A DNA stretch of 64,000 nucleotides. Origin: an uncultured Pelagibacteraceae bacterium (GTDB taxonomy: Bacteria > Pseudomonadota > Alphaproteobacteria > Pelagibacterales > Pelagibacteraceae). Position 1 is the stretch's first letter; each line of letters begins with the position of its first letter. The DNA is taken from the NCBI GenBank assembly GCA_902594335.1, contig CACJLY010000008.1:1-64000 (forward strand), in the 5' to 3' direction. The position numbers were made by a program, and so were the translations under genes. Of the stretch, positions 1-64,000 are shown in pieces. Below the pieces are notes generated by a model that was given only the letters and a program-made list of their open reading frames with translations, did not search any database and had not been told where the DNA came from.

Positions 1-511
1 CAAGTGATCCCATAAATAATCCACCTAAAAATAAATAAATAAACCATAACAAAAAATTTTGTATGGATAAATCTATAAATAAAACAAATATTAAAGTTGA
101 AGCAGATGCAATTAACAAACCTCTTGCGGCAGAAGCAAAAGTAATTGCAAATACAACTTCTGATGAAGACAAAGGACTATGAACAACATCAGTAATTGTT
201 CCCATCATCTTTCCCATCATTAAAGATGAACTAGAATGAGCAAAACTTTGTTGGATTACCTGCATCATGATTAAACCACTTGCTAAAAATTTTATATATG
301 GAGCTCCTAATACGTCAGCTCTTTGATCTCCAATGGCTAAAGAAATAACTGTTAAGAATAATATACTAGTTAATATTGGGCCAAACAAAGTTTGACCTGA
401 GACTGTCAGAAATCTGAGAACTTCTTTTTTAAATAAAGAATATGTTCCAACCCAATTCACAAGTCCAAATCTTCTTGTACCAATTTGATATTTTTTCTGT
501 AATTCAACCAT
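1..511 (-). CDS. ABC-2 type transporter permease, partial (C-terminus beyond left edge)
   Basis: This is the N-terminal part of an integral membrane permease of the ABC-2 family (drug, polysaccharide or lipid exporters of the YadH/NodJ type). Reading from the ATG at 511 gives a short cytoplasmic tail (starting MVELQKKYQIG), then 'FLTVSGQTLFGPILTSILFL', a typical first ABC-2 helix, and further hydrophobic stretches including 'FVLFIDLSIQNFLLWFIYLF'. The frame stays open to base 1, so about 170 codons are present and the rest lies outside the window. The ATPase partner is not in view and the substrate cannot be told from sequence. It is divergent from gcrA across a 128-base gap. The family call is fairly safe; the specific transport role is unknown. 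Confidence 0.75.
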   Translation of the reverse strand, partial: MVELQKKYQIGTRRFGLVNWVGTYSLFKKEVLRFLTVSGQTLFGPILTSILFLTVISLAIGDQRADVLGAPYIKFLASGLIMMQVIQQSFAHSSSSLMMGKMMGTITDVVHSPLSSSEVVFAITFASAARGLLIASASTLIFVLFIDLSIQNFLLWFIYLFLGGLFMGSL

Positions 512-639
512 AAGTAAATATTAATAAACTTTTTTTTTGATAATTGTTAAAAAAGGAGAAAAAAAGCTTGTTATAAGGTTCTAATTATGATTTCAAGATA
601 GTGTTGTAAACAAATTTTAATATACTAAATATAGTACAT
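512..639. promoter_or_regulatory. Divergent intergenic region between ABC permease and gcrA
   Basis: The 128 bases between two divergent start codons should hold promoters for both genes. A TATACT hexamer at 621-626 is a candidate -10 element for gcrA, but no convincing -35 element stands at the usual spacing. No clear Shine-Dalgarno sequence precedes gcrA. No GANTC methylation site or operator was identified with confidence. Confidence 0.3.
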
Positions 640-1134
640 ATGGGCTGGACAGACGAAAAAGTTAATAAACTTAAAGATCTATGGGGCAAAGGACAAACAG
701 CAAGCCAAATAGCTGGAATTATAGGTGGGGTAAGCAGAAATGCAGTTATTGGAAAAGCACACAGATTAAATTTATCTGCAAAAATTAAAACTTGGTCTAG
801 GAACAATCATAATAATGTCGACGTATTGTCTTCAAATAATAATTTAAAAAAAGGAAGTAGAAAAAATAAATTTAAATCTTTACTATTAGACAAAAACTTT
901 GAGCCTGCTAAAAATATTCAATTAGAGGATTTAAATGAACAAACATGTAAGTATATGGAAGGTCACCCTGATGAAAAAGACTCATCATTCTGTGGAAGAA
1001 AAACTATAGAAAAGTTTTCCTACTGTCCACTACATCTTATGATAGTTTTTCAGCCCAAAGGTAAGAAAGAGGAGGTTGTAGATAAAAATGATGAAGTTCC
1101 AAAATTTATTGAAAAAAAAATAAAATCTGCATAA
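640..1134 (+). CDS. gcrA: GcrA cell cycle regulator
   Basis: GcrA is an alphaproteobacterial transcription factor that binds sigma70-RNA polymerase and activates promoters carrying methylated GANTC sites, linking replication to gene expression. The N-terminus (MGWTDEKVNKLKDLW..., then GGVSRNAVIGKAHRLNL, residues 1-46) is the family's helix-turn-helix signature. A low-complexity Asn/Lys linker follows. The C-terminal block has the expected Cys-containing segment (CKYMEGHP...FCGRK...YCPLHL, about residues 103-133) that contacts the polymerase. At 164 aa it has a normal family length. The reading frame ends one base before the convergent SHOCT gene stop, leaving no room for a terminator. Identification is firm; the target genes are not visible here. 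Confidence 0.93.
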   Translation: MGWTDEKVNKLKDLWGKGQTASQIAGIIGGVSRNAVIGKAHRLNLSAKIKTWSRNNHNNVDVLSSNNNLKKGSRKNKFKSLLLDKNFEPAKNIQLEDLNEQTCKYMEGHPDEKDSSFCGRKTIEKFSYCPLHLMIVFQPKGKKEEVVDKNDEVPKFIEKKIKSA

Positions 1135-1135
1135 T

Positions 1136-1402
1136 TTATTTTAGCACTTTATCTTTAGCTTTTTTAAACTCATCTTCGCTTAGTATTCCCTCTTTATATA
1201 ATTTTTTTAACTCTTTAATTTGATCTATAATTTCCAAACTTTGACTTTGACTTTGAATCTCATTTTGCTCCTTAAAATCTAAATTTCTATTTTCTTTGAT
1301 TGTTTGCTTTGCTTCAACACCTCTAGTAATAGCTTTAACAGCAATAGATAAAACAAACACTAAAATTATAAATACTGTAAAATATATAATATTGGCTAAC
1401 AT
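1136..1402 (-). CDS. SHOCT-domain small membrane protein
   Basis: This 88-aa protein begins with a single hydrophobic helix (about residues 3-24, 'IIYFTVFIILVFVLSIAVKA'), followed by a charged Gln/Glu/Lys linker. It ends in 'IDQIKELKKLYKEGILSEDEFKKAKDKVLK' (given here as a description of residues 59-88), the classic SHOCT pattern of helix, 'GILSxxEFxxKK' turn, helix. SHOCT domains are short C-terminal oligomerisation modules with no known enzymatic role. It is translationally coupled to the NDUFA9-like gene upstream: its start codon shares one base with that gene's stop. The function is unknown; a membrane-anchored accessory to its operon partner is only an inference. Confidence 0.65.
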   Translation of the reverse strand: MLANIIYFTVFIILVFVLSIAVKAITRGVEAKQTIKENRNLDFKEQNEIQSQSQSLEIIDQIKELKKLYKEGILSEDEFKKAKDKVLK

Positions 1403-2367
1403 TAATTTATTTTATTGGTTTTATTTTTTGAAAATTGGCCACCACTAGTCCAGTTAAAACTATAAAGATTAATCTCATCCTCAAATTTTTTATTTGCTTC
1501 CATATTAATATCAAAGTTTGTTTTATATTTTGTTGAGATTACATTATCATATTTTAATAATTTGAGCTGATCAACTGTTAACAATGGTTTGGGCATTAAT
1601 TCAAATATTTTAGCATTTAATTTTGCTAATGTTAAAGGAAGAGGAAACAAAATTCTTCTTTTTTTTATAGATTTAAGAATTTTTAAAATAATTTCTTTAA
1701 ATGTAAAAACTTCTGGTCCTACACACTCAATAGTTTCTCCAGTAATTTTCTTTTGAACAATGGTAAAAATTATATTTACAAGATCAGAAACATGAATGGG
1801 AGTAAATTTTGTTTTTCCTTTATAGTACAAAGGCATAAAAGGAAGTATGCTTAAAAGTCCCATAAAATTAGTTGTAAAATTATCATCTACAGAGTAAACA
1901 ATGGAAGGTTTTAAAATAACAGACTTAGAAAAATTTTGTCTAATTTTTTTTTCACCTTTTAATTTACTCATAGCGTACTTGCTATCAGTTGCTAACTCAA
2001 TTCCTAGAGCAGATAAGTGAATGAATTGTTTAAGAGAACTTTTTGATGCTGCCTTTGATAGTAATGAAGGTAGATCAGAATGTACTAAGTCAAATTGATT
2101 TTTTTTTTTCTCATACAATATACCAATTAAATTTATACATATGGATGCGCTTTCCATTAATTTTAAAATACTTTCTTCATTGAATGAATTAATTTCTTTC
2201 AATTCAAGGTATCCATAATTTGATTGCGTTTTAATTTGATAACCTTTTCTATGAATGCTTCTAGTTACCGCAATAACTCTATAATTATCTTTTGTAAACT
2301 TTCTTATTAAAGATTTTCCAATTTGACCAGATGAACCAAATATTAAAATTGAATCCTGATTTTTCAT
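1402..2367 (-). CDS. NDUFA9-like NAD(P)-binding SDR protein
   Basis: This is an atypical short-chain dehydrogenase/reductase of the complex I NDUFA9 subfamily (321 aa). The Rossmann glycine motif is at the N-terminus ('ILIFGSSGQIGKSLIRKF', residues 8-25). A 'FIHLSALGI' strand follows, then the active-site-like 'YAMSKLKGEKKI' with the YxxxK pair, and 'PSIVYSVDDNF'. In mitochondria NDUFA9 is a structural, NADPH-binding accessory of complex I; bacterial homologues are of uncertain role and are usually annotated as complex I NDUFA9 subunit family protein. No nuo genes lie nearby. It is divergent from rnd with only 17 bases between the two start codons. The family is clear; the substrate or partner is not. 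Confidence 0.78.
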   Translation of the reverse strand: MKNQDSILIFGSSGQIGKSLIRKFTKDNYRVIAVTRSIHRKGYQIKTQSNYGYLELKEINSFNEESILKLMESASICINLIGILYEKKKNQFDLVHSDLPSLLSKAASKSSLKQFIHLSALGIELATDSKYAMSKLKGEKKIRQNFSKSVILKPSIVYSVDDNFTTNFMGLLSILPFMPLYYKGKTKFTPIHVSDLVNIIFTIVQKKITGETIECVGPEVFTFKEIILKILKSIKKRRILFPLPLTLAKLNAKIFELMPKPLLTVDQLKLLKYDNVISTKYKTNFDINMEANKKFEDEINLYSFNWTSGGQFSKNKTNKIN

Positions 2368-2384
2368 ATATATATATCTATTTA

Positions 2385-2996
2385 ATGAATTTAGATATTA
2401 AATTACATAATAAAGATTTACCAGATGAAATAAAGTTCAGTGACAAGATAGCAATTGATTGTGAATTTACTGGACTAAATATTGAAAGAGATAGACTATG
2501 TTTATTACAGATTTCATCAGGTAAAAATGATGCTCACATTATCCAATTAGATAAAGATAATTACGACGCACCAAATTTAAAAAAATTGTTGAAAGATAAT
2601 AATATTAATAAATTATTCCATTTTGCTAGAGCTGACCTTTTATTCATTAAGAAATTTTTACAGGTTGATATTGATAATGTGAACTGCACAAAAATAATGA
2701 GTAAAATTGCTAGAAGTTATTCTGATAAGCATGGATTAAAAGATTTAGTTAAAGAATTTGTAGGCATTGATATAAGCAAACAATTACAAACTTCTGACTT
2801 TGGTGGAAAATTGTCAGAAAAGCAATTAAAATATTGCGCACAAGATGTAATTTATCTTCATAAAATTTACGACTCATTATTAAATATATTAGAAAGAGAA
2901 AACAGATTAAGTTTATATAACAAAACTATTAACTTTATAAGTACTAGAGTTGATTTAGATTTTGCTTCTTTTAAAGAGGATATCTGGTCTCACTAA
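2385..2996 (+). CDS. rnd: Ribonuclease D, short form
   Basis: This is a 3'-5' exoribonuclease that trims tRNA and other stable RNA 3' ends. The DEDDy catalytic set is visible: 'IAIDCEFTGL' (Asp25, Glu27), 'LFHFARADLLFIKKF' in the middle, and 'YCAQDVIYLHKIY' near the C-terminus (Tyr and Asp). At 203 aa it has only the exonuclease domain and no HRDC domain, as in many alphaproteobacterial short RNase D proteins (E. coli Rnd is about 375 aa). I place the start at the ATG at 2385. An upstream in-frame ATG at 2331 would add 18 residues (including 'YIYIY') that lie inside the divergent neighbour's coding region. It is followed after one base by kdsD. Confidence 0.87.
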   Translation: MNLDIKLHNKDLPDEIKFSDKIAIDCEFTGLNIERDRLCLLQISSGKNDAHIIQLDKDNYDAPNLKKLLKDNNINKLFHFARADLLFIKKFLQVDIDNVNCTKIMSKIARSYSDKHGLKDLVKEFVGIDISKQLQTSDFGGKLSEKQLKYCAQDVIYLHKIYDSLLNILERENRLSLYNKTINFISTRVDLDFASFKEDIWSH

Positions 2997-2997
2997 A

Positions 2998-3978
2998 ATG
3001 AAGAATAAAAATTTACTAAAAATAGCTAAAGACGTAGTAAGACTTGAAGCTGACTCTTTAAAAAAACTTCAATCAAATATTGGTAAATCTTTTGAACAAG
3101 TAATTAAAACAATTTTAAATTGTAAAAATGGAAAAGTTATAATTTCTGGTGTTGGAAAAAGCGGAATAGTTGGAAAAAAATGGTCTGCAACTCTTTCATC
3201 CACTGGAACACCATCATTCTTTTTAGATGCCTCAAACGCTAGTCATGGTGATATGGGCCAAGTAACTTCTAATGATATTATTATACTGATAAGTTTAAGT
3301 GGAGAAAGTAACGAATTAAAAAATATAATTCAGTACGCATCAAGAAATAATAATATTAAACTAATTGGCATAACATCAAAAAAAGACTCTCTTTTATATA
3401 AAAATGCTAATGTAAAATTCTTATTACCTAATGTAAAAGAAGCAGGACCTGGTGGTTTTGTCCCAACTTCATCAACCACAGTCCAAATGGCTTTAGGTGA
3501 TGCAATAGCAATTACTTGTATGAAATATAAAAAATTTAATAAAATAGACTTCAAAAAATTTCACCCTAGTGGATCATTATCTATAAAATTAAAAACCGTT
3601 GAAGACTTAATGTTAGTAGGAAAAAAAATACCTTTTGTTAAAGAAAATATTAATATGAAAACTGCGTTGCAAAATATAGAAAAAAAAGGACTTGGAGCAT
3701 TAGTTATAAAAAACAGACTTAACAATACAAGTGGAATACTTACAGATGGGGACTTAAAGAGAATTTCAAATATAAAAATTGATTATAAGAATTTAAAAAT
3801 TAAAGATGTAATGAAAAAGAAACCAATTAGTGTTGATAAAAATATGCTGGCTGCTCATGCACTTTCAATAATGAATACAAAAAAAATAACTAGTTTATGT
3901 GTGCATGAAAATAAAAAAAAAAATAAAACAATTGGGTTTATTCATATTCACGCGATTTTAAATGCAAATATAAACTAG
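2998..3978 (+). CDS. kdsD: Arabinose-5-phosphate isomerase (KpsF/GutQ family)
   Basis: This enzyme converts D-ribulose 5-phosphate to D-arabinose 5-phosphate, the first step to the LPS sugar Kdo. The N-terminal SIS domain carries 'GKVIISGVGKSGIVGKKWSATLSSTGTPSFF' (summarised; residues about 40-70), 'HGDMGQV' and 'LISLSGESNELK'. Two CBS repeats follow from about residue 200 ('LGALVIKNRLNNTSGILTDGDLKR' and the C-terminal copy). At 326 aa it has the usual family length. The start chosen is the ATG at 2998, one base after the rnd stop; an earlier ATG at 2962 would lie inside rnd. Its stop TAG abuts the lptC ATG directly, which fits an LPS synthesis/export operon. Confidence 0.9.
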   Translation: MKNKNLLKIAKDVVRLEADSLKKLQSNIGKSFEQVIKTILNCKNGKVIISGVGKSGIVGKKWSATLSSTGTPSFFLDASNASHGDMGQVTSNDIIILISLSGESNELKNIIQYASRNNNIKLIGITSKKDSLLYKNANVKFLLPNVKEAGPGGFVPTSSTTVQMALGDAIAITCMKYKKFNKIDFKKFHPSGSLSIKLKTVEDLMLVGKKIPFVKENINMKTALQNIEKKGLGALVIKNRLNNTSGILTDGDLKRISNIKIDYKNLKIKDVMKKKPISVDKNMLAAHALSIMNTKKITSLCVHENKKKNKTIGFIHIHAILNANIN

Positions 3979-4803
3979 ATGTCCATTAAGTCTTTTATTC
4001 AAATTTTTATCTTATTATCAATAATATTAATTATTAGTTTTGTTTATTATAATTATTTTTCTGTAAACAAAAAAAAAATTGAAGAAATAAATTCATCAGA
4101 GATTATAAATCAAGAACGTATTAAAGAACTTGAAAAAAAAATATTAGATTTAGAAATAAATAACAAAGCACTAAATGATAAAATTGAAGAGAATGCAAAA
4201 ATTTCTGAAGTAATACCTTCAGAAACTAATTTATCAAAAAGTATTGAACAAAAGATTTATGAAAATAGTGAACTAAAAATCCAAGAAAAACAGACTGAAG
4301 AGGAGAAACAAGTTAAAAAAAGTGTTAAAGATAATCTTTCTAAAAATAAGAAAATTAAAAACTTAGTTAAAGATGTAGAATATACGTCAATAGATCAAAA
4401 AGGAAATAAATTTCACTTATTGGCTAATTCGGGAAAGTCAAATAAAGATAATAATGATATCTTAGATCTAATTAATGTGAGAGGTAAAATTACCTCTAAT
4501 ATTAGAGATACCATTTATATAGTCTCTGATTTTGCACAATATAATTCATTGAATTTAAATTCAAAATTTTATGAAAATGTAATAATAAATTATCAGGATA
4601 AAGAAATAACTTGTGTTAATTTTGACATAAATATGGAAACAAATAAGGCAATAGCATACAATGATGTATTAATTACTGACCCAAAATCAATAATGAAGGC
4701 GGGCCTTGTAGAATTTGATTTGAAGACAAAAGATATAAATATAAACCCCGAGAGTACAACTAAGGAAGTAGAAGTTATCACTCAAACTAATGGCATTAAT
4801 TAA
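3979..4803 (+). CDS. lptC: LptC-like LPS export protein
   Basis: This is a bitopic inner-membrane protein expected to pass LPS from the LptBFG transporter to the periplasmic bridge. Residues about 8-27 form one transmembrane helix ('FILLSIILIISFVYYNYF'). A long charged coiled-coil-like region follows (about residues 30-130, with EKKILDLEINNKALNDKIEE), which is unusual for LptC. The C-terminal half has the beta-rich LptC/OstA pattern: 'VEYTSIDQKGNKFHLLA', 'INVRGKITS', 'IVSDFAQYNS', 'FYENVIINY', 'GLVEFDLKTKDININ'. At 274 aa it is longer than E. coli LptC (about 190). The gene overlaps lptB by 14 bases. No separate lptA lies between them, as would be expected. Assignment rests on context plus pattern. 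Confidence 0.72.
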   Translation: MSIKSFIQIFILLSIILIISFVYYNYFSVNKKKIEEINSSEIINQERIKELEKKILDLEINNKALNDKIEENAKISEVIPSETNLSKSIEQKIYENSELKIQEKQTEEEKQVKKSVKDNLSKNKKIKNLVKDVEYTSIDQKGNKFHLLANSGKSNKDNNDILDLINVRGKITSNIRDTIYIVSDFAQYNSLNLNSKFYENVIINYQDKEITCVNFDINMETNKAIAYNDVLITDPKSIMKAGLVEFDLKTKDININPESTTKEVEVITQTNGIN

Positions 4804-5566
4804 AAAATTTAGAATTAAAAATTTTAAAAAACAAGATTCGATAATAAAGCTCGATAAAATATCAATGTTTTATAATAAACGGCAAATTTTAAATAATTTA
4901 AATTTAAATATATTTAGACAAGAAGTTTTGGGTATGCTTGGACCAAATGGTGTTGGAAAATCAACAATTTTTCATATTATTACTGGACTAAAAGATCCTA
5001 GCTTCGGTAAAGTTTTTATTAATGAACAAGACTGTACAAATATACCTATTTATGAAAGGGCAACAAAATTTAAACTTGGGTATGTGCCGCAATATGGAGG
5101 CTTTATTCAAGATTTGAATTTATTAGAAAATTTACAATTAGTTGGAGAGATTCACATAAAAGACAAAAATTTAAGAAAAAATAGAATTGAAAAAATAATT
5201 TCTCAGTTTGAATTTGATCCAATACTTAAGATTAAGTCAAAACATCTGTCTGGGGGCCAGAAAAAAAAATTGGTAATTTCAATGGCATTAATTAATGATC
5301 CCAGTATTCTTCTTTTGGATGAACCTTTTGCAGCCCTAGATATACTCACAATAAAAATGCTTCAAGAAATAATTGTTAATTTACAATCAATGGAGAAAAT
5401 TACTGTAATAGTCTGCGATCATCAAGCAAGGGATTTGTTAAGTTGTGTGGATAGAGCTATCGTTTTATCTAATGGAAAAATTATTGCTACGGGCAGCCCT
5501 AGCGAGATTATAAAAGACTCAAGCGCTAGATTAGCGTATTTTGGTGACGAATTCAAAATAAATTAA
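4790..5566 (+). CDS. lptB: LPS export ABC transporter ATP-binding protein LptB
   Basis: This is the cytoplasmic ATPase that powers LPS extraction by LptFG. Walker A is 'GPNGVGKST' (residues 51-59), the Q-loop region is 'YVPQYGGFIQDLNLLENL', the signature is 'HLSGGQKKKL', Walker B is 'ILLLDEPFAALD', and the switch His lies in 'VIVCDHQARDLL'. 'YVPQ' followed by a short acidic loop and the C-terminal 'VLSNGKIIATGSPSEI' are typical of LptB rather than of import ATPases. It has 258 aa with a roughly 20-residue N-terminal extension. Its start lies inside the 3' end of lptC, consistent with translational coupling. LptF and LptG are not in the window. Confidence 0.88.
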   Translation: MALIKKFRIKNFKKQDSIIKLDKISMFYNKRQILNNLNLNIFRQEVLGMLGPNGVGKSTIFHIITGLKDPSFGKVFINEQDCTNIPIYERATKFKLGYVPQYGGFIQDLNLLENLQLVGEIHIKDKNLRKNRIEKIISQFEFDPILKIKSKHLSGGQKKKLVISMALINDPSILLLDEPFAALDILTIKMLQEIIVNLQSMEKITVIVCDHQARDLLSCVDRAIVLSNGKIIATGSPSEIIKDSSARLAYFGDEFKIN

Positions 5567-5573
5567 TTCGTCA

Positions 5574-6899
5574 ATGAAAAATCATATTTTTATAAAAAAT
5601 AAAATAAATAATTTTAATGAAAAAATTAAAGTTAGTTCTGATAAAAGTATTTCAATAAGATCTATACTTTTAGCATCTCAATCAGTTGGTATTTCAAAAA
5701 TTTCAAATTTATTAGAGTCTGAAGATGTTTTAAATACTTTAAAAACAATTAAGAAACTTGGTATCAATTACTATAAAAAAAGAAATATATATAATATTGA
5801 AGGATATGGATTAAATGGGTTTAATATAAAAAAAAAAACTATAATAAATTGTGGAAATTCTGGAACATTAGCTCGTTTAATTCTTGGTCTTTTAGTAAAA
5901 ACAAAAAAAAAAATAAAATTAATTGGAGATAAAAGTCTATCAAAAAGAGATTTTTCAAGAGTTATAAAACCCTTAAGAATGTTTGGTGCAAACATCAAAA
6001 GCTATAAAAATATGCTTCCAATTGAAATATTGGGTTCAGATTTTTTAAGACCAGTCACTTACAACGAAAAAATAGGTAGTGCACAAGTAAAATCTTGTAT
6101 TATTTTATGCGCATTAAATACACCTGGTACATCTATTATAAATGCTGAGATATCAAGAAATCATACTGAATTAATGTTAAAATTTTTAAAATATCCAATT
6201 AAAATTAAGAAAAAAAAAAAATTTGATCAAATTTTTATTAATGGCCTACATCAATTTAAGGCTTTTGAATATGATGTTCCTGGTGATATTAGTTCAGCAT
6301 CTTTTTTTATTGTTTTGACACTTCTCTCAAAACAATCTCAAATAATAATTGAAAATGTAAATATTAATAAAAGTCGGTTAGGAATAGTCTCTATTTTAAA
6401 CAAAATGGGTGCCGGCATTCAGCTCAAAAAAAGAAGAACATATAACGGCGAAGAAATTGCAGATATTTATGTTAAAAGTAAAAGAAATTTAACTGCAATA
6501 AATTGTCCATCAAAATTAAATAGTTCTGCTATTGATGAATTTCTAATTATTTTTTTGGTTGCAGCAAAAGCCAAAGGAATTTCAAGATTTAAAAATCTTG
6601 GTGAAATGAATAAAAAGGAGTCAAAAAGATTGGATATTGCTATAAAATTTCTAGAATTAATTGGTATTAAAGTTGAAAGATTTCAGAATGATATTAATAT
6701 ATATGGGAGACCAAATCTAATATTATCAAAAAATTTTGAAATTAAAAATTTTTTAAAAGATCACAGAGTTTTCTTTTTGTCATGTATAGCAGCTTTAACT
6801 TTAGGTGGTAAATGGAAAATTAATGATAAAGATTCGATAAATACTTCATTTCCTGATTTTTTAAAAACTCTTAAAAATTTAGGAGCTCAAATCAATTGA
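5574..6899 (+). CDS. aroA: 3-phosphoshikimate 1-carboxyvinyltransferase (EPSP synthase)
   Basis: This enzyme joins shikimate 3-phosphate and PEP to give EPSP in the shikimate pathway. Substrate-binding motifs are visible: 'VSSDKSISIRSILLAS' (about residues 20-35; the family usually has PGDKSISHR), 'NCGNSGTLARLILGLL' (about 92-107), 'SAQVKSCIILCAL', and 'PGDISSASFF'. The final block 'DHRVFFLSCIAALTLGG...SFPDFLKTLKNLG' is the usual end. At 441 aa it is normal in length. The first residues of two motifs are altered (SS for PG; SIR for SHR), so the active site is slightly divergent. It lies 7 bases after lptB and overlaps the cmk start. Confidence 0.93.
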   Translation: MKNHIFIKNKINNFNEKIKVSSDKSISIRSILLASQSVGISKISNLLESEDVLNTLKTIKKLGINYYKKRNIYNIEGYGLNGFNIKKKTIINCGNSGTLARLILGLLVKTKKKIKLIGDKSLSKRDFSRVIKPLRMFGANIKSYKNMLPIEILGSDFLRPVTYNEKIGSAQVKSCIILCALNTPGTSIINAEISRNHTELMLKFLKYPIKIKKKKKFDQIFINGLHQFKAFEYDVPGDISSASFFIVLTLLSKQSQIIIENVNINKSRLGIVSILNKMGAGIQLKKRRTYNGEEIADIYVKSKRNLTAINCPSKLNSSAIDEFLIIFLVAAKAKGISRFKNLGEMNKKESKRLDIAIKFLELIGIKVERFQNDINIYGRPNLILSKNFEIKNFLKDHRVFFLSCIAALTLGGKWKINDKDSINTSFPDFLKTLKNLGAQIN

Positions 6900-7552
6900 A
6901 AAAAAGAAAAAATATAATTACAGTAGCGATAGACTCTCCGGCCGCAGCTGGTGCGGGAACTCAAGCAAAATTAATATCTAAAAATTACAATTTATTTTAC
7001 CTAGATACTGGAAAAATCTACAGATATATTGGAATGTTAAAATTAAATAATAATAATAAATTTACCTACAATTTGGTTAAACATAAAATTAGTAAATTAA
7101 AATTAAGTAATTTAAAAAATAGAAAACTTCTATCTAATGAAGTGGCTAAATCTGCCTCTGAAATTGCAAAAAATAAAAGAATCAGAAATATAGTTCACAA
7201 ATTTCAACAAAGATGTGCATATAGTCCTCCTAAAAATTATAAAGGGTCAGTTTTAGATGGAAGAGATATAATTACTGTTCAAGTAAAAGATGCAATGTTC
7301 AAATTTTACATTACCGCTAGTCTTAAAGTAAGAACAAAAAGAAGATTTGCTGAATATAAGAAACTAAATATTAAAATTACTTATAAAGAAGTGCTTAAAA
7401 GCCTCAGAAATAGAGATAAATCAGACAAAAAAAGAAAGTATGGGCCACTAAAAAAAACAAAAGATTCTATCTTGATTAATACCACTAAATTAAGTAAGAA
7501 AGCGTGCTTTCTAAAGATAAAAGCTATTATGGACAAAAAATTAAATAACTAA
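6896..7552 (+). CDS. cmk: Cytidylate kinase with an altered P-loop
   Basis: By family and position (aroA-cmk-rpsA is the standard alphaproteobacterial order) this is (d)CMP kinase, which uses ATP to phosphorylate CMP/dCMP. Family landmarks are 'FYLDTGKIYRYIG', 'VLDGRDIITVQVKDAMFKFYITAS' (abridged) and 'TKRRFAEY'. The odd feature is the nucleotide-binding loop: residues 13-22 read DSPAAAGAGT where the family has DGPxxxGKGT, so Gly is Ser14 and the phosphate-binding Lys is Ala20. The start is TTG at 6896, overlapping the aroA stop, and no better start is available. At 218 aa it is normal in length. Either catalysis uses another Lys/Arg or activity is weakened; I infer that the gene is still under selection, because the frame is intact. 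Confidence 0.82.
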   Translation: MKKRKNIITVAIDSPAAAGAGTQAKLISKNYNLFYLDTGKIYRYIGMLKLNNNNKFTYNLVKHKISKLKLSNLKNRKLLSNEVAKSASEIAKNKRIRNIVHKFQQRCAYSPPKNYKGSVLDGRDIITVQVKDAMFKFYITASLKVRTKRRFAEYKKLNIKITYKEVLKSLRNRDKSDKKRKYGPLKKTKDSILINTTKLSKKACFLKIKAIMDKKLNN

Positions 7553-9294
7553 TGGAAATTTATAAAGATCTATCATCGCCTGCAAGCCAACAATTCGAAA
7601 AACTTCTAAATAGTCAATTATCAAAAAATAAGATCGAAGAGGGTAAGATAATAGAAGGGAAAGTCACAAAAATAACAAGTAAGTATGTTTTTCTTTTCAT
7701 TCCAGGATTAAAAAGTGAACCAGTTATAGATGTAAATGAAATAAAAATGATGGGTTTAACAAATGAGGTTAAAGAGGGCTCGACTATTTCTGTTTTACTT
7801 GAAAGAATTGAGGATAAAAATGGTGATGTTGTTGTATCTGCTCAAAAAGCTCAAAAAATTAAAGGCTGGAATAAATTAGTCAAATGTTATGAAAATAATG
7901 AATTAATAAATGGTAAAATTATTCAGAAAACAAAAGGTGGTGTTATTGTTGAACACGTTGAAACTGGCTCATTAATGTTTTGTCCAGGTTCTCAAATCTC
8001 TGACAAACCAATGAAAAATATTGATCACTTAATTGGTATTGAACAAAAGTTTGCACTTATTAAAATAGATATGGTCAGGGGTAACAGCGTTGTATCAAGA
8101 AGACAGGTAGTTTCATCAAATAAAAAAGAGGATAAAGCTAAAATTATAGAGAAATTCAAGGTTGGAGATATTATTCAGGATGCAGTCGTTAAAGGTTACT
8201 CATCGTTCGGTTGTTTTTTTGAGGTTACTACTCCAGAAGGTACAATAGATACACTTTGTCATCTTCAAGAGATAAGTTATAGTAGAGTTAATCATCCAGA
8301 TGAGATTTTTAATATAGGTGAGAAACACAATCTGAAAGTAATATCAATTGATATGGAAAAGTTACAAGTCGGATGCTCTATTAAACAGCTTTCCCCAGAT
8401 CCATTTGAGCATATTTCAAATTATCAAATAGGTAATGAATATAAAGTTAAAGTTGTTAAGATTACAGATTATGGGTGTTTTTGTGAATTAGAGCCAGGAC
8501 TAAGTACTTTGCTACATAGTAGTGAAATAAGTTGGACAAAAAAAAGTATTTCGCCAAGAAAAATTTTTAACGTAGATGACCAGATAAATTGTGTTATTAC
8601 TGAGATAGATAAAGATAAAAGAAGAGTAGCTATTTCCCATAGACTAACAAAGGAAAATCCATATTCTAAACTGGAAAATAATTATCCAGTAGGCTCTGAT
8701 ATAGAGGGAATAGTAAGTAATTTTAATGAATACGCAATTTACTTAAAACTAGCAGATTTTGACATAGACGGTTTTTTGCACTCTAACGATCTATCATTTA
8801 CTGGAAAACCCGAGGATGAACTAAAAAAATATAAAAAAGGAGACAAATTAACTGTAAGAGTTTTAGAAATAAAGACAGCTGATCAAAAAGTGAGAGTTGG
8901 ATTAAAACAGCTTCAGAAAGACCCGTTTGAATGGTTTAAGGACAAAAAAGTTAAAGATCCTATTACTGTAAAGGTTATATCTTCAGACAACAAGGGCTTA
9001 TTTGTAAAACCTGAGGGATGCGATATTGAAATTTTAATAAAAAAATCACAAATAGCTATGAGTCCGTCAGATGCAAGGCCTTCGCGATTTGTTGGTGGAG
9101 AAAGAATTGATGCAGCAATAGCTGAGTTAAATTTTGAAAAACGAAAAGTTTCTCTTAGTATTAAATTGCTTGAAGAAATAATGAATGCTAAGGCTATAAA
9201 AGAACATTCTAGTCCATTAAGTGGAAAGAATCTTCCATTCTCCTCCCTTTCAGAAAAACTAGGCAGCAAAAAAAATAAAAAGGAATCTGAATAA
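7552..9294 (+). CDS. rpsA: 30S ribosomal protein S1
   Basis: S1 is the mRNA-binding ribosomal protein that helps initiation on leaders with weak Shine-Dalgarno sequences, which are common in this window. Tandem S1 (OB-fold) repeats are visible: 'GKIIEGKVTKITSKYVFLFIPG', 'ELINGKIIQKTKGGVIVEH', 'GDIIQDAVVKGYSSFGCFFEV', 'GNEYKVKVVKITDYGCFCEL', 'GSDIEGIVSNFNEYAIYLKL' and 'KDPITVKVISSDNKGLFVK' (each abridged). That makes six repeats in 580 aa, the normal number for Gram-negative S1. The start ATG shares one base with the cmk stop. ihfB follows after 3 bases, the classical cmk-rpsA-ihfB arrangement. Confidence 0.95.
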   Translation: MEIYKDLSSPASQQFEKLLNSQLSKNKIEEGKIIEGKVTKITSKYVFLFIPGLKSEPVIDVNEIKMMGLTNEVKEGSTISVLLERIEDKNGDVVVSAQKAQKIKGWNKLVKCYENNELINGKIIQKTKGGVIVEHVETGSLMFCPGSQISDKPMKNIDHLIGIEQKFALIKIDMVRGNSVVSRRQVVSSNKKEDKAKIIEKFKVGDIIQDAVVKGYSSFGCFFEVTTPEGTIDTLCHLQEISYSRVNHPDEIFNIGEKHNLKVISIDMEKLQVGCSIKQLSPDPFEHISNYQIGNEYKVKVVKITDYGCFCELEPGLSTLLHSSEISWTKKSISPRKIFNVDDQINCVITEIDKDKRRVAISHRLTKENPYSKLENNYPVGSDIEGIVSNFNEYAIYLKLADFDIDGFLHSNDLSFTGKPEDELKKYKKGDKLTVRVLEIKTADQKVRVGLKQLQKDPFEWFKDKKVKDPITVKVISSDNKGLFVKPEGCDIEILIKKSQIAMSPSDARPSRFVGGERIDAAIAELNFEKRKVSLSIKLLEEIMNAKAIKEHSSPLSGKNLPFSSLSEKLGSKKNKKESE

Positions 9295-9297
9295 AAA

Positions 9298-9588
9298 TTG
9301 TCAGTCGTAAAATCAGATTTAATAAAAGAATTAGCAAATAACTATCCAAATTTTCTAAGAAAAGATTTAATTAAATTATTTGATATTATAATCTACGAAA
9401 TGCAAGAGGCATTAAAAAGAGGAGATAGAGTTGAATTAAGAGATGTATTTTCTTTAGAACCAAGGATTCAAAAAGCTAGGATATCAAGAAACCCGAAAAC
9501 TAACGAAAAAGTCAATACTCCCCAAAAAAAAACAATATTGTTTAAAATGTCAAAAGAATGGGTAAAAAAAATTAATGAGAAAGAGTAA
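9298..9588 (+). CDS. ihfB: Integration host factor subunit beta
   Basis: This is a DNA-bending protein of the HU/IHF family. 'SDLIKELANNYPNFLRKDLIKLFDIIIYEMQEAL' (abridged) forms the helical dimerisation part. 'GDRVELRDVFSLEPRIQKARISRNPKTNEKV' contains the DNA-binding arm with the intercalating proline in 'RNPKT'. The usual 'RGFGSF' motif reads 'RDVFSL' here. The length is 96 aa and the start codon is TTG at 9298. Its place directly downstream of rpsA supports ihfB over hupB. It overlaps pyrF by 14 bases. No ihfA is in the window. Confidence 0.85.
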   Translation: MSVVKSDLIKELANNYPNFLRKDLIKLFDIIIYEMQEALKRGDRVELRDVFSLEPRIQKARISRNPKTNEKVNTPQKKTILFKMSKEWVKKINEKE

Positions 9589-10246
9589 AATATTTATTGC
9601 TTGTGATACTAATAACATAAGCAAAGTTAAGAAAATAATCAAGCTAACTCAAAGTAAAAAATTAAAAATTGGTTATAAATTTGGCTTAGAGTTTTTGAAT
9701 TCAAAACAAGGTAGAAATTTCATTTCTAAATTAAAAAAATATACAACTTTTGGGGATTACAAATTTGCAGATATACCAAATACCTGTGTGTCTGCCATAA
9801 AAGCTGTTAAAGATTTAAAATTTGATTACTTAACAATTCACATAAGTTCCGGTTTAAATGCATTAAAGGCTGCTAAAAAAGTTTCAGGTAAAACAAAATT
9901 AGTTGGTGTCACAATTTTAACATCTTTAGACAACACATCATTAAAAGAAATTGGTTTCAACAAAAGATTGAATGAGATAGTTCTTAAACAAGCAAAATTA
10001 GCTAATAAGGCAAAATTAGATGGAATAGTTTGTAGTGCTAAAGAGGTAAGTATAATTAAAAAAGTTTTTAAAAATGAGATAATAACACCTGGAATAAGAT
10101 TTAATTCCAAAACTAATGACCAAAAAAGGGTTTTAACTCCAAAGCAGGCCTATAAAAATGGAAGTGATTGGCTAGTAATTGGAAGGCCAATTACAAAAGG
10201 CAACATTAAAAGAAATCTTAAAAATTTAATTAATCATTTAAGTTGA
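9575..10246 (+). CDS. pyrF: Orotidine 5'-phosphate decarboxylase
   Basis: This enzyme decarboxylates OMP to UMP, the last step of de novo pyrimidine synthesis. The TIM-barrel catalytic Asp-Lys-Asp set is in 'FGDYKFADIPNT' (about residues 64-75; usual form DLKLHDIPNT). Other family landmarks are 'GYKFGLEF', 'VGVTILTSLD', 'DGIVCSAKEV', 'ITPGIRF' and the phosphate-binding end 'WLVIGRPITKG'. At 223 aa it has the normal length for the bacterial group I enzyme. The start lies inside ihfB in another frame (14-base overlap), and the stop shares a base with the trpF ATG. Confidence 0.93.
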   Translation: MRKSKIFIACDTNNISKVKKIIKLTQSKKLKIGYKFGLEFLNSKQGRNFISKLKKYTTFGDYKFADIPNTCVSAIKAVKDLKFDYLTIHISSGLNALKAAKKVSGKTKLVGVTILTSLDNTSLKEIGFNKRLNEIVLKQAKLANKAKLDGIVCSAKEVSIIKKVFKNEIITPGIRFNSKTNDQKRVLTPKQAYKNGSDWLVIGRPITKGNIKRNLKNLINHLS

Positions 10247-10860
10247 TGATTAAAGGGGTAAAAATCTGTGGTATTTCTGATATTACAACTTTAACTCACA
10301 TTCTAGATCATGATTTTCCTCCTAAATTTATAGGTTTCATATGTGATTATAAAAAAAGCAAAAGATACGTCTCATATGAAAGATTAAAGACATTATTAAA
10401 TATTGAGAGAAAAAATACAAACTTTGTCTGTGTTTTAGTTAATCCTGAAGACGAAGTATTAGAAAGAATGAAAAAATTAAATTTTGATTTTTTACAACTG
10501 TATAATGTAGAACCTAAAAAAACAAAAATGATAAAAGAAAAGTATGGTATAAAAATTATCACTGCTTTAACAATTATTGATCAAAATGATGTTAATGAAT
10601 ATAAAAATTATATGGGAATTTCAGATATATTTCTTTTTGATGGTAAAGGTTATGAGAAATCTATAGGCTTTGATCATAAATTATTAAATTCAGTTCCAAA
10701 TTCTTTAAATAAAATGATTGCTGGAAATATAAAATTAGATGATATTCCTAAGTTTAATGATAAGGATATTTATGTAGATCTAAGTGGCGCATTAGAAAAT
10801 GAAGAGGGTAAAAAAGACGTCAATAAAATTGATAGACTACTGAATCTTGTGAGTAAATAA
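10246..10860 (+). CDS. trpF: Phosphoribosylanthranilate isomerase
   Basis: This enzyme performs the Amadori rearrangement of N-(5'-phosphoribosyl)anthranilate to CdRP in tryptophan synthesis. The catalytic Cys is in 'VKICGISD' (residues 5-12) and the general acid Asp in 'FLFDGKG'. 'GFICDYKKSKRYVS' matches the usual GFxFxxxSPRxV, and 'FLQLYN' replaces QLHG. The phosphate-binding loops are weakly conserved ('IAGNIKLDDIP', 'VDLSGALE'). I chose the ATG at 10246, sharing one base with the pyrF stop; a TTG three bases earlier is possible. The protein has 204 aa, normal length. Its order with trpB and trpA is conserved. Confidence 0.88.
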   Translation: MIKGVKICGISDITTLTHILDHDFPPKFIGFICDYKKSKRYVSYERLKTLLNIERKNTNFVCVLVNPEDEVLERMKKLNFDFLQLYNVEPKKTKMIKEKYGIKIITALTIIDQNDVNEYKNYMGISDIFLFDGKGYEKSIGFDHKLLNSVPNSLNKMIAGNIKLDDIPKFNDKDIYVDLSGALENEEGKKDVNKIDRLLNLVSK

Positions 10861-12104
10861 TGAAATTGAAAAAAAAAATTCCTGTAATTGATCAAGGAGA
10901 CAAACTGGGCTTTTGGGGAGGAAAATTTGGTGGAAATTTTGTGCCTGAAACACTAAAAAAACCTATAGAAGATCTAGAAATACAATTTAATAAATTAAAA
11001 AGTGACAAAAACTTTATAAGAGAAAGAGATAAATATTTCAAAAATTGGATTGGAGCACCAACAAGATTTATTAAGTTAAATAATTTAACAAAACATGTTG
11101 GTGGAGCACAGATTTGGTCAAAGGTTGTTTCTGATGCCAACGGTGGAGCTCACAAAATATATAATGCAACTGTACATTGTTTATTGGCTAAAAGGTCTGG
11201 AAAGAAAGTAATAATTGGAGACACCGGCGCCGGGTACGCTGGTAAGATGTTAAGCATGGCTGCTAAGAAATTTGGTCTAAAATGTAAAATTTTTATGGGC
11301 GCAAAAGACATAAAGAGACAACAACCAAATGTTAAAGCAATGAAGAAAAATGGTGCAGATGTAATTCCTGTATATTCAGGGAGTCAAACACTTGTGGATG
11401 CTGTTTCTGAATGTATGAGATTTTGGGTAGCAAATTGTGATACAACTGCAATGTGTGTAGGAAGTACTGTAGGACCCGCAATTTTTGTTCGAATATGTGG
11501 TTGGAGTACTAGTCAAATATCTAGAGAGCTTAAGGTTCAATTAATAAATGAATTTGGTAAAGTCCCTCACAAACTAAAATTATATAATTGTGTGGGAGGA
11601 GGTTCCTCAAGTTTTGGGTTTTGGAATGAATTTATGGATTATGATAAAAAACAAGTTGAATTTATAGGGGTTGAAGCTGGAGGACCAAGAAAAAGTAAAA
11701 AACATGCAGCTCCTTTAACTTATGGTTCCAAAATCGGTATACTTCATGGTGCAGCACAATATGTAAATCAAAATAGTGATGGTCAAATTGAAGAAACTGA
11801 GTCAATATCTGCAGGTCTTGATTATCCTGGCATTTCACCACTTCACTGCTTTTTAAAAGATGTGAAGCGTGCAAGGTATACAGCGGCTAGTGATGAGGAG
11901 GCATTAAAAGCTTACCAAATAGTTACAAAATACGAAAATTTAAGACCCTCTCTTGAACCAAGCCATGCGTTCTCAGTTGCAATTAAGGAAGCAAAAAAAT
12001 TTAGCAAGGATACAGTTGTAATTATTAATAGTTGTGGAGATGCATATAAAGATAGAGGTATTTTAGAAAAAAAATTAGGAAAGAAATATGTTAAATCCAA
12101 TTAG
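10860..12104 (+). CDS. trpB: Tryptophan synthase beta chain, divergent
   Basis: TrpB is the PLP enzyme that condenses indole with L-serine. Family features: 'GKFGGNFVPETL' at the N-terminus, the PLP lysine in 'GGAHKIYN' (Lys99), 'MGAKDIKRQQPNVKAMKKNGA' (abridged), 'CVGGGSSSFG', 'SISAGLDYPGISPLH' and 'LEPSHA'. Departures from the canonical enzyme: 'DTGAGYAGK' at residues 121-129 replaces ETGAGQHG (Glu to Asp at the catalytic acid, Gln-His lost), and 'NSCGDAYKD' near 390-398 replaces NLSGRGDKD (Ser to Cys at the PLP nitrogen contact, by my eye alignment). At 414 aa it is slightly long. It lies between trpF and trpA (17-base overlap with trpA). It is probably still tryptophan synthase, but the chemistry could have shifted. 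Confidence 0.82.
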   Translation: MKLKKKIPVIDQGDKLGFWGGKFGGNFVPETLKKPIEDLEIQFNKLKSDKNFIRERDKYFKNWIGAPTRFIKLNNLTKHVGGAQIWSKVVSDANGGAHKIYNATVHCLLAKRSGKKVIIGDTGAGYAGKMLSMAAKKFGLKCKIFMGAKDIKRQQPNVKAMKKNGADVIPVYSGSQTLVDAVSECMRFWVANCDTTAMCVGSTVGPAIFVRICGWSTSQISRELKVQLINEFGKVPHKLKLYNCVGGGSSSFGFWNEFMDYDKKQVEFIGVEAGGPRKSKKHAAPLTYGSKIGILHGAAQYVNQNSDGQIEETESISAGLDYPGISPLHCFLKDVKRARYTAASDEEALKAYQIVTKYENLRPSLEPSHAFSVAIKEAKKFSKDTVVIINSCGDAYKDRGILEKKLGKKYVKSN

Positions 12105-12888
12105 CCTTGCATTTAAACAAGCAAAATATGAGAAAAGACCAGCGTTACTTACTTATACTGTAGCTGGCGATAGCTCAAAGAAGCAATCTTTAGAGATCTT
12201 AAAAGCAATTTCAAATTATGCAGATATTTTAGAAGTCGGTGTGCCTCATAACACTCCAGTAGCAGATGGAGGCCAAATTCAAACTAGTGCTTATAGAGCG
12301 ATTAAAAATGGTATTAAGATGAATGATATTTTTAAAATTGTAAGAGATTTTAAAAAAATTAAAAATTCAAAACCAGTAATATTTATGGGTTACTACAACA
12401 TGATTTTCCAATATGGTGAAAATAATTTTTTAAAAAAATGTAAAAAATCAGGTGTTAATGGTTTAATAGTAGTTGATTTACCATGGCCAGAAAACAAAAT
12501 TTTTTCAAAGAAATGTAAAAAAAATTCAATTAATTTTATCCAATTATTGTCTCCTACAACATCGAATAAAAGACTAGAAAGTATTACAAAAGACTCTCAT
12601 GATATGATTTACTATATAAGCATGCTGTCTACTACAGGAGGAAAGCTAAAAGTTTCTCCAAAAAAAATATTAGCTAATTACCATAAAATTAAAAAAATAA
12701 GTCCTAAAAAAAATTGTGTTATTGGTTTTGGGATAACAGAAAAAACTATATCAAATTTTAAAAATACAGATGGACTTGTCGTAGGAAGTCAAATTTGTAA
12801 AGAAATTACTAGAAGTTTAAACAATAGACAAAATCCTGTCATAAATGTAAGTAAGATTGTTAGTAAACTAAGAAAAAAAATATCATGA
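12088..12888 (+). CDS. trpA: Tryptophan synthase alpha chain, divergent
   Basis: TrpA cleaves indole-3-glycerol phosphate and channels indole to TrpB. The TIM-barrel catalytic pair is kept: Glu49 in 'ILEVGVP' and Asp60 in 'VADGGQIQ' (same numbers as E. coli). Also recognisable are 'VIFMGYYNMIFQYG', 'GLIVVDLPWPE', 'LLSPTTSNKRL', 'IGFGI' and 'GLVVGSQI'. The loop between the catalytic residues reads 'PHNTP' where almost all TrpA have PFSDP, and 'SMLSTTGGK' replaces the S(x)TGVTG loop. These changes accompany those in TrpB, suggesting co-evolution. At 266 aa it is normal in length. It overlaps trpB by 17 and accD by 4 bases. Confidence 0.85.
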   Translation: MLNPISLAFKQAKYEKRPALLTYTVAGDSSKKQSLEILKAISNYADILEVGVPHNTPVADGGQIQTSAYRAIKNGIKMNDIFKIVRDFKKIKNSKPVIFMGYYNMIFQYGENNFLKKCKKSGVNGLIVVDLPWPENKIFSKKCKKNSINFIQLLSPTTSNKRLESITKDSHDMIYYISMLSTTGGKLKVSPKKILANYHKIKKISPKKNCVIGFGITEKTISNFKNTDGLVVGSQICKEITRSLNNRQNPVINVSKIVSKLRKKIS

Positions 12889-13814
12889 ATTGGTTAACAA
12901 AAGCTATAAATTTTGGAGAAAAAATAAAGAAGGTCCTTAGAAAAAGACCCTCAAAAGAAGATATAGCAAATTCAGATTGGACAAGTTGTTGTAAGGGTCC
13001 GATATTAAAGAAAGATTTACAAAATAATTTATGGGTTTGTAATCTATGTGGAAAGCACCATAGAATTAGTTGTAGACAAAGGTTCGACATAGTTTTTGGT
13101 AAGAATGCATATCAAATTTTAGAATCACCAATACCTACAGAAGATCCATTAAACTGGGTTGATACAAAATCTTACAAAGACAGACTTAGGATTGCGAGAA
13201 AGAAAACTAATCAAAATTGTGCAGTTATGATTGCTAAAGGAAAAATAAATGGAATTGAAGTAACTGCTGGTGCAATTAACTTTGATTTTATTGGAGGTTC
13301 GGTTGGAGCCGCAGAAGGAGAAGCAATAATTTATGGGGTACAACACGCAATAGACAACCAAACACCTTATTTGTTCTTTCCTTGTGGTGGAGGACAGAGA
13401 ATGTTCGAATCTACAATTGCTTTAGCAAATATGACCAGAACAACACTCGCCATAAATGAACTTAAGAAAAACAATTTACCGTATATAGTTTGTTTTACTG
13501 ATCCAACTGCTGGAGGAATAACTGCCTCTTTTGCAATGTTAGGAGATGTTCATCTAGCAGAACCTGGATGCCTTATAGCATTTGCAGGAAAAAGAGTAAT
13601 TCAAGCAACGGTTAAGGAAGAATTAAGTTCTGATTTTCAAACAGCTGAATTTGTTGAGAAACATGGCTTTGTTGACAGAGTTGTTCAAAGAAAAGATCTT
13701 CAAAAAGAAGTGGGGAACCTTCTATCGATATTACTTAGAAAAAATTCTGATATACATTTAGAAAATTTAAATGAAACTTCAGAAACTAATATCCAAACTA
13801 GAGAAGCATCATAA
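12885..13814 (+). CDS. accD: Acetyl-CoA carboxylase carboxyltransferase subunit beta
   Basis: AccD, with AccA, transfers the carboxyl group from biotin to acetyl-CoA to make malonyl-CoA for fatty acids. The N-terminal zinc ribbon is present but altered: Cys35-Cys36 are adjacent ('WTSCCKGPI') where the family has CxxC, while the second pair, Cys52/Cys55 ('VCNLCGKHHRIS'), is canonical. The carboxyltransferase core is well conserved: 'FDFIGGSVGAAEGEAI', 'FPCGGGQRMFES', 'TDPTAGGITASFAMLGD' and 'AFAGKRVIQ'. The length is 309 aa. It lies between trpA and folC, as in many proteobacteria; the 3' end overlaps folC by 44 bases. Confidence 0.93.
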   Translation: MNWLTKAINFGEKIKKVLRKRPSKEDIANSDWTSCCKGPILKKDLQNNLWVCNLCGKHHRISCRQRFDIVFGKNAYQILESPIPTEDPLNWVDTKSYKDRLRIARKKTNQNCAVMIAKGKINGIEVTAGAINFDFIGGSVGAAEGEAIIYGVQHAIDNQTPYLFFPCGGGQRMFESTIALANMTRTTLAINELKKNNLPYIVCFTDPTAGGITASFAMLGDVHLAEPGCLIAFAGKRVIQATVKEELSSDFQTAEFVEKHGFVDRVVQRKDLQKEVGNLLSILLRKNSDIHLENLNETSETNIQTREAS

Positions 13815-15036
13815 AAAAAAACTAGATTTATCTCTAGGAAGAACTTTTAATCTATTAAAAAAACTTGGAAATCCACAAGATAAATTAAAAAATGTAGTCA
13901 CAGTTGTTGGAACTAATGCTAAAGCAAGCATGTGCTATAGTTTAAAGTCAATACTTAATCAAGCTGGACATAAAACTAATCTTTATACTTCTCCCCACCT
14001 CCTCTCTTATACAGAAAGATACATTTTTGAAGATAAAGAAATCGATGAAGAAGATTTAATAGAATTACTAACAGATGTTGAAAAAACTTTGGGAGATGAC
14101 AATGCAACATTATTTGAAATTTTAACATGTACATTTATTAAACATGCTGAAAATTTCAGAGATAACATTAATATTATAGAAGCAGGATTATTTCATCAAT
14201 TTGATAGTACAAATGTATTTAAAGAAAATTTAATGACACTCATTGGTGTCATTCATAATGATCACTTTCAATGGCTTGAAAATAAATCAATTGAAGGTGT
14301 AATATATGAAAAAACAGCTAAGCTTTTAAACTCAAATATATTTATTAATAAACAAGTAAATAATGAAATAAGAGATAAAATAGAATATTCATTGGAAAAA
14401 AATACATCAAATAAATATTTTTTTGGTAAAGATTTTAATATTGCAAAGTCCGAAAACGGATTTATTCAATATCAAGATCAGTTAGGAGAATTAGTATTGC
14501 CAGAACCAAGTATTCTTGGAGACCATCAGCTTTATAATATTAGTACCTCAATTGCTGCATCAAGAAAAATTTTTAATATTAGAGATGAATATATTAAAAG
14601 TGGTATTAAAAATATTTCATTAAAAGCGAGACTTGAAGAAATAAAATCAGGTAAATTAAAAGATATTGCTGGAAATAATAAACTGGTAATAGATGGTGGT
14701 CATAATATTAGCGCAAGTGTTTCTATTTCTAATTGGATAAAAAATCAAAATGATGAAGTAAATCTTATCGTAGGCATGATGAAAGATAAAGAACATGTAG
14801 AATTTATAAAAACTTTTGAAAATATAGTAAATTCAATTACTTTAATTGATATTCCTAATCAGGATGGAGCAATATCAAAGGAAGATTTTAAAAAAAAGTT
14901 AGATAATTTAAAATTAAATCTGAAACTTTCTAATGATATTAGAGAAAGTATAAAATCGTTATCAAAAAATGAAAATACTATTATTCTCTGCCTAGGTTCA
15001 CTATATCTTGCTGGAGAAATTTTAAGCTTAAATTAG
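13771..15036 (+). CDS. folC: Folylpolyglutamate synthase / dihydrofolate synthase
   Basis: FolC is an ATP-dependent ligase that adds glutamate to dihydropteroate and folates (Mur ligase fold). 'LDLSLGRTFNLLKKLGNP' is the family start. The P-loop at residues 47-53 is GTNAKAS; the usual form is GTNGKGS, so both flexible glycines are Ala while Lys is kept. 'LYTSPHLLSYTERY', 'HNDHFQWL' and the C-terminal-domain 'VIDGGHN' also match. At 421 aa it is normal in length. The chosen ATG overlaps accD by 44 bases; residues directly after it (KLEKHHKKKLDLSLGR) align with the family, so a much later start is unlikely. The stop overlaps the convergent trxA stop (shared TTAG). Confidence 0.88.
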   Translation: MKLQKLISKLEKHHKKKLDLSLGRTFNLLKKLGNPQDKLKNVVTVVGTNAKASMCYSLKSILNQAGHKTNLYTSPHLLSYTERYIFEDKEIDEEDLIELLTDVEKTLGDDNATLFEILTCTFIKHAENFRDNINIIEAGLFHQFDSTNVFKENLMTLIGVIHNDHFQWLENKSIEGVIYEKTAKLLNSNIFINKQVNNEIRDKIEYSLEKNTSNKYFFGKDFNIAKSENGFIQYQDQLGELVLPEPSILGDHQLYNISTSIAASRKIFNIRDEYIKSGIKNISLKARLEEIKSGKLKDIAGNNKLVIDGGHNISASVSISNWIKNQNDEVNLIVGMMKDKEHVEFIKTFENIVNSITLIDIPNQDGAISKEDFKKKLDNLKLNLKLSNDIRESIKSLSKNENTIILCLGSLYLAGEILSLN

Positions 15037-15350
15037 ATATTTTCTTTTATCCAAGAAACAATTTCACTTTTTGGAACCGCCCCAACCTTAGTTGAAACAT
15101 GATTACCGTCTTTCATCAAAATCATCGTAGGGATTCCTCGAACACCATATTTTGTTGGCGTATTTGGCTCTTCATCAATGTTATGTTTTGCTACAGATAA
15201 TTGGTCAGACATTTCATTTGAAATTTCTTCCAAACTGGGAGCCACCATATGGCATGGACCGCACCATTCTGCCCAAAAATCACAAATTAATATCTTATTC
15301 TCTTTAACTAATTGATCAAAACTTTCGTCTGTAGATTTTACTGTTGCCAT
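15033..15350 (-). CDS. trxA: Thioredoxin
   Basis: This is a cytoplasmic disulfide reductase serving ribonucleotide reductase, peroxiredoxins and others. The active site is 'FWAEWCGPCHMVAPSL' (Cys30 and Cys33 of 105 aa), followed by the cis-Pro motif 'VRGIPTMILMKDG' and the closing 'VPKSEIVSWI'. No signal peptide is present. It is convergent with folC (4-base overlap), the standard alphaproteobacterial layout; upstream on the same strand one expects addA/addB, but sbcB is found instead. Confidence 0.95.
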   Translation of the reverse strand: MATVKSTDESFDQLVKENKILICDFWAEWCGPCHMVAPSLEEISNEMSDQLSVAKHNIDEEPNTPTKYGVRGIPTMILMKDGNHVSTKVGAVPKSEIVSWIKENI

Positions 15351-15416
15351 ATAGGTTTTATATAAATTAATTTTATTTATTCAATAGTTAAAAATGCGTA
15401 AATTTAATTTTATACA

Positions 15417-16850
15417 TCAAACATTCTCGTATTTTTTTTGAATAGACATTGCATAAGTATTAAATTCATCTAAGAGCGCTAATTTCTCGTTGTCGTTTTC
15501 ATTGGTATATTTTTCTCTTAAAGTGTCAATTTCATTATATAAAGTAGGTATTGTCCACCATTTCTCTTTTCTTTCACTTAAAATTCTTTTTGCAATCTCT
15601 CTCCTGATAGATTTATAAATTGACTCCGGTAAAACTTCTGGGGCCTCTTGAAATATAATTTTTTTACCAAATCCAACTATTCTATCGTCATCAAATTTAT
15701 CTAATAAATTTAATTTTTCTTTCCATGGTGCTGCATGCCAAGTTGGGAATAGAGCAGTATCTTTGTTTGAAGTAAATTTTGTATAAATACTCTCTTCTGC
15801 ATATATATCTTCTTGGGATTTCGATTGTTCTTTTTCCACTGCTACTTCTCTTAAAGCTGTTAAAATATTTTGAGAAAATTGTTCATTATTTTGAACAAAT
15901 TCTGCTCTTTTTTTAATTACGTTTTTATCAAGTTTGTTATAAGGTTCCACATTCATTCCATACTTCCCATCAATTATAATAGGAGCTTTGTTTGCACGTA
16001 TAGTTCTTAAAAATTTTGGAGATTTTTTCATCTCTGTTTTTAATTCATTTATTGATTTATTTATTAAAGGCTGGATTTCAGTTCTCAAATCTATGGAATA
16101 ATACCATCCTTGGTAAATTGGGTGCACACAATGTTTTGGATGTAGTGGTACAACTAAATGAAGTCTAGATTTACCATAATAATATTCGTTTAGAGTTAAT
16201 ACTTCTCCCTTTTTCATTATAGTTTCTGTATCTGATTTATTTGCAGTTCTTAAAAATGAGTCCCAAGTATGCTCTTGTTTATTTTTAACAATCTTTAAAA
16301 TTTTTGCAGTTAATTCAGCATCAGCAAGTGCTGAGTGAGCATCACTTGCATCAATTCCTTGCATTTGAGCTAAAGATGCTAGTTTAAATATAGGATTATT
16401 TTTTTCATTAATTTCTGTTTCTAGGATTGTAGGATCAATTGCATAAGCAGCTCTTGCAATATTTATACCATCATGTCTTTTATTGGGTGCTGCATTAGTA
16501 ATATAAGGATATCTAATATTTTTAAAAAACTCTTTCCTTATCATCTCTTCATCAAAATTAAGGCTACTCCAACCTAAAAATATTGCAGGACTCCATTTTT
16601 TAAAAATTTTTTCAACTTCCCCCAACATTTGATAATGACTTAGGTTTGTTTGAGTAAGTTGTTTTATCGATGTCTTGTTGACTATTAAGGCCATAGCTTG
16701 AAATATTTCCCCTTCAGGCAGACTGCATCTTAAATTAAATCGGTCTTTCTCTTTGAAGTCTTCATCTACTAAAATTCCTCCGATTTCTATTATGCTACCG
16801 AAATCAGTACTCGCACTTGATGATTCTATATCCCAAATTGCTAAATTCAT
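15417..16850 (-). CDS. sbcB: Exodeoxyribonuclease I
   Basis: ExoI is a processive 3'-5' single-strand DNA exonuclease acting in mismatch repair and recombination. The DEDDh exonuclease domain is visible: 'LAIWDIESSS' (Asp/Glu pair near residues 6-8), 'GWSSLNFDEEMIRKEFF', and 'DAHSALADAELTAKI' (His/Asp). The middle part ('NEYYYGKSRLHLVVPL...HPIYQGWYYSIDL', abridged) is the ExoI SH3-like region, and the helical C-terminal domain ends near 'LALLDEFNTYAMSIQKKY'. The length of 477 aa matches E. coli SbcB (475). It occupies the slot upstream of trxA where addAB usually lies. It is common in gammaproteobacteria and less so in alphaproteobacteria. Confidence 0.9.
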   Translation of the reverse strand: MNLAIWDIESSSASTDFGSIIEIGGILVDEDFKEKDRFNLRCSLPEGEIFQAMALIVNKTSIKQLTQTNLSHYQMLGEVEKIFKKWSPAIFLGWSSLNFDEEMIRKEFFKNIRYPYITNAAPNKRHDGINIARAAYAIDPTILETEINEKNNPIFKLASLAQMQGIDASDAHSALADAELTAKILKIVKNKQEHTWDSFLRTANKSDTETIMKKGEVLTLNEYYYGKSRLHLVVPLHPKHCVHPIYQGWYYSIDLRTEIQPLINKSINELKTEMKKSPKFLRTIRANKAPIIIDGKYGMNVEPYNKLDKNVIKKRAEFVQNNEQFSQNILTALREVAVEKEQSKSQEDIYAEESIYTKFTSNKDTALFPTWHAAPWKEKLNLLDKFDDDRIVGFGKKIIFQEAPEVLPESIYKSIRREIAKRILSERKEKWWTIPTLYNEIDTLREKYTNENDNEKLALLDEFNTYAMSIQKKYENV

Positions 16851-16861
16851 ATTTTTAACCT

Positions 16862-16974
16862 CAAATTAGCTATGTTTTGATGGGCTTTTGGAAAGCTTTT
16901 TAGGACCAAACCGTTGCATCTAAACAAGTAGCTTCTAGTTAGTTTTATCACTTCTATGAAATGGTCTGGTAAAG
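16862..16974. other. Unassigned intergenic stretch with pairing potential
   Basis: This stretch between sbcB and the MGME1-like gene looks less AT-biased than other gaps. Read on the minus strand, CCAGACC near its 5' end can pair with GGTTTGG about 50 bases later (7 pairs, one G-U). No open reading frame or family RNA was recognised. It could be a leader, a small RNA or an attenuator-like element upstream of sbcB. The promoter of sbcB should also lie here. Confidence 0.25.
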
Positions 16975-17661
16975 TCAAGCTATATTATTCATCTCGTAAA
17001 AATTTTTGACCCTGCCTATGAATAAATTTTGATACATCTCTAATTCTGCACCTTCTATTTTAAATTCCTGAAACAAAATATCTTTTGTACAAAGTAAAAT
17101 TATTCCAGCTTTCATCTTTGTTCCATGAACAACGTCATGAGCTAGAGTATATGCTCCAAGTTGTAAAAAATAATCTTGAATATAATCTGTTTTTTTTGGT
17201 TTATTGCTTTGTTTAAAATCGATTACAACGTCATTTCCCTGATATACACCAATTAAGTCAGCTGTACCTGCATATTGTTCAGGATAATACAACGTTTCTT
17301 CAATTCCATAAATTTCATCTAATTTATTATCTATACCTTTTTCAATTATTTCTTTTGCCATATTTTTATATTGTTCATTACTTTCAAAAAAACTTTCATT
17401 GATACGTCCTCTTAAGTAATCCTCTATATATGAGTGCATTAATGTACCTCTTGAAGATGCCTCTGTTTTAATTTTATTAGCTTCTTTAAATCCTACCCTT
17501 TCCCTCCAGTTTGCTAAAGAAGCTTTTTCTTCTTCAGATTTAGTAGCACTTAAAATTGTTGTTACGCTTGGAAGTTTTTCTTCTCCTAAAGAGTATTTCC
17601 TATAACCATCCTCAATTGACCTTGTGGACTTTGGATAATTAAATTTATTTTTCCATTTCAT
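16975..17661 (-). CDS. MGME1-like PD-(D/E)XK exonuclease
   Basis: This is a small RecB-type nuclease (228 aa) resembling the mitochondrial genome maintenance exonuclease MGME1 and phage exonucleases. The motif order is 'RGTLMHSYIEDYLRG' (family 'G...H..IE..L'), 'QYAGTADLIG' with the first metal-binding Asp, 'NDVVIDFKQSNKPKKTDYI' giving D-x-K (D-F-K), and 'QLGAYTLAHD' (motif QxxxY). These together form the full RecB-like active site, so it should cut or trim DNA. 'RSIEDGYRKYSLGEEKLPSVTTIL' at the N-terminus is typical of this subgroup. It sits 36 bases downstream of rmuC and precedes sbcB, making a nuclease cluster. The in vivo substrate is not known. Confidence 0.78.
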   Translation of the reverse strand: MKWKNKFNYPKSTRSIEDGYRKYSLGEEKLPSVTTILSATKSEEEKASLANWRERVGFKEANKIKTEASSRGTLMHSYIEDYLRGRINESFFESNEQYKNMAKEIIEKGIDNKLDEIYGIEETLYYPEQYAGTADLIGVYQGNDVVIDFKQSNKPKKTDYIQDYFLQLGAYTLAHDVVHGTKMKAGIILLCTKDILFQEFKIEGAELEMYQNLFIGRVKNFYEMNNIA

Positions 17662-17697
17662 GTATTTCTTATATGAGAAATTATATTTAAATTAAAT

Positions 17698-18795
17698 TTA
17701 TTTTTTGGCTTGTCTAGGAAGATCTTCAAGTTTTTCTACATTGTCTGTTTTCAGAGCTTTTTCGATATGCTCTGGATCTTTTATGTTTTCCAAAGTTCTC
17801 GTAATAGATCTTGCATCCATTCCAAACTTATTAACAACAGCCATCGCCTCTTCTAGTTTTTTATTCAAGACTATAATATTATCAAAATGTCTTGAAAACC
17901 GTGTGCTAATAGTTTTTAAATGAGTATATATTTCAGTTGCTCCCTTTTGGACTTTGAGCGATTGAAAACCCATGTGCAAAGACTGCAAGTAAGCAGATAA
18001 AGTGTTTGGTCCACAAATTACAATTTTGTGTTTCTTCATTAATTCTTGAGTTAATAACTCTTTTGTGCTTGGATCTTGATACTCAGTCAATTCTTTATAT
18101 AAACTCTCAGTTGGTGCATAAACGATAGCAAAATCCGTAGTTTTTGGAGGGACTATGTATTTTTCATTTACACTTTTAGCTTTAGCTTTGAAGGCTGATG
18201 CTAATTTTGCTCTTGCATCTGCAACAGCTCGTTTATCATCTGAGTCATAACCATCTGTAATTGCTTTAAATTTTTCAACTGGGAAATGGGAGTCAACTGG
18301 AACCACGACATCACCTTGAAGTTTAATTGCAAATTCAACGTTTTCACTTGTATCCTCTTTCATTTTTACATTAATCATGAATTGAGAGGCTGGTAATAAA
18401 TCTTTAATTAAAGCGTCCAAACTAAATTCAGCAAGTGTTCCATATTTTTTAACACCTGCCAAAATTTTACTTATACCCTCTTGGCTCTGATTCAATAACT
18501 GTACTTGTTGGTTAAAATTTCCAACTTTTTCATCTACTTTAGTTAAAGCCTCTGTCATATCTTTAGTAACACCCGTAGAAAGATTATTAAATGAGGTAGA
18601 CATTGAGCCTAATGAATTATTAATAGTATTATTTAAAGTATCTTTTAAAGAAACGATTTCTGACTTTAAATTAGTTATTTCCTCAGCTTCTTTATTTTCA
18701 GTCTTTTGTTTGTGTTTTGACCTTAAATTTAAATATAAAACCCCTAAAGTTGCTCCAAATAATAAAAGTAAGGTTATTAATAGAATCGTTTCCAT
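17698..18795 (-). CDS. rmuC: DNA recombination protein RmuC
   Basis: RmuC proteins limit inversions at short inverted repeats; they combine a coiled coil with a predicted nuclease-like core. Residues 1-21 form a membrane anchor ('ILLITLLLLFGATLGVLYL'), followed by a coiled coil (about 30-115). The RmuC core carries 'VVPVDSHFPVEKFKAI', 'YIVPPKTTDFAIVYAPTESLY' (abridged), 'VICGPNTLSAYLQSLHMGFQ' and 'TRFSRHFDNIIVLNKKLEEA'. At 365 aa it is a short family member (E. coli RmuC is 475). It lies between hisG and the MGME1-like gene on the same strand, 22 bases after hisG. Confidence 0.9.
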   Translation of the reverse strand: METILLITLLLLFGATLGVLYLNLRSKHKQKTENKEAEEITNLKSEIVSLKDTLNNTINNSLGSMSTSFNNLSTGVTKDMTEALTKVDEKVGNFNQQVQLLNQSQEGISKILAGVKKYGTLAEFSLDALIKDLLPASQFMINVKMKEDTSENVEFAIKLQGDVVVPVDSHFPVEKFKAITDGYDSDDKRAVADARAKLASAFKAKAKSVNEKYIVPPKTTDFAIVYAPTESLYKELTEYQDPSTKELLTQELMKKHKIVICGPNTLSAYLQSLHMGFQSLKVQKGATEIYTHLKTISTRFSRHFDNIIVLNKKLEEAMAVVNKFGMDARSITRTLENIKDPEHIEKALKTDNVEKLEDLPRQAKK

Positions 18796-18817
18796 AGATT
18801 TAAGATAATAGTGAGAG

Positions 18818-19495
18818 TTAAGAGCTAAGCAAGTTTAAAATTTTCTTCAAACCTTTTTTGTTACTCAATTTTTTATTAAACATTAAAATTGCAGTACTTA
18901 TAAGAATAATTCCATCTTTTAAGACTCTTAAATTATTTGCACGTAAAGTTTCACCTGTACTAGTTATATCTGATAAAATTTCTGATGAACCAGTGAATGG
19001 ATATACTTCAGTTGCTCCAAGAGAAGGAATTAATTTAAATTGAGTTACGCCTTTTGAAAATAAAAACTCTCTAGTTAGATTTGGATATTTTGTTGCAACT
19101 CTCATCCTACTTTTCTTTTTATCTTTAAAATCAAATGAAATTTCCTCTAAATCAGCTAGTGTCTGAATATCGATCCACTCGTCTGGCACAGCTAATACTA
19201 AAGTTGCATGTCCATATTCTAGTTTTTTAGCAATAGTGACTTTATTTTGTATATTTAATTCACTCTCTTTTAATAAATCATATCCTGAAAAACCAATATC
19301 TAGAGATCCATCACCCAATCTTTCTATAATTTCCCTCGCATGTAGATAAATAATTTTAATATTTTTATTTCCTTTAATATATCCAAAGAGATCTCTATCA
19401 CCTCTTTCTGATAGAATTTTGAGCTTTTTACTTTTAAATATATTTAAGGTATCCTTTCTTAACCGACCCTTACTTGGAATACCAATTTTAATCAT
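18818..19495 (-). CDS. hisG: ATP phosphoribosyltransferase catalytic subunit, short form
   Basis: HisG performs the first, committed step of histidine synthesis, joining ATP and PRPP. At 225 aa it is the short form (HisGS) that lacks the regulatory domain and needs HisZ. Motifs: 'IKIGIPSKGRLRKD' at the N-terminus, 'LGDGSLDIGFSGYDLL', 'RVATKYPNLTREF', and the PRPP loop region 'SLGATEVYPFTGSSEILSDI' (abridged). It overlaps hisZ by 8 bases, supporting stoichiometric co-expression in the hetero-octamer. Feedback by histidine is expected through HisZ. Confidence 0.94.
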   Translation of the reverse strand: MIKIGIPSKGRLRKDTLNIFKSKKLKILSERGDRDLFGYIKGNKNIKIIYLHAREIIERLGDGSLDIGFSGYDLLKESELNIQNKVTIAKKLEYGHATLVLAVPDEWIDIQTLADLEEISFDFKDKKKSRMRVATKYPNLTREFLFSKGVTQFKLIPSLGATEVYPFTGSSEILSDITSTGETLRANNLRVLKDGIILISTAILMFNKKLSNKKGLKKILNLLSS

Positions 19496-20537
19496 TTAAA
19501 CTTATTGCACCTCCAACTGCTGGTATTTTTTTTGAAGATCCTAAATCAGAAATAAGATTGTCATAACGACCTCCATTAACCTGAATTTTTCTAGAGTTTG
19601 AATTTATTGTAATTTTAAATACCATCCCAGTGTAGTATTCCAAATGTCTTCCAAAAGAAGATGAAAAATTTACATTTAATTTTGACATCTTATCTTTTGT
19701 GATTGGAAAATAATTTTTTCCAACAGTTAGATTAATTTTATTTTTTTTAAAAAAAGCATTAAGAATGGTTGCTGCATTACTCATTTTGCAATTAATTTTT
19801 AAATATTCCCTTATAATCTTTACTACATTTTGACCTTTTACTTGTCTTCTAGGATCTTTAATTTTGTTATCAAATCTGATGAGTATTTCTCTTAATGAAC
19901 GCCCTGCTATATTTCTGTTTTGATTTTGTTTACATAGTTTAAGATATCTTTTTTTATCCAACTCAACGATAGTTTCATCAACATCTGAATTAGTCTCTAA
20001 ACGTCTTAATAATTCATTAAAATAAGCCTCACGCCAAAAATGTCTTTGTAATCTAAGTTTCCACCTTTTTGGAATATCTAATTTATTTATCAATAAGTGA
20101 AATATTTCTATATTTCCTATTGTTATACTCCCAGACTTATAAATAAATTTACTTAAAACTTTAATACCGGTATTTATTATCTGTTTATCGTCTCTTTTTT
20201 CATCTTTTGATCCTATGATCTCGAAACCTATTTGATCTCTAATAATTTTTTCATTTTTTTTCTGAACTTTTCTGAATGCTTGACCATTATAAAATACTTT
20301 TGAAGATTTCTTTTTTTTTTGATTGAGATATTTGATGCAAGATGCAATGGTTAAATCAGGTCTTAAACAAATTTCTTTTCCATTATGATCCATAAATGAA
20401 AAAATTAAACTTCTAAATGACTCGCCAGATCTCTCAAGAATTAGATTGGTTGGAATTACAGTATCTAGATCTATATAATCAAATCCACTTGATTTTAAAG
20501 ATTTAAGTATATTTTCAGATAAGTTTTTTGACTTCAT
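19488..20537 (-). CDS. hisZ: ATP phosphoribosyltransferase regulatory subunit
   Basis: HisZ is a catalytically inactive paralogue of histidyl-tRNA synthetase that binds histidine and activates short-form HisG. It shows class II synthetase-like blocks ('SGESFRSLIFSFMDHNGKEICLRPDLT' abridged, matching motif 2 of HisRS; 'GRHLEYYTGMVFKI' and 'VNGGRYDNLISDLG' matching HisRS A/B motifs) but no anticodon-binding domain. The length is 349 aa. Its start lies inside the 3' end of hisS (23-base overlap) and its end overlaps hisG, so hisS-hisZ-hisG form one translationally coupled unit. Confidence 0.92.
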   Translation of the reverse strand: MKSKNLSENILKSLKSSGFDYIDLDTVIPTNLILERSGESFRSLIFSFMDHNGKEICLRPDLTIASCIKYLNQKKKKSSKVFYNGQAFRKVQKKNEKIIRDQIGFEIIGSKDEKRDDKQIINTGIKVLSKFIYKSGSITIGNIEIFHLLINKLDIPKRWKLRLQRHFWREAYFNELLRRLETNSDVDETIVELDKKRYLKLCKQNQNRNIAGRSLREILIRFDNKIKDPRRQVKGQNVVKIIREYLKINCKMSNAATILNAFFKKNKINLTVGKNYFPITKDKMSKLNVNFSSSFGRHLEYYTGMVFKITINSNSRKIQVNGGRYDNLISDLGSSKKIPAVGGAISLND

Positions 20538-21909
20538 CGATTAAATCTTTCATGGGAATTGTTTTGTTGTTCTCACCCTTTACACCCTTTAAATTTTTAA
20601 TGGTCACTGTATTATCTTTAAATTCATTTTCTCCACAAATTACTGCAACTGGTAATTGGCGTTTGTTTGCATAAGTAAGCTGCTTTCCAAGATTTTTTTT
20701 GGTATCTAAAAATATTTCTGAATTAATATTGTTTTGTCTTAAAAGATCTAAAATTTCGTAGTAGTTTTTTAAGTATTTTTGATCCATCACACACACTAAA
20801 ACTGGTTTTTGTTCATCTAATTGAATCTGATCTAATTGCATTAATGCAAACAAAAGTCTATCTACACCAAAACTTATACCTGTACCTGGAATATCCACTC
20901 CTTTAAATCTCGATATAAGTTGTGCGTAGGCTCCGCCTGAACAAATACTCCCAATATCTACCTCTTTACCTTTATTATTTGTAACTTTAAAATTTAAATT
21001 AGTTTCAACGATGAAATCAGAATAATAAGCCAAGCCTCTGACAATTGTGAAGTTGGTTTTGACTTGATCTAAGTTTGATACATATCCAAGGACCTCAAAA
21101 AAGTCTTCTAATTCCATGATTCCTTCTTGCGATAGTGAGTTTTTTAAATTTTGTTTCAGTTTATTTAAATCTTTAATTTTTAAATAATCTAATATTTTAG
21201 AAACCTGCTTATCATTTAAGTCTGCACCTTTTGTAATAGCACCACTAGTATCTTTTCTTTCCTTTCTCAAAAGGTCCTCTACACCTTTTATTCCAAATCC
21301 AGGCTTATCAAGTTTATCAATTGCCCTAATAACTTTTAATTGTTTTTCCTCAGATATTTTTAATTCATTTAGTAAGCCTTGAACTATTTTTCTATTACTT
21401 ACATTGATTGTAAACTGATCTTTCTCTAATCCACATTTTAAAAGTGTAGCTGAAATTAAATTACAAAGTTCAGCGTTAGCTTGTGATGAACTAACATTTC
21501 CTACAATATCAAAATCTGCCTGCAAAAATTCTCTATATCTTCCATTGCCAGACTTTTCGTTACGAAATACATTTTGAATAGCATATCTTTTATAAATTGA
21601 TGGTAATTCTTGATTATTTTGAGCAACAAATCTTGCTAGAGGACTAGATAAATCATATCGAAGAGTAATACTTTTATCTGCATCTTTAAATGAAAATACA
21701 TCAGACATAGAATTAGCTTCATCTTCTGCTAGAAAAGATCCTATATTTTCACTTATTTCGAACGATGGTGTTTCAAGTGGTTCAGCACCAAACTTAATAA
21801 AATTATTCTCAATTACTGATAACAGCTTTTTTTTGAGAAGAAGTTTCTTATCCCAACGATCTTCAAATCCTGGGGGCAACCCAGGTATTAATTTATTTTC
21901 TTTATTCAT
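20515..21909 (-). CDS. hisS: Histidyl-tRNA synthetase
   Basis: This class II synthetase charges tRNA-His. Motifs: 'TPSFEISENIG' region, motif 2 'YAIQNVFRNEKSGNGRYREFLQADFDIVG' (abridged), HisA-like 'VRGLAYYSDFIVE', HisB 'SICSGGAYAQLI', and motif 3 'GTGISFGVDRLLFAL'. The C-terminal anticodon-binding domain is present. I start it at the ATG at 21909 (MNKENKLIPGLPPGFEDR), 464 aa; an in-frame ATG at 21957 would place 16 residues inside tRNA-His. The ATG stands 4 bases after the tRNA-His CCA. Its partner tRNA has A73/U72, so this is probably the laterally acquired alphaproteobacterial HisRS type that does not need G-1. Confidence 0.93.
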   Translation of the reverse strand: MNKENKLIPGLPPGFEDRWDKKLLLKKKLLSVIENNFIKFGAEPLETPSFEISENIGSFLAEDEANSMSDVFSFKDADKSITLRYDLSSPLARFVAQNNQELPSIYKRYAIQNVFRNEKSGNGRYREFLQADFDIVGNVSSSQANAELCNLISATLLKCGLEKDQFTINVSNRKIVQGLLNELKISEEKQLKVIRAIDKLDKPGFGIKGVEDLLRKERKDTSGAITKGADLNDKQVSKILDYLKIKDLNKLKQNLKNSLSQEGIMELEDFFEVLGYVSNLDQVKTNFTIVRGLAYYSDFIVETNLNFKVTNNKGKEVDIGSICSGGAYAQLISRFKGVDIPGTGISFGVDRLLFALMQLDQIQLDEQKPVLVCVMDQKYLKNYYEILDLLRQNNINSEIFLDTKKNLGKQLTYANKRQLPVAVICGENEFKDNTVTIKNLKGVKGENNKTIPMKDLIDEVKKLI

Positions 21910-21913
21910 TTTT

Positions 21914-21988
21914 TGGTACCCTGGCTTGGAATTGAACCAAAAACTAAAGTTCCACAAACTTTCGTGATAACCATTTCACCACCAGGGC
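21914..21988 (-). tRNA. tRNA-His (GTG), A73/U72 type, CCA encoded
   Basis: A complete cloverleaf reads on the minus strand. The acceptor is GCCCTGG pairing with CCAGGGT (closing pair G1-U72), the discriminator is A73, and CCA is encoded at 21914-21916. The D stem is GTGA/TCAC, the anticodon stem AAAGT/ACTTT with loop TTGTGGA (anticodon GTG, complement at 21953-21955), and the T loop begins TTCAATT. Most bacterial tRNA-His have G-1 opposite C73; this one has A73 and U72, the form known from a subgroup of alphaproteobacteria including Caulobacter. A G happens to be encoded at -1 (21989) but would face A73. The gene lies directly before hisS on the same strand. Confidence 0.94.
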
Positions 21989-21998
21989 CTGTTGTTGT

Positions 21999-22004
21999 TT
22001 TATA
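21999..22004 (-). promoter_or_regulatory. Candidate -10 element for tRNA-His / hisS operon
   Basis: TATAAA on the minus strand lies 10 bases upstream of the mature tRNA-His 5' end, at the spacing expected for a short tRNA leader. No good -35 box was seen. If real, it drives tRNA-His together with hisS-hisZ-hisG. Confidence 0.35.
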
Positions 22005-22043
22005 CTAATTAGAGTTAAATTTAAATTTTAAAATAGTTAAATA

Positions 22044-22060
22044 GCTAGCTGCAAGCCAGC
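22044..22060 (-). terminator. Small hairpin between cspA and tRNA-His
   Basis: On the minus strand GCTGGC and GCTAGC pair across a five-base loop (TTGCA), with one G-U pair, followed by an AT-rich tract with short U runs. It could end cspA transcription before the his operon. The U tract is interrupted, so the call is weak. Confidence 0.3.
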
Positions 22061-22153
22061 ATGAAAATAATGACTTTTGTGAGATACGAAAATTTTACTT
22101 TTTTTAATCATGTAGGTTAAATAGCATCTTAGACTTAAAATGCAAGTATGTAT

Positions 22154-22198
22154 TGTATAGGAATATTCATAGGGTTTACCTAATTTTATTCCTATACA
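22154..22198. repeat. 12-bp perfect inverted repeat downstream of cspA
   Basis: TGTATAGGAATA at 22154-22165 is matched exactly in reverse complement at 22187-22198. The 21-base loop itself holds a small AGG...CCT pairing. It begins 21 bases after the cspA stop codon on the minus strand. It may protect the cspA mRNA 3' end or work as a terminator, although neither strand has a clean U run after it. A protein-binding site is an alternative. Confidence 0.5.
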
Positions 22199-22219
22199 AA
22201 ATTTTAAATGAAATAAATT

Positions 22220-22432
22220 TTAAGAAGTTTTCTTTAAATTCACTGCGCTTGGACCTTTGTCTCCATCCTGAATTTCAAATTCTACAGCGTCATTCTCATT
22301 CAAAAAACGAAGTCCTGCTTCACGAACTGCGCTTGCATGAACGAAACAATCTTTTTCTCCGTCTTCTCTTTCTATAAATCCGTAGCCCTTCTTACCGTTG
22401 AACCACTTTACTTTTCCTTTTAATGTACTCAT
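22220..22432 (-). CDS. cspA: Cold shock protein, CspA family
   Basis: This is a 70-aa OB-fold RNA chaperone that melts mRNA structure at low temperature. The RNA-binding motifs are textbook: RNP1 '[11 protein letters not shown]' and RNP2 'DCFVHASAV', with '[15 protein letters not shown]' at the start. It is a single cold-shock domain of the usual length. The upstream stretch 22433-22550 is non-coding and can fold a small TAGCT/AGCTA hairpin, consistent with a structured 5' leader, as in many csp genes. It stands alone between tRNA-Phe and the his operon. Confidence 0.95.
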
Positions 22433-22550
22433 ACTTTTCTTTTACTCTTTCTTTATTATATTAAACTTAGCTAAACTTCAGCTAGCGGGATAATTATTAG
22501 ATTTTAAAATTGAATGCAAGCATTTTTGCTCCACGGTTTTATTTCTAAAA

Positions 22551-22626
22551 TGGTGGCTTCGGCGGGACTCGAACCAGCGACACAAGCCTTTTCAGGGCTC
22601 TGCTCTACCAACTGAGCTACGAAGCC
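22551..22626 (-). tRNA. tRNA-Phe (GAA), CCA encoded
   Basis: A canonical 76-base cloverleaf reads on the minus strand. The acceptor is GGCTTCG/CGAAGCC, the D stem GCTC/GAGC with AGTTGGTA loop, the anticodon stem GAGCC/GGCTT with loop CTGAAAA (GAA), and the T loop TTCGAGT. A73 and CCA are encoded. It begins 5 bases after the infA stop codon on the same strand, so it is probably processed from the infA transcript. Confidence 0.97.
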
Positions 22627-22631
22627 ATTAT

Positions 22632-22847
22632 TTAAAACCTAAAAATAATTCTTCCTTTTGTCAAATCATAAGGTGTTACTTCCACTGTTACATTATCACC
22701 TTGAAGAACTCTAATCCTATTCTTCCTTAACTTTCCAGCTGTATGAGCTGTAACAATATGATTATTTTCAAGCTTTACTCGGAACATGGCGTTAGGTAAT
22801 AAATCGATTACTTTACCTTTAAATTCCAATAAATCTTGTTTCGACAA
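22632..22847 (-). CDS. infA: Translation initiation factor IF-1
   Basis: This is a 71-aa OB-fold factor that occupies the A site during initiation. '[24 protein letters not shown]' (abridged), '[21 protein letters not shown]' and the C-terminal '[15 protein letters not shown]' match IF-1 almost throughout, with full length. It lies 6 bases downstream of hisD and 5 bases upstream of tRNA-Phe. The murA-DUF2948-hisD-infA order is alphaproteobacterial. Confidence 0.96.
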
Positions 22848-22853
22848 ATTTTG

Positions 22854-24119
22854 TTACTCCTTATTTATTCTAGATTTAATACTCAAAGCATGACCTTTTA
22901 ATTCCTCATACTCAGCGAGATGTGTAGCGTATTCTCCTATTTTCTCAACACCTTTTTTTGAGAGAGTTATAAGGCTAATTTTTTTATAAAATTCACTTAA
23001 ACTTAAGCCTGACGAAAATTTAGCTGACGAATTAGTTGGCAATACATGATTTGTCCCAACAGCATAGTCACTTAATGCCATTGGAGAATATTTTCCTATA
23101 CAAATACTTCCCGCATTAAAAATTTTATCCTTATACTTTTTATAATTGCTAACATTTATTTCTAAGTGTTCAGGAGCTATCTCATTAATTGCATCAATGA
23201 TTTGTCTATCATTATATACTTTTAAAATTAGTCCATTGTTTTTAATGCTTTTAGATATAATATTTTTTCTTGGTAAATCTTTTAATTTTAATTCTAAATC
23301 TTTCTTAAATTTGTTGATCAAATTAGAATTTTTAGTGATCAATATACATTGAGAATTTGAATCATGTTCTGCTTGCCCAATCATAGATGTAGTAACTTCA
23401 TTTAAATTAGTTTTGCTATCTGCTAATATTGTTATTTCAGATGGGCCGGCAATCATTCCTTCAATACCTACATCTCCAAAAACCTGCCTTTTAGCTCCAG
23501 CAACAAAGATATTGCCCGGTCCAACAATTTTATTTACTTTTTGAATATAAGCCAAACTACCTATAGCTTGAGCACCTCCCATTGAATAAATTTCATTAAT
23601 TCCTAATTTTTTTGCTGCATACAAAACTGCAGGATTTAATTTTCCATTATTTTTTGGATTTGCTAGTACAATTCTTTTAACACCTGCAATTTTTGCTGGT
23701 ATAGCATTCATCAATAGTGTTGACGGTAAGTTTGCTGGAACATAAATACCAACCGATTGAATTGGTAAATATTTATACTCAATTTTATTATTTAGATTAT
23801 CTTTATAAAAGATATCTGTAGTTTTTTGTAAAGAATGAAATTTGAGTATCCGTTTGTAAGCAAAATCTATAGCTCTTTTAATCTTAGGGTCTAAAGATTT
23901 AATTGCTTTATTAATTTGCTTAATACTTGGCTTAATTTGACTATTTTTACTAAATTTTTTCTCATATTTTAAAAGACTTTTATTTTTATTGTTCTTAATA
24001 TCTTTTAAAATTTTGGAAATTATTTTATTTTCATTTTTTTTTCCAGATCTTCTAAGATCTAAAAATTTTGTTAAATTATTTAAGTAATTTTTTTTATTAC
24101 AATTAATTATTTTTATCAT
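22854..24119 (-). CDS. hisD: Histidinol dehydrogenase
   Basis: HisD catalyses the last two steps of histidine synthesis, histidinol to histidine with two NAD+. Family blocks are clear: 'VGIYVPANLPSTLLMNAIPA' (abridged; usually PGG in place of PAN), 'YSMGGAQAIGSLAYI', 'VGPGNIFVAGAKRQVFGDVGI', 'GPSEITILAD', 'SMIGQAEHDSNSQCILIT' (abridged; zinc ligands Gln/His), 'APEHLEI', and 'SDYAVGTNHVLPT'. At 421 aa the length is normal. It is separated from hisS-hisZ-hisG, so histidine genes here are in at least two transcripts. Its start overlaps the DUF2948 gene by 17 bases. Confidence 0.94.
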   Translation of the reverse strand: MIKIINCNKKNYLNNLTKFLDLRRSGKKNENKIISKILKDIKNNKNKSLLKYEKKFSKNSQIKPSIKQINKAIKSLDPKIKRAIDFAYKRILKFHSLQKTTDIFYKDNLNNKIEYKYLPIQSVGIYVPANLPSTLLMNAIPAKIAGVKRIVLANPKNNGKLNPAVLYAAKKLGINEIYSMGGAQAIGSLAYIQKVNKIVGPGNIFVAGAKRQVFGDVGIEGMIAGPSEITILADSKTNLNEVTTSMIGQAEHDSNSQCILITKNSNLINKFKKDLELKLKDLPRKNIISKSIKNNGLILKVYNDRQIIDAINEIAPEHLEINVSNYKKYKDKIFNAGSICIGKYSPMALSDYAVGTNHVLPTNSSAKFSSGLSLSEFYKKISLITLSKKGVEKIGEYATHLAEYEELKGHALSIKSRINKE

Positions 24120-24510
24120 TTACTATTTTTTGATCCTCTAGTGTCACTTCAATTACTTCAGCGGCAAGAGTTATAATTCTATTTTTCGAAAATAACATAG
24201 TTATTTCAAAATTCTCCCCTTTCTTAAAAATATCAATTGTTAATAATTCTAATGTTAGATTAGTGTCATTTTGGTCTATATTCTTAGATTTTGACGAATT
24301 AATAAATTCAAATTTGATAATACTGTTTATTAATTTATTTTTATTTTCCTCTTCTTTACTAAATCTTGCTATTGAAATTAGGAAAATCTTATTAGAAGCT
24401 AAATATTTAACATCTTCAATATCAACTTTACCTCCAGAGCAGCAAGCTGAAATGATATGAAGATCTTCAGAAGTTTGTGCGATTATCTTTTTTAAATACT
24501 GGTTTTCCAT
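24103..24510 (-). CDS. DUF2948 family protein
   Basis: This small alphaproteobacterial protein of unknown function (135 aa) is typically found between murA and hisD, exactly as here. The pattern 'AQTSEDLHIISACCSGGKVDIEDVKYLASNKIFLISIARF' (abridged) is the family start ('DAEDLxVISAxxQDAxxxxxDIxWLxxxRRFALxxNRF'), and 'LAAEVIEVTLED' is the family end. No transmembrane segment or signal peptide is present. The ATG at 24510 shares a base with the murA stop; a TTG one codon upstream is less likely. Function should not be guessed from the neighbours alone. Confidence 0.78.
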   Translation of the reverse strand: MENQYLKKIIAQTSEDLHIISACCSGGKVDIEDVKYLASNKIFLISIARFSKEEENKNKLINSIIKFEFINSSKSKNIDQNDTNLTLELLTIDIFKKGENFEITMLFSKNRIITLAAEVIEVTLEDQKIVNDKNN

Positions 24511-25772
24511 CAATTAACACGTCGAATGTTTACCCCAACTTTTCTTAGTTTATTTTCTATATTTTCATATCCTCTATCAAGGTGATAAATTCTATAAATT
24601 GTGGACGATCCTGTGGCAACTATTGCAGCTAAAACTAAAGCAACTGAAGCTCTTAAGTCACTAGACATTAATTCTGCAGCTTGAAAGTTAGTATCACCTG
24701 AAATAAATGCCTTATTTTTTTTAATTAAAATCTCAGCACCTAATCTTCTTAATTCAGCTACATGCATAAATCTATTTTCGAAAATACTCTCAGTTATTGA
24801 ACTTTTACCTTTGGCCTTACAAAGTAGAACCATAAACTGAGCTTGTAAATCTGTTGGAAAGTTTGGATATTCTTTAGTAACTAAATTGGTTAAATTTTTG
24901 ATTTTTTTTGGACCAGATATATAAATTTGTTTTTTGTCTACTTTAATTTTTGCTCCAACTTTTTTTAGTAATGATAATTCTGTTTTTATAATTTTTGGAT
25001 CAAAATTATTTATTTTTAAATTACCTCCAGTTAAGCATGCTGCTACACAAAAAGTTCCTGTTTCTATTCTATCTGACATCACTGAATAACTTGTACTTTC
25101 TAATGATTTAATTCCCTCTATCTTCACAGTACGTTTGCCTATAAATTTTATTTTTGCACCACCTGATTTTAAAAAATTTATTAAATCAATTATTTCTGGT
25201 TCGATTGCACAGTTTCTAAGAATGGTAATTCCATTTGCTAAACATGCTGCTATAATTGTATTTTCAGTTGCTCCAACACTAATTTTTGAAAATCTGATTT
25301 TTGCACCTTTGAGTTTTTCTTTCGTATGTGCGTGGATATAGCCTTTCTTAATATCATATTTCATTCCAAGTTTTTTAAGTGCATTCAAATGATAATTTAC
25401 AGGTCTTGCCCCTATAAGGCAGCCACCAGGCAAAGAAGTAATGGACTTTTGATATTTGGCAACAAGTGCTCCTAAAACTAATATTCCAGCTCTCATTGTT
25501 CTAACAAGCGAATATGATGCAAAAACATTTTGCTTTTTTTTCTTTGTTATTTTAACAATTTTTCTATTTTTATTAAATTTTATTTCAGAGCCAAGAGATT
25601 TTAAAAGATTTATCATTGTATTTATGTCTTTAACACGAGGTAAATTTTTTATTATGACCTCTTTTTCGAATAAGATTGTCGATGCCAAAATTGGTAAGGC
25701 AGCATTTTTTGAACCCGAAATTGAAATTTCGCCCTTTATTTTGCAAGGGCCTTTAACAATAAATTTCTCCAT
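24510..25772 (-). CDS. murA: UDP-N-acetylglucosamine 1-carboxyvinyltransferase
   Basis: MurA makes the first committed peptidoglycan precursor from UDP-GlcNAc and PEP. The catalytic cysteine (fosfomycin target) lies in 'LPGGCLIGARPVNYHL', corresponding to E. coli Cys115. Other blocks: 'ISGSKNAALPILAS' with the conserved Lys-Asn, 'TMRAGILVLGAL', 'VGATENTIIAA', 'SVMSDRIETGTF' and 'SDLRASVALVLAAIVA'. At 420 aa it is normal. It starts 2 bases after the dcd stop. Its Cys is retained, so it should be fosfomycin-sensitive in principle. Confidence 0.95.
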   Translation of the reverse strand: MEKFIVKGPCKIKGEISISGSKNAALPILASTILFEKEVIIKNLPRVKDINTMINLLKSLGSEIKFNKNRKIVKITKKKKQNVFASYSLVRTMRAGILVLGALVAKYQKSITSLPGGCLIGARPVNYHLNALKKLGMKYDIKKGYIHAHTKEKLKGAKIRFSKISVGATENTIIAACLANGITILRNCAIEPEIIDLINFLKSGGAKIKFIGKRTVKIEGIKSLESTSYSVMSDRIETGTFCVAACLTGGNLKINNFDPKIIKTELSLLKKVGAKIKVDKKQIYISGPKKIKNLTNLVTKEYPNFPTDLQAQFMVLLCKAKGKSSITESIFENRFMHVAELRRLGAEILIKKNKAFISGDTNFQAAELMSSDLRASVALVLAAIVATGSSTIYRIYHLDRGYENIENKLRKVGVNIRRVN

Positions 25773-25774
25773 TA

Positions 25775-26329
25775 TTATATTTTTGGAAGTGTAACTCCCT
25801 TTTGACCTTGGTATTTACCATTTCTATCTGCATATGAAACGGCTGGATCCTCATTGCCCTTAATAAAGACAAATTGAGCAACTCCTTCATTGGCATAAAT
25901 TTTTGCTGGTAACGGTGTTGTATTAGAAAATTCTAATGTTACATGTCCCTCCCAACCTGGTTCAAGAGGTGTAACATTTACAATTATTCCACATCTTGCA
26001 TATGTAGATTTTCCTAAACATATAACCAAAACATTTTTAGGAATCTTAAAGTATTCTACTGTTCTCGCTAATACGAATGAATTGGGTGGTATTATACATT
26101 CAGATGAGTTTTTTGTAATAAAATTTGAAGATTTAAAATTTTTTGGATCTACAATTTCGGAATTTACGTTGGTAAAAATTTTAAATTCATCAGAAACTCT
26201 CGCATCATAACCATATGATGAGACACCAAATGATATTTTATCTCCTCTAACTTGTTTGTCTTCAAAAGGAGAGATCATGTCATTTTCTCTGGCCATTTGT
26301 ATAATCCACTTATCAGATTGAACTGACAT
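25775..26329 (-). CDS. dcd: dCTP deaminase
   Basis: This trimeric enzyme converts dCTP to dUTP, feeding thymidylate synthesis. Motifs: '[20 protein letters not shown]' (abridged), '[17 protein letters not shown]', '[33 protein letters not shown]' (abridged) with the catalytic Glu, and 'GVAQFVFI'. The length is 184 aa, as expected. Its ATG overlaps the stop of the tiny upstream gene by one base (TAATG). Confidence 0.94.
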
Positions 26330-26433
26330 TATTTATTTTTTTTCTTAGTTTTTTTTTGAAATTCTTTTCTTTTTTTTAAATTTTTTCTTAAAGCAAGTTC
26401 AAGTTTACTAAAATTATTCTTTTTTGAACTCAT
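26329..26433 (-). CDS. Tiny Lys-rich conserved-type protein (34 aa)
   Basis: A 34-codon frame runs from ATG at 26433 to TAA at 26331-26329, giving [20 protein letters not shown] followed by [14 protein letters not shown]. The core pattern 'LExALRxNLKRRK' resembles a small alphaproteobacterial family of unknown function that lies near murA/dcd-type loci. Support comes from one-base overlap with the dcd start and 3-base spacing from the gene upstream, which suggests a coupled operon. Composition is very basic, so RNA or ribosome contact is conceivable but not shown. Confidence 0.55.
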
Positions 26434-26436
26434 TAT

Positions 26437-26634
26437 TTATTTTTTGTCAGGATTTGTAAGATGATCAAGTGTTATAACCTGATCAAGAGGAATTGTTTTG
26501 TCTTCTTCAATTTTTACTGGGCCAGTTTTAACCTGTTTTTTTGCTCTTTTTTCTGCAAGCTTTTTCTCTCTTTTAGCTTTTTTCTCCATGAGCTTTGCAT
26601 TTTTATTTGCTCCATATGTGTAGTGAATTCCCAT
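26437..26634 (-). CDS. Conserved-type small basic protein, unknown function (65 aa)
   Basis: The 65-aa protein begins MGIHYTYGANKNAKLMEKKA, followed by a Lys/Ala-rich helical stretch (to about residue 38) and an acidic tail with 'DQVITLDHLTNPDKK'. I know of no function. The N-terminal motif 'GIHYTYGANKNAK' is not low complexity and looks conserved. It heads a compact minus-strand set with the 34-aa gene, dcd and murA. A different start at 26711 would add a hydrophobic leader in another frame and is not favoured. Confidence 0.55.
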   Translation of the reverse strand: MGIHYTYGANKNAKLMEKKAKREKKLAEKRAKKQVKTGPVKIEEDKTIPLDQVITLDHLTNPDKK

Positions 26635-26729
26635 AACATTTTCCTTAAATAGATATAACCCATTTTTAAAAAAAAATAAGGCAATAATTTGAAAAATTTT
26701 AATTTATACACTAATTATCATTAAAAAAT

Positions 26730-26804
26730 GCCCTTGTAGTTTTAATGTTAAAACAGGCCCTTGGTAAGGGTCAGTTACGAGTTAGATTCTCGTCGAGGGC
26801 ACCA
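26730..26804 (+). tRNA. tRNA-Thr (GGT) with swapped tertiary pair, CCA encoded
   Basis: Cloverleaf on the plus strand: acceptor GCCCTTG/CGAGGGC (one G-U), D stem GTTT/AAAC with loop TAATGTTA, anticodon stem GGCCC/GGGTC with loop TTGGTAA (GGT, 26763-26765), four-base variable loop AGTT, T stem ACGAG/CTCGT with loop TTAGATT, A73 and CCA. G1-C72, C2-G71 and G35-U36 fit threonine identity. All five stems pair, but the loops are unusual. A14 is T, G19 is T and C56 is A, giving U19-A56 in place of G19-C56, and A15 with U48 in place of G15-C48. G18 and T55 are kept. It ends 3 bases from the convergent VTT gene stop. Confidence 0.82.
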
Positions 26805-26807
26805 CTA

Positions 26808-27527
26808 TTATTTTGTATAAAAATTTTTTTTTAGCCAAAACCCAATTATAACTAAAAATATAATTCCTAGAATTGGTAAATAAATATCAGGAGAAAAAAT
26901 TAACTCTAAAATACTTGGTACTTCAGAATTTTCCTCCAATATCTTACTCAAACCAGCACCCAGAGATGCTCCAACAAATAATTGCGGAGTCATTCCAATT
27001 ATTGATCCTAGAAAGAAATTTCTTACCTTAACATTAAATATTGTCGGTAAAATATTTGAAATAAAAAAAGGAATACCACCTATAAATCTATAGATTAGAA
27101 AAAAAACAAACTCATTCTTTTTAAACTTTTCAGTAAAATTACTAAAACGAGATGAAAATTTTTCCTCAACCAAATCTTTAAAAAAATAATTTGCAAACAT
27201 ATAAAGAAGTGTTGCGCCAATAGATAACCCGAAAACTACTAGTAAAGTTCCTAACCATTTTCCAAAAATAAAACCACCAACTAGAAATACTGGTGATCCA
27301 AATCCTAATAAGAGAACCCAGACTATGGTACCTATTAAAAAAATAATACTTGATAAAAAAATATTACTATTTTTAATATTTTCTAAAGCTTCTCTATTTT
27401 CTCTTATTAATTCATAACTTGAAAAATCCTGAAATGAAAAGTTGTTAAAAAAAATCAATAAAAAAACAAATACTATCAAAATGTAGGCAGAGCCTAAAAA
27501 TAGTTTAATTTTTTTTTCTCTATTCAT
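26808..27527 (-). CDS. TVP38/TMEM64 (VTT domain) family membrane protein
   Basis: This polytopic inner-membrane protein (239 aa) has a first helix at about residues 9-27, a central VTT (SNARE-associated/DedA-like) domain, and a last helix at the C-terminus ('IYLPILGIIFLVIIGFWL'). The domain signatures are 'GSPVFLVGGFIFGKWLGTLLVVFGLSIGATLLYMFANYFFKD' (abridged) and 'RFIGGIPFFISNILPTIFNV...GSIIGMTPQLFVGASLGAGL' (abridged). Members of this superfamily act as lipid scramblases or transporters in some organisms; the role here is unassigned. It is convergent with tRNA-Thr and divergent from rpmH. Confidence 0.8.
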   Translation of the reverse strand: MNREKKIKLFLGSAYILIVFVFLLIFFNNFSFQDFSSYELIRENREALENIKNSNIFLSSIIFLIGTIVWVLLLGFGSPVFLVGGFIFGKWLGTLLVVFGLSIGATLLYMFANYFFKDLVEEKFSSRFSNFTEKFKKNEFVFFLIYRFIGGIPFFISNILPTIFNVKVRNFFLGSIIGMTPQLFVGASLGAGLSKILEENSEVPSILELIFSPDIYLPILGIIFLVIIGFWLKKNFYTK

Positions 27528-27609
27528 TGATTTTTAACTTATTAAAAATCGCTGTACTTATATATATATATTTGTATAACTACCGAAATTTAACATTAAT
27601 TTAACAACA

Positions 27610-27747
27610 ATGAAACGTACATATCAACCAAGTAACAGAAAAAGAAAAAAGGCTGTTGGCTTTAGAGCTAAAAAAAAGACAAAGGGTGGGAGAAAAGTAT
27701 TAAAAAGAAGAAGAGCTAAAGGAAGAAAAAAATTGACAAATGCTTAA
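27610..27747 (+). CDS. rpmH: 50S ribosomal protein L34
   Basis: The 45-aa frame reads [20 protein letters not shown], then [20 protein letters not shown] and KLTNA. This matches L34 (MKRTYQPS...GFRxRxxTKxGRxVLxxRRxKGRxxL) along its length. The start ATG is at 27610 and the TAA overlaps the rnpA ATG by one base. rpmH-rnpA-yidD-yidC is a widely conserved order. The 82 bases upstream carry a run of alternating TA near 27560-27570 and must contain the operon promoter. Confidence 0.96.
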
Positions 27748-28088
27748 TGAAAAACAAGATTGTTAGCCTTTCTAAAAATGAGGATTTTAAGTCTATTCTG
27801 AGTGGAAAAAAAATTTCTAACAAATACTTAACAATTTTCTTTAAAAAACTTTCTGATAAAAATAATAATAGATTAAATATTAGTTTTGTAGCCAAAAAGA
27901 AAATTGGAAATGCAGTAACAAGAAATAGAATTAAAAGAAGACTAAGAAATATTATGAACGAAGCTGTGAAATCAATTAACATCAATTTTAATTACTGTTA
28001 TTTATTGATTGCAAGAATATCTGTTAGCAAAGATCCTTATGAAAAAATAAAAAACTCAACACTAGAAGACTTTAAAAAAATTAAATGA
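27747..28088 (+). CDS. rnpA: Ribonuclease P protein component
   Basis: RnpA is the protein subunit that helps RNase P RNA cleave 5' leaders from pre-tRNA. The RNR signature is present as 'KKKIGNAVTRNRIKRRLRNIM', with an N-terminal 'LSKNEDFKSILSGKK'. It has 113 aa, is very basic and has normal length. Coupled to rpmH and, by a 4-base ATGA overlap, to yidD. Confidence 0.94.
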   Translation: MKNKIVSLSKNEDFKSILSGKKISNKYLTIFFKKLSDKNNNRLNISFVAKKKIGNAVTRNRIKRRLRNIMNEAVKSININFNYCYLLIARISVSKDPYEKIKNSTLEDFKKIK

Positions 28089-28327
28089 CCAATCCTATTA
28101 AATTTTTAATGATCAAGATGATAAGGCTTTATCAAATAATTATATCTCCATATCTAGGAAATAATTGTAGATATCTTCCAACATGTTCTGATTATTTTAT
28201 TGAAAATTTAAAAGAGAATGGAATTTTAAAAGGAAGTATTAATGGATTTAAAAGAATACTTAGTTGTCACCCGATAAAAATTTTGGGTGGTGGAGAGGGA
28301 TTTGATCCAGTTAAAAAGAAAAAGTAA
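28085..28327 (+). CDS. yidD: Membrane protein insertion efficiency factor YidD
   Basis: This small membrane-associated protein (80 aa) assists YidC-dependent insertion. The conserved block 'LIRLYQ'-like 'MIRLYQIIISPYLGNNCRYLPTCSDYFIENL' (abridged) with both cysteines, and 'GFKRILSCHPI...GGEGFDPV', are diagnostic. The start ATG overlaps the rnpA stop (ATGA); yidC follows after 3 bases. Confidence 0.94.
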   Translation: MTNPIKFLMIKMIRLYQIIISPYLGNNCRYLPTCSDYFIENLKENGILKGSINGFKRILSCHPIKILGGGEGFDPVKKKK

Positions 28328-28330
28328 TTT

Positions 28331-30013
28331 ATGGATACAAAAAACGTAATTGCCGCGATATCTCTGAGTGCGGCCGTAATAATACTTTATAGTCTATTTT
28401 TCGCTCCAGCAGTAGTAGACCAAAAAGATATTTCTAATGACAAAAATATTACCAGTGAAAATTCTTCAACGGATGCACCATCATTAGTTCAGGACCAAGA
28501 AACAATTAAAATATCTAGAAATGACGCTTTAAAAGAAAATGAAAGAGTTCTTTTTGAAAATAACAAAATTAAAGGCTCAATTTCATTAATTGGGTCTTCA
28601 ATAGACGACTTAACTTTTAAAAATTATACAAATACTTTAAATGGAGATGATAATGTAATCTTATTAAATCCTAAACAGTCTAATAATGGATATTATGTAG
28701 AAACTGGATGGGCAACTACTAACAAAAATATTGATTTACCAAACTCAAAATCTCTTTGGAGCATTGAAGGAAGTAACAAACTCACACCTAGTTCACCAGT
28801 GATATTAAGTTGGACTAACAGTCAAAATATTAAATTCTTAAAAGAAATTAGCATAGATAAACAATATCTTTTTAACATCAAACAAACGATAATTAATAAT
28901 TCGGATAAAACTTATAACTTTTATCCATATGGACAAATTATTAGAAATGTAGCCCCTGATGTAACTAATTTTTATATTTTGCATGAGGGTTTAATTGGAG
29001 TTTTTGATGATCAATTAGTTGAAGAGGATTATGATGATATTGAGGAAAAAAAATATTCTAAGAATGCACAATCTGGATGGCTAGGTATAACTGATAAGTA
29101 CTGGCTTACTAGTCTTATACCCGAAAAAGACAAAAGTTTTAGATCCGATTTTGATTACAAAAATAAGTTCAGAGCAAATTTTATTGAGACTAATGCTACT
29201 GAAGTTGGTGCAAACGAAACAAAAAGTAATTTAATTAGGGTAATAATTGCTGCAAAAGAAGTAAACGTTATTGATGGATATGCTGAGAGTGAAAATATTA
29301 ATAAGTTTGATTTAGCAATAGATTGGGGATGGTTTTATTTCATTGTAAAACCTTTATTCTTTGCAATTCAATATTTCTTTAATCTTGCTGGTAATTTTGG
29401 AATAGCAATTATAATGATAACTGCTTGTATAAGATTAGCATTTTTTCCACTTGCAAATTACTCATTTAGGTCAATGGCTAAAATGAAAGTTCTTCAGCCA
29501 GAAATGACAAGACTAAAAGAGTTACATAAAGAAGATAAAATGAAACTCCAACAAGAGATGATGGCGTTATACAAAAGAGAAAAAGTTAATCCAATAAGCG
29601 GGTGTCTTCCAATTTTTATACAGATACCTTTTTTCTTTGCAATTTATAAAGTTTTGTTTGTAACAATTGAGATGAGACATCAACCATTTTTTGGTTGGAT
29701 TAAAGATTTAAGTGAAAGAGATCCTACATCCATATTTAATTTATTTGGACTGATTCCATGGGATCCCCCTTCTTTTTTACTAATAGGTGTATGGCCGTGC
29801 TTAATGGGTGTTTCAATGTGGATGCAGCAAAAACTAAATCCAACGCCTCCGGATCCTGTTCAAGCAAAAATATTTATGTTCTTTCCATTATTTTTGACTG
29901 TAATACTAGCTCCTTTCCCAGCAGGACTAGTTATTTATTGGACTATAAATAACATTTTAACAATGGCACAACAGTACATAATAATCAAAAGAACGACTGT
30001 CAAAACTGTTTAA
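28331..30013 (+). CDS. yidC: Membrane protein insertase YidC
   Basis: YidC inserts and folds inner-membrane proteins alone or with SecYEG. Layout: N-terminal helix (about 6-26, 'NVIAAISLSAAVIILYSLFF'), a large periplasmic domain (about 50-330), then the conserved insertase core from about residue 335 ('WGWFYFIVKPLFFAIQYFF', 'GIAIIMITACIRLAFFPL', 'GCLPIFIQIPFFFAIYKVLF', 'FMFFPLFLTVILAPFPAGLVIYW', partly abridged). The core hydrophilic-groove Arg lies in 'CIRLAFFPL'. At 560 aa it is the Gram-negative long form. In other alphaproteobacteria engB commonly follows; here argB does. Confidence 0.96.
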   Translation: MDTKNVIAAISLSAAVIILYSLFFAPAVVDQKDISNDKNITSENSSTDAPSLVQDQETIKISRNDALKENERVLFENNKIKGSISLIGSSIDDLTFKNYTNTLNGDDNVILLNPKQSNNGYYVETGWATTNKNIDLPNSKSLWSIEGSNKLTPSSPVILSWTNSQNIKFLKEISIDKQYLFNIKQTIINNSDKTYNFYPYGQIIRNVAPDVTNFYILHEGLIGVFDDQLVEEDYDDIEEKKYSKNAQSGWLGITDKYWLTSLIPEKDKSFRSDFDYKNKFRANFIETNATEVGANETKSNLIRVIIAAKEVNVIDGYAESENINKFDLAIDWGWFYFIVKPLFFAIQYFFNLAGNFGIAIIMITACIRLAFFPLANYSFRSMAKMKVLQPEMTRLKELHKEDKMKLQQEMMALYKREKVNPISGCLPIFIQIPFFFAIYKVLFVTIEMRHQPFFGWIKDLSERDPTSIFNLFGLIPWDPPSFLLIGVWPCLMGVSMWMQQKLNPTPPDPVQAKIFMFFPLFLTVILAPFPAGLVIYWTINNILTMAQQYIIIKRTTVKTV

Positions 30014-30018
30014 TAGTA

Positions 30019-30867
30019 ATGGAAATAGAAAAAATAGTACCAAAAGATGGTCCTCCCATCGAAGAGGTTAAAAAATATATAGATAAATATAAAAATGAAT
30101 TAATAGTTATTAAATATGGAGGAAACGTTTTTATTGATAGAAATATTTTTAACAATTTTATTTCAGATATAAGTATTCTAAATAAGTTAGGATTATCAAT
30201 AATAATAGTCCACGGAGGTGGTCCTAGAATTAAAAGAGAGTTAGAAAAATCTAATATTCAATCAAAATTTATTAGAGGTTTAAGAGTTACGGATAAAAAA
30301 ATTATTAATATAGTTGAAGATGTCCTTATTGATTTTAACGAGGATATTGTTAATTCTTTAATTGAAAAAGGATCAAACGCGGTATCAATAAACACAAAAA
30401 AAAATAATGTTATTGAGGTTATTCCAGAAGCAGAGGAACTTGGTTTTGTTGGAAAACCAAATAAAATAAATACAAATATTATAAAAGATATAATTAAATT
30501 AAATTCAGTTCCAATTATATCACCTTTAGGTTTAGGTAAAAATAATCAAACATTTAATATAAACGGAGATACAGCTGCTGGTGCTATAGCTAAATCTTTG
30601 AAATGTAGAAGATTATTGTTAATGACCAATGTTGAAGGTGTACTAGATAAAGAAAAAAAACTCATTGAGGAAATTACGTCATCTGAAATTTTAGAGATGA
30701 TAAATAATGAAATTATAACAGAAGGTATGATTCCTAAGATTAACACTTGCTTAGATGCAGTAATGAATGGCGTTACCGGTGTTGGTATTATTGATGGAAG
30801 AAAAAAACATTCAATTCTTTTTGAATTATTCTCAGATAAAGGCGCTGGTACATTAATAAGAAAATGA
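30019..30867 (+). CDS. argB: Acetylglutamate kinase
   Basis: ArgB phosphorylates N-acetylglutamate in arginine synthesis. Motifs: 'VIKYGGNVFID' (nucleotide Lys-Gly-Gly; usual KYGGxAM), 'IIVHGGGPRIKREL', 'FIRGLRVTD', 'NINGDTAAGAIAKSL' and 'TEGMIPKINTCLDAV'. 'GLRVTD' with a hydrophobic N-terminal helix suggests the arginine-sensitive hexameric form, but this is inference. The length is 282 aa. It lies 5 bases after yidC and overlaps the HAD gene by 4 bases. Confidence 0.92.
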   Translation: MEIEKIVPKDGPPIEEVKKYIDKYKNELIVIKYGGNVFIDRNIFNNFISDISILNKLGLSIIIVHGGGPRIKRELEKSNIQSKFIRGLRVTDKKIINIVEDVLIDFNEDIVNSLIEKGSNAVSINTKKNNVIEVIPEAEELGFVGKPNKINTNIIKDIIKLNSVPIISPLGLGKNNQTFNINGDTAAGAIAKSLKCRRLLLMTNVEGVLDKEKKLIEEITSSEILEMINNEIITEGMIPKINTCLDAVMNGVTGVGIIDGRKKHSILFELFSDKGAGTLIRK

Positions 30868-31526
30868 AAAATATTAAGAATATTTTATTTGATTGTGATG
30901 GTGTTCTCTATCAAGATTTAGAATCTGTATTTGGTCAAGTAAGTAAAAGAATGACGCAATACATTTCTGAAAAATTAAAAATTAACTTAGTCGAGGCTAA
31001 AAAATTACAAACCAACTACTTTCATAAATATAATACAAGTCTAAATGGATTAATGATCCATCACGATATTCCTCCTAAAGAGTTTTTAAATTTCGTTCAT
31101 GACATTGACTTATCTTTTATGGAAAAAGACCTTGTTTTAAGAAGTGAAATAGAGAAGTTGGATTTAAGAAAGTTTGTTTTTACCAATGGTTCTAGTGAGC
31201 ATGTTAGTAATATAACTTCACATTTGGGTATTGATGATCTATTTGAAGATGTATTTGATATAGTTGATGCGGAATATAGCCCAAAACCTGCAGCGAAAGC
31301 ATTCGATCTGATGGTAAAAAAATTTGATATTGACCCAAAAGAAACAATTTATATTGAAGATATTGCAAAAAACTTATCAATTGGTAAAGAAAGAGGAGCT
31401 ACGACAGTCTGGCTAATCAATAATGAATATTGGGGTAAAAAAGAATCTGATAAAGATTATATTGACTATAAAATAGAAAATCTCTCTTTATTTTTAAAAG
31501 AAATAAGGTTATTAAAAAACTCATAA
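30864..31526 (+). CDS. HAD-superfamily pyrimidine 5'-nucleotidase-like hydrolase
   Basis: This is a 220-aa HAD phosphatase of the SDT1/pyrimidine nucleotidase type. Catalytic motif I is 'LFDCDGVLYQDL' (nucleophile Asp10 and Asp12 region), motif II 'FVFTNGSSEHV', motif III Lys near 'SPKPAAKAF', and motif IV 'IYIEDIAKNLSIGKERGATTVWL' (abridged). The neighbourhood argB-HAD-dapD is conserved in alphaproteobacteria. The likely reaction is dephosphorylation of a nucleotide monophosphate; the true substrate is not deducible here. Confidence 0.8.
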   Translation: MKNIKNILFDCDGVLYQDLESVFGQVSKRMTQYISEKLKINLVEAKKLQTNYFHKYNTSLNGLMIHHDIPPKEFLNFVHDIDLSFMEKDLVLRSEIEKLDLRKFVFTNGSSEHVSNITSHLGIDDLFEDVFDIVDAEYSPKPAAKAFDLMVKKFDIDPKETIYIEDIAKNLSIGKERGATTVWLINNEYWGKKESDKDYIDYKIENLSLFLKEIRLLKNS

Positions 31527-31529
31527 ATT

Positions 31530-32357
31530 ATGAGTGTAGAAAATGTAATAAATGAAGCTTGGGAAAAAAGAGATCAAATAAATCCAGCTTCAGATCAGTC
31601 TTTAAAAGATACTATAAATCAAGTTATTGATGATTTAGATAGTGGAAAGTCACGAGTTGCTGAAAAAATAGATGGTGAATGGATAACTCATCAACATTTA
31701 AAAAAAGCAATCATGTTAAGTTTTAGATTATATCCAATGGAGAATTTGAATGGTCCATATAGTAGTTGGTATGATAAAGCTCATTTACTGAAGGGTAAGA
31801 CTGCAGGATGGACAAAAGAAGATCATGAGAAAGCAGGTTTTAGAATGGTGCCTAACTCACCAGTAAGAAAAGGAAGTTTTGTTGGCAAGAATGCAGTTTT
31901 AATGCCGTGCTACGTTAACATTGGTGCTTACATAGACGAAGGAACAATGATTGATACATTTGCAAGAGCAGGAAGCTGTAGCCAAATTGGAAAAAATTGT
32001 CATATCTCAGCAGGTTCGGGTGTGGGTGGAGTTTTAGAACCTGCACAAGCTCTACCAACTATTATCGAGGATAATGTTTTTTTAGGTGCAATGTCTGAAG
32101 TTGTAGAAGGTGTAATTGTAGGTGAAGGATCCGTGCTGAGTATGGGAATGTATATAGGACAATCTACTAAAATTGTTAATAGGAAGACTGGAGAAATTAC
32201 TTATGGAAAAATTCCTCCTTATTCAGTTGTAGTTCCAGGTTCACTTCCTGATAAAAATAGCTCAACTGCACCCTCACTATATTGTGCAGTAATAATTAAA
32301 CAAGTAGATGAGAAAACAAGATCTAAAACTTCTATTAACGATCTCTTGAGAGAATAG
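31530..32357 (+). CDS. dapD: Tetrahydrodipicolinate N-succinyltransferase
   Basis: DapD transfers succinyl from succinyl-CoA to tetrahydrodipicolinate in the lysine/meso-DAP pathway. The left-handed beta-helix hexapeptides are visible from about residue 105 ('[44 protein letters not shown]', abridged). '[19 protein letters not shown]' is the substrate loop. The length of 275 aa is typical. It is followed 5 bases later by dapE, which acts two steps further on in the same pathway. Confidence 0.95.
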
Positions 32358-32362
32358 TTTCG

Positions 32363-33520
32363 ATGAAAATTATAAATGAACTTCAATTAGCTAAAGAGCT
32401 AATTAGATTTCCAACTGTAACCCCTATAGATGCGGGAATAATGAAATTTTTGGAAAAAAAATTAAAAAAACTTGGCTTTAAAACTAAAATTCTAGAGTTC
32501 AAAGAAAAAGGAAATGCTCCAGTCAAAAATCTATATGCAAGATTAGGGAAAAAAAGTCCTAATTTTTGTTTTGCTGGACATCTTGATGTTGTTCCTGCTG
32601 GAAATTTAAGTGATTGGACAGTAAATCCGTTTAAACCATCAATTAAAAAAGGACATTTAATCGGAAGGGGTGCAAATGACATGAAAAGCTCTATAGCTGC
32701 GTTTGTGTCTGCTATAAGCGTTTTTGTTGAAAAAAATAGAAGATTTAATGGATCGATAAGTCTTTTAATTACTGGAGATGAGGAAGGTGTTGCCATTAAT
32801 GGAACCAAGAAAGTTGTAGATTATTTAAAAAAGAAACGAGAGAAAATAGATTTTTGCTTGGTTGGAGAGCCAACTAATCCTAATAAATTAGGTGAAATGA
32901 TTAAAATTGGTCGAAGAGGAAGTATGAACGGTCGATTAACAATTACAGGAGTTCAAGGGCATGTAGCATATCCTCATAGAGCAAATAACCCTTCGACTGC
33001 TATAGTTAGAATACTTAAAGAACTTAAAGATATACGATTTGACAAAGGCTCGAAGGATTTTCAACCAACAAATCTTGAAATTACAAAAATCAACATAAAT
33101 AATACTGCAGACAATGTAATTCCAGGTCTTGCATATGCTTCATTTAATATAAGATTTAATAATATACATAATTCAAATTCCATTAAAAAAAAAATTAATA
33201 AAATTTTAAAAAAAGTATGTAATAAAACTAAATCTAAATATAAAATTGATTACAGTGTTTCAGGTGAAGCTTTTCTTACAAAGCCTAATAGTACAACATT
33301 TATGATACAAAATGTTATTAAAAAAGTTACTAAAATAAAACCTAAACTTTCAACTACTGGAGGCACATCAGATGCAAGGTTCATTAGGAAAATAGCTCCT
33401 TGTTTAGAATTTGGCTTAGTAGGAAAAACTATGCATAAAGTTGATGAGGCTGTCTCACTAACCGATTTAAAAAAATTGAGTTTAATATATTCAAAAGTTT
33501 TAAAAAGTTATTTTAAGTGA
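32363..33520 (+). CDS. dapE: Succinyl-diaminopimelate desuccinylase
   Basis: DapE is a di-zinc M20 peptidase-family amidohydrolase that releases L,L-DAP. Metal sites: 'FAGHLDVVPAG' (His, Asp), 'GRGANDMKSSIAAF' (bridging Asp), 'ITGDEEG' (Glu-Glu), 'LVGEPTNP', and 'GLVGKTMHKVDE' (distal His). 'GRRGSMNGRLTITGVQGHVAYPH' (abridged) begins the dimerisation domain. The length is 385 aa. Its TGA overlaps the GTG start of the deacetylase-like gene by 4 bases. Confidence 0.94.
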   Translation: MKIINELQLAKELIRFPTVTPIDAGIMKFLEKKLKKLGFKTKILEFKEKGNAPVKNLYARLGKKSPNFCFAGHLDVVPAGNLSDWTVNPFKPSIKKGHLIGRGANDMKSSIAAFVSAISVFVEKNRRFNGSISLLITGDEEGVAINGTKKVVDYLKKKREKIDFCLVGEPTNPNKLGEMIKIGRRGSMNGRLTITGVQGHVAYPHRANNPSTAIVRILKELKDIRFDKGSKDFQPTNLEITKININNTADNVIPGLAYASFNIRFNNIHNSNSIKKKINKILKKVCNKTKSKYKIDYSVSGEAFLTKPNSTTFMIQNVIKKVTKIKPKLSTTGGTSDARFIRKIAPCLEFGLVGKTMHKVDEAVSLTDLKKLSLIYSKVLKSYFK

Positions 33521-34446
33521 AGACTGGTCTAATCACTTCAGATACTTATAAAAACCACAATACTGGAAATGGTCATCCAGAAAAAATTGATAGGGTTACC
33601 GCAATAATTGATAACTTTAAAAAAGTTGATAACAAAAACCTTGTATGGAAAAAACCAAATAAATTTGACGAATTTTTTTTGAATAAAACCCATTCAATAG
33701 AATATATTAATCATGTTAAACAGTCTTTTCCAAAAAATGGTTTAGTATTTTTAGATGGTGACACAATTGTTTCCCCTGGGAGTAAAGATGCTACTAAAGA
33801 TGCAGTAGGTTCAATTATTACAGCAATAGATGGAGTACATAATAAAGAACTTAAAAATGCTTTTTGTGCTGTAAGACCTCCAGGTCATCATGCAGAAAAA
33901 GATAAAGCTATGGGATTTTGTATTTATAATAATGTAGCCGTTGGTGCTAATTACCTAATTGAAAAGTATAAATACAAAAAAATTGCAATAATTGATTTTG
34001 ATGTTCACCATGGTAATGGAACTCAAGATATTTTTTATGATAATGAAAAAGTATTGTATGTTTCTACTCACCAATACCCTTTTTATCCCGGCTCAGGTTC
34101 AGATAAGGAAAATGGAAAATTTAATAATGTTTTAAATATTCCACTAGAAGCTGGAACAACATCTGAAGTATATTTAAATGCATATGAAAATGTTTTAAAT
34201 AAAATAAAGCACTTCAAGCCTGAATTTTTGTTATTTTCTGCAGGTTTTGATGCACATATTGACGATCCGTTAGCGCAAATGAGATTAAGTACAGAAGATT
34301 TTTACAAAATTACCAAAAGGACTTTGGAATATTCTAAATCTTTTTGTAATGGTAGGGTCGTTTCAATTCTTGAAGGTGGTTATGATCTTAAAGCATTACA
34401 AAGTAGTACTCAAAGACATGTTGATGCGTTGATAGAATTTAATTGA
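33517..34446 (+). CDS. Histone deacetylase family (acetylpolyamine/acuC-like) protein
   Basis: This is a zinc-dependent class II HDAC-like hydrolase (309 aa). The whole catalytic set is kept: 'RPPGHHAEKDKAMGFCIYNN' (tandem His), 'IDFDVHHGNGTQDIFYD' (zinc Asp and His), 'LFSAGFDAHIDDPLAQ' (third zinc ligand Asp), and 'ILEGGYDL' (transition-state Tyr). Bacterial members deacetylate polyamines, small molecules or lysine side chains; which applies here is unknown. The start is GTG at 33517, overlapping the dapE stop. It lies between lysine biosynthesis genes and a SET-domain methyltransferase, which makes a protein-modification pairing conceivable. Confidence 0.85.
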   Translation: MKTGLITSDTYKNHNTGNGHPEKIDRVTAIIDNFKKVDNKNLVWKKPNKFDEFFLNKTHSIEYINHVKQSFPKNGLVFLDGDTIVSPGSKDATKDAVGSIITAIDGVHNKELKNAFCAVRPPGHHAEKDKAMGFCIYNNVAVGANYLIEKYKYKKIAIIDFDVHHGNGTQDIFYDNEKVLYVSTHQYPFYPGSGSDKENGKFNNVLNIPLEAGTTSEVYLNAYENVLNKIKHFKPEFLLFSAGFDAHIDDPLAQMRLSTEDFYKITKRTLEYSKSFCNGRVVSILEGGYDLKALQSSTQRHVDALIEFN

Positions 34447-34477
34447 TAATATTTTTTTAATCAATACACACAAATAT

Positions 34478-34951
34478 ATGAAACCATATAAGATTAAAAA
34501 ATCTGATATTGATAAAAAAGGTAAAGGACTTTACGCCACAAGAGATATAAAAGAAGGTGAAAAAATAATAGATTACATCGGAAAATTAATTACAAAAAAA
34601 CAAACTGAGAATTCTGATAAATACGATAACAGTAATCCAATATATTTATTTACAATAAATAAAAGATATGATCTCGATGGGGATTTCCCATGGAATACAG
34701 CTGGTCTAATAAATCACTCATGTGAAAATAATTGTGACTACGATGGTAAGGGGCTTAAAATTTGGGTTAAGGCTATAAAAGATATTAAAAAAGGTGAGGA
34801 ATTAACTTGTGACTATGGATTTGGTTACGACAAAGATTACAAACAATTCCCTTGTAAATGTAAGTCAAAAAATTGTTGTGGCTATATTGTAAGAGCAGAG
34901 TCAAGGTGGAGAATTAATAAAAAATTCTCAATGGGTAATAGAAAAAATTAA
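34478..34951 (+). CDS. SET-domain protein-lysine methyltransferase-like
   Basis: This is a compact SET protein of 157 aa. 'KGKGLYATRDIKEGEKIIDYIG' (abridged) is SET-N; 'NTAGLINHSCENNCDYD' holds the SAM-binding NHSC motif (residues 79-82); 'KKGEELTCDYGFGY' has the catalytic Tyr region (112-117); and a post-SET Cys cluster follows at 126, 128, 133 and 134 ('PCKCKSKNCCGYI'), which with a Cys from the SET core could bind zinc. SET proteins methylate lysines in eukaryotes and are patchy in bacteria. It follows the HDAC-like gene by 31 bases and overlaps truA at its stop. The target protein is unknown. Confidence 0.82.
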   Translation: MKPYKIKKSDIDKKGKGLYATRDIKEGEKIIDYIGKLITKKQTENSDKYDNSNPIYLFTINKRYDLDGDFPWNTAGLINHSCENNCDYDGKGLKIWVKAIKDIKKGEELTCDYGFGYDKDYKQFPCKCKSKNCCGYIVRAESRWRINKKFSMGNRKN

Positions 34952-35688
34952 TATAAAACTTTTTTCAAAAATAATCCCTCTGCTGGTGCTGGCGGTGCGC
35001 ATAAATTTTTATTTTTTGATTTAATTGCACTTGTAAATTTTTTTAATGTCCACTTTTTTTGACCAATATATTTTAAACATCCAACCATTGATCTAACTTG
35101 TTGTTTTAAAAATGATTGAGATCTAAACTCTAATTCAATTTTGTTTTTTGTCTTTTTAATTTTAACAGATTTAATTGACCTTATTGGGCTCTTTGCATTA
35201 CATCCAGATGCTCTGAAAGTTGAAAAATCATGAGTTCCAATTAACTTTTTTGCTGCTTTTTTCATTATCTCTAATTCTAGATTTTTAACAACAAACCATC
35301 CTCGCTTATTTTGAAGGATCGGTTTACTTAATTGATTGAAAATAACATATTTATAAATTCTCTCTTTCGCAGAGAAACGTGCATGAAATTTCATATTTTT
35401 TCTTTTTATTTTTAAAATAGCTATTTCGTATTTATTTAAAAAATAATTAATTGATTTTAAAAATTTACTTAAATTTTGAATTTTTCCAGTGACATCAAAA
35501 TGTGCAGATTGCTCAATTGCATGAACACCTGTATCTGTTCTTCCCGAACCAATAAGTGTAATTTTTTCATTTAAAAGATATGAAATTTTTTTTTGAATTA
35601 ATCCTTGAATAGTTTTTCCTTTTGTTTGTACCTGCCAACCTATGAAAGAAGATCCAACATATTCGATTAGAATTTGATATCTGAACAT
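34948..35688 (-). CDS. truA: tRNA pseudouridine(38-40) synthase
   Basis: TruA modifies U38-U40 in the anticodon arm of many tRNAs. The catalytic Asp is in 'GSGRTDTGVHAIEQSAHFDV' (abridged). 'YVGSSFIGWQVQTKGKTIQG' is the N-terminal signature; 'FHARFSAKERIYKYVIFN' and 'FLKQQVRSMVGCL' are further blocks. The length is 246 aa. It ends convergently with the SET gene (shared TTAA) and begins 2 bases after fmt ends. Confidence 0.94.
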   Translation of the reverse strand: MFRYQILIEYVGSSFIGWQVQTKGKTIQGLIQKKISYLLNEKITLIGSGRTDTGVHAIEQSAHFDVTGKIQNLSKFLKSINYFLNKYEIAILKIKRKNMKFHARFSAKERIYKYVIFNQLSKPILQNKRGWFVVKNLELEIMKKAAKKLIGTHDFSTFRASGCNAKSPIRSIKSVKIKKTKNKIELEFRSQSFLKQQVRSMVGCLKYIGQKKWTLKKFTSAIKSKNKNLCAPPAPAEGLFLKKVLY

Positions 35689-35690
35689 GT

Positions 35691-36611
35691 TTAATTCAAA
35701 TCAGTACCTTTAGTAATTTGGCTACCACGCAGAAATTCCTTAGTTCTTTGCGCAGTTTTGCCTTGTCTTTGTATCTCAATGATCTTTATTGAATTTTCAC
35801 CACAACCAATTTCAAAATTATCTGATAAGACATATCCAGATTTTCCACTTAAAATTGATTTTTCTGCTTTTAGTATCTTATATCTTTCCCCTTTATATTC
35901 AAACCAACCTCCTGGATTAGGGTATAGACCATTGATTTTTCCAATGATTTTTAAATTACTGTCCTCCCAATTTATTTTTCCTTCTTCTTTTTTAATTTTT
36001 TTTGCATATGTAGATTTAATATGATCTTGCTCTTTAAAAGATGCTTTATCATCCAATATATCATCAATATTTTGAAGAATTTTTTGAGATGCTAAATTAC
36101 TTAATCTTTGAGCCAGATCCTCACTATTTTCATTTTCTAAAATATTTATAGAATATTGATTACAGACAGGACCAGAGTCTAAACCCTCATCAATTTTCAT
36201 AATAGAAATGCCTGTTGATGTTTCATTGTTCATAATAGCTCTTTGAATGGGAGCTGCACCTCGTAATTTTGGTAAAAGTGAATAATGAATGTTTATCCAT
36301 CCATATTTTGGAATTTTTAAAATATCTTTTTTAAGAATCTGACCGTAAGCAACAACGATACCTAAACTTATATTTTGTTTATGAAGAAAGTTTTTTTCTT
36401 CAATATTATCTAATACAATCGGAGTTCTAACAGGTATATTTAATATTTCAGCCATTATATGAACAGGTGACTTATTTAATTTGTGACCTCTATTTGATGC
36501 TACAGGTGGTTGAGTATAAACAACCTCAATATCAAAACCATTTTGATACAATGATTTTAGTATTTGCCCAGAAATGGTTGGGGTACCCATGAACGCAATT
36601 TTTTTGCTCAT
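35691..36611 (-). CDS. fmt: Methionyl-tRNA formyltransferase
   Basis: Fmt formylates initiator Met-tRNA using 10-formyl-THF. The catalytic Asn-His motif is in 'WINIHYSLLPKLRGAAPIQ' (abridged), with 'GISIMKIDEGLDSGPV' carrying the catalytic Asp region. 'FMGTPTISGQILKSL' is the N-terminus (usual GTPxFA). The C-terminal tRNA-binding domain starts near residue 205. The length is 306 aa. It overlaps def by one base; def-fmt pairing is near universal. Confidence 0.95.
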   Translation of the reverse strand: MSKKIAFMGTPTISGQILKSLYQNGFDIEVVYTQPPVASNRGHKLNKSPVHIMAEILNIPVRTPIVLDNIEEKNFLHKQNISLGIVVAYGQILKKDILKIPKYGWINIHYSLLPKLRGAAPIQRAIMNNETSTGISIMKIDEGLDSGPVCNQYSINILENENSEDLAQRLSNLASQKILQNIDDILDDKASFKEQDHIKSTYAKKIKKEEGKINWEDSNLKIIGKINGLYPNPGGWFEYKGERYKILKAEKSILSGKSGYVLSDNFEIGCGENSIKIIEIQRQGKTAQRTKEFLRGSQITKGTDLN

Positions 36612-37132
36612 TAAACAATAATTCTATCAGGGGGATTTTTTCTTTTTGATAATTTTTTAACAATCATTGTTTTTTTCAATTTTGACAAGTAGTCTATAAA
36701 CAGAATTCCTTCAAGATGATCCATTTCATGTTGTATACAAGTTGCAAGGAGCCCATCGGCTTCTAAAACTTTATTTTCCCCATTATAATTTAAATATTCA
36801 ACCTCACAATATTTAGGTCTGTCAACTTCTGCGAAATAATTAGGGACAGATAAACATCCCTCTTCATATGTAGTTTTTTCTTTGTCTTTGTTTTTGATTG
36901 TAGGATTTACAAAATACATTGGATTTTTCTTTCCATCTTTTGAAATATCCATAACTATAATCCTTTTTGGAATACCAATTTGAATAGCTGCCAAACCAAT
37001 ACCATTAGCTGCATACATTGTTTCCAACATATCATCCATTAACTTTCTTTCTTCATTACCCACTGTTTGTACTGGTTTAGAGACTTGTCTTAAAATCTCA
37101 TTAGGTTCAGTTATAATAGTTTTTATTGTCAT
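36611..37132 (-). CDS. def: Peptide deformylase
   Basis: This metalloenzyme removes the formyl group from nascent peptides. All three signature motifs are present: 'GIGLAAIQIGIPKR' (usual GxGLAAxQxG), 'EEGCLSVP' (metal Cys) and 'CIQHEMDHLEGILFID' (HEMDH). The length of 173 aa is normal. The order is def-fmt-truA. Confidence 0.96.
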   Translation of the reverse strand: MTIKTIITEPNEILRQVSKPVQTVGNEERKLMDDMLETMYAANGIGLAAIQIGIPKRIIVMDISKDGKKNPMYFVNPTIKNKDKEKTTYEEGCLSVPNYFAEVDRPKYCEVEYLNYNGENKVLEADGLLATCIQHEMDHLEGILFIDYLSKLKKTMIVKKLSKRKNPPDRIIV

Positions 37133-37148
37133 GATTAATTGGAGTATT

Positions 37149-38885
37149 TTAAACTTTTAATGGAAGAATTTCCAACAATAGTTCGTTTCTCAAGCTAATT
37201 AATTTTGTTCTATTCATAATTTCAATTACAAAATTTAGTGACTCACTATTTAATTCATTCAATTCTTTTTCACCAATAATTTCAACTAATTTTAATAGTA
37301 TCATGCCTGACTCATTATTCTCTATCATTTTGTCAATTTCAGAATTTAATTCAGATTTATATTGGGAGAGTTCTTCAATTTGATCTATTTGAATTCCATC
37401 TGCTCTCAATGATTGTAATAATACAACGTCTTTAAAGTTAAAAGAGTAATTTTTGTCTTTTTTCATCTTTGACAACAAATTGTCAGTTAATTTTTGTGTT
37501 TTAGGCAAGCTTTGCTTATTCAAAAAATAATTTAATACTTTTGATTGATGAAAAACTTCATTATTAAACTTAATTTTATTTTTTCTGTTTTCTTCAGTAA
37601 TTAAATTAATTTGGTAGAAGTCAGAAAACTTTAAGGGAATTTCTTTTTTATCCATTTTTTTTAATAACTTAGATAGTTCATCGTCAAATGATTTTTTAAA
37701 ATTTGAGTTTTCAAAGGAATTATTTAATTTTGATAATAATGAAAGTTTATTTTCAAGATTATCTGCTAGTAAAAACCTCTGGTACATCAGAGCTCTTCCT
37801 TCATAATCAGATAAATTTTTTACTGCATCTTCATAATTAATAAGGTCATCAATCTCAAATTGAAATTTTTTGTACAAATTCAATAGATCTTTTTCATCAA
37901 AAATACCTTCACTGGTTGCTTTCTCTAAAAACTTTACTTGATCAATATCACTAAGATTAAAATCTTTTAGATTTTTTAGTAAATTCCAGTTAGATAAATA
38001 TTTCCAAATAAATTCTTCAGACTCTACGGATGGATAGTATAAAAATTTCTTATCTGTTTTGTGAGATAAATGAAAATAAAGAACATTTTCATCAGAAAAT
38101 ATAAAATTATTATCCTCATATCCCATTAATACTTCAAACTTTTTAATAAAAAAGTCATTCAAAGAATCTTGCTCCGAGTTAAGATCAAACAACAACTGAG
38201 CTTCATCTTTTTTATTCTGAGTTATTAAGCAATAAATTTTGAAATATGTTAAGTATTCATCAGTTATTAAACTTAAACTTTCAATAGCAGAGCATGAATT
38301 TTCTATTTTGTTTAATGACAAGTAATAATCAGCTACGTGTTTTATAAGTCTTTCTTTATCTTTTATTGATGAATTTTTTTGAATAAATTCCTCAACTAAA
38401 TCAAAATCTTTTTTTTTAATTAGATGGTCAAGTGTGAAATTTTCAAATTCATATAATGAAAAGTTTTGATTTGGAATATAAGAGTTTGTTAATAATGCTA
38501 CATCCATTAATCTTTCAGAGAAACTTGACAAATTTTTAGACTGTATTTGTTCCAGTAACTTTTTTATTTTTATTCCATCTGTTTTTGACCACATATTAAG
38601 GTTTAGATCGTTGTCATCAGGGTCGAATAATCCAGCCAACAAAATATCTGAATTGTCTATATTTTGATCTACTACAATATTCTCGTCAGAAAGTTTTACT
38701 TTGACACCTTCAAGCTGGTCTGTATTAATAGATGTGCCTATATCATTTTTTTGTTCAGTATTTTCAATCTCTTTTTTTTCTATTTCTGACCAAATCTCTT
38801 TAACTTCCTGAGCTTGGGCTGATAGAACAAACAAAAAAAAAGAAGCAGAAATTAAAATCTTACTTAATTGTTTTGAAATTTTCAT
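37149..38885 (-). CDS. Secreted/periplasmic protein of unknown function (578 aa)
   Basis: I do not recognise this protein. With the ATG at 38885 it starts MKISKQLSKILISASFFLFV, then LSAQAQ: a clear signal peptide with an AQA cleavage site. The mature part is acidic, Leu/Asp/Glu/Lys-rich and almost wholly helical by appearance, possibly made of TPR- or solenoid-like helix pairs ('DLVEEFIQKNSSIKDKERLIKHVADYYLSL', abridged). It contains few Cys and no obvious catalytic motif. An upstream ATG at 38903 would add six residues. It lies 16 bases before def and overlaps the upstream small membrane-protein gene by 26 bases. A periplasmic scaffold is a guess. Confidence 0.6.
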   Translation of the reverse strand: MKISKQLSKILISASFFLFVLSAQAQEVKEIWSEIEKKEIENTEQKNDIGTSINTDQLEGVKVKLSDENIVVDQNIDNSDILLAGLFDPDDNDLNLNMWSKTDGIKIKKLLEQIQSKNLSSFSERLMDVALLTNSYIPNQNFSLYEFENFTLDHLIKKKDFDLVEEFIQKNSSIKDKERLIKHVADYYLSLNKIENSCSAIESLSLITDEYLTYFKIYCLITQNKKDEAQLLFDLNSEQDSLNDFFIKKFEVLMGYEDNNFIFSDENVLYFHLSHKTDKKFLYYPSVESEEFIWKYLSNWNLLKNLKDFNLSDIDQVKFLEKATSEGIFDEKDLLNLYKKFQFEIDDLINYEDAVKNLSDYEGRALMYQRFLLADNLENKLSLLSKLNNSFENSNFKKSFDDELSKLLKKMDKKEIPLKFSDFYQINLITEENRKNKIKFNNEVFHQSKVLNYFLNKQSLPKTQKLTDNLLSKMKKDKNYSFNFKDVVLLQSLRADGIQIDQIEELSQYKSELNSEIDKMIENNESGMILLKLVEIIGEKELNELNSESLNFVIEIMNRTKLISLRNELLLEILPLKV

Positions 38886-39042
38886 TTGGTAAAATTTTTT
38901 CAATTTGTTTATCTGGTGCGGGCAAATTAATCTGGTTGATCAAAATAATGCCAAATACAATTATAAAACTGGCTATTACAATTTTTAAAATTGTCCTTAA
39001 GCTAAAAAATTTGTCTTTACTTGTATTTTTTGTAAATTGCAT
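38860..39042 (-). CDS. Small single-pass membrane protein, unknown function (60 aa)
   Basis: The frame from ATG at 39042 (MQFTKNTSKDKFFSLRTILK) has one transmembrane helix (about residues 19-37, 'ILKIVIASFIIVFGIILI') and a short tail 'NLPAPDKQIEKILPNENFKTI' (abridged) facing the periplasm by the positive-inside rule. A further in-frame ATG at 39099 would add 19 residues that overlap the aroK start region and is less likely. Its 3' end overlaps the secreted-protein gene by 26 bases, so the two are probably co-expressed. A Pro-Ala-Pro then 'Q-E-K-x-L-P' tail is reminiscent of small alphaproteobacterial envelope proteins, with no known role. Confidence 0.5.
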   Translation of the reverse strand: MQFTKNTSKDKFFSLRTILKIVIASFIIVFGIILINQINLPAPDKQIEKILPNENFKTIK

Positions 39043-39097
39043 ATAATTTAATAATTTCAAAATAAGACATATTTGTGTTTTTTCAATATAGAAACTC

Positions 39098-39610
39098 ATG
39101 AAATCAAATAAAAATATTGTATTAATTGGAATGATGGGATCTGGAAAATCATCAATTGGTAAAATTTTGTCAAGAAAACTAAATTTAACATTTGTTGATA
39201 TTGATCAAAAAATTGAAGAAAGCGAGGATTCTAAAATATCTGAAATTTTTACTAAATATGGGGAAGATTATTTTCGTAAAATTGAAGAAAAAATATCTTT
39301 AAAATTTCTAAGTTCAGAAAATTCTGTAATATCTTTAGGTGGAGGCGGTTTTATAAATACCTCAATCAGAAAAATGTGTAAGAAAAATTGTTTATCTTTT
39401 TGGCTAGATTGGAAAAATGAAACAATAATAAAAAGGATATATAAGAGTAAGAAAAGACCATTGGCAATTAATCTTACTAAGGGTCAAATTAATAATTTAT
39501 TAAAAGAAAGATCAAAAGTTTATAGTTTATCTAATTACAGGATTATTTGTGATAAATTAGACAAAGTTGAAATTATAAATAAGATAACAGAAATTTATGA
39601 ATACAAATAA
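39098..39610 (+). CDS. aroK: Shikimate kinase
   Basis: AroK phosphorylates shikimate at O3 with ATP. P-loop 'GMMGSGKSSIGKIL' (residues 12-25), shikimate-binding 'FVDIDQKIEE', 'GEDYFRKIEEKI' (Arg), and 'VISLGGGGFIN' are all present. At 170 aa it is normal. It overlaps aroB by 14 bases. aroA is about 30 kb away, so shikimate genes are in at least two transcripts. Confidence 0.94.
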   Translation: MKSNKNIVLIGMMGSGKSSIGKILSRKLNLTFVDIDQKIEESEDSKISEIFTKYGEDYFRKIEEKISLKFLSSENSVISLGGGGFINTSIRKMCKKNCLSFWLDWKNETIIKRIYKSKKRPLAINLTKGQINNLLKERSKVYSLSNYRIICDKLDKVEIINKITEIYEYK

Positions 39611-40700
39611 AATTTCAATTAAAACAAGCAATAAGAACTACTCAATTGTAATTGGAAGAGATTTAATTGTTAAAATTGACAAAATTTTAAAGGCTAACCG
39701 TCTAAAATTTGATAAATGTTTAATAGTTACAGATAAAAATATTCCTCAAAAGTTTAAAAGACTCTTATACAAAAAATTAAAAACAAACAAACTTGTTAAA
39801 ATAGAAATTACAGCATCAGAAAAAAATAAGAATTACCAAACAATTGAAAAAATTCATAAAGTTTTATTTGAAAATAGGTTTAATAGAGAAGATTGCGTTA
39901 TTTCTTTTGGTGGAGGAATTATTGGGGATATAGTTGGATTTGCATCTAGTACATTCAAAAGAGGCATAAAATTTGTAAATATTCCCACAACTTTACTGGC
40001 TCAAGTGGATTCATCCATAGGAGGCAAAACAGGTGTAAATAATAAATTTGGAAAAAATTTGATTGGAAGTTTTTATCAACCTGATTTAGTTGTTTCTGAC
40101 ATGAATATTTTAGCTTCTTTACCGGAAAGGGAAATTATTTGTGGATATGCTGAAATATTAAAAAGTAGTATTATAGATAATTTTAATAATTTTCTCTATT
40201 TAGACAAAAATTTAAAAAAAATTTTAAATTTAAAATCACCTTTCATTGAAAGATCCATAATTAAAAGCTGTAATTTAAAAAAAAAAGTTGTAGAAAAAGA
40301 TGAGAAAGAAAAGAACTACAGAAAAGTATTAAATTTAGGTCATACCTTTGCTCATGCTTATGAGTCTACTTTAGGTTTTTCTAAAAAATTAAATCATGGA
40401 GAAGCTGTAATTTTAGGCATTAAAAATGCAGTTGAGTTCAGTTTTAAAAGAAAAATTTTAAAAAAACAAAAATTTAATATTATTTTAAATCATATTAACA
40501 GAATAGGTATGAAACCAAAAATTGAAAGATTATTTAAAAAAAGACATGTATCTAAAATTATGAATTATATGAGAAGTGATAAGAAAAATAATTCAAATAA
40601 TATTAACGTAATTTTAGTGAAAGATTTTGGAAAAATAATAATTGACTTTCAGATTAACCCTACAAATTTAAAAAAATATTTATCCAGTAGTTTAAATTAA
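39597..40700 (+). CDS. aroB: 3-dehydroquinate synthase
   Basis: AroB converts DAHP to 3-dehydroquinate with NAD+ and a divalent metal. Motifs: 'SFGGGIIGDIVGFASSTFKRG' (abridged; NAD loop), 'IPTTLLAQVDSSIGGKTGVN' (abridged), 'GYAEILKSSII', metal ligands Glu there and His in 'LNLGHTFAHAYE' and 'KLNHGEAVILG'. The length is 367 aa. It is the second gene of aroK-aroB and overlaps the convergent bolA stop by 9 bases. Confidence 0.94.
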   Translation: MNTNKISIKTSNKNYSIVIGRDLIVKIDKILKANRLKFDKCLIVTDKNIPQKFKRLLYKKLKTNKLVKIEITASEKNKNYQTIEKIHKVLFENRFNREDCVISFGGGIIGDIVGFASSTFKRGIKFVNIPTTLLAQVDSSIGGKTGVNNKFGKNLIGSFYQPDLVVSDMNILASLPEREIICGYAEILKSSIIDNFNNFLYLDKNLKKILNLKSPFIERSIIKSCNLKKKVVEKDEKEKNYRKVLNLGHTFAHAYESTLGFSKKLNHGEAVILGIKNAVEFSFKRKILKKQKFNIILNHINRIGMKPKIERLFKKRHVSKIMNYMRSDKKNNSNNINVILVKDFGKIIIDFQINPTNLKKYLSSSLN

Positions 40701-40952
40701 TTTGATTTGCAACGAATGTATATATTTTTTTAATTCATCATTTAAAATTTTGTAAATAAACCTTGTTGAATATAACTTGCTTTTATTCTTTAACTCATCA
40801 GACTCAATTGAAAGAACAATATGAAATTTTCCATCCTCGTTAGATTTGTGATTTTTATGTAAGAATGACTTGTCCTCTATATAAACTTTTGAAATACAAT
40901 CCTGCGACAAAATTTTTTTTTCTATAGTTTCAATTAGTTGATTAATGTTCAT
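40692..40952 (-). CDS. BolA family protein
   Basis: This 86-aa protein has the BolA fold pattern 'IEDKSFLHKNHKSNEDGKFHIVLSIESDELKNKSKLYSTRFIYKILNDEL' (abridged), including the 'H...G.HF.v' core and the 'R...Y..L.' helix. BolA proteins partner monothiol glutaredoxins in iron-sulphur cluster handling or stress response. No glutaredoxin gene is next to it here. It is divergent from the J-domain gene with just 20 bases between starts. Confidence 0.85.
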   Translation of the reverse strand: MNINQLIETIEKKILSQDCISKVYIEDKSFLHKNHKSNEDGKFHIVLSIESDELKNKSKLYSTRFIYKILNDELKKYIHSLQIKLI

Positions 40953-40972
40953 TTTATAAAGTATTATACATC

Positions 40973-41506
40973 ATGAAAAATATTTGCGATTGGAATAATT
41001 GCTCAGAAGAAGGTCTTTTTAAAGCACCCAAAGAAAGAGATAATAGCAAAGATTATAGATTACTATGTTTAAACCATGTTAAAGAATTTAATAAAAGTTG
41101 GAATTATTTTACAGGTATGAGTGATCAACAAATAATTGATTTTTTAAGGTCTGACATGACTTGGCACAAACCAACACAAAGTTTTAGTTCATCTGATAAT
41201 TTCTTCAAAATTCTTTGGAGTAATGCTTTAAAAGATGAGATGGATAAATTTAAATTTAATAATGACTTTAATAATATGAATAAATTTAAATTCAATAACA
41301 ACGATTTAAAAGCCTTTAATATATTAGAAATTAGCGTTGGATTAAAATGGGAAAAAATTCAAGAAAAATTTAAAAAGCTTGTCAAAAAATTTCACCCTGA
41401 TATGAATTCTGGAAATAAAAAATTTGAAGACAAGCTTAAAATAATAACTTTGGCTTACACTCAATTAAAAAATACATATAAGGACAAAATTGACACCAAA
41501 TATTAA
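40973..41506 (+). CDS. J-domain protein upstream of cobS
   Basis: This 177-aa DnaJ-like co-chaperone is of the alphaproteobacterial type. The N-terminal segment 'ICDWNNCSEEGLFKAPKERD' with later 'CLNHVKEFNKSWNYFTGMS' gives a possible zinc site (Cys4, Cys9, Cys33, His36). The C-terminal J domain (about 114-177) has the HPD triad in 'KKFHPDMNSGNKKFEDKL'. The linker holds a 12-residue tandem duplication. It overlaps the cobS TTG start by 17 bases; the J protein-CobS-CobT order is common in alphaproteobacteria. It presumably delivers Hsp70 (DnaK) to a specific client, perhaps the CobS/T complex. Confidence 0.82.
   Translation: MKNICDWNNCSEEGLFKAPKERDNSKDYRLLCLNHVKEFNKSWNYFTGMSDQQIIDFLRSDMTWHKPTQSFSSSDNFFKILWSNALKDEMDKFKFNNDFNNMNKFKFNNNDLKAFNILEISVGLKWEKIQEKFKKLVKKFHPDMNSGNKKFEDKLKIITLAYTQLKNTYKDKIDTKY
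41240..41311 (+). repeat. 36-nt in-frame tandem duplication in J-protein linker
   Basis: Two 36-base units (41240-41275 and 41276-41311) encode MDKFKFNNDFNN and MNKFKFNNNDLK. They are in frame and lie between the N-terminal segment and the J domain, so they only lengthen the linker. Confidence 0.7.
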
Positions 41507-42464
41507 CTATACCCCTGACATTAAGTTATCTATTAAGCAAACTTTTGGTATCGAAAGCGACATGGAAGTTGATGCATTTTCAAAATCAAGTGAGTACGTC
41601 CCAGACATCGACAAAACTTATAAGTTTGATAAAGATACAACATTAGCTATTTTGTCAGGATTTTGTTTTAACAAAAGAGTTTTAATTCAAGGATACCATG
41701 GAACTGGAAAATCAACTCACATCGAACAAATTGCTGCTAGACTAAACTGGCCTTGCATAAGAATTAATCTCGATAGTCATGTAAGTAGAATTGACTTAAT
41801 AGGTAAAGATTCAATTGTAATCAAAGATGGTAAACAGGTAACTGAATTCAAAGAAGGAATATTACCTTGGTCAATTCAAAATCCTGTGGCCTTAGTTTTT
41901 GACGAATATGATGCTGGAAGACCAGATGTAATGTTCGTTATTCAGAGAGTACTTGAGTCAGAAGGTAGCTTTACTCTATTAGATAAAAATAAAGTAATTA
42001 AACAAAATAAATTTTTTAGGCTTTTTGCAACAACAAATACTGTGGGGCTAGGTGATACAACAGGACTATATCACGGGACACAACAAATTAATCAGGGACA
42101 AATGGATAGATGGAATATTGTATCTACATTAAACTATCTTAGTTTAGATAAAGAAATGGAAATTATATTGGGTAAGAACAAAAATTTAAATAATCCTAAA
42201 GGTAAAGAACAAGTTTCAAACATGATAAAAGTTGCTTCACTTACAAGAAAAGGATTTATGGCAGGTGATATATCTACAGTAATGAGTCCTAGAACAGTTT
42301 TACATTGGGCAGAAAATTCTGAAATTTTCAAAGATATCGGATATGCATTTAGAGTAACATTTTTAAACAAATGTGATGATGCTGAAAAAAACACTATTGC
42401 CGAATATTATCAAAGATGTTTTGGGGATGAACTACCAGAGTCAATGATCAATATTCAAATTTGA
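41490..42464 (+). CDS. cobS: CobS-type AAA+ ATPase
   Basis: CobS is the AAA+ subunit of aerobic cobaltochelatase (with CobT and CobN), but CobS/CobT pairs also persist in organisms without cobalamin synthesis. Walker A '[18 protein letters not shown]' (residues 68-85), Walker B '[24 protein letters not shown]' (abridged), sensor 1 '[23 protein letters not shown]' (abridged) and the arginine-finger region 'GQMDRWNIV' are all canonical. The start is TTG at 41490 inside the J-protein gene. The length is 324 aa. No cobN is in the window. Confidence 0.9.
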
Positions 42465-44257
42465 TGAACAAAGAAGACAGTATTAAAGAAAAATTCAAAC
42501 AAGCCCTTCAATCAACCTACAAAGTAATTTCAGATGACTATAAGGTTGTCAAAAATAAACAAAATGACGAAAAAGTTTATGATATTGGGGAAATTGACAA
42601 TATTAATGATAAAAATCAATTTAAAAAACTAAGGGCTGAAACAGACTCTGAAGCTTTAAAAAGAAGATTTTCAAACAGAAAATTATTGGATAAAAACAAT
42701 CCACAAAATCCCTCTTGCAGAACACTCTACCAGCTAGCAGAAAAGGTGAGATATGAACTACTTGGTTCAGAGATGCTAAAAGGAATTTCCAAAAATTTTA
42801 AAGAAAATTATAAAAATAGACTTCAACATCTTAAACAAGAAAAAATAACAAAAAAAGAAGATACAAATATTGTTGATGCTTTTGAAATCTATATGACAAA
42901 CAAATTTTTTAATGTCGAATTATACCAAGAAAATAAAGAAATTCTTAAATTTTGGGAGAAAGATTTTAATAAGTCAATAGACAAACACTTTGAATTTTTA
43001 AATCAAAATCTAGAAAATCAGGAAGTGTATAATGCTAAATTTTCTGAAATTTTAGAAAGTATGGATATATTCGAAAATGATGACACAACTGAAAAAGAAA
43101 ATGAAGAAAATGATGATACGCAAGATCAAAATAATTCTAATAACAATGAAGACAAAGATAATAATGACTCTAGCAAAACAAGCGAAGATGAAAATATAAG
43201 CCAAGGAATGGATAGCGAGGATGACGTAAATGAGTTTAGACTTGAAGATCAGCTTGGTAGTGAAAATAACGAGGATGCCCAGTCAGAAAATGTTATACAA
43301 AAAAAAAATTTAAGTGTAAGCGATAAAGAATATAAAATATTTACTACTGAATTTGACGAAGTTGCTAAAGCAGAAAGTCTAGATACAGCTGAAGAAATTC
43401 AAAAACTGAGAAAAAATTTAGACCAACAGCTTACAAGTTTTCAAGATTTAATTACTAAGTTAGCAAATAAATTACAAAGACAATTAATGGCAAAACAAAA
43501 TCGATCATGGGAATTTGATCTAGAAGAGGGATTGTTAGATAGTTCAAAATTACCAAGGATTATCATTGATCCATATAACTCATTATCATTTAAAAAAGAA
43601 AAAGATTTAGACTTTAAGGATACAATTGTGACACTTTTAATTGACAACTCTGGATCAATGAGAGGTAGACCAATAACAATAGCTGCAATATGTGCTGATA
43701 TTTTATCCAGAACCTTAGAAAGATGCTCGGTTAAAGTTGAAATACTAGGTTTTACAACGAAAAATTGGAAAGGTGGTAAAAGTCGCCAGGAGTGGAATAG
43801 ATTGGGTAAAACAAAAAATCCAGGAAGACTTAATGATTTAAGACATATAATTTATAAAAGTGCTGATTCTCATTGGAGACAATCAAAAAAGAATTTGGGT
43901 TTGATGCTAAAAGAGGGTTTATTAAAAGAAAATATAGATGGTGAAGCTATAACGTGGGCATTTAATAGATTAAAAAAAAGAAAAGAAGAAAGAAAAATCC
44001 TTATGGTTATTTCAGATGGAGCACCAGTAGATGACTCAACATTATCAGTTAATTCAGGAGACTTTTTAGAAAAAAATTTGAAAAAAATTGTTAAATTTAT
44101 TGAGAATAAAAGTGAAGTAGAAATATTAGCTATAGGAATTGGTCACGATGTATCTCGATATTATAAAAAAGCAATCAAAATTTCTGATGTACAAGAACTT
44201 GGGGATGTAATGATAGATCAATTAAGTGGACTATTTGAAAATAAAAAACTTCACTAA
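42464..44257 (+). CDS. cobT: CobT-type VWA-domain protein
   Basis: CobT is the partner of CobS, forming the two-ring AAA+/MIDAS motor. The N-terminal half is helical. Residues about 205-285 are a highly acidic Asp/Glu/Asn spacer typical of CobT. The C-terminal VWA domain carries the MIDAS motif '[19 protein letters not shown]' (abridged), '[18 protein letters not shown]', and '[17 protein letters not shown]'. With the ATG at 42464 it has 597 aa; a TTG one codon upstream is possible. The stop overlaps the RegB-type kinase stop (shared CTAA). Role without CobN uncertain. Confidence 0.9.
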
Positions 44258-45531
44258 AGACTAATTAAATCTTTATTAGACCACTCTATTTTAATTTCTG
44301 CACCACCTCTCGTTTTTGAATTCCTAATTAAGAGTTTTGCCTTATTTTTTTCTAACAAAGTTTTACCTATAAATATTCCCAAACCCAATCCTGCTCTTGA
44401 TTTATTTTTAGATTGCAATGATTTTATATATGGATCTCCAATTTTGGTTAATATGTCTTTAGGAAATCCTAAACCATCATCTTCTACCGATATCGAAGAT
44501 TTTTCGCTGTCACTCGTTATTGAAAGATAAATATTTTTTTTTGCAAACTTATTTGCATTTCCAATAAAATTTCTTATGCCATAAACAACTTCAATTAATT
44601 TTGAAATTTCGAATGAATTATAATTCTGCTCAGTATTTATGATAAAATTTTTATCTGTTATTTCTTCAAAAGAATTCACAATTTCTTTCACATAGTTATA
44701 CAGAGTGATATCCTTGTCTATAAAGTCATCTTCAACTACAGGATTTAAAGACAATTTTTTTAATATTACATTGCATCTATCAACTTGGCTTAAAAGTAAT
44801 TCAACATCTTTTTTTAATTCTTTATTATTTTTAAAATTGTCATACAAATCTTGAGAAATAATTTTAATTGTAGAAAGCGGTGTACCTAAAGAATGGGCAG
44901 CCGCTGCAGCTTGTCCACCCAATGAAACTAATTCATTCTCCTTAGAAATCACTTCTTGAATTTTATCTAATGCATCTTTTCTGACTTTTGACTCATTTCC
45001 AAACGTTAAAGCAAAAAAACTTAGGAAAATAAGTGCAATAATTAAGGCTAAAGGTACTGAATAATAATAGTAATTACTAAAAATATATTCATTTAATGGT
45101 GAAGGTAATTCTTGATGATAGAAAGTAAGAAGAATAATAGAAGATGTTGTCAAAATTATTATTAAAATGTTAGTTTTAATGCTTAAGCTATTTGAGGCAA
45201 ATATACTAGGTATTATAAGGAATATTGAGAATGGATTTATGGTACCACCTGTTAAATAAAGCAAAAAACTTAATTGTATAATATCAAGGGTAAGAAAAAT
45301 TAAAGATATTTTTTCTTGAAGCTGATTTTTTTTAAAAAAATAAAATAGGAAAATGTTACTTAAAGCACCTAGAAAAACTATAATATTTGCTAGTAAAAAA
45401 TTGAATTCAAATTTAAATAAGAATGCAACAGCATTTATAGTAATAAATTGACCTATTACACCTATCCACCTTAAATTGACATATGTAATTTTATTTAAGT
45501 GCGATGATTTGGAATTGCTGCTTAACTCCAT
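44254..45531 (-). CDS. RegB/PrrB-type redox sensor histidine kinase
   Basis: This is a 425-aa membrane kinase. Six hydrophobic helices fill about residues 22-180. The quinone-site heptapeptide is 'GGTINPF' (95-101; family GGxxNPF). The H-box is '[19 protein letters not shown]' with His213 (family usually AAAHELGTPL). The redox-active cysteine of RegB appears as Cys253 in '[12 protein letters not shown]'. N, G1 and G2 boxes follow ('[11 protein letters not shown]', 'VEDDGLGFP', '[18 protein letters not shown]'). RegB senses quinone redox and phosphorylates RegA. No regA lies next to it here, so it is an orphan within this window. Confidence 0.85.
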
Positions 45532-45534
45532 TAA

Positions 45535-47598
<2,064 letters not shown>

Positions 47599-47715
47599 TT
47601 ATAAGGAATTAGTCTTTTATACCATTTTTGAAATTTTTAATAAAATCTCTTATAACTTTAAGCTTAAATTAGTAAGCAAGATCAACGATAATATCGGATT
47701 TTTTAAAAAAATTTT

Positions 47716-47729
47716 CTAATGTTAGAATT
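47716..47729 (-). terminator. Candidate terminator after lepA / tRNA-Ser
   Basis: TTCTAA and TTAGAA form an inverted repeat with a two-base centre, flanked by A-rich sequence on one side and T-rich on the other on both strands. On the minus strand it is followed by A4 then T7. The tight loop weakens the call. It lies 36 bases downstream of tRNA-Ser and about 120 bases upstream of gyrB. Confidence 0.35.
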
Positions 47730-47764
47730 TTTTGAATAAAAGCCATTTTTAGGTTAAAAATTTA

Positions 47765-47854
47765 TGGCGGAGAGAATGGGATTCGAACCCATGATAGAGT
47801 TTCCCCTATACACGCTTTCCAAGCGTGCGCCTTCAACCACTCGGCCACCTCTCC
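47765..47854 (-). tRNA. tRNA-Ser (GGA), CCA encoded
   Basis: This is a class II tRNA of 90 bases on the minus strand. The acceptor is GGAGAGG/ with CTCTCC, and the discriminator is G73, a serine identity element. The D arm carries GTGGTTGAAGG. The anticodon loop is TTGGAAA (GGA) on stem ACGC/GCGT, the long variable arm TATAGGGGAAACTCTATC forms its own stem, and the T loop is TTCGAAT. CCA is encoded at 47765-47767. It begins two bases after the lepA stop on the same strand. Confidence 0.96.
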
Positions 47855-47856
47855 AT

Positions 47857-49668
47857 TTATTTCTCTTTAGTTATCTTGAGCACGCCTATAAATGCCTCTT
47901 GCGGGATCTCAACTTTTCCAAATTGTTTAGCCCTTGCTTTTCCCTTTTTTTGTTTTTCAAGTAACTTTCTTTTTCTATCTGTAGCTCCACCACCATGTAT
48001 TTTTGTTAGAACATCCTTTTTAAAACCTTTAATTGTTTCTCTTGCAATAATCTTTCCGCCTATTGCTGCTTGGACTGGAATCATAAAGTTATGTCTTGGA
48101 ATTAAATCTTTTAATTTCTCACATACCTCTCTCCCCGTCTTTTGGGCAAAGTCTTTGTGTATCATCATAGCTAGAGCGTCTACTGGCTCGGTATTTACTA
48201 AAATACCCATTTTAACAAGATCTCCCTCTCTATGCCCTATTATTTCATAATCGAAACTAGCATATCCACTTGTCATAGATTTTAACCGATCATTAAAATC
48301 AAATACTATTTCATTTAGTGGTAATTCATAATTTACAACTGCTCTACTTCCAGAGTAACTTAAGTTAGTTTGAATTCCTCTTTTGTCTTGGCATATTTTC
48401 ATTATAGGGCCAAGATACTGATCAGGAGTAATAATAGTTGCTTTGATCCAAGGTTCTTCAATAAATTTTATCAAACTTGGATCTGGCAAACTTGATGGAT
48501 TTTGTAAATCTTTTATCTCACCATTGTTCATATGGATCTTATACACAACGCCAGGAGTTGTAGTTAATAGATTTATATCAAATTCTCTTTCAAGCCTTTC
48601 TGTAACTATTTCTAAGTGCAACAAACCTAAAAAACCACACCTGAAACCTAAGCCTAAAGCTGAAGAAGACTCAGGCTCAAAAGAAAAGCTAGAATCATTT
48701 AATTTTAATTTAGCTAATCCGTCTTTTAATTTTTGATACTCAGAGCTATCGACTGGAAATAATCCACAAAACACTACCGGTTTACTTGGCTTAAAGCCAG
48801 GTAATGACACTGATAATGGTTTAGAAGCATCACAGATTGTATCTCCAACTTTTGTCTCTGATAAAATTTTTATTCCTGTTGTTATAAACCCAATCTCTCC
48901 AGAATTAAGTTCATCAACATCTTTTGGTTTAGGTGTAAAAACTCCAACTTTCTCAACAAAATATTCCTGATTTGTAGACATCATTTTAATTTTCATATTG
49001 TTTTTAATTTTTCCATCAATTACTCTTACTAAAATGACTACACCTAGATAAGTGTCATACCAGCTATCTACTAATAAACACTTTAGTTTTTCATCTTTTT
49101 CACCTTTTGGACCTGGCAGAGTATGGATAATTTTCTCTAAAATTTCATCAATTCCTTCACCAGTCTTTCCAGAACATTGAACAGCGTTGGACGTATCAAT
49201 ACCTATTACGTCTTCAATTTGTTTGTTTGTTCTGTCAATGTCTGAAGCTGGTAAATCAATTTTATTTAAAACTGGTATTATTTCATGATTTATATCAAGA
49301 GCTTGATAAACATTTGCTAATGTTTGAGCTTCAACTCCTTGAGTACTGTCCACAATTAATATTGAACCTTCGCAAGCATACAAAGATCTACTCACTTCAT
49401 AGCTAAAATCAACATGACCTGGGGTATCTATAATATTTAGAATATAATTTTTGCCATCTTTAGATTTATAATTTAATTTTACCGTTTGAGCTTTAATAGT
49501 TATACCTCTCTCTCTTTCAATATCCATCGAGTCAAGCACTTGAGCTTTCATTTCTCTATCTGTCAAACCACCACATTTGTGTATAATTCTATCTGCTATA
49601 GTTGATTTGCCATGGTCTATATGGGCAATGATTGCAAAATTTCTGATATTATCAATTTCAGTAGACAT
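47857..49668 (-). CDS. lepA: Elongation factor 4 (LepA)
   Basis: LepA is a ribosomal GTPase thought to aid translation under stress and initiation/biogenesis. G1 '[15 protein letters not shown]', G2/G3 '[11 protein letters not shown]' and '[13 protein letters not shown]', G4 'VLNKIDLP', followed by EF-G-like domains and the unique LepA C-terminal domain ('VETGRVRTG' equivalents not seen; '[42 protein letters not shown]', abridged, is diagnostic). The length is 603 aa. It is followed by tRNA-Ser at 2 bases and starts directly after pheT. Confidence 0.95.
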
Positions 49669-52077
49669 TTAGGATCTAATTTTTGCGCCAGACTTAGTCT
49701 CTACAGTTGAAATGATTAATTTATTAATTTTTTCAAGATCACTCTCTTCTAAAGTCTTTTGAGATGATTGAATTGTTACATTGAGAGCTATCGACTTTTT
49801 GTCATGAGGAATATTTTCACCCTCGTAAATATCAAAAATTTTAATTGATCTTATTAAATTTTTATCAATTGATGATATTATTTCTATTAAATCTTGTGCC
49901 TTAAAATTTTTATCTACAACAAATGCAAAGTCTCTTTCCGATTTTTGATAATCTGAGTATTCAAAATTTGTTTTAAGGTCTTTAAGCTTAATTTTATTCT
50001 CCCTTAGATAATCCATATAAATTTCAAAACCAACCAGACCTTCAGTTTTAATATCAAGTTTTTTTAAAATGTTTGGATGGATTTCACCAAAAAAAGCAAC
50101 AGGATCTATTTCGTCCTTATCAAGATAGACAGAGCCAGATTTGCCTGGGTGATAATATGAAGGAGATTTATCTCTTACAAAAAAACTTTGCCTATCGTAT
50201 CCAGCTTCGACTAGTGTCTGAATTACATCCTTTTTAACATCAAAAACATCAACCGTCCTGTCTTTTTCGTTCCAGTTTAATCTTGATACTTTTCCTGATT
50301 TTATTGCACCAATTACCGTCGATTGCTCGCCTGGCCTACTATCCTTAAAAATCGGTCCAATTTCAAACAGTGAAATATCTTTAAATCCTCTGTCTAAATT
50401 TTTCTTTAAATAAAATGTCAAATTTGTGAAAATCGAATTTCGTAGAACATCTAAGTCTGAACTTATTGGATTTACTATTTTTATTTCTTTTAGATTTTCT
50501 TTAAAAAGTTTGTTTATTTTTGAGTCTGTGAATGACCATGTTACAGTCTCAAAATAACCTTTTGATGCCACAGAACGCTGAAGAAAGTGAAAGAGTTTTT
50601 GTTGTGCGTTTAAAGTATCTTTTATTTTAGTTTTTTCAGGTCCTAAGGTTTCTATGTTCTCATATCCCTTAATTCTTACTATTTCTTCGACTATATCAAT
50701 TGGTTGAGTTATATCAGGTCTCCAAGTGGGAATTTTTAAATATAATTCAAATTTTTCCTTAGAAACTTCAAATCCTAGATCAGTTAAAATTTTAATTATT
50801 TCATTATCATTTACTTTAAAACCAGTTATTTTTTCAAATAAGGAGACATTAAATTTAATTTTATTCTTTTCATGCTTATCGGTTTGTTGAATATCAAAAT
50901 CACTTATTTTACCACCACAAATCTCAGATATCAATTCAGCAGCTTTTGATAAACCTAATTCGATCGATTGAGGATCAATTCCTCTTTCAAATCTGAATTT
51001 TGCATCAGTGTCAATATTTAATAATTTTGAAGTTTTTCTAATTGATCTAGGAATAAAATAAGCAGATTCTAATAAAATATTTTTAGTATTAATTTCGGTT
51101 CCAGAACGTGTTCCTCCAATGATTCCTCCCAAGCCTAAAACTCCAGATTTATCAGAAATAACGCACATATCATCACCTAATTTATACTCTTTGTTATCAA
51201 GAGCTTCGAAAGTTTCACCCTTTTTTGAATTTCTTACTATAATTTCTTTGTCAATTTTATCTGCATCATACGCATGAAGTGGTCTATTTAAGTCTAACAT
51301 TACATAATTTGTAATATCAACAATTGCTGAAATTGGTTTTTGACCAAGTAAAATAATTTTTTCTTTAAGCCATTTAGGACTTTCTTTATTAGTAACACCC
51401 TCAATTAAGCAACTACCAAATACAGTACAACCTTGATTTTTATCTTTTGTGATTGAAACTTTAATTTTTTGTGATCCATTATTTTTAATATTATTAAGTG
51501 AAATTTTTTTTAATTTACCGACCCCAGCAGCAGCAAGATCTCTAGCTATACCTCTTACCCCCAAGCAATCAGGACGATTAGGTGTAATTGATAAATCTAC
51601 AACTTTTTCAGTATTACTTTTAAAAAAGTTTTTACCAATTTTATCAGAGTATTTGCCAGTTGGTAGTTCTGTTATTCCTTCACTTTCATTTGATAAATTG
51701 AGTTCAGATTCTGAACATAGCATTCCATAAGAGGTAACGCCTCTAATCTTGCTGACTGAAAGTTTCATATTGTTTTTTGGAATTATTGATCCAGGACCTG
51801 CATAAATAGTCAAAAGATCTTTTTTTGCATTTGGCGCTCCACATACTACCTTAACAGTATTATCCAAACCAATATCAACATCGCATATTCTCAGTCTATC
51901 TGCATTCGGATGCTGTTCAGCATTAATAATTTTTGCTACTTTAAAACTGTTTAAACCAGAGCTTAGATTTTCAAAACTTTCAACTTCCAGACCAATATCT
52001 GTTAGTTTTTCAATTAACTCATTATCTTTCTTTTGAGTGTCGAGGTGCTCCTTTAACCAACCTATAGTAAATTTCAT
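49669..52077 (-). CDS. pheT: Phenylalanyl-tRNA synthetase beta subunit
   Basis: PheT binds tRNA-Phe and edits mischarged tyrosine. Domain order: N-terminal ([14 protein letters not shown]), tRNA-binding OB fold (about 40-150; '[15 protein letters not shown]', 'AGPGSIIP'), B3/B4 editing domain (about 210-385), B5 (about 400-470), catalytic-like core (about 475-690), and the C-terminal ferredoxin-fold anticodon-binding domain ('YPSSxRD'-like '[20 protein letters not shown]', abridged). The length is 802 aa. It overlaps pheS by 4 bases. The cognate tRNA-Phe is at 22551-22626. Confidence 0.95.
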
Positions 52078-53141
52078 CTACTAAGACCTCTATAATTTGA
52101 TGGAACATCCAATGGATCAAAGCCAAAATGATTAAGCCATCTATAGTCAGTGTCAAAAAAAGCTCTTAAATCATTGATTCCATATTTAAGCATTCCAAGT
52201 CTATCTATACCAATCCCAAAAGCATAACCTTGATACTTATCTGGATTTACTTTAACATTCTTAAGCACATTAGGATGCACCATCCCACAACCAAGAATTT
52301 CTAACCATTTATCTCCTTCACCAATTACTATTTTTCCATCTTTTATCTCATAACCAATATCTACTTCTGCAGATGGTTCAGTGAAAGGAAAGTGACTAGG
52401 TCTGAATCTCATTTTTATTTTATCAACTTCAAAAAAAGATTTTATGAAATAATTCAAGCATCCTTTTAGATGACCCATGTTTATGTCTTTATCTATATGA
52501 AGACCTTCAACTTGGTGAAACATAGGAGAATGAGTTTGATCACTATCAGATCTATATGTTCTGCCTGGAGCTATAATTTTAAATGGTGGTTTTCCATTTA
52601 GCATTGTTCTAACCTGTACTGGAGAAGTATGGGTTCTTAATAATAATTCTTTATTATTATCTAAATAAAAAGTGTCATGCATATCTCTTGCTGGATGATT
52701 GTCAGGCGTATTTAATGCAGTAAAATTATAATGCTCATTCTCTATATCTGGCCCTTCTTCAACGCTAAACCCAATTTCTGAAAATATTGACGATATCTCG
52801 TCAATTACTTGCGAGACAGGGTGTATTTTTCCTCGACTAAATTCTCTCTCAGGTAATGTTACATCTACTTTTTCATTTTCAAGTTTAGAGTTAATCTCTT
52901 TTGTTTCAATTTCTTGAAGTTTAGAATCTATCTTATCTTGTAGTTCGTTTTTTATTGAATTTAAATCTGATGCAAATTTTTTTCGCTCATCAGTTGGTAA
53001 AGGTCCTAATTTTTTAAAAGAATTAGAAATCTTTCCATTTTTACCAAACAATTCTGTTTTTATTTGATTTAAACTTTCAATATTCAAATCATTATTTAAT
53101 TTATTCAAATAATCATCTTTGATTTTTTTAATATCGGACAT
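52074..53141 (-). CDS. pheS: Phenylalanyl-tRNA synthetase alpha subunit
   Basis: This is the class II catalytic subunit. An N-terminal coiled coil (about residues 1-90) is followed by '[22 protein letters not shown]' (abridged), motif 2 '[27 protein letters not shown]' (abridged), '[17 protein letters not shown]', and motif 3 '[18 protein letters not shown]'. 'FFDTDYRWL' ends the core. The length of 355 aa is usual. It lies downstream of rplT (43-base gap) in the infC-rpmI-rplT-pheS-pheT order. Confidence 0.95.
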
Positions 53142-53184
53142 ATTTGTAGAATATTTGTTAACTCTAGAAAAACAACAATGAATA

Positions 53185-53541
53185 TTAATTCAATGCTGCT
53201 TGAGCTTTTTTAACTATAGTTTTAAATGCTTCAGGATTATCATAAGCAATTTCAGCAAGTATTTTTCTGTCAATTTTAATACCAGATTTGCTTAATCCAT
53301 TAACAAACTTGGAATAAGTCATACCTTCAGCTCTTACCCCAGCATTTATCCTTGTAATCCATAGTGATTTAAAATCTCTTTTTTTATTTCTTCTGTCTCT
53401 GTAAGCATACTGCATGGCTTTTTCCATAGCCTGTCTTGCGGCTCTTATAGTATTTTTTCTTCTTCCCCACTGACCCTTAACTGCTTTTAAAACCTTCTTG
53501 TGTTTTGCTCTACTGGTTACACCTCTTTTTACTCTAGCCAT
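53185..53541 (-). CDS. rplT: 50S ribosomal protein L20
   Basis: L20 is a primary 23S rRNA-binding assembly protein. '[19 protein letters not shown]' and '[46 protein letters not shown]' (abridged) are characteristic. The length is 118 aa. In E. coli L20 represses rpmI-rplT translation; no matching pseudoknot was identified here by eye. It starts one base after rpmI ends. Confidence 0.96.
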
Positions 53542-53542
53542 T

Positions 53543-53749
53543 TTATCCTCTTAAATTATACGGCATGTAAGATTTTACAATTTTGCTATCTTGTTTTGAT
53601 AGTACCGTAGTTCCTCTTTGCTTTCTAATCTGTGAATTAGTTCTCTTTATCATACCATGTCTTTTACCTGCTTGGGCTGTTATAACTTTTCCTCTAGCGG
53701 ATACTTTAAATCTTTTTTTTGCTGAACTTTTTGTTTTTAATTTAGGCAT
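53543..53749 (-). CDS. rpmI: 50S ribosomal protein L35
   Basis: The protein from ATG at 53749 is [20 protein letters not shown] and so on, 68 aa, the canonical L35 start; an ATG seven codons earlier (MYNPTKI) is not part of the family. '[26 protein letters not shown]' (abridged) is the conserved core. Its place between infC and rplT is standard. The 54 bases between infC and rpmI contain no obvious structure. Confidence 0.94.
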
Positions 53750-53803
53750 AATTTTTGTGGGGTTATACAAATATTGTTATTAATTTACAACTAGAAATAT
53801 AGC

Positions 53804-54349
53804 TTATAAAGGCTGAATAACCATGATCATTTGCTTACCATCAAACTTTGGCTGAAGTTCTACGCGTCCAATAGCTTCCATATCTATTTTTATCTTATCC
53901 ATAAGCTCATGCCCTAAACTAGAATGCTGAAGCTCTCTACCTTTGAATCTAATTGTAAATTTTACCTTGTCACCTTTTGCAATAAATTTTTGAGCATTTT
54001 TTATTTTAAATGAATAATCGTGAACTTCTGTAACCGGTCGTAATTTAATTTCTTTCAGTTCAATCTTTTTCTGTTTTTTTTTTGCTTTATTTGCTTTTTT
54101 TTGTGCATCATATTTATACTTTCCCATATCCATAATTTTACACACCGGAGGTTTTGCATTGGGAGCGATTTCGATTAAATCTAAACCTTGTTCCTTAGCT
54201 CTTCCGATTGCATCTTGTAAATTTAGAATTCCTAAATTGTCACCATCGCTTGCTATAACTTGAACATCTTGAGAAGTTATTCTTTGATTTGTTCTAGGAC
54301 CTCTAGATTTTGTTCTTCTCTGGAAATAGTTTTGTTTAAAATCTGCCAC
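53804..54349 (-). CDS. infC: Translation initiation factor IF-3
   Basis: IF-3 binds the 30S subunit and discriminates against wrong initiator codons. The N-terminal domain has 'GPRTNQRITSQDVQVIASDGDNLGILNLQDAI' (abridged), the linker is 'KANKAKKKQKKIELKEIKLRP' (abridged), and the C-domain includes 'FKIKNAQKFIAKGDKVKFTIRFKGRE' (abridged). The length is 181 aa. The start is GTG at 54349, immediately after the thrS TAA. A non-ATG start fits the known self-control of infC, although here it is GTG rather than the rare AUU of E. coli. Confidence 0.94.
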   Translation of the reverse strand: MADFKQNYFQRRTKSRGPRTNQRITSQDVQVIASDGDNLGILNLQDAIGRAKEQGLDLIEIAPNAKPPVCKIMDMGKYKYDAQKKANKAKKKQKKIELKEIKLRPVTEVHDYSFKIKNAQKFIAKGDKVKFTIRFKGRELQHSSLGHELMDKIKIDMEAIGRVELQPKFDGKQMIMVIQPL

Positions 54350-56266
54350 TTAGATTGAAGGTGCTTTATTAAGCGCAGAGTATTTTTTTAAGAATTTTTT
54401 TAAATCCATAGTTTCTTGTTTTTTAGAATCCAATCTTCTAATAGTTACGGTGTTACTGTCAACTTCTTTTTTTCCACATATTAGTAACATTGGTACTTTA
54501 GTTAATGAATGTTCCCTAATTTTATAATTTAAATTATGATTTTTTAAATCCACTTCAGAAGAAACCCCTACTTTTTTTAACTGACTATTTACTTCTTTTG
54601 CGTAATCATCAAAATCACTCGAAATAGGGATTACTATTGTTTGTACTGGACAAAGCCAAAAAGGTAATTTCCCTGAATAATTTTCAATTAAAATTCCAAT
54701 AAATCTTTCCAAAGATCCAAATAATGCCCTATGTAACATAACAGGAACTTTTTTGTTTCCATCACTATCAACAAATGAAGCACCTAATCTACCTGGTAAG
54801 TTTAAATCAACTTGTAAAGTTCCACATTGCCAATCCCTTCTAATCGCATCTCTTAAAACAAATTCTATTTTTGGTCCATAAAAAGCACCTTCACCCTTGT
54901 TAATGGAATATTCTAAATTTGTTGCTTTAATTGCTTCTAATAGAGCAGCTTCTGATTTATCCCATACTTGATCATCACCAACTCTTAATTCTGGTCTGTC
55001 AGAATATTTTAATATTACATCTTCAAACCCTAAATCCTTGTAAATTTCTAAAATTAAATTAGTTACAGTCAAACATTCTTGCGTAATTTGTTCTTCAGTG
55101 CAAAAAATATGTGCATCATCTTGCGTAAAAGCTCTAACTCTTAACAGTCCATGAAGAGCTCCAGATGGTTCATACCTATGAACCTTTCCAAATTCAGACA
55201 TTTTAAGAGGTAAATCTCTATAACTTTTCAAGCCTTGATTAAAAACCTGAACACAACCAGGACAGTTCATTGGTTTTATAGCAAATACTTTTTCATCAGG
55301 TGTAGTAGATGTATACATATTCGCTCCAAATTTTTCCCAGTGGCCTGATTTCTCCCAAAGGGAGCGATCTAATATTTCTGGAGTATTTATTTCCTGATAT
55401 CCTGCAGTCTCCTGTTTCATTCTCATATAAGAAATAAGTTTTTGGAATAAGTTCCATCCTTTTTGATGCCAAAATACTGAACCAGGGCTTTCTTCTCTGA
55501 AATGAAATAAATCCATTTCTCTTCCAATTTTTCTATGATCTCTTTTTTCTGCTTCTTCTATTCTATTTAAATAATCATCTAAATCTTTTTGCGTAGACCA
55601 ACTAGTACCATAAACTCTTTGCAACATCTCATTATTAGAGTCGCCTCTCCAATAAGCACCTGAGACTTTTGTTAATTTAAAATATTTACCAATTTTACCA
55701 GTTGAACTTAAATGAGGCCCTCTGCATAAATCATGCCAATTTCCATGAAAATATAAGGACACATCTTCACCTTCTGGAATGCTTTCTATTATCTCAGCTT
55801 TATATATTTCTCCTTTTTTTTTAAAATGTTCAATTGCATCATTTCTTTTCCAAACCTCTCTGTAAGTTTTTTCATCTCGATCTACAATTTCTTTCATTTT
55901 GTTTTCAATTTTTTCTAAATCTTCTGTTGTAAAAGGTTCTTTTCTTGCAAAATCGTAATAAAACCCATCTTCAATAACTGGTCCTATTGTAACTTGTGTC
56001 CCTGGAAATAATTCTTGAACTGCCATAGCGAGTATGTGAGCAGTATCATGTCTTATAGTTTCTAAACCTTCTTTGTCTTTTGATGTAAATATCTTAATTG
56101 AAGAATCTTTATTAATACTATGATTTAAATCTTTTAATTCTCCATCAACACTTATTAATAAAGCTTGCTTTGATAGAGACTTGCTAATTTTTTCTGCAAC
56201 TTCAAACCCTGAAATACTTTTTTCAAAATTAATTTTTTTTCCGTCTGGTAATGTAATATCTGGCAT
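54350..56266 (-). CDS. thrS: Threonyl-tRNA synthetase
   Basis: ThrRS charges tRNA-Thr and edits Ser-tRNA-Thr. An N-terminal TGS domain (residues 1-62) is followed by the editing domain with 'RHDTAHILAMAVQELFPG' (HxxxH) and the later 'CRGPHLSSTG' Cys motif. The class II core has 'MNCPGCVQVFNQ' (catalytic zinc Cys), 'EFGKVHRYEPSGALHGLLRVRAFTQDDAHIF' (abridged), and motif 3 'PVMLHRALFGSLERFIGIL'. The anticodon-binding domain ends the protein. The length is 638 aa. A cognate tRNA-Thr with unusual loops is at 26730-26804. It starts sharing one base with the glycosyltransferase stop. Confidence 0.95.
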   Translation of the reverse strand: MPDITLPDGKKINFEKSISGFEVAEKISKSLSKQALLISVDGELKDLNHSINKDSSIKIFTSKDKEGLETIRHDTAHILAMAVQELFPGTQVTIGPVIEDGFYYDFARKEPFTTEDLEKIENKMKEIVDRDEKTYREVWKRNDAIEHFKKKGEIYKAEIIESIPEGEDVSLYFHGNWHDLCRGPHLSSTGKIGKYFKLTKVSGAYWRGDSNNEMLQRVYGTSWSTQKDLDDYLNRIEEAEKRDHRKIGREMDLFHFREESPGSVFWHQKGWNLFQKLISYMRMKQETAGYQEINTPEILDRSLWEKSGHWEKFGANMYTSTTPDEKVFAIKPMNCPGCVQVFNQGLKSYRDLPLKMSEFGKVHRYEPSGALHGLLRVRAFTQDDAHIFCTEEQITQECLTVTNLILEIYKDLGFEDVILKYSDRPELRVGDDQVWDKSEAALLEAIKATNLEYSINKGEGAFYGPKIEFVLRDAIRRDWQCGTLQVDLNLPGRLGASFVDSDGNKKVPVMLHRALFGSLERFIGILIENYSGKLPFWLCPVQTIVIPISSDFDDYAKEVNSQLKKVGVSSEVDLKNHNLNYKIREHSLTKVPMLLICGKKEVDSNTVTIRRLDSKKQETMDLKKFLKKYSALNKAPSI

Positions 56267-57420
56267 TAATTAAATAATTTTTTGTATTCTGAATAAGTAG
56301 AAAAACACATTTTTTCAACATTAAATTTTTTTACTACATTTTCTCTTCCATTATTACCAATTTTACTGATTTCATGGGGGTCCATATTCATTACTTTAAT
56401 TATTTTTTCAGATAATTCATCAGAGTTTCCTGCATCAAATAAAATACCAGTTTTTCCATCTATTATAGTTTCATTAGATCCGCCTAAGTTACTCGCTATT
56501 ATCATTTTTTGCATAGATTGTGCTTCTACTGATACTCTGCCAAATGCTTCTGGTTCTATTGATGCAGAAATAATGATATCTGAAATTTTGTAGGCCAATG
56601 GCATATTTTTACAATGGTCGATAAATCTGATTTGTTTTGTAAGTCTGTATTGTTCGACAAGTCTAGTAAGTTTTTTTTTGTAAAGGTCTCGGCCTTGATC
56701 ATTACCAAGAATAACGGCAATGAAAGCATCGTTGCCTAATTGAATATTTACTTTATTTAAAGCTTCTAAAAACATTTCTTGTCCTTTCCAAGCAGTAAGT
56801 CTTCCAGGTAATAAAATTATTTTTTTGCCAACAATTAAATTCCATGACTTGGATAAGTTATCTTCATCATTTTCAAGAGTTGTAGATGAATCATAATAGT
56901 CTGTATTAATTCCACGAAAAATTGAGAGTAACTTTTTTTTATCTGATAAGTACTCTGAATAGTTTTCTTTTATGTGTGAAAATATAAAATTTGATCCTGC
57001 AATAATTAAATCTGATCTAACCATAACAGAATTATAAAATTTTTTTATATTACTTTTGAAATTATATGTTCCATGGAAAGTGGTAACAAATTTTCTTCTA
57101 GTAATTTTTGTTGCAACCAAACATGACCAAGCTGGAGCTCTACTTCTTGCATGGACGATATTTATTCCATTTATTAAAATAATAATTGAAATAATGATTG
57201 AATTAATAAGTATGAGAAAGGGGTTTTTAGATTGAACTGGGAGTCTAATGACTTTAACTTTTTTTTTATCTACAAATTTTAATAATTCACCACCACTTGT
57301 TATCAAATACGATCCAACATTATTTTCTGTTAAATAATGGGCAATATCAAAACAACCAGTTTCAGCTCCACCGTAACCTAGTTTAGGAATTACTTGTAGG
57401 ACTTTTATTTTAGACTGCAT
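56266..57420 (-). CDS. Glycosyltransferase family 4 protein
   Basis: This is a GT-B fold retaining glycosyltransferase (384 aa). 'VLQVIPKLGYGGAETGCFDIAHYL' (abridged) is the N-terminal glycine-rich acceptor loop; 'KIILLPGRLTAWKGQEMFLEAL' (abridged) starts the C-terminal donor-binding domain; and 'EPEAFGRVSVEAQSMQKMIIASNLGG' (abridged) has the EX7E motif. A hydrophobic stretch near residues 68-84 suggests membrane association. It probably builds LPS or another surface glycan; the donor sugar is not deducible. It overlaps the thrS start by one base and is divergent from the alpha/beta hydrolase. Confidence 0.85.
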   Translation of the reverse strand: MQSKIKVLQVIPKLGYGGAETGCFDIAHYLTENNVGSYLITSGGELLKFVDKKKVKVIRLPVQSKNPFLILINSIIISIIILINGINIVHARSRAPAWSCLVATKITRRKFVTTFHGTYNFKSNIKKFYNSVMVRSDLIIAGSNFIFSHIKENYSEYLSDKKKLLSIFRGINTDYYDSSTTLENDEDNLSKSWNLIVGKKIILLPGRLTAWKGQEMFLEALNKVNIQLGNDAFIAVILGNDQGRDLYKKKLTRLVEQYRLTKQIRFIDHCKNMPLAYKISDIIISASIEPEAFGRVSVEAQSMQKMIIASNLGGSNETIIDGKTGILFDAGNSDELSEKIIKVMNMDPHEISKIGNNGRENVVKKFNVEKMCFSTYSEYKKLFN

Positions 57421-57448
57421 GTGGTAATAATATTATATACTTAGTCAA

Positions 57449-57454
57449 TATAAT
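57449..57454 (+). promoter_or_regulatory. Candidate -10 element for the alpha/beta hydrolase gene
   Basis: A perfect TATAAT stands 8 bases before the ATG at 57463 within the 42-base divergent gap. If used, transcription would start at or next to the ATG, giving a leaderless mRNA. No -35 box of quality was seen. Confidence 0.3.
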
Positions 57455-57462
57455 TACTTTAT

Positions 57463-58224
57463 ATGAAAAAATATAAATTTCTAAGAATTTCTAAATATAA
57501 AAAACTAAGATATATTGCAAATAATTATAAAAAAAATCTTTACGTAGTTTTTTTACCTGGTTTCGCATCCGATATTGATGGGGATAAACCAATGAAATTT
57601 TTAAAATTTGCCATTCAAAATAAACTTGGATTTTTAGCTCTGGAATACTTTGGTCATGGGAGATCATCAGGAGAATTCACAAGAGGCAACATCACTAAAT
57701 GGTCAAATGACGCAAGAATTACAATAAGTAAAATAGTTAAAAAGAATGATTTTATAATAATTGGATCCAGCATGGGTGGCTGGATTTCTTTGTTAATGCA
57801 TAGATATTACAGTTCACAAATTAAAGGTTTTTTAGGGATTGGATCTGCTCCTGAATTTCTTACAAGAATTATGTGGAAAAAATTTCCAAAAAAAACAAAA
57901 AGTGAAATTTTAAAAAAAGGTATCTCAAAAATTAAAAATGGTGATTATGAGTATTTAATAACAAAACAGCTAATTTTAGATGGTAAAAAAACCAGCAATA
58001 AAGTTCTTAACAGAAAATTATATAATAAAAATCCTGTAACTATGGTTCATGGGCAGAAGGATGAGGTGGTTCCAGTAATGTATTCAAGAAAAGTTTTAAA
58101 AATTTTTCCTAATGCAGAAAAAAAACTACTAGTAATAAAAAATGGAGATCATAGCCTTTCTTCAAAAAAAAATTTAAATATTATTTGCAAAGAGTTAAAA
58201 TCTATAATCAAAAAAGTTAACTAG
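57463..58224 (+). CDS. Alpha/beta hydrolase (ABHD10-like serine esterase)
   Basis: This cytoplasmic serine hydrolase has 253 aa. 'VVFLPGFASDIDGDKPMKFL' is the oxyanion strand; 'LEYFGHGRSSGEF' follows. The nucleophile elbow is 'IGSSMGGWISLLM' (Ser in GSSMG), the acid is in 'VHGQKDEVVPV' (Asp), and the base is in 'NGDHSLS' (His). This order matches the palmitoyl thioesterase/ABHD10 group, so a deacylase or carboxylesterase activity is likely; the substrate is unknown. The gene stands alone between a divergent glycosyltransferase and convergent gltB (8-base stop overlap). Confidence 0.8.
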   Translation: MKKYKFLRISKYKKLRYIANNYKKNLYVVFLPGFASDIDGDKPMKFLKFAIQNKLGFLALEYFGHGRSSGEFTRGNITKWSNDARITISKIVKKNDFIIIGSSMGGWISLLMHRYYSSQIKGFLGIGSAPEFLTRIMWKKFPKKTKSEILKKGISKIKNGDYEYLITKQLILDGKKTSNKVLNRKLYNKNPVTMVHGQKDEVVPVMYSRKVLKIFPNAEKKLLVIKNGDHSLSSKKNLNIICKELKSIIKKVN

Positions 58225-61200
58225 CTTTTCCAACTAAACTTTTATTTGTAATGGGGTTTTCTAATTTATTTAACATTTCTTTAGGACAAACTTGTAAGAA
58301 ATTTTTAATTTCATCGTCAAAATTTTCAATAATCTGTGATGATAAATTAGAATTAGTTTCCTCATTGTGTTTTAAAACTAAATCTTTTAAATAGTTTATC
58401 CAGTATTCTGTCTCAGGCGTTTGCCAAACTATTGTTTCAGGATTAGCTTTTTTTTCAAATTGACTTTTTGGATCATATATAAATGCCATACCTCCAGTCA
58501 TTCCTGCTCCAAAATTATCGCCTACCTCTCCCAATATGACTATAGAACCTCCCGTCATATACTCACATCCATTTGAGTCACAACCTTCTATAACTGCGGT
58601 AGCACCTGAGTTTCTGACTGCAAACCTTTCACCTGCTTGTCCTGCTGCAAAAAGATATCCTGATGTTGCTCCATACAGTACTGTATTTCCTATAATAGTA
58701 TTCTCATTTGAAATTAAATTACTCTCATCTTGAAGTTTAATTATAATAGATGCACCTGAAAGACCCTTTGCAACATAATCATTAGCATCACCTTTTAATA
58801 TCAATTTAAGTCCTTTCACACCAAAGGCACCAAAAGATTGACCAGCAGAACCTTTGAAATTTATAGCAAAAGTATTTTCCTCTAATTTATTATTTCCAAA
58901 TTTTTTATAAAGGTTATAAGAAATTCTTGTTCCAACTGCCCTATCTGTGTTTTCGATTGCATAAATGTTTTCTAAAGGCAATTTTCTATTAATTAAACTT
59001 TCTATCTCAGGCCAAATTTTTTGGTCCAAAGTATCTGGAACTTCATTTATTATTGGAGTTTCACAATATCTTTTATTAGTGCCAGAGTCAGCTTGAACAA
59101 ACAAAGGATTTAAATCTAGGTCATCTAAATTTGGTGATCCTTTACTGACTTGTCTTAGTAAATCTGTTCTTCCGATTACTTCATTTAAATTTTTAAATCC
59201 TAAACTTGATAAAATTTCTCTAACTTCTTGAGCTATAAAAGAAAATAGATTTACTATTTTATCTGGAGTGCCAGTAAATTTTTTTCTTAATTCATCATCT
59301 TGAGTACAAACTCCAACTGGACACGTATTAGAATGACATTGTCTCACCATAATACAACCCATTGCAACTAGCGCTGTTGTTGCTACGCCAAATTCTTCGG
59401 CTCCCATCATTGCAGCTATTACAACGTCTCTTCCTGTTTTAATTCCTCCATCTGTTCTTAATGTAACTAGATGTCTTAATTTGTTTAAAGTTAATACTTG
59501 GTTTGCCTCTGTTAGTCCCATTTCCCAAGGAATACCAACATATTTAACACTTGTTTGTGGAGTGGCACCTGTCCCACCATTATGACCTGAAATTAAAATT
59601 ATGTCTGCTTTTGCTTTAGCAACACCTGCAGCAATAGTTCCTATACCTGAAGAGGCAACTAACTTTACACCAACTCTTGCCTTTGGATTAATCTGCTTTA
59701 AGTCGTAAATAAGTTGAGCTAAGTCTTCAATTGAGTAAATATCGTGATGTGGTGGTGGCGATATTAAGGTTACGCCAGGAGTAGAATGTCTTAATCTTGC
59801 AATTTCCTCTGTTACTTTAAATCCTGGTAATTGACCACCTTCTCCAGGTTTTGCTCCTTGGGCAATTTTAATTTCAATCTCATTACAATTATTTAAATAG
59901 TTAATAGTTACTCCAAATCTTGCAGAAGCAATTTGTTTTACTCTAGAATTTGCGCTATCTCCATTATCTAATACTTTAAATCTCTCTTCATCTTCTCCCC
60001 CTTCTCCACTACATGAAGCTCCTTTAATTCTGTTCATTCCCATGGCAAGTGTTTCGTGTGCTTCTTTTGATAACGCTCCATGAGACATACTTCCACTTCC
60101 AAATCTTTTCATGATTTCAGTTATTGGCTCAACTTGATCAATATCAATTGACTGTTGATTTTTAAAATCGATTAAATCTCTTAAACTAATTGGTTTTAAA
60201 CCATAAATACCTTTAGTATATTTTTTATAAGTTTCATATGAATTTGAGCCTACAGCTGCTTGTAAAAGATGAATTAATTTTCCTTGATATTGATGAGTTT
60301 CACCATTTTTTCTATATCTGTAAATTCCACCTATTGGTAAAATATTAGAGTGAATATCAAATGCATCTTTATGTATAGATCTTATTTTTTTTTCAATACC
60401 AGTTAAACCTATTCCAGAAATTTTAGATAATACTCCTGGAAAATAATCTTTTACAATTGTTCTGCTCAATCCAACAGTTTCAAAATTACATCCACCTCTA
60501 TATGAACTTAAAACTGAAATGCCCATCTTTGACATTATTTTTAATAGTCCAAGATTTACTGATTTTATATATCTACTCACGCACTCATCAAATGAGAAAT
60601 TCCCAAAAAGCTTTTTTGAATATCTTTGATATAAACTATCAAATGCTAAGTAAGGATTGACAGTTGTTGCTCCAACACCTATTAATGTTGCAAATGAATG
60701 AGTATCTAGAGCATCTCCTGTTTGTACATTAATTGATGCATAGCCTCTTAAGCCTAATTTTATTAAATGAGTATTTATTGCACCAATACATAGCAACATT
60801 GGCATTGGTAATTTTGTTTCAGATATATTTTTATCAGACAAAATAAGTTGAGTATTACCCTCTCTAACTGCTTTTTCAGCGTTATTTTTTAATAATTCAA
60901 TAGCCTCTTCTAAAGTTTGATCAGTATTAAATGTGCAATCTAAAATTTTATAATTATCTCCAAAATAATTTATAAATTTTTCAAACTGGGTGTTTGATAA
61001 AATTGGACTATCTAAAACATAAATATTTTCCTCTGTAAGATTAGAAAAATCTAGTATGTTTCCTAAATTTCCAAACCTAGTTTTCAAGCTCATCACCTTA
61101 TTCTCTCTAAGTGAATCGATAGGGGGATTGGTTACCTGACTAAAATTCTGTCTAAAAAAATGATAAAGAGGCCTATATTTATCAGATAAAACTGCAAGGG

Positions 61201-62713
61201 GAGTGTCATCTCCCATAGACCCAGTTGCTTCTTTAGCATCCTCAGCCATAGGATGTAGAATTAACTCCAAGTCCTCAAGACTATAACCAAAACAATGTTG
61301 AATCTTTTTTAAATCAGTACCTAAAAACTCACTTTTTTCATTTTCTATAGTTAATGATTTATCTAATTCAATTATTTGATTATTGAAGTGTTTGTATTCT
61401 TTAGACAAATAGTTTTTTATTTGATTGTTTGTATAAACTTTTCCTTTTTCAATTCTTACTCCTAATATTTCACCTGGTCCCAATCTTCCCTTTGAAACAA
61501 TTTTCTTCTCATTTAGGTCGATCATTCCTGTCTCAGAACCTGCAAACAAAAGTTTATCTCTTGTGATGGTATATCTGAGAGGTCTTAGTCCATTTCTATC
61601 ACTACCTACAATAACCCACTCATTATCAGTTGCAGCTATAGCAGCAGGTCCATCCCATGGTTCCATTGTACTATTTAAAAAGTTAAAAAGTTGTTGATGA
61701 TCTTTTGGAAGGACTTTACTTTTCTTTGACCAAGCATCTGGTATTAGCATAAGTTTCGCTAAAGGTGCTGAATGTCCAGAAATATTTAATAATTCAAACA
61801 CATTGTCTAATGATGCAGAATCAGAATTACCAGCAGGGATAACCGGTTTTAAATTTTCCATATCATCAAACAATGGACTAAACATTTCCTGTTCGTGAAT
61901 TCTCATCCAATTAATATTTCCTTTTAAAGTGTTTATCTCTCCATTGTGAGCAATTGATCTAAAAGGTTGAGCTAAATCCCAACTTGGAGCGGTGTTAGTA
62001 GAAAATCTTTGATGGAAAATTGCATAACGTGAAATGAAACGCTCATCTTTTAAATCTGGATAAAAATCAGATAAAGATTCCGCTAAAAACATTCCTTTAT
62101 AAATTATTGATTTCGAGCTGAATGAACAAATATAAAAATTGTTTAATTGATTTCTAAAAGCTTCCTTTTCAATTTTTCTTCGAGTTTCATAAAGAGTTCT
62201 TTCTAAATCTTTACCATGAATTGACTTATCATTGTGAGTAAAAAGAACTTGTGTAATCTCAGGTCTAGTTTGTTCTGCCTTTTCTCCTAAAACAGAAGGA
62301 TCCACAGGTACTTGTCTCCATCCATAAATATTAAAATTCTTTTTTGTTAATTCACTTTCTACAATTGATCTGCATTGCTCTTGTCCCCCAAAGTCATTTC
62401 TTGGCAAGAAAATCATTCCCACACATAAATCTGAGTTATCGTGCTCATGACCTGTTATTTCAATTTTTTCCACAAAGAAATCATTTGGTATTTCAATATG
62501 AATACCTGCTCCGTCACCAGTTTTACCGTCTGCATCAATTGCACCTCTATGCCATACAGCTTTTAGAGCCTCAATACCGTATTCGACTACTTTTCTTGAT
62601 TTTAGACCCTCAGTTGATGCAACAAGGCCCACTCCACATGCATCATGCTCCATAGTTTCATCATAAACATAATTTTTTTTTAAAAGTTTACGATTTTTGT
62701 TTTGGATATCCAT
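58217..62713 (-). CDS. gltB: Glutamate synthase (NADPH) large chain
   Basis: GltB transfers the amide of glutamine to 2-oxoglutarate. A 25-residue propeptide precedes Cys26 in 'EHDACGVGLVAS', the N-terminal nucleophile of the glutaminase domain (about 26-430). The central and FMN-binding synthase domains follow ('GEGGEDEERFKVLDNGDSANS', 'AQGAKPGEGGQLPG', 'ISPPPHHDIYSIEDL', 'GGTGATPQ', partly abridged). The 3Fe-4S ligands are in 'CIMVRQCHSNTCPVGVC'. The C-terminal beta-helix (GXGXG) domain begins near 1230. The length of 1,498 aa is normal. It overlaps gltD by one base. Confidence 0.97.
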   Translation of the reverse strand: MDIQNKNRKLLKKNYVYDETMEHDACGVGLVASTEGLKSRKVVEYGIEALKAVWHRGAIDADGKTGDGAGIHIEIPNDFFVEKIEITGHEHDNSDLCVGMIFLPRNDFGGQEQCRSIVESELTKKNFNIYGWRQVPVDPSVLGEKAEQTRPEITQVLFTHNDKSIHGKDLERTLYETRRKIEKEAFRNQLNNFYICSFSSKSIIYKGMFLAESLSDFYPDLKDERFISRYAIFHQRFSTNTAPSWDLAQPFRSIAHNGEINTLKGNINWMRIHEQEMFSPLFDDMENLKPVIPAGNSDSASLDNVFELLNISGHSAPLAKLMLIPDAWSKKSKVLPKDHQQLFNFLNSTMEPWDGPAAIAATDNEWVIVGSDRNGLRPLRYTITRDKLLFAGSETGMIDLNEKKIVSKGRLGPGEILGVRIEKGKVYTNNQIKNYLSKEYKHFNNQIIELDKSLTIENEKSEFLGTDLKKIQHCFGYSLEDLELILHPMAEDAKEATGSMGDDTPLAVLSDKYRPLYHFFRQNFSQVTNPPIDSLRENKVMSLKTRFGNLGNILDFSNLTEENIYVLDSPILSNTQFEKFINYFGDNYKILDCTFNTDQTLEEAIELLKNNAEKAVREGNTQLILSDKNISETKLPMPMLLCIGAINTHLIKLGLRGYASINVQTGDALDTHSFATLIGVGATTVNPYLAFDSLYQRYSKKLFGNFSFDECVSRYIKSVNLGLLKIMSKMGISVLSSYRGGCNFETVGLSRTIVKDYFPGVLSKISGIGLTGIEKKIRSIHKDAFDIHSNILPIGGIYRYRKNGETHQYQGKLIHLLQAAVGSNSYETYKKYTKGIYGLKPISLRDLIDFKNQQSIDIDQVEPITEIMKRFGSGSMSHGALSKEAHETLAMGMNRIKGASCSGEGGEDEERFKVLDNGDSANSRVKQIASARFGVTINYLNNCNEIEIKIAQGAKPGEGGQLPGFKVTEEIARLRHSTPGVTLISPPPHHDIYSIEDLAQLIYDLKQINPKARVGVKLVASSGIGTIAAGVAKAKADIILISGHNGGTGATPQTSVKYVGIPWEMGLTEANQVLTLNKLRHLVTLRTDGGIKTGRDVVIAAMMGAEEFGVATTALVAMGCIMVRQCHSNTCPVGVCTQDDELRKKFTGTPDKIVNLFSFIAQEVREILSSLGFKNLNEVIGRTDLLRQVSKGSPNLDDLDLNPLFVQADSGTNKRYCETPIINEVPDTLDQKIWPEIESLINRKLPLENIYAIENTDRAVGTRISYNLYKKFGNNKLEENTFAINFKGSAGQSFGAFGVKGLKLILKGDANDYVAKGLSGASIIIKLQDESNLISNENTIIGNTVLYGATSGYLFAAGQAGERFAVRNSGATAVIEGCDSNGCEYMTGGSIVILGEVGDNFGAGMTGGMAFIYDPKSQFEKKANPETIVWQTPETEYWINYLKDLVLKHNEETNSNLSSQIIENFDDEIKNFLQVCPKEMLNKLENPITNKSLVGKAS

Positions 62714-64000
62714 TATGCAACCTTCATTTTTTGTTTTGACTGAAGATAACTTTCAATTGAAGTCGCAGCATCTCTACCGTCTTTAATAGCCCATACTACT
62801 AATGAAGCTCCTCTTACTATATCTCCGGCCGCAAATACACCTGGTATACTAGTTTCCAAGGTATCAAAGTCAGCTTTTATTGTTCCCCACTGTGAAACTT
62901 GTAATCTAGGTTCCTGAAATAGGACTGGTAAATCTTCCGGGTCAAAACCTAAGGATTTAATCACCAAATCAGCATTAATTTCAAATTCTGAGTTTTCTTC
63001 TGCAACAGGTCTTCTTCTACCACTTTCATCTGGATCTGTTAATTTCATTTTATCTACAATAATACTATTTACTTTATTAGTTCCTCTAAACTCTTTTGGA
63101 TTACTTAGCCAAATAAATTCTACACCTTCCTCCTCTGCATTACCTACTTCTCTCGCAGATCCAGGCATATTTTCTCTATCTCTTCTATAAAGACATTTTA
63201 CAGATTTAGCTTTTTGTCTTACAGAAGTTCTTACACAGTCCATTGCAGTATCTCCACCGCCAATTACTACTACATCTTTGCCTTCTGCATTTAATGTTCC
63301 GTTGTCAAACATTTCGACTTTATCGCCTAAGCCTTTTTTGTTTGAAGCTGTTAAGAATTCCATTGCAGGAAAAATATTACTGAGATCATTTCCAGGTAAG
63401 TTAACTTCTCTTGCTTTGTAAACACCTGTTGAAATTAATAAGGCATCATGTTTTGATTGTAATTCTTTCAATGTAGAGTCTTTACCAACCTCAAAGTTAT
63501 GAACAAATTTTATTCCACCTTCTTTTAAAAGTTTAATTCTTCTCTCGACTACATGTTTTTCTAATTTAAAATTTGGTATTCCATAGATTAACAATCCGCC
63601 TGCTCTGTCATACCGATCATATATTGTTATTTGGTATCCTTTTTTACGTAATTCTTCACCACAAGCTAGTCCTGCAGGACCTGCTCCAATAATTCCAACA
63701 CTTTGTTCATTTTCAATTTTTACATTTATTGGTTTTACCCAGCCATTTTCCCAAGCTTTATCTGTTAAATATTTTTCAACTGAACCAATTGTTACTGTTC
63801 CATGTCCCGATTGCTCAATTACACAGTTTCCCTCACATAACCTATCTTGTGGGCATATTCTTCCACAAACTTCCGGCATATTATTGGTACTTTGGGATAG
63901 ATGGTAAGCTTCTTCATACCTTCCCTCTGCAGTTAACTTTAACCAATCAGGTATATTGTTACTTAATGGACAGTGAACCTGACAAAAAGGAACACCACAT
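62713..64000 (-). CDS. gltD: Glutamate synthase small chain, partial (N-terminus beyond right edge)
   Basis: GltD passes electrons from NADPH through FAD and 4Fe-4S clusters to GltB. The open frame runs off the right edge, so the start is missing. The visible N-terminal part has 'CGVPFCQVHCPLSNNIPDW' and 'CGRICPQDRLCEGNC', the two Cys sets for the 4Fe-4S clusters. FAD site 'GIIGAGPAGLACGEELRKKG' (abridged), NADPH site 'VVVIGGGDTAMDCVRTS', and 'PGVFAAGDIVRGASLVVWAI' (abridged) follow. It is upstream of gltB in the same operon, with stop and start sharing one base. The ATG at 63879 is internal, not the true start. Confidence 0.94.
   Translation of the reverse strand, partial: CGVPFCQVHCPLSNNIPDWLKLTAEGRYEEAYHLSQSTNNMPEVCGRICPQDRLCEGNCVIEQSGHGTVTIGSVEKYLTDKAWENGWVKPINVKIENEQSVGIIGAGPAGLACGEELRKKGYQITIYDRYDRAGGLLIYGIPNFKLEKHVVERRIKLLKEGGIKFVHNFEVGKDSTLKELQSKHDALLISTGVYKAREVNLPGNDLSNIFPAMEFLTASNKKGLGDKVEMFDNGTLNAEGKDVVVIGGGDTAMDCVRTSVRQKAKSVKCLYRRDRENMPGSAREVGNAEEEGVEFIWLSNPKEFRGTNKVNSIIVDKMKLTDPDESGRRRPVAEENSEFEINADLVIKSLGFDPEDLPVLFQEPRLQVSQWGTIKADFDTLETSIPGVFAAGDIVRGASLVVWAIKDGRDAATSIESYLQSKQKMKVA

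Follow-up and report, generated by a model that had tools for sequence, protein, structure and literature searches.

Among the closest described systems for the gene reported here is the canonical bacterial elongator tRNA-Thr(GGU), with which it has in common the cloverleaf, the anticodon loop, the encoded CCA, U8-A14, the Levitt pair, and the contacts G18-U55 and U54-A58. It differs from it in U19-A56, in one extra base of the D loop, and in an allele that appears to be swapped between genomes. In canonical tRNAs, the elbow has G19-C56 as its flat outer face, which is read by the ribosome, RNase P, and T-boxes (PMC4810234, in the part available). A known variant of 54-58 is the A54-A58 of eukaryotic initiator tRNA (excerpts of PMC7912444). 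Departures from G18/G19 and T-Psi-C are also on record for tRNA-Pyl and animal mitochondrial tRNAs, which, according to the accessible portion of PMC7609411, lose or rebuild the D/T contact by other architecture, whereas the tRNA described here has matched substitutes within a normal cloverleaf. For SAR11 itself, 255 tRNA genes from eight strains were studied with regard to identity signatures, and tRNA transfer was discussed (PMC3937112, as far as its text was accessible; there, the main text makes no mention of T-loop, G19, or elbow). Among the results listed, the full-text literature searched, with subscription journals lying mostly outside it, yielded no account of such recoding of the elbow in tRNAs of SAR11 or of phages.

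In staphylococcal peptidoglycan tRNA-Gly, G18/G19 are changed, and this tRNA avoids translation. It is likewise bacterial and carries a changed D-loop motif, without the partner-base change of the present tRNA, for which decoding is the proposed role. Some phage tRNAs are similar in having a different Watson-Crick pair at 19-56 and being normal in all else, as is the tRNA-Ile(GAU) of T5 (L308:3211-3287), which has A19-U56; its GenBank record gives an anticodon-changed version as an amber suppressor. Natural replacements in matched form in living bacteria would show that the ribosome, RNase P, and T-boxes depend on shape and not on base identity, and they would supply ready-made double mutants to test the one against the other.

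The tRNA-Thr(GGT) gene and the register of its D loop

The window, i.e., the whole stretch of 64,000 nucleotides under analysis, belongs to contig 8 of a Pelagibacteraceae assembly of 1.18 Mb in 25 contigs (84% complete). As the first-pass annotation had proposed, it holds a tRNA-Thr(GGT) gene with encoded CCA, called by both ARAGORN and Rfam (RF00005, cut-off 29 bits; Table 1). The pairing of the stems described there was borne out (21 pairs, including the two G.U wobbles 6-67 and 28-42), their number being four and not five, and the D loop and T loop are as the sequence reads. The canonical G19-C56, which is among the best conserved contacts of tRNA and holds the elbow, is replaced by U19-A56, with G18/U55 and U54/A58 kept.

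Table 1. Features of the tRNA-Thr(GGT) locus in the window.
Feature	Position	Strand	Evidence
dcd (dCTP deaminase-like); conserved neighbour and basis of the tree	25775..26329	-	Pfam PF22769; synteny
Lysine-rich ORF of 65 aa, between dcd and the tRNA	26437..26634	-	tblastn: many, not all, of 102 loci; no Pfam match
Approximate 5' edge of the putative swapped cassette	26715..26729	+	alignments, identities
tRNA-Thr(GGT), encoded CCA, U19-A56 elbow	26730..26804	+	ARAGORN; Rfam RF00005 55.9 bits; orthologues
D loop TAATGTTA: extra U (13a), A14, A15, U16, G18, U19, U20, A21	26743..26750	+	sequence; 15-48 covariation; 7-base viral loops
Variable region AGUU, U48 pairs A15	26773..26776	+	sequence, orthologues
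T loop TTAGATT: U54, U55, A56, G57, A58, U59, U60	26782..26788	+	sequence, orthologues
VTT-domain (DedA/TVP38-like) membrane protein, conserved neighbour	26808..27527	-	Pfam PF09335; synteny

The numbering of the D loop had to be revised. Since the extra base of the 8-base loop precedes A14 (position 13a), the U8-U14 contact of the first-pass annotation falls away as a slip of register, and 8-14 is U-A in 102/102 orthologues once this base is so placed. U19 and A56 stand under the corrected numbering, and so does A15-U48: 15-48 is A-U in 92 of the 102 orthologues read among the matches listed, G-C in 8, and A-C in 2. Alleles with the loop TAGTGTTA have G15-C48 in the corrected register, for which the earlier numbering would give A15-C48. 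Of the ten viral U19-A56 tRNA-Thr(GGT), five lack the extra base and have a D loop of seven (AATGTTA, AGTGTTA, ATTGTTA); in the remaining five, the D loop is an ordinary one of eight bases, AGTTGTTA.

The locus order is dcd, the 65-aa reading frame, tRNA-Thr(GGT), and the VTT-domain protein gene, with the RNase P protein gene farther on. The window also carries a tRNA-His and a tRNA-Phe near the Thr locus (21914-21988 and 22551-22626), both canonical. In the genome as a whole, 28 tRNA matches gave 28 distinct tRNAs, 26 of which show the usual GG together with TTC(A/G)A; the exceptions are the Thr-GGT and one Val-GAC. A second tRNA-Thr(GGT), about which the first-pass annotation had left a question, did not turn up in this assembly (1.18 Mb, 84% complete), and the other Thr tRNA is a canonical TGT.

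Covariation among genus orthologues

A covariance model built from three sequences of the genus was run on 151 genus genomes, and 110 loci were read among the matches listed, from which low-scoring genes may be missing, namely 102 Thr-GGT genes from 101 genomes (one genome counts twice, as a single contig holds the locus two times in inverted orientation) and eight loci with Thr-TGT only. Position 19/56 is G-C in 92 of the 102 orthologues, U-A in 8, and A-U in 2, with 0 mismatched; the 53 distinct sequences among them divide into 47 G-C, 4 U-A, and 2 A-U. The pair 54/58 is U-A in 63 orthologues, G-G in 38, and A-U in one. The replacement at 19/56 can be followed on a shared D-arm background, GTTTTAATGxTAAAAC, in which x, the antepenultimate base of the D loop, is G where 56 is C (L045), A where 56 is U (L044), and U where 56 is A (L001). 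Compensated stems and tertiary pairs across the 102 orthologues indicate a structure under selection. As 19 and 56 never change independently in this set, the original view that the matched swaps reflect a co-evolved and not a decayed tRNA is supported.

The double change amounts to more than chance, because 8 of the 102 genus orthologues share it, and a scan of 84,980 genomes brought up 41 tRNAs that have it (see below). The independent swaps inside SAR11 are few in number, given that the U-A and A-U alleles are scarce (4 and 2 of the 53 distinct sequences) and partly related. By elbow class, 49 of the 102 orthologues are recoded and 53 canonical. As a side observation, position 32 is U in 49/102 Thr-GGT orthologues and A in 53/102; these counts equal those of the recoded and canonical classes, so the types of anticodon loop and elbow seem to travel together.

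Distribution beyond the genus set and exchange of alleles

The Thr-GGT U19-A56 pattern, together with G53, C61, and the encoded CCA, was sought in 84,980 named genomes, a collection which may leave out records close to the window's own genome. The 42 stretches obtained comprise 41 real tRNAs, 40 from Pelagibacteraceae and one from Helicobacteraceae, and one false match (L249, Ursidibacter), at which there is no tRNA. In the Helicobacteraceae MAG, the tRNA-Thr(GGT) with U19-A56 (L262:616-691) is located directly upstream of a reading frame that we take to encode EF-Tu. The U-A change is not the oddity of one lineage; it is one of several elbow forms moving among SAR11 genomes, with counterparts in phages.

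While the gene order around Thr-GGT is largely conserved at the genus loci, the tRNA allele does not track its neighbours. The window and locus L039 are identical in the tRNA (75/75), yet their flanks agree in only 711/909 and 517/710 positions; conversely, locus L054, which bears a canonical allele, matches the window's tRNA at 55/75, yet its flanks at 853/901 and 657/700. In the alignments, the exchanged stretch begins some 15 bases before the gene and ends near the CCA. Placed on a tree of Dcd from 99 of the 102 loci (three were left out, Dcd being missing or short), the elbow classes need 22 changes versus 38.5 when shuffled, in a tree with weak support for 58 of 89 inner branches and for a protein that may recombine too. 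Twice, identical Dcd goes with different elbow classes, namely L001 (U-A) with L055 (G-C), and L044 (A-U) with L139 (G-C). These comparisons argue that Thr-GGT alleles are exchanged as short cassettes at a conserved locus, and SAR11 tRNA genes would accordingly be elements that move in units of this size.

Other recoded tRNAs in SAR11

Outside tRNA-Thr, SAR11 tRNAs swap other contacts of the elbow, with A18-G55 in place of G18-U55 and A54-U58 in place of U54-A58. The Val-GAC of the window's own genome (contig 11, L012:1367-1441) has the D loop AATAGTA and the T loop AGCGTAA, and with them A18, G55, A54, and U58. A Val-GAC match is present in 149/151 genus genomes, and the tRNA is identical (75/75) in 30/30 fetched genus loci, which were the best 30, i.e., those most similar to the own locus. 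In the 42 loci picked for their U-A Thr allele, 25 tRNA-Phe and 19 tRNA-His were read. The D loop AGTAGTA and the T loop TGCGATT (A18, G55) occur in 19 of the 25 Phe reads, and the His tRNAs near the Thr locus belong to several unrelated alleles, of which two are recoded (L233-L274); tRNA-Phe at this place likewise differs across SAR11 in unrelated alleles. Genome G175 (AG-426-E17; contig with the locus 966 kb) gave 33 tRNA matches, read as 33 distinct tRNAs, and the sole tRNA-Phe found is the A18/G55 form; the decoding of UUU/UUC must therefore fall to this form, provided that the assembly lacks no further gene.

A sister-family genome, G037, carries a Thr-GGT with A18-G55 and A54-U58 (L345:1501-1574), whose loops AATAGTA and AGCGTAA are the same as those of the genus Val-GAC. 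Of its 28 Rfam tRNA matches, 27 were read by ARAGORN, all canonical, and the remaining one is the recoded Thr-GGT; the list may be incomplete, because expected Asn, Cys, and Pro isoacceptors are absent from it.

Phage and viral tRNAs

In IMG/VR, 10 viral contigs with a U19-A56 Thr-GGT were found. Aligned with the best match from SAR11, these tRNAs agree in only 49-61 of 76-78 positions, and a near-identical viral copy exists only for the GTCAGTA-type SAR11 allele. The viral contig L146 carries six tRNAs, one of which is a Thr-GGT identical in 73/74 positions to a SAR11 allele, not that of the window; the part fetched (12.5 of 25.6 kb) has 49% GC and encodes a Clp-type protease and radical-SAM proteins. 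A phage origin of the window's own allele was considered and is not supported, its 3' part or D arm having 0 exact matches in the viral contigs of IMG/VR and none in named phages. The exact patterns of the SAR11 Phe T-arm and Val-GAC also had 0 viral matches. A 31-base viral pattern gave 0 matches as well; it was probably badly drawn, since a relative is known to exist in the form of the viral 73/74 Thr-GGT. No annotated tRNA was present in the first 50 kb of JX100810, and no tRNA call was obtained in the first 50 kb of HTVC008M.

A scan with a 17-base T-arm pattern returned 46 viral contigs, of which 21 gave a tRNA call holding the pattern, in every case tRNA-Phe; at these 21 loci (within L187-L232), the tRNA-Phe(GAA) has AACTTAGTAGA as its D loop and AGCGTAA as its T loop. 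A sequence like this viral Phe(GAA), with AACTTAGTAGA and AGCGTAA, is seen in Pseudomonas and Cellulophaga phages, too.

For a broader view, the tRNAs of 57 viral loci were read, yielding 467 distinct tRNAs that had not been picked by pattern, from 41 loci. All 119 of these with a 7-base D loop pair at 19-56 (G-C 114, A-U 3, C-G 2), compared with a mean of 109.3 and a maximum of 115 in 10,000 shuffles, and 18/55 in the same set takes only the forms G-U (107), A-G (7), and G-C (5). A wider test covered all loop lengths as well as five named phages, three of which (K8, PX29, XacN1) were included for sequences similar to recoded tRNAs and two (T5, KVP40) as tRNA-rich phages; its automatic register rule was right for 445/481 canonical loops. 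The 64 odd tRNAs found here, none selected by pattern, have 19/56 as G-C 36, A-U 17, C-G 6, U-A 2, and other 3; 18/55 as G-U 41, A-G 14, G-C 8, and U-U 1; and 54/58 as U-A 42, A-U 15, C-A 5, G-G 1, and C-U 1. Two of the four misfits (three unpaired 19-56 and one U-U at 18-55) have GG one place away. Odd tRNAs number 1/23 in T5, 1/14 in K8, 1/22 in PX29, 0/27 in XacN1, and 2/28 in KVP40, one of the latter being doubtful. When Rfam took the place of ARAGORN on 11 viral loci (96 matches, pattern-selected tRNAs included; four matches dropped for a T stem under 4 pairs), 29/29 7-base loops paired at 19-56, and the three tRNAs that ARAGORN had missed are, by our reading, matched odd forms.

TruB and TrmA

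The T loop is read by TruB, the Psi55 synthase. The TruB family (PF01509) is matched in 0/13 genus genomes, in 8/8 genomes of the sister family, and in 14/14 controls; for the TrmA-type family (PF05958), the numbers are 0/13, 1/8, and 12/14, respectively. Across the 151 genus genomes, many of which are incomplete, a TruB_N match occurs in one, and in 0 of the 22 good ones. The window's genome (84% complete) has no TruB_N match, and nine Pelagibacteraceae genomes with the U-A allele lack a TruB match throughout. In the sole positive genus genome, G154, InfB shares 53-55% identity with two InfBs of the genus, the identity between those two being 75%; its TruB probably comes from another lineage. 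At three genus loci (L351, L352, L355), infB and rbfA, reading frames presumptively assigned by eye, are followed directly by rpsO (PF00312) with no truB between; in the same region of a sister genome, truB lies between rbfA and rpsO. The search did not find rpsO in the window's genome, so that here the absence of TruB is taken from the family search only.

Loss of TruB as the sole cause of recoding was considered and cut back. It is not required, because the TruB-positive sister genome G037 has a recoded Thr-GGT; the Helicobacteraceae genome with U19-A56 has TruB, too. That the U19-A56 alleles keep U54, U55, and A58 also counts against TruB as the whole cause. The apparent lack of TruB may loosen the T loop, and a clade with a tRNA-Phe devoid of G18 and U55, and apparently of TruB, would serve as a natural experiment to learn why the T-loop sequence and Psi55 are nearly universal elsewhere.

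Interpretation and alternatives

We consider it highly probable that the gene encodes a working elongator tRNA-Thr with a Watson-Crick substitute at 19-56, in which the contact is kept by geometry, the allele is replaced over a short stretch, and the lack of TruB probably widens the range of T loops. Pairing, allele swaps, taxonomic spread, and the lack of a TruB match are the observations on which this is built; from them, we infer function, expression, and the link to TruB. What is kept seems to be the pairing and not the letters, because the swaps recur in matched form in relatives and phages. It can be rationalized that U19-A56, in place of G19-C56, would preserve the stack of the outer elbow pair, and that the contact between D and T loop would be held by geometry such that 19-56 must be Watson-Crick, while 18-55 would tolerate the small set G-U, A-G, and G-C, and 54-58 the set U-A, A-U, G-G, and C-A. 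Recoded alleles may then have spread in SAR11 by short allele replacement at conserved loci, and the lack of TruB (and, in 13 genomes, of the TrmA-type m5U54 enzyme) probably widened the T loops permitted. Redundancy with Thr-UGU may help, though ACC and ACU make up 453/888 Thr codons of the window (52 non-overlapping reading frames of >=450 bases).

A more far-reaching proposal, which we put forward only tentatively, regards the tRNA elbow as an interchangeable pair code. In SAR11 and phages, the contacts would switch in matched sets (19-56: G-C, U-A, A-U, C-G; 18-55: G-U, A-G, G-C; 54-58: U-A, A-U, G-G, C-A), and in Pelagibacter this would go together with a loss of the near-universal TruB, while whole tRNA alleles would be traded within SAR11 and with viruses, even in the case of a sole tRNA-Phe.

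As to the cause of the changes, as distinct from the pairing itself, neutral compensated drift of a redundant isoacceptor is a serious possibility, if short of probable. Thr-GGT would slide through pair changes without benefit and tolerate weak intermediates, since Thr-UGU could read all Thr codons. The canonical Thr-TGT is indeed present in the own genome, and in the two SAR11 genomes whose tRNAs were all read, Thr-GGT and Val-GAC, each of which has a UNN partner, are among the odd forms. Moreover, among the matches listed, 6/22 good genomes are without a high-scoring Thr-GGT match, so the gene may be dispensable, though lower-scoring copies may exist in these six. Drift is harder to reconcile with the share of ACC and ACT codons given above, with a Val-GAC that does not vary in the 30 fetched loci (the most similar ones), and with the recoding of the partnerless tRNA-Phe in 19/25 reads, all of them at loci picked for their U-A Thr allele.

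Adaptive escape, which we regard as unlikely, would have a nuclease, toxin, or integrating element read the canonical D and T loops, with matched swaps dodging it while function is kept. The repeated switching between several types of allele at one locus (the 22 changes on the Dcd tree), the same elbow forms in phage tRNA arrays, the viral Thr-GGT with 73/74 identity to a SAR11 allele, and the several unrelated tRNA-His alleles near one locus would all suit such a scenario. Against it, no enzyme of this kind was identified in the analysis; the accessible part of a paper on phage-tRNA escape (PMC10264068) makes no mention of T-loop, D-loop, elbow, T-arm, or tertiary, and Cas12a3 is described, in the available excerpt of PMC12851939, as touching the T-arm backbone. 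Furthermore, neutral evolution with high recombination fits diversity with swapping, too.

A pseudogene or decaying tRNA is very improbable: the gene has the lowest Rfam score of the four tRNAs in the window, but its stems are intact with compensatory changes, 19-56 is paired in 102/102 orthologues, CCA is encoded, identical copies exist in other genomes, and neither broken pairs nor independent change of a partner, the marks of a pseudogene, appear in the orthologue tables. That a different register would bring back G19 or C56 is hardly conceivable, for although the D loop has eight bases including an extra one and U8-U14 really was such an artefact, TAATGTTA has a single G, so that no register holds both G18 and G19, G53-C61 closes the T loop and fixes A56, and the 15-48 covariation fixes the 5' side.

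In this context, one should recall that gene finders can overlook recoded tRNAs: relative to Rfam, ARAGORN missed 1/28 matches in G037, namely the recoded Thr-GGT, and 3/96 in the eleven viral loci.
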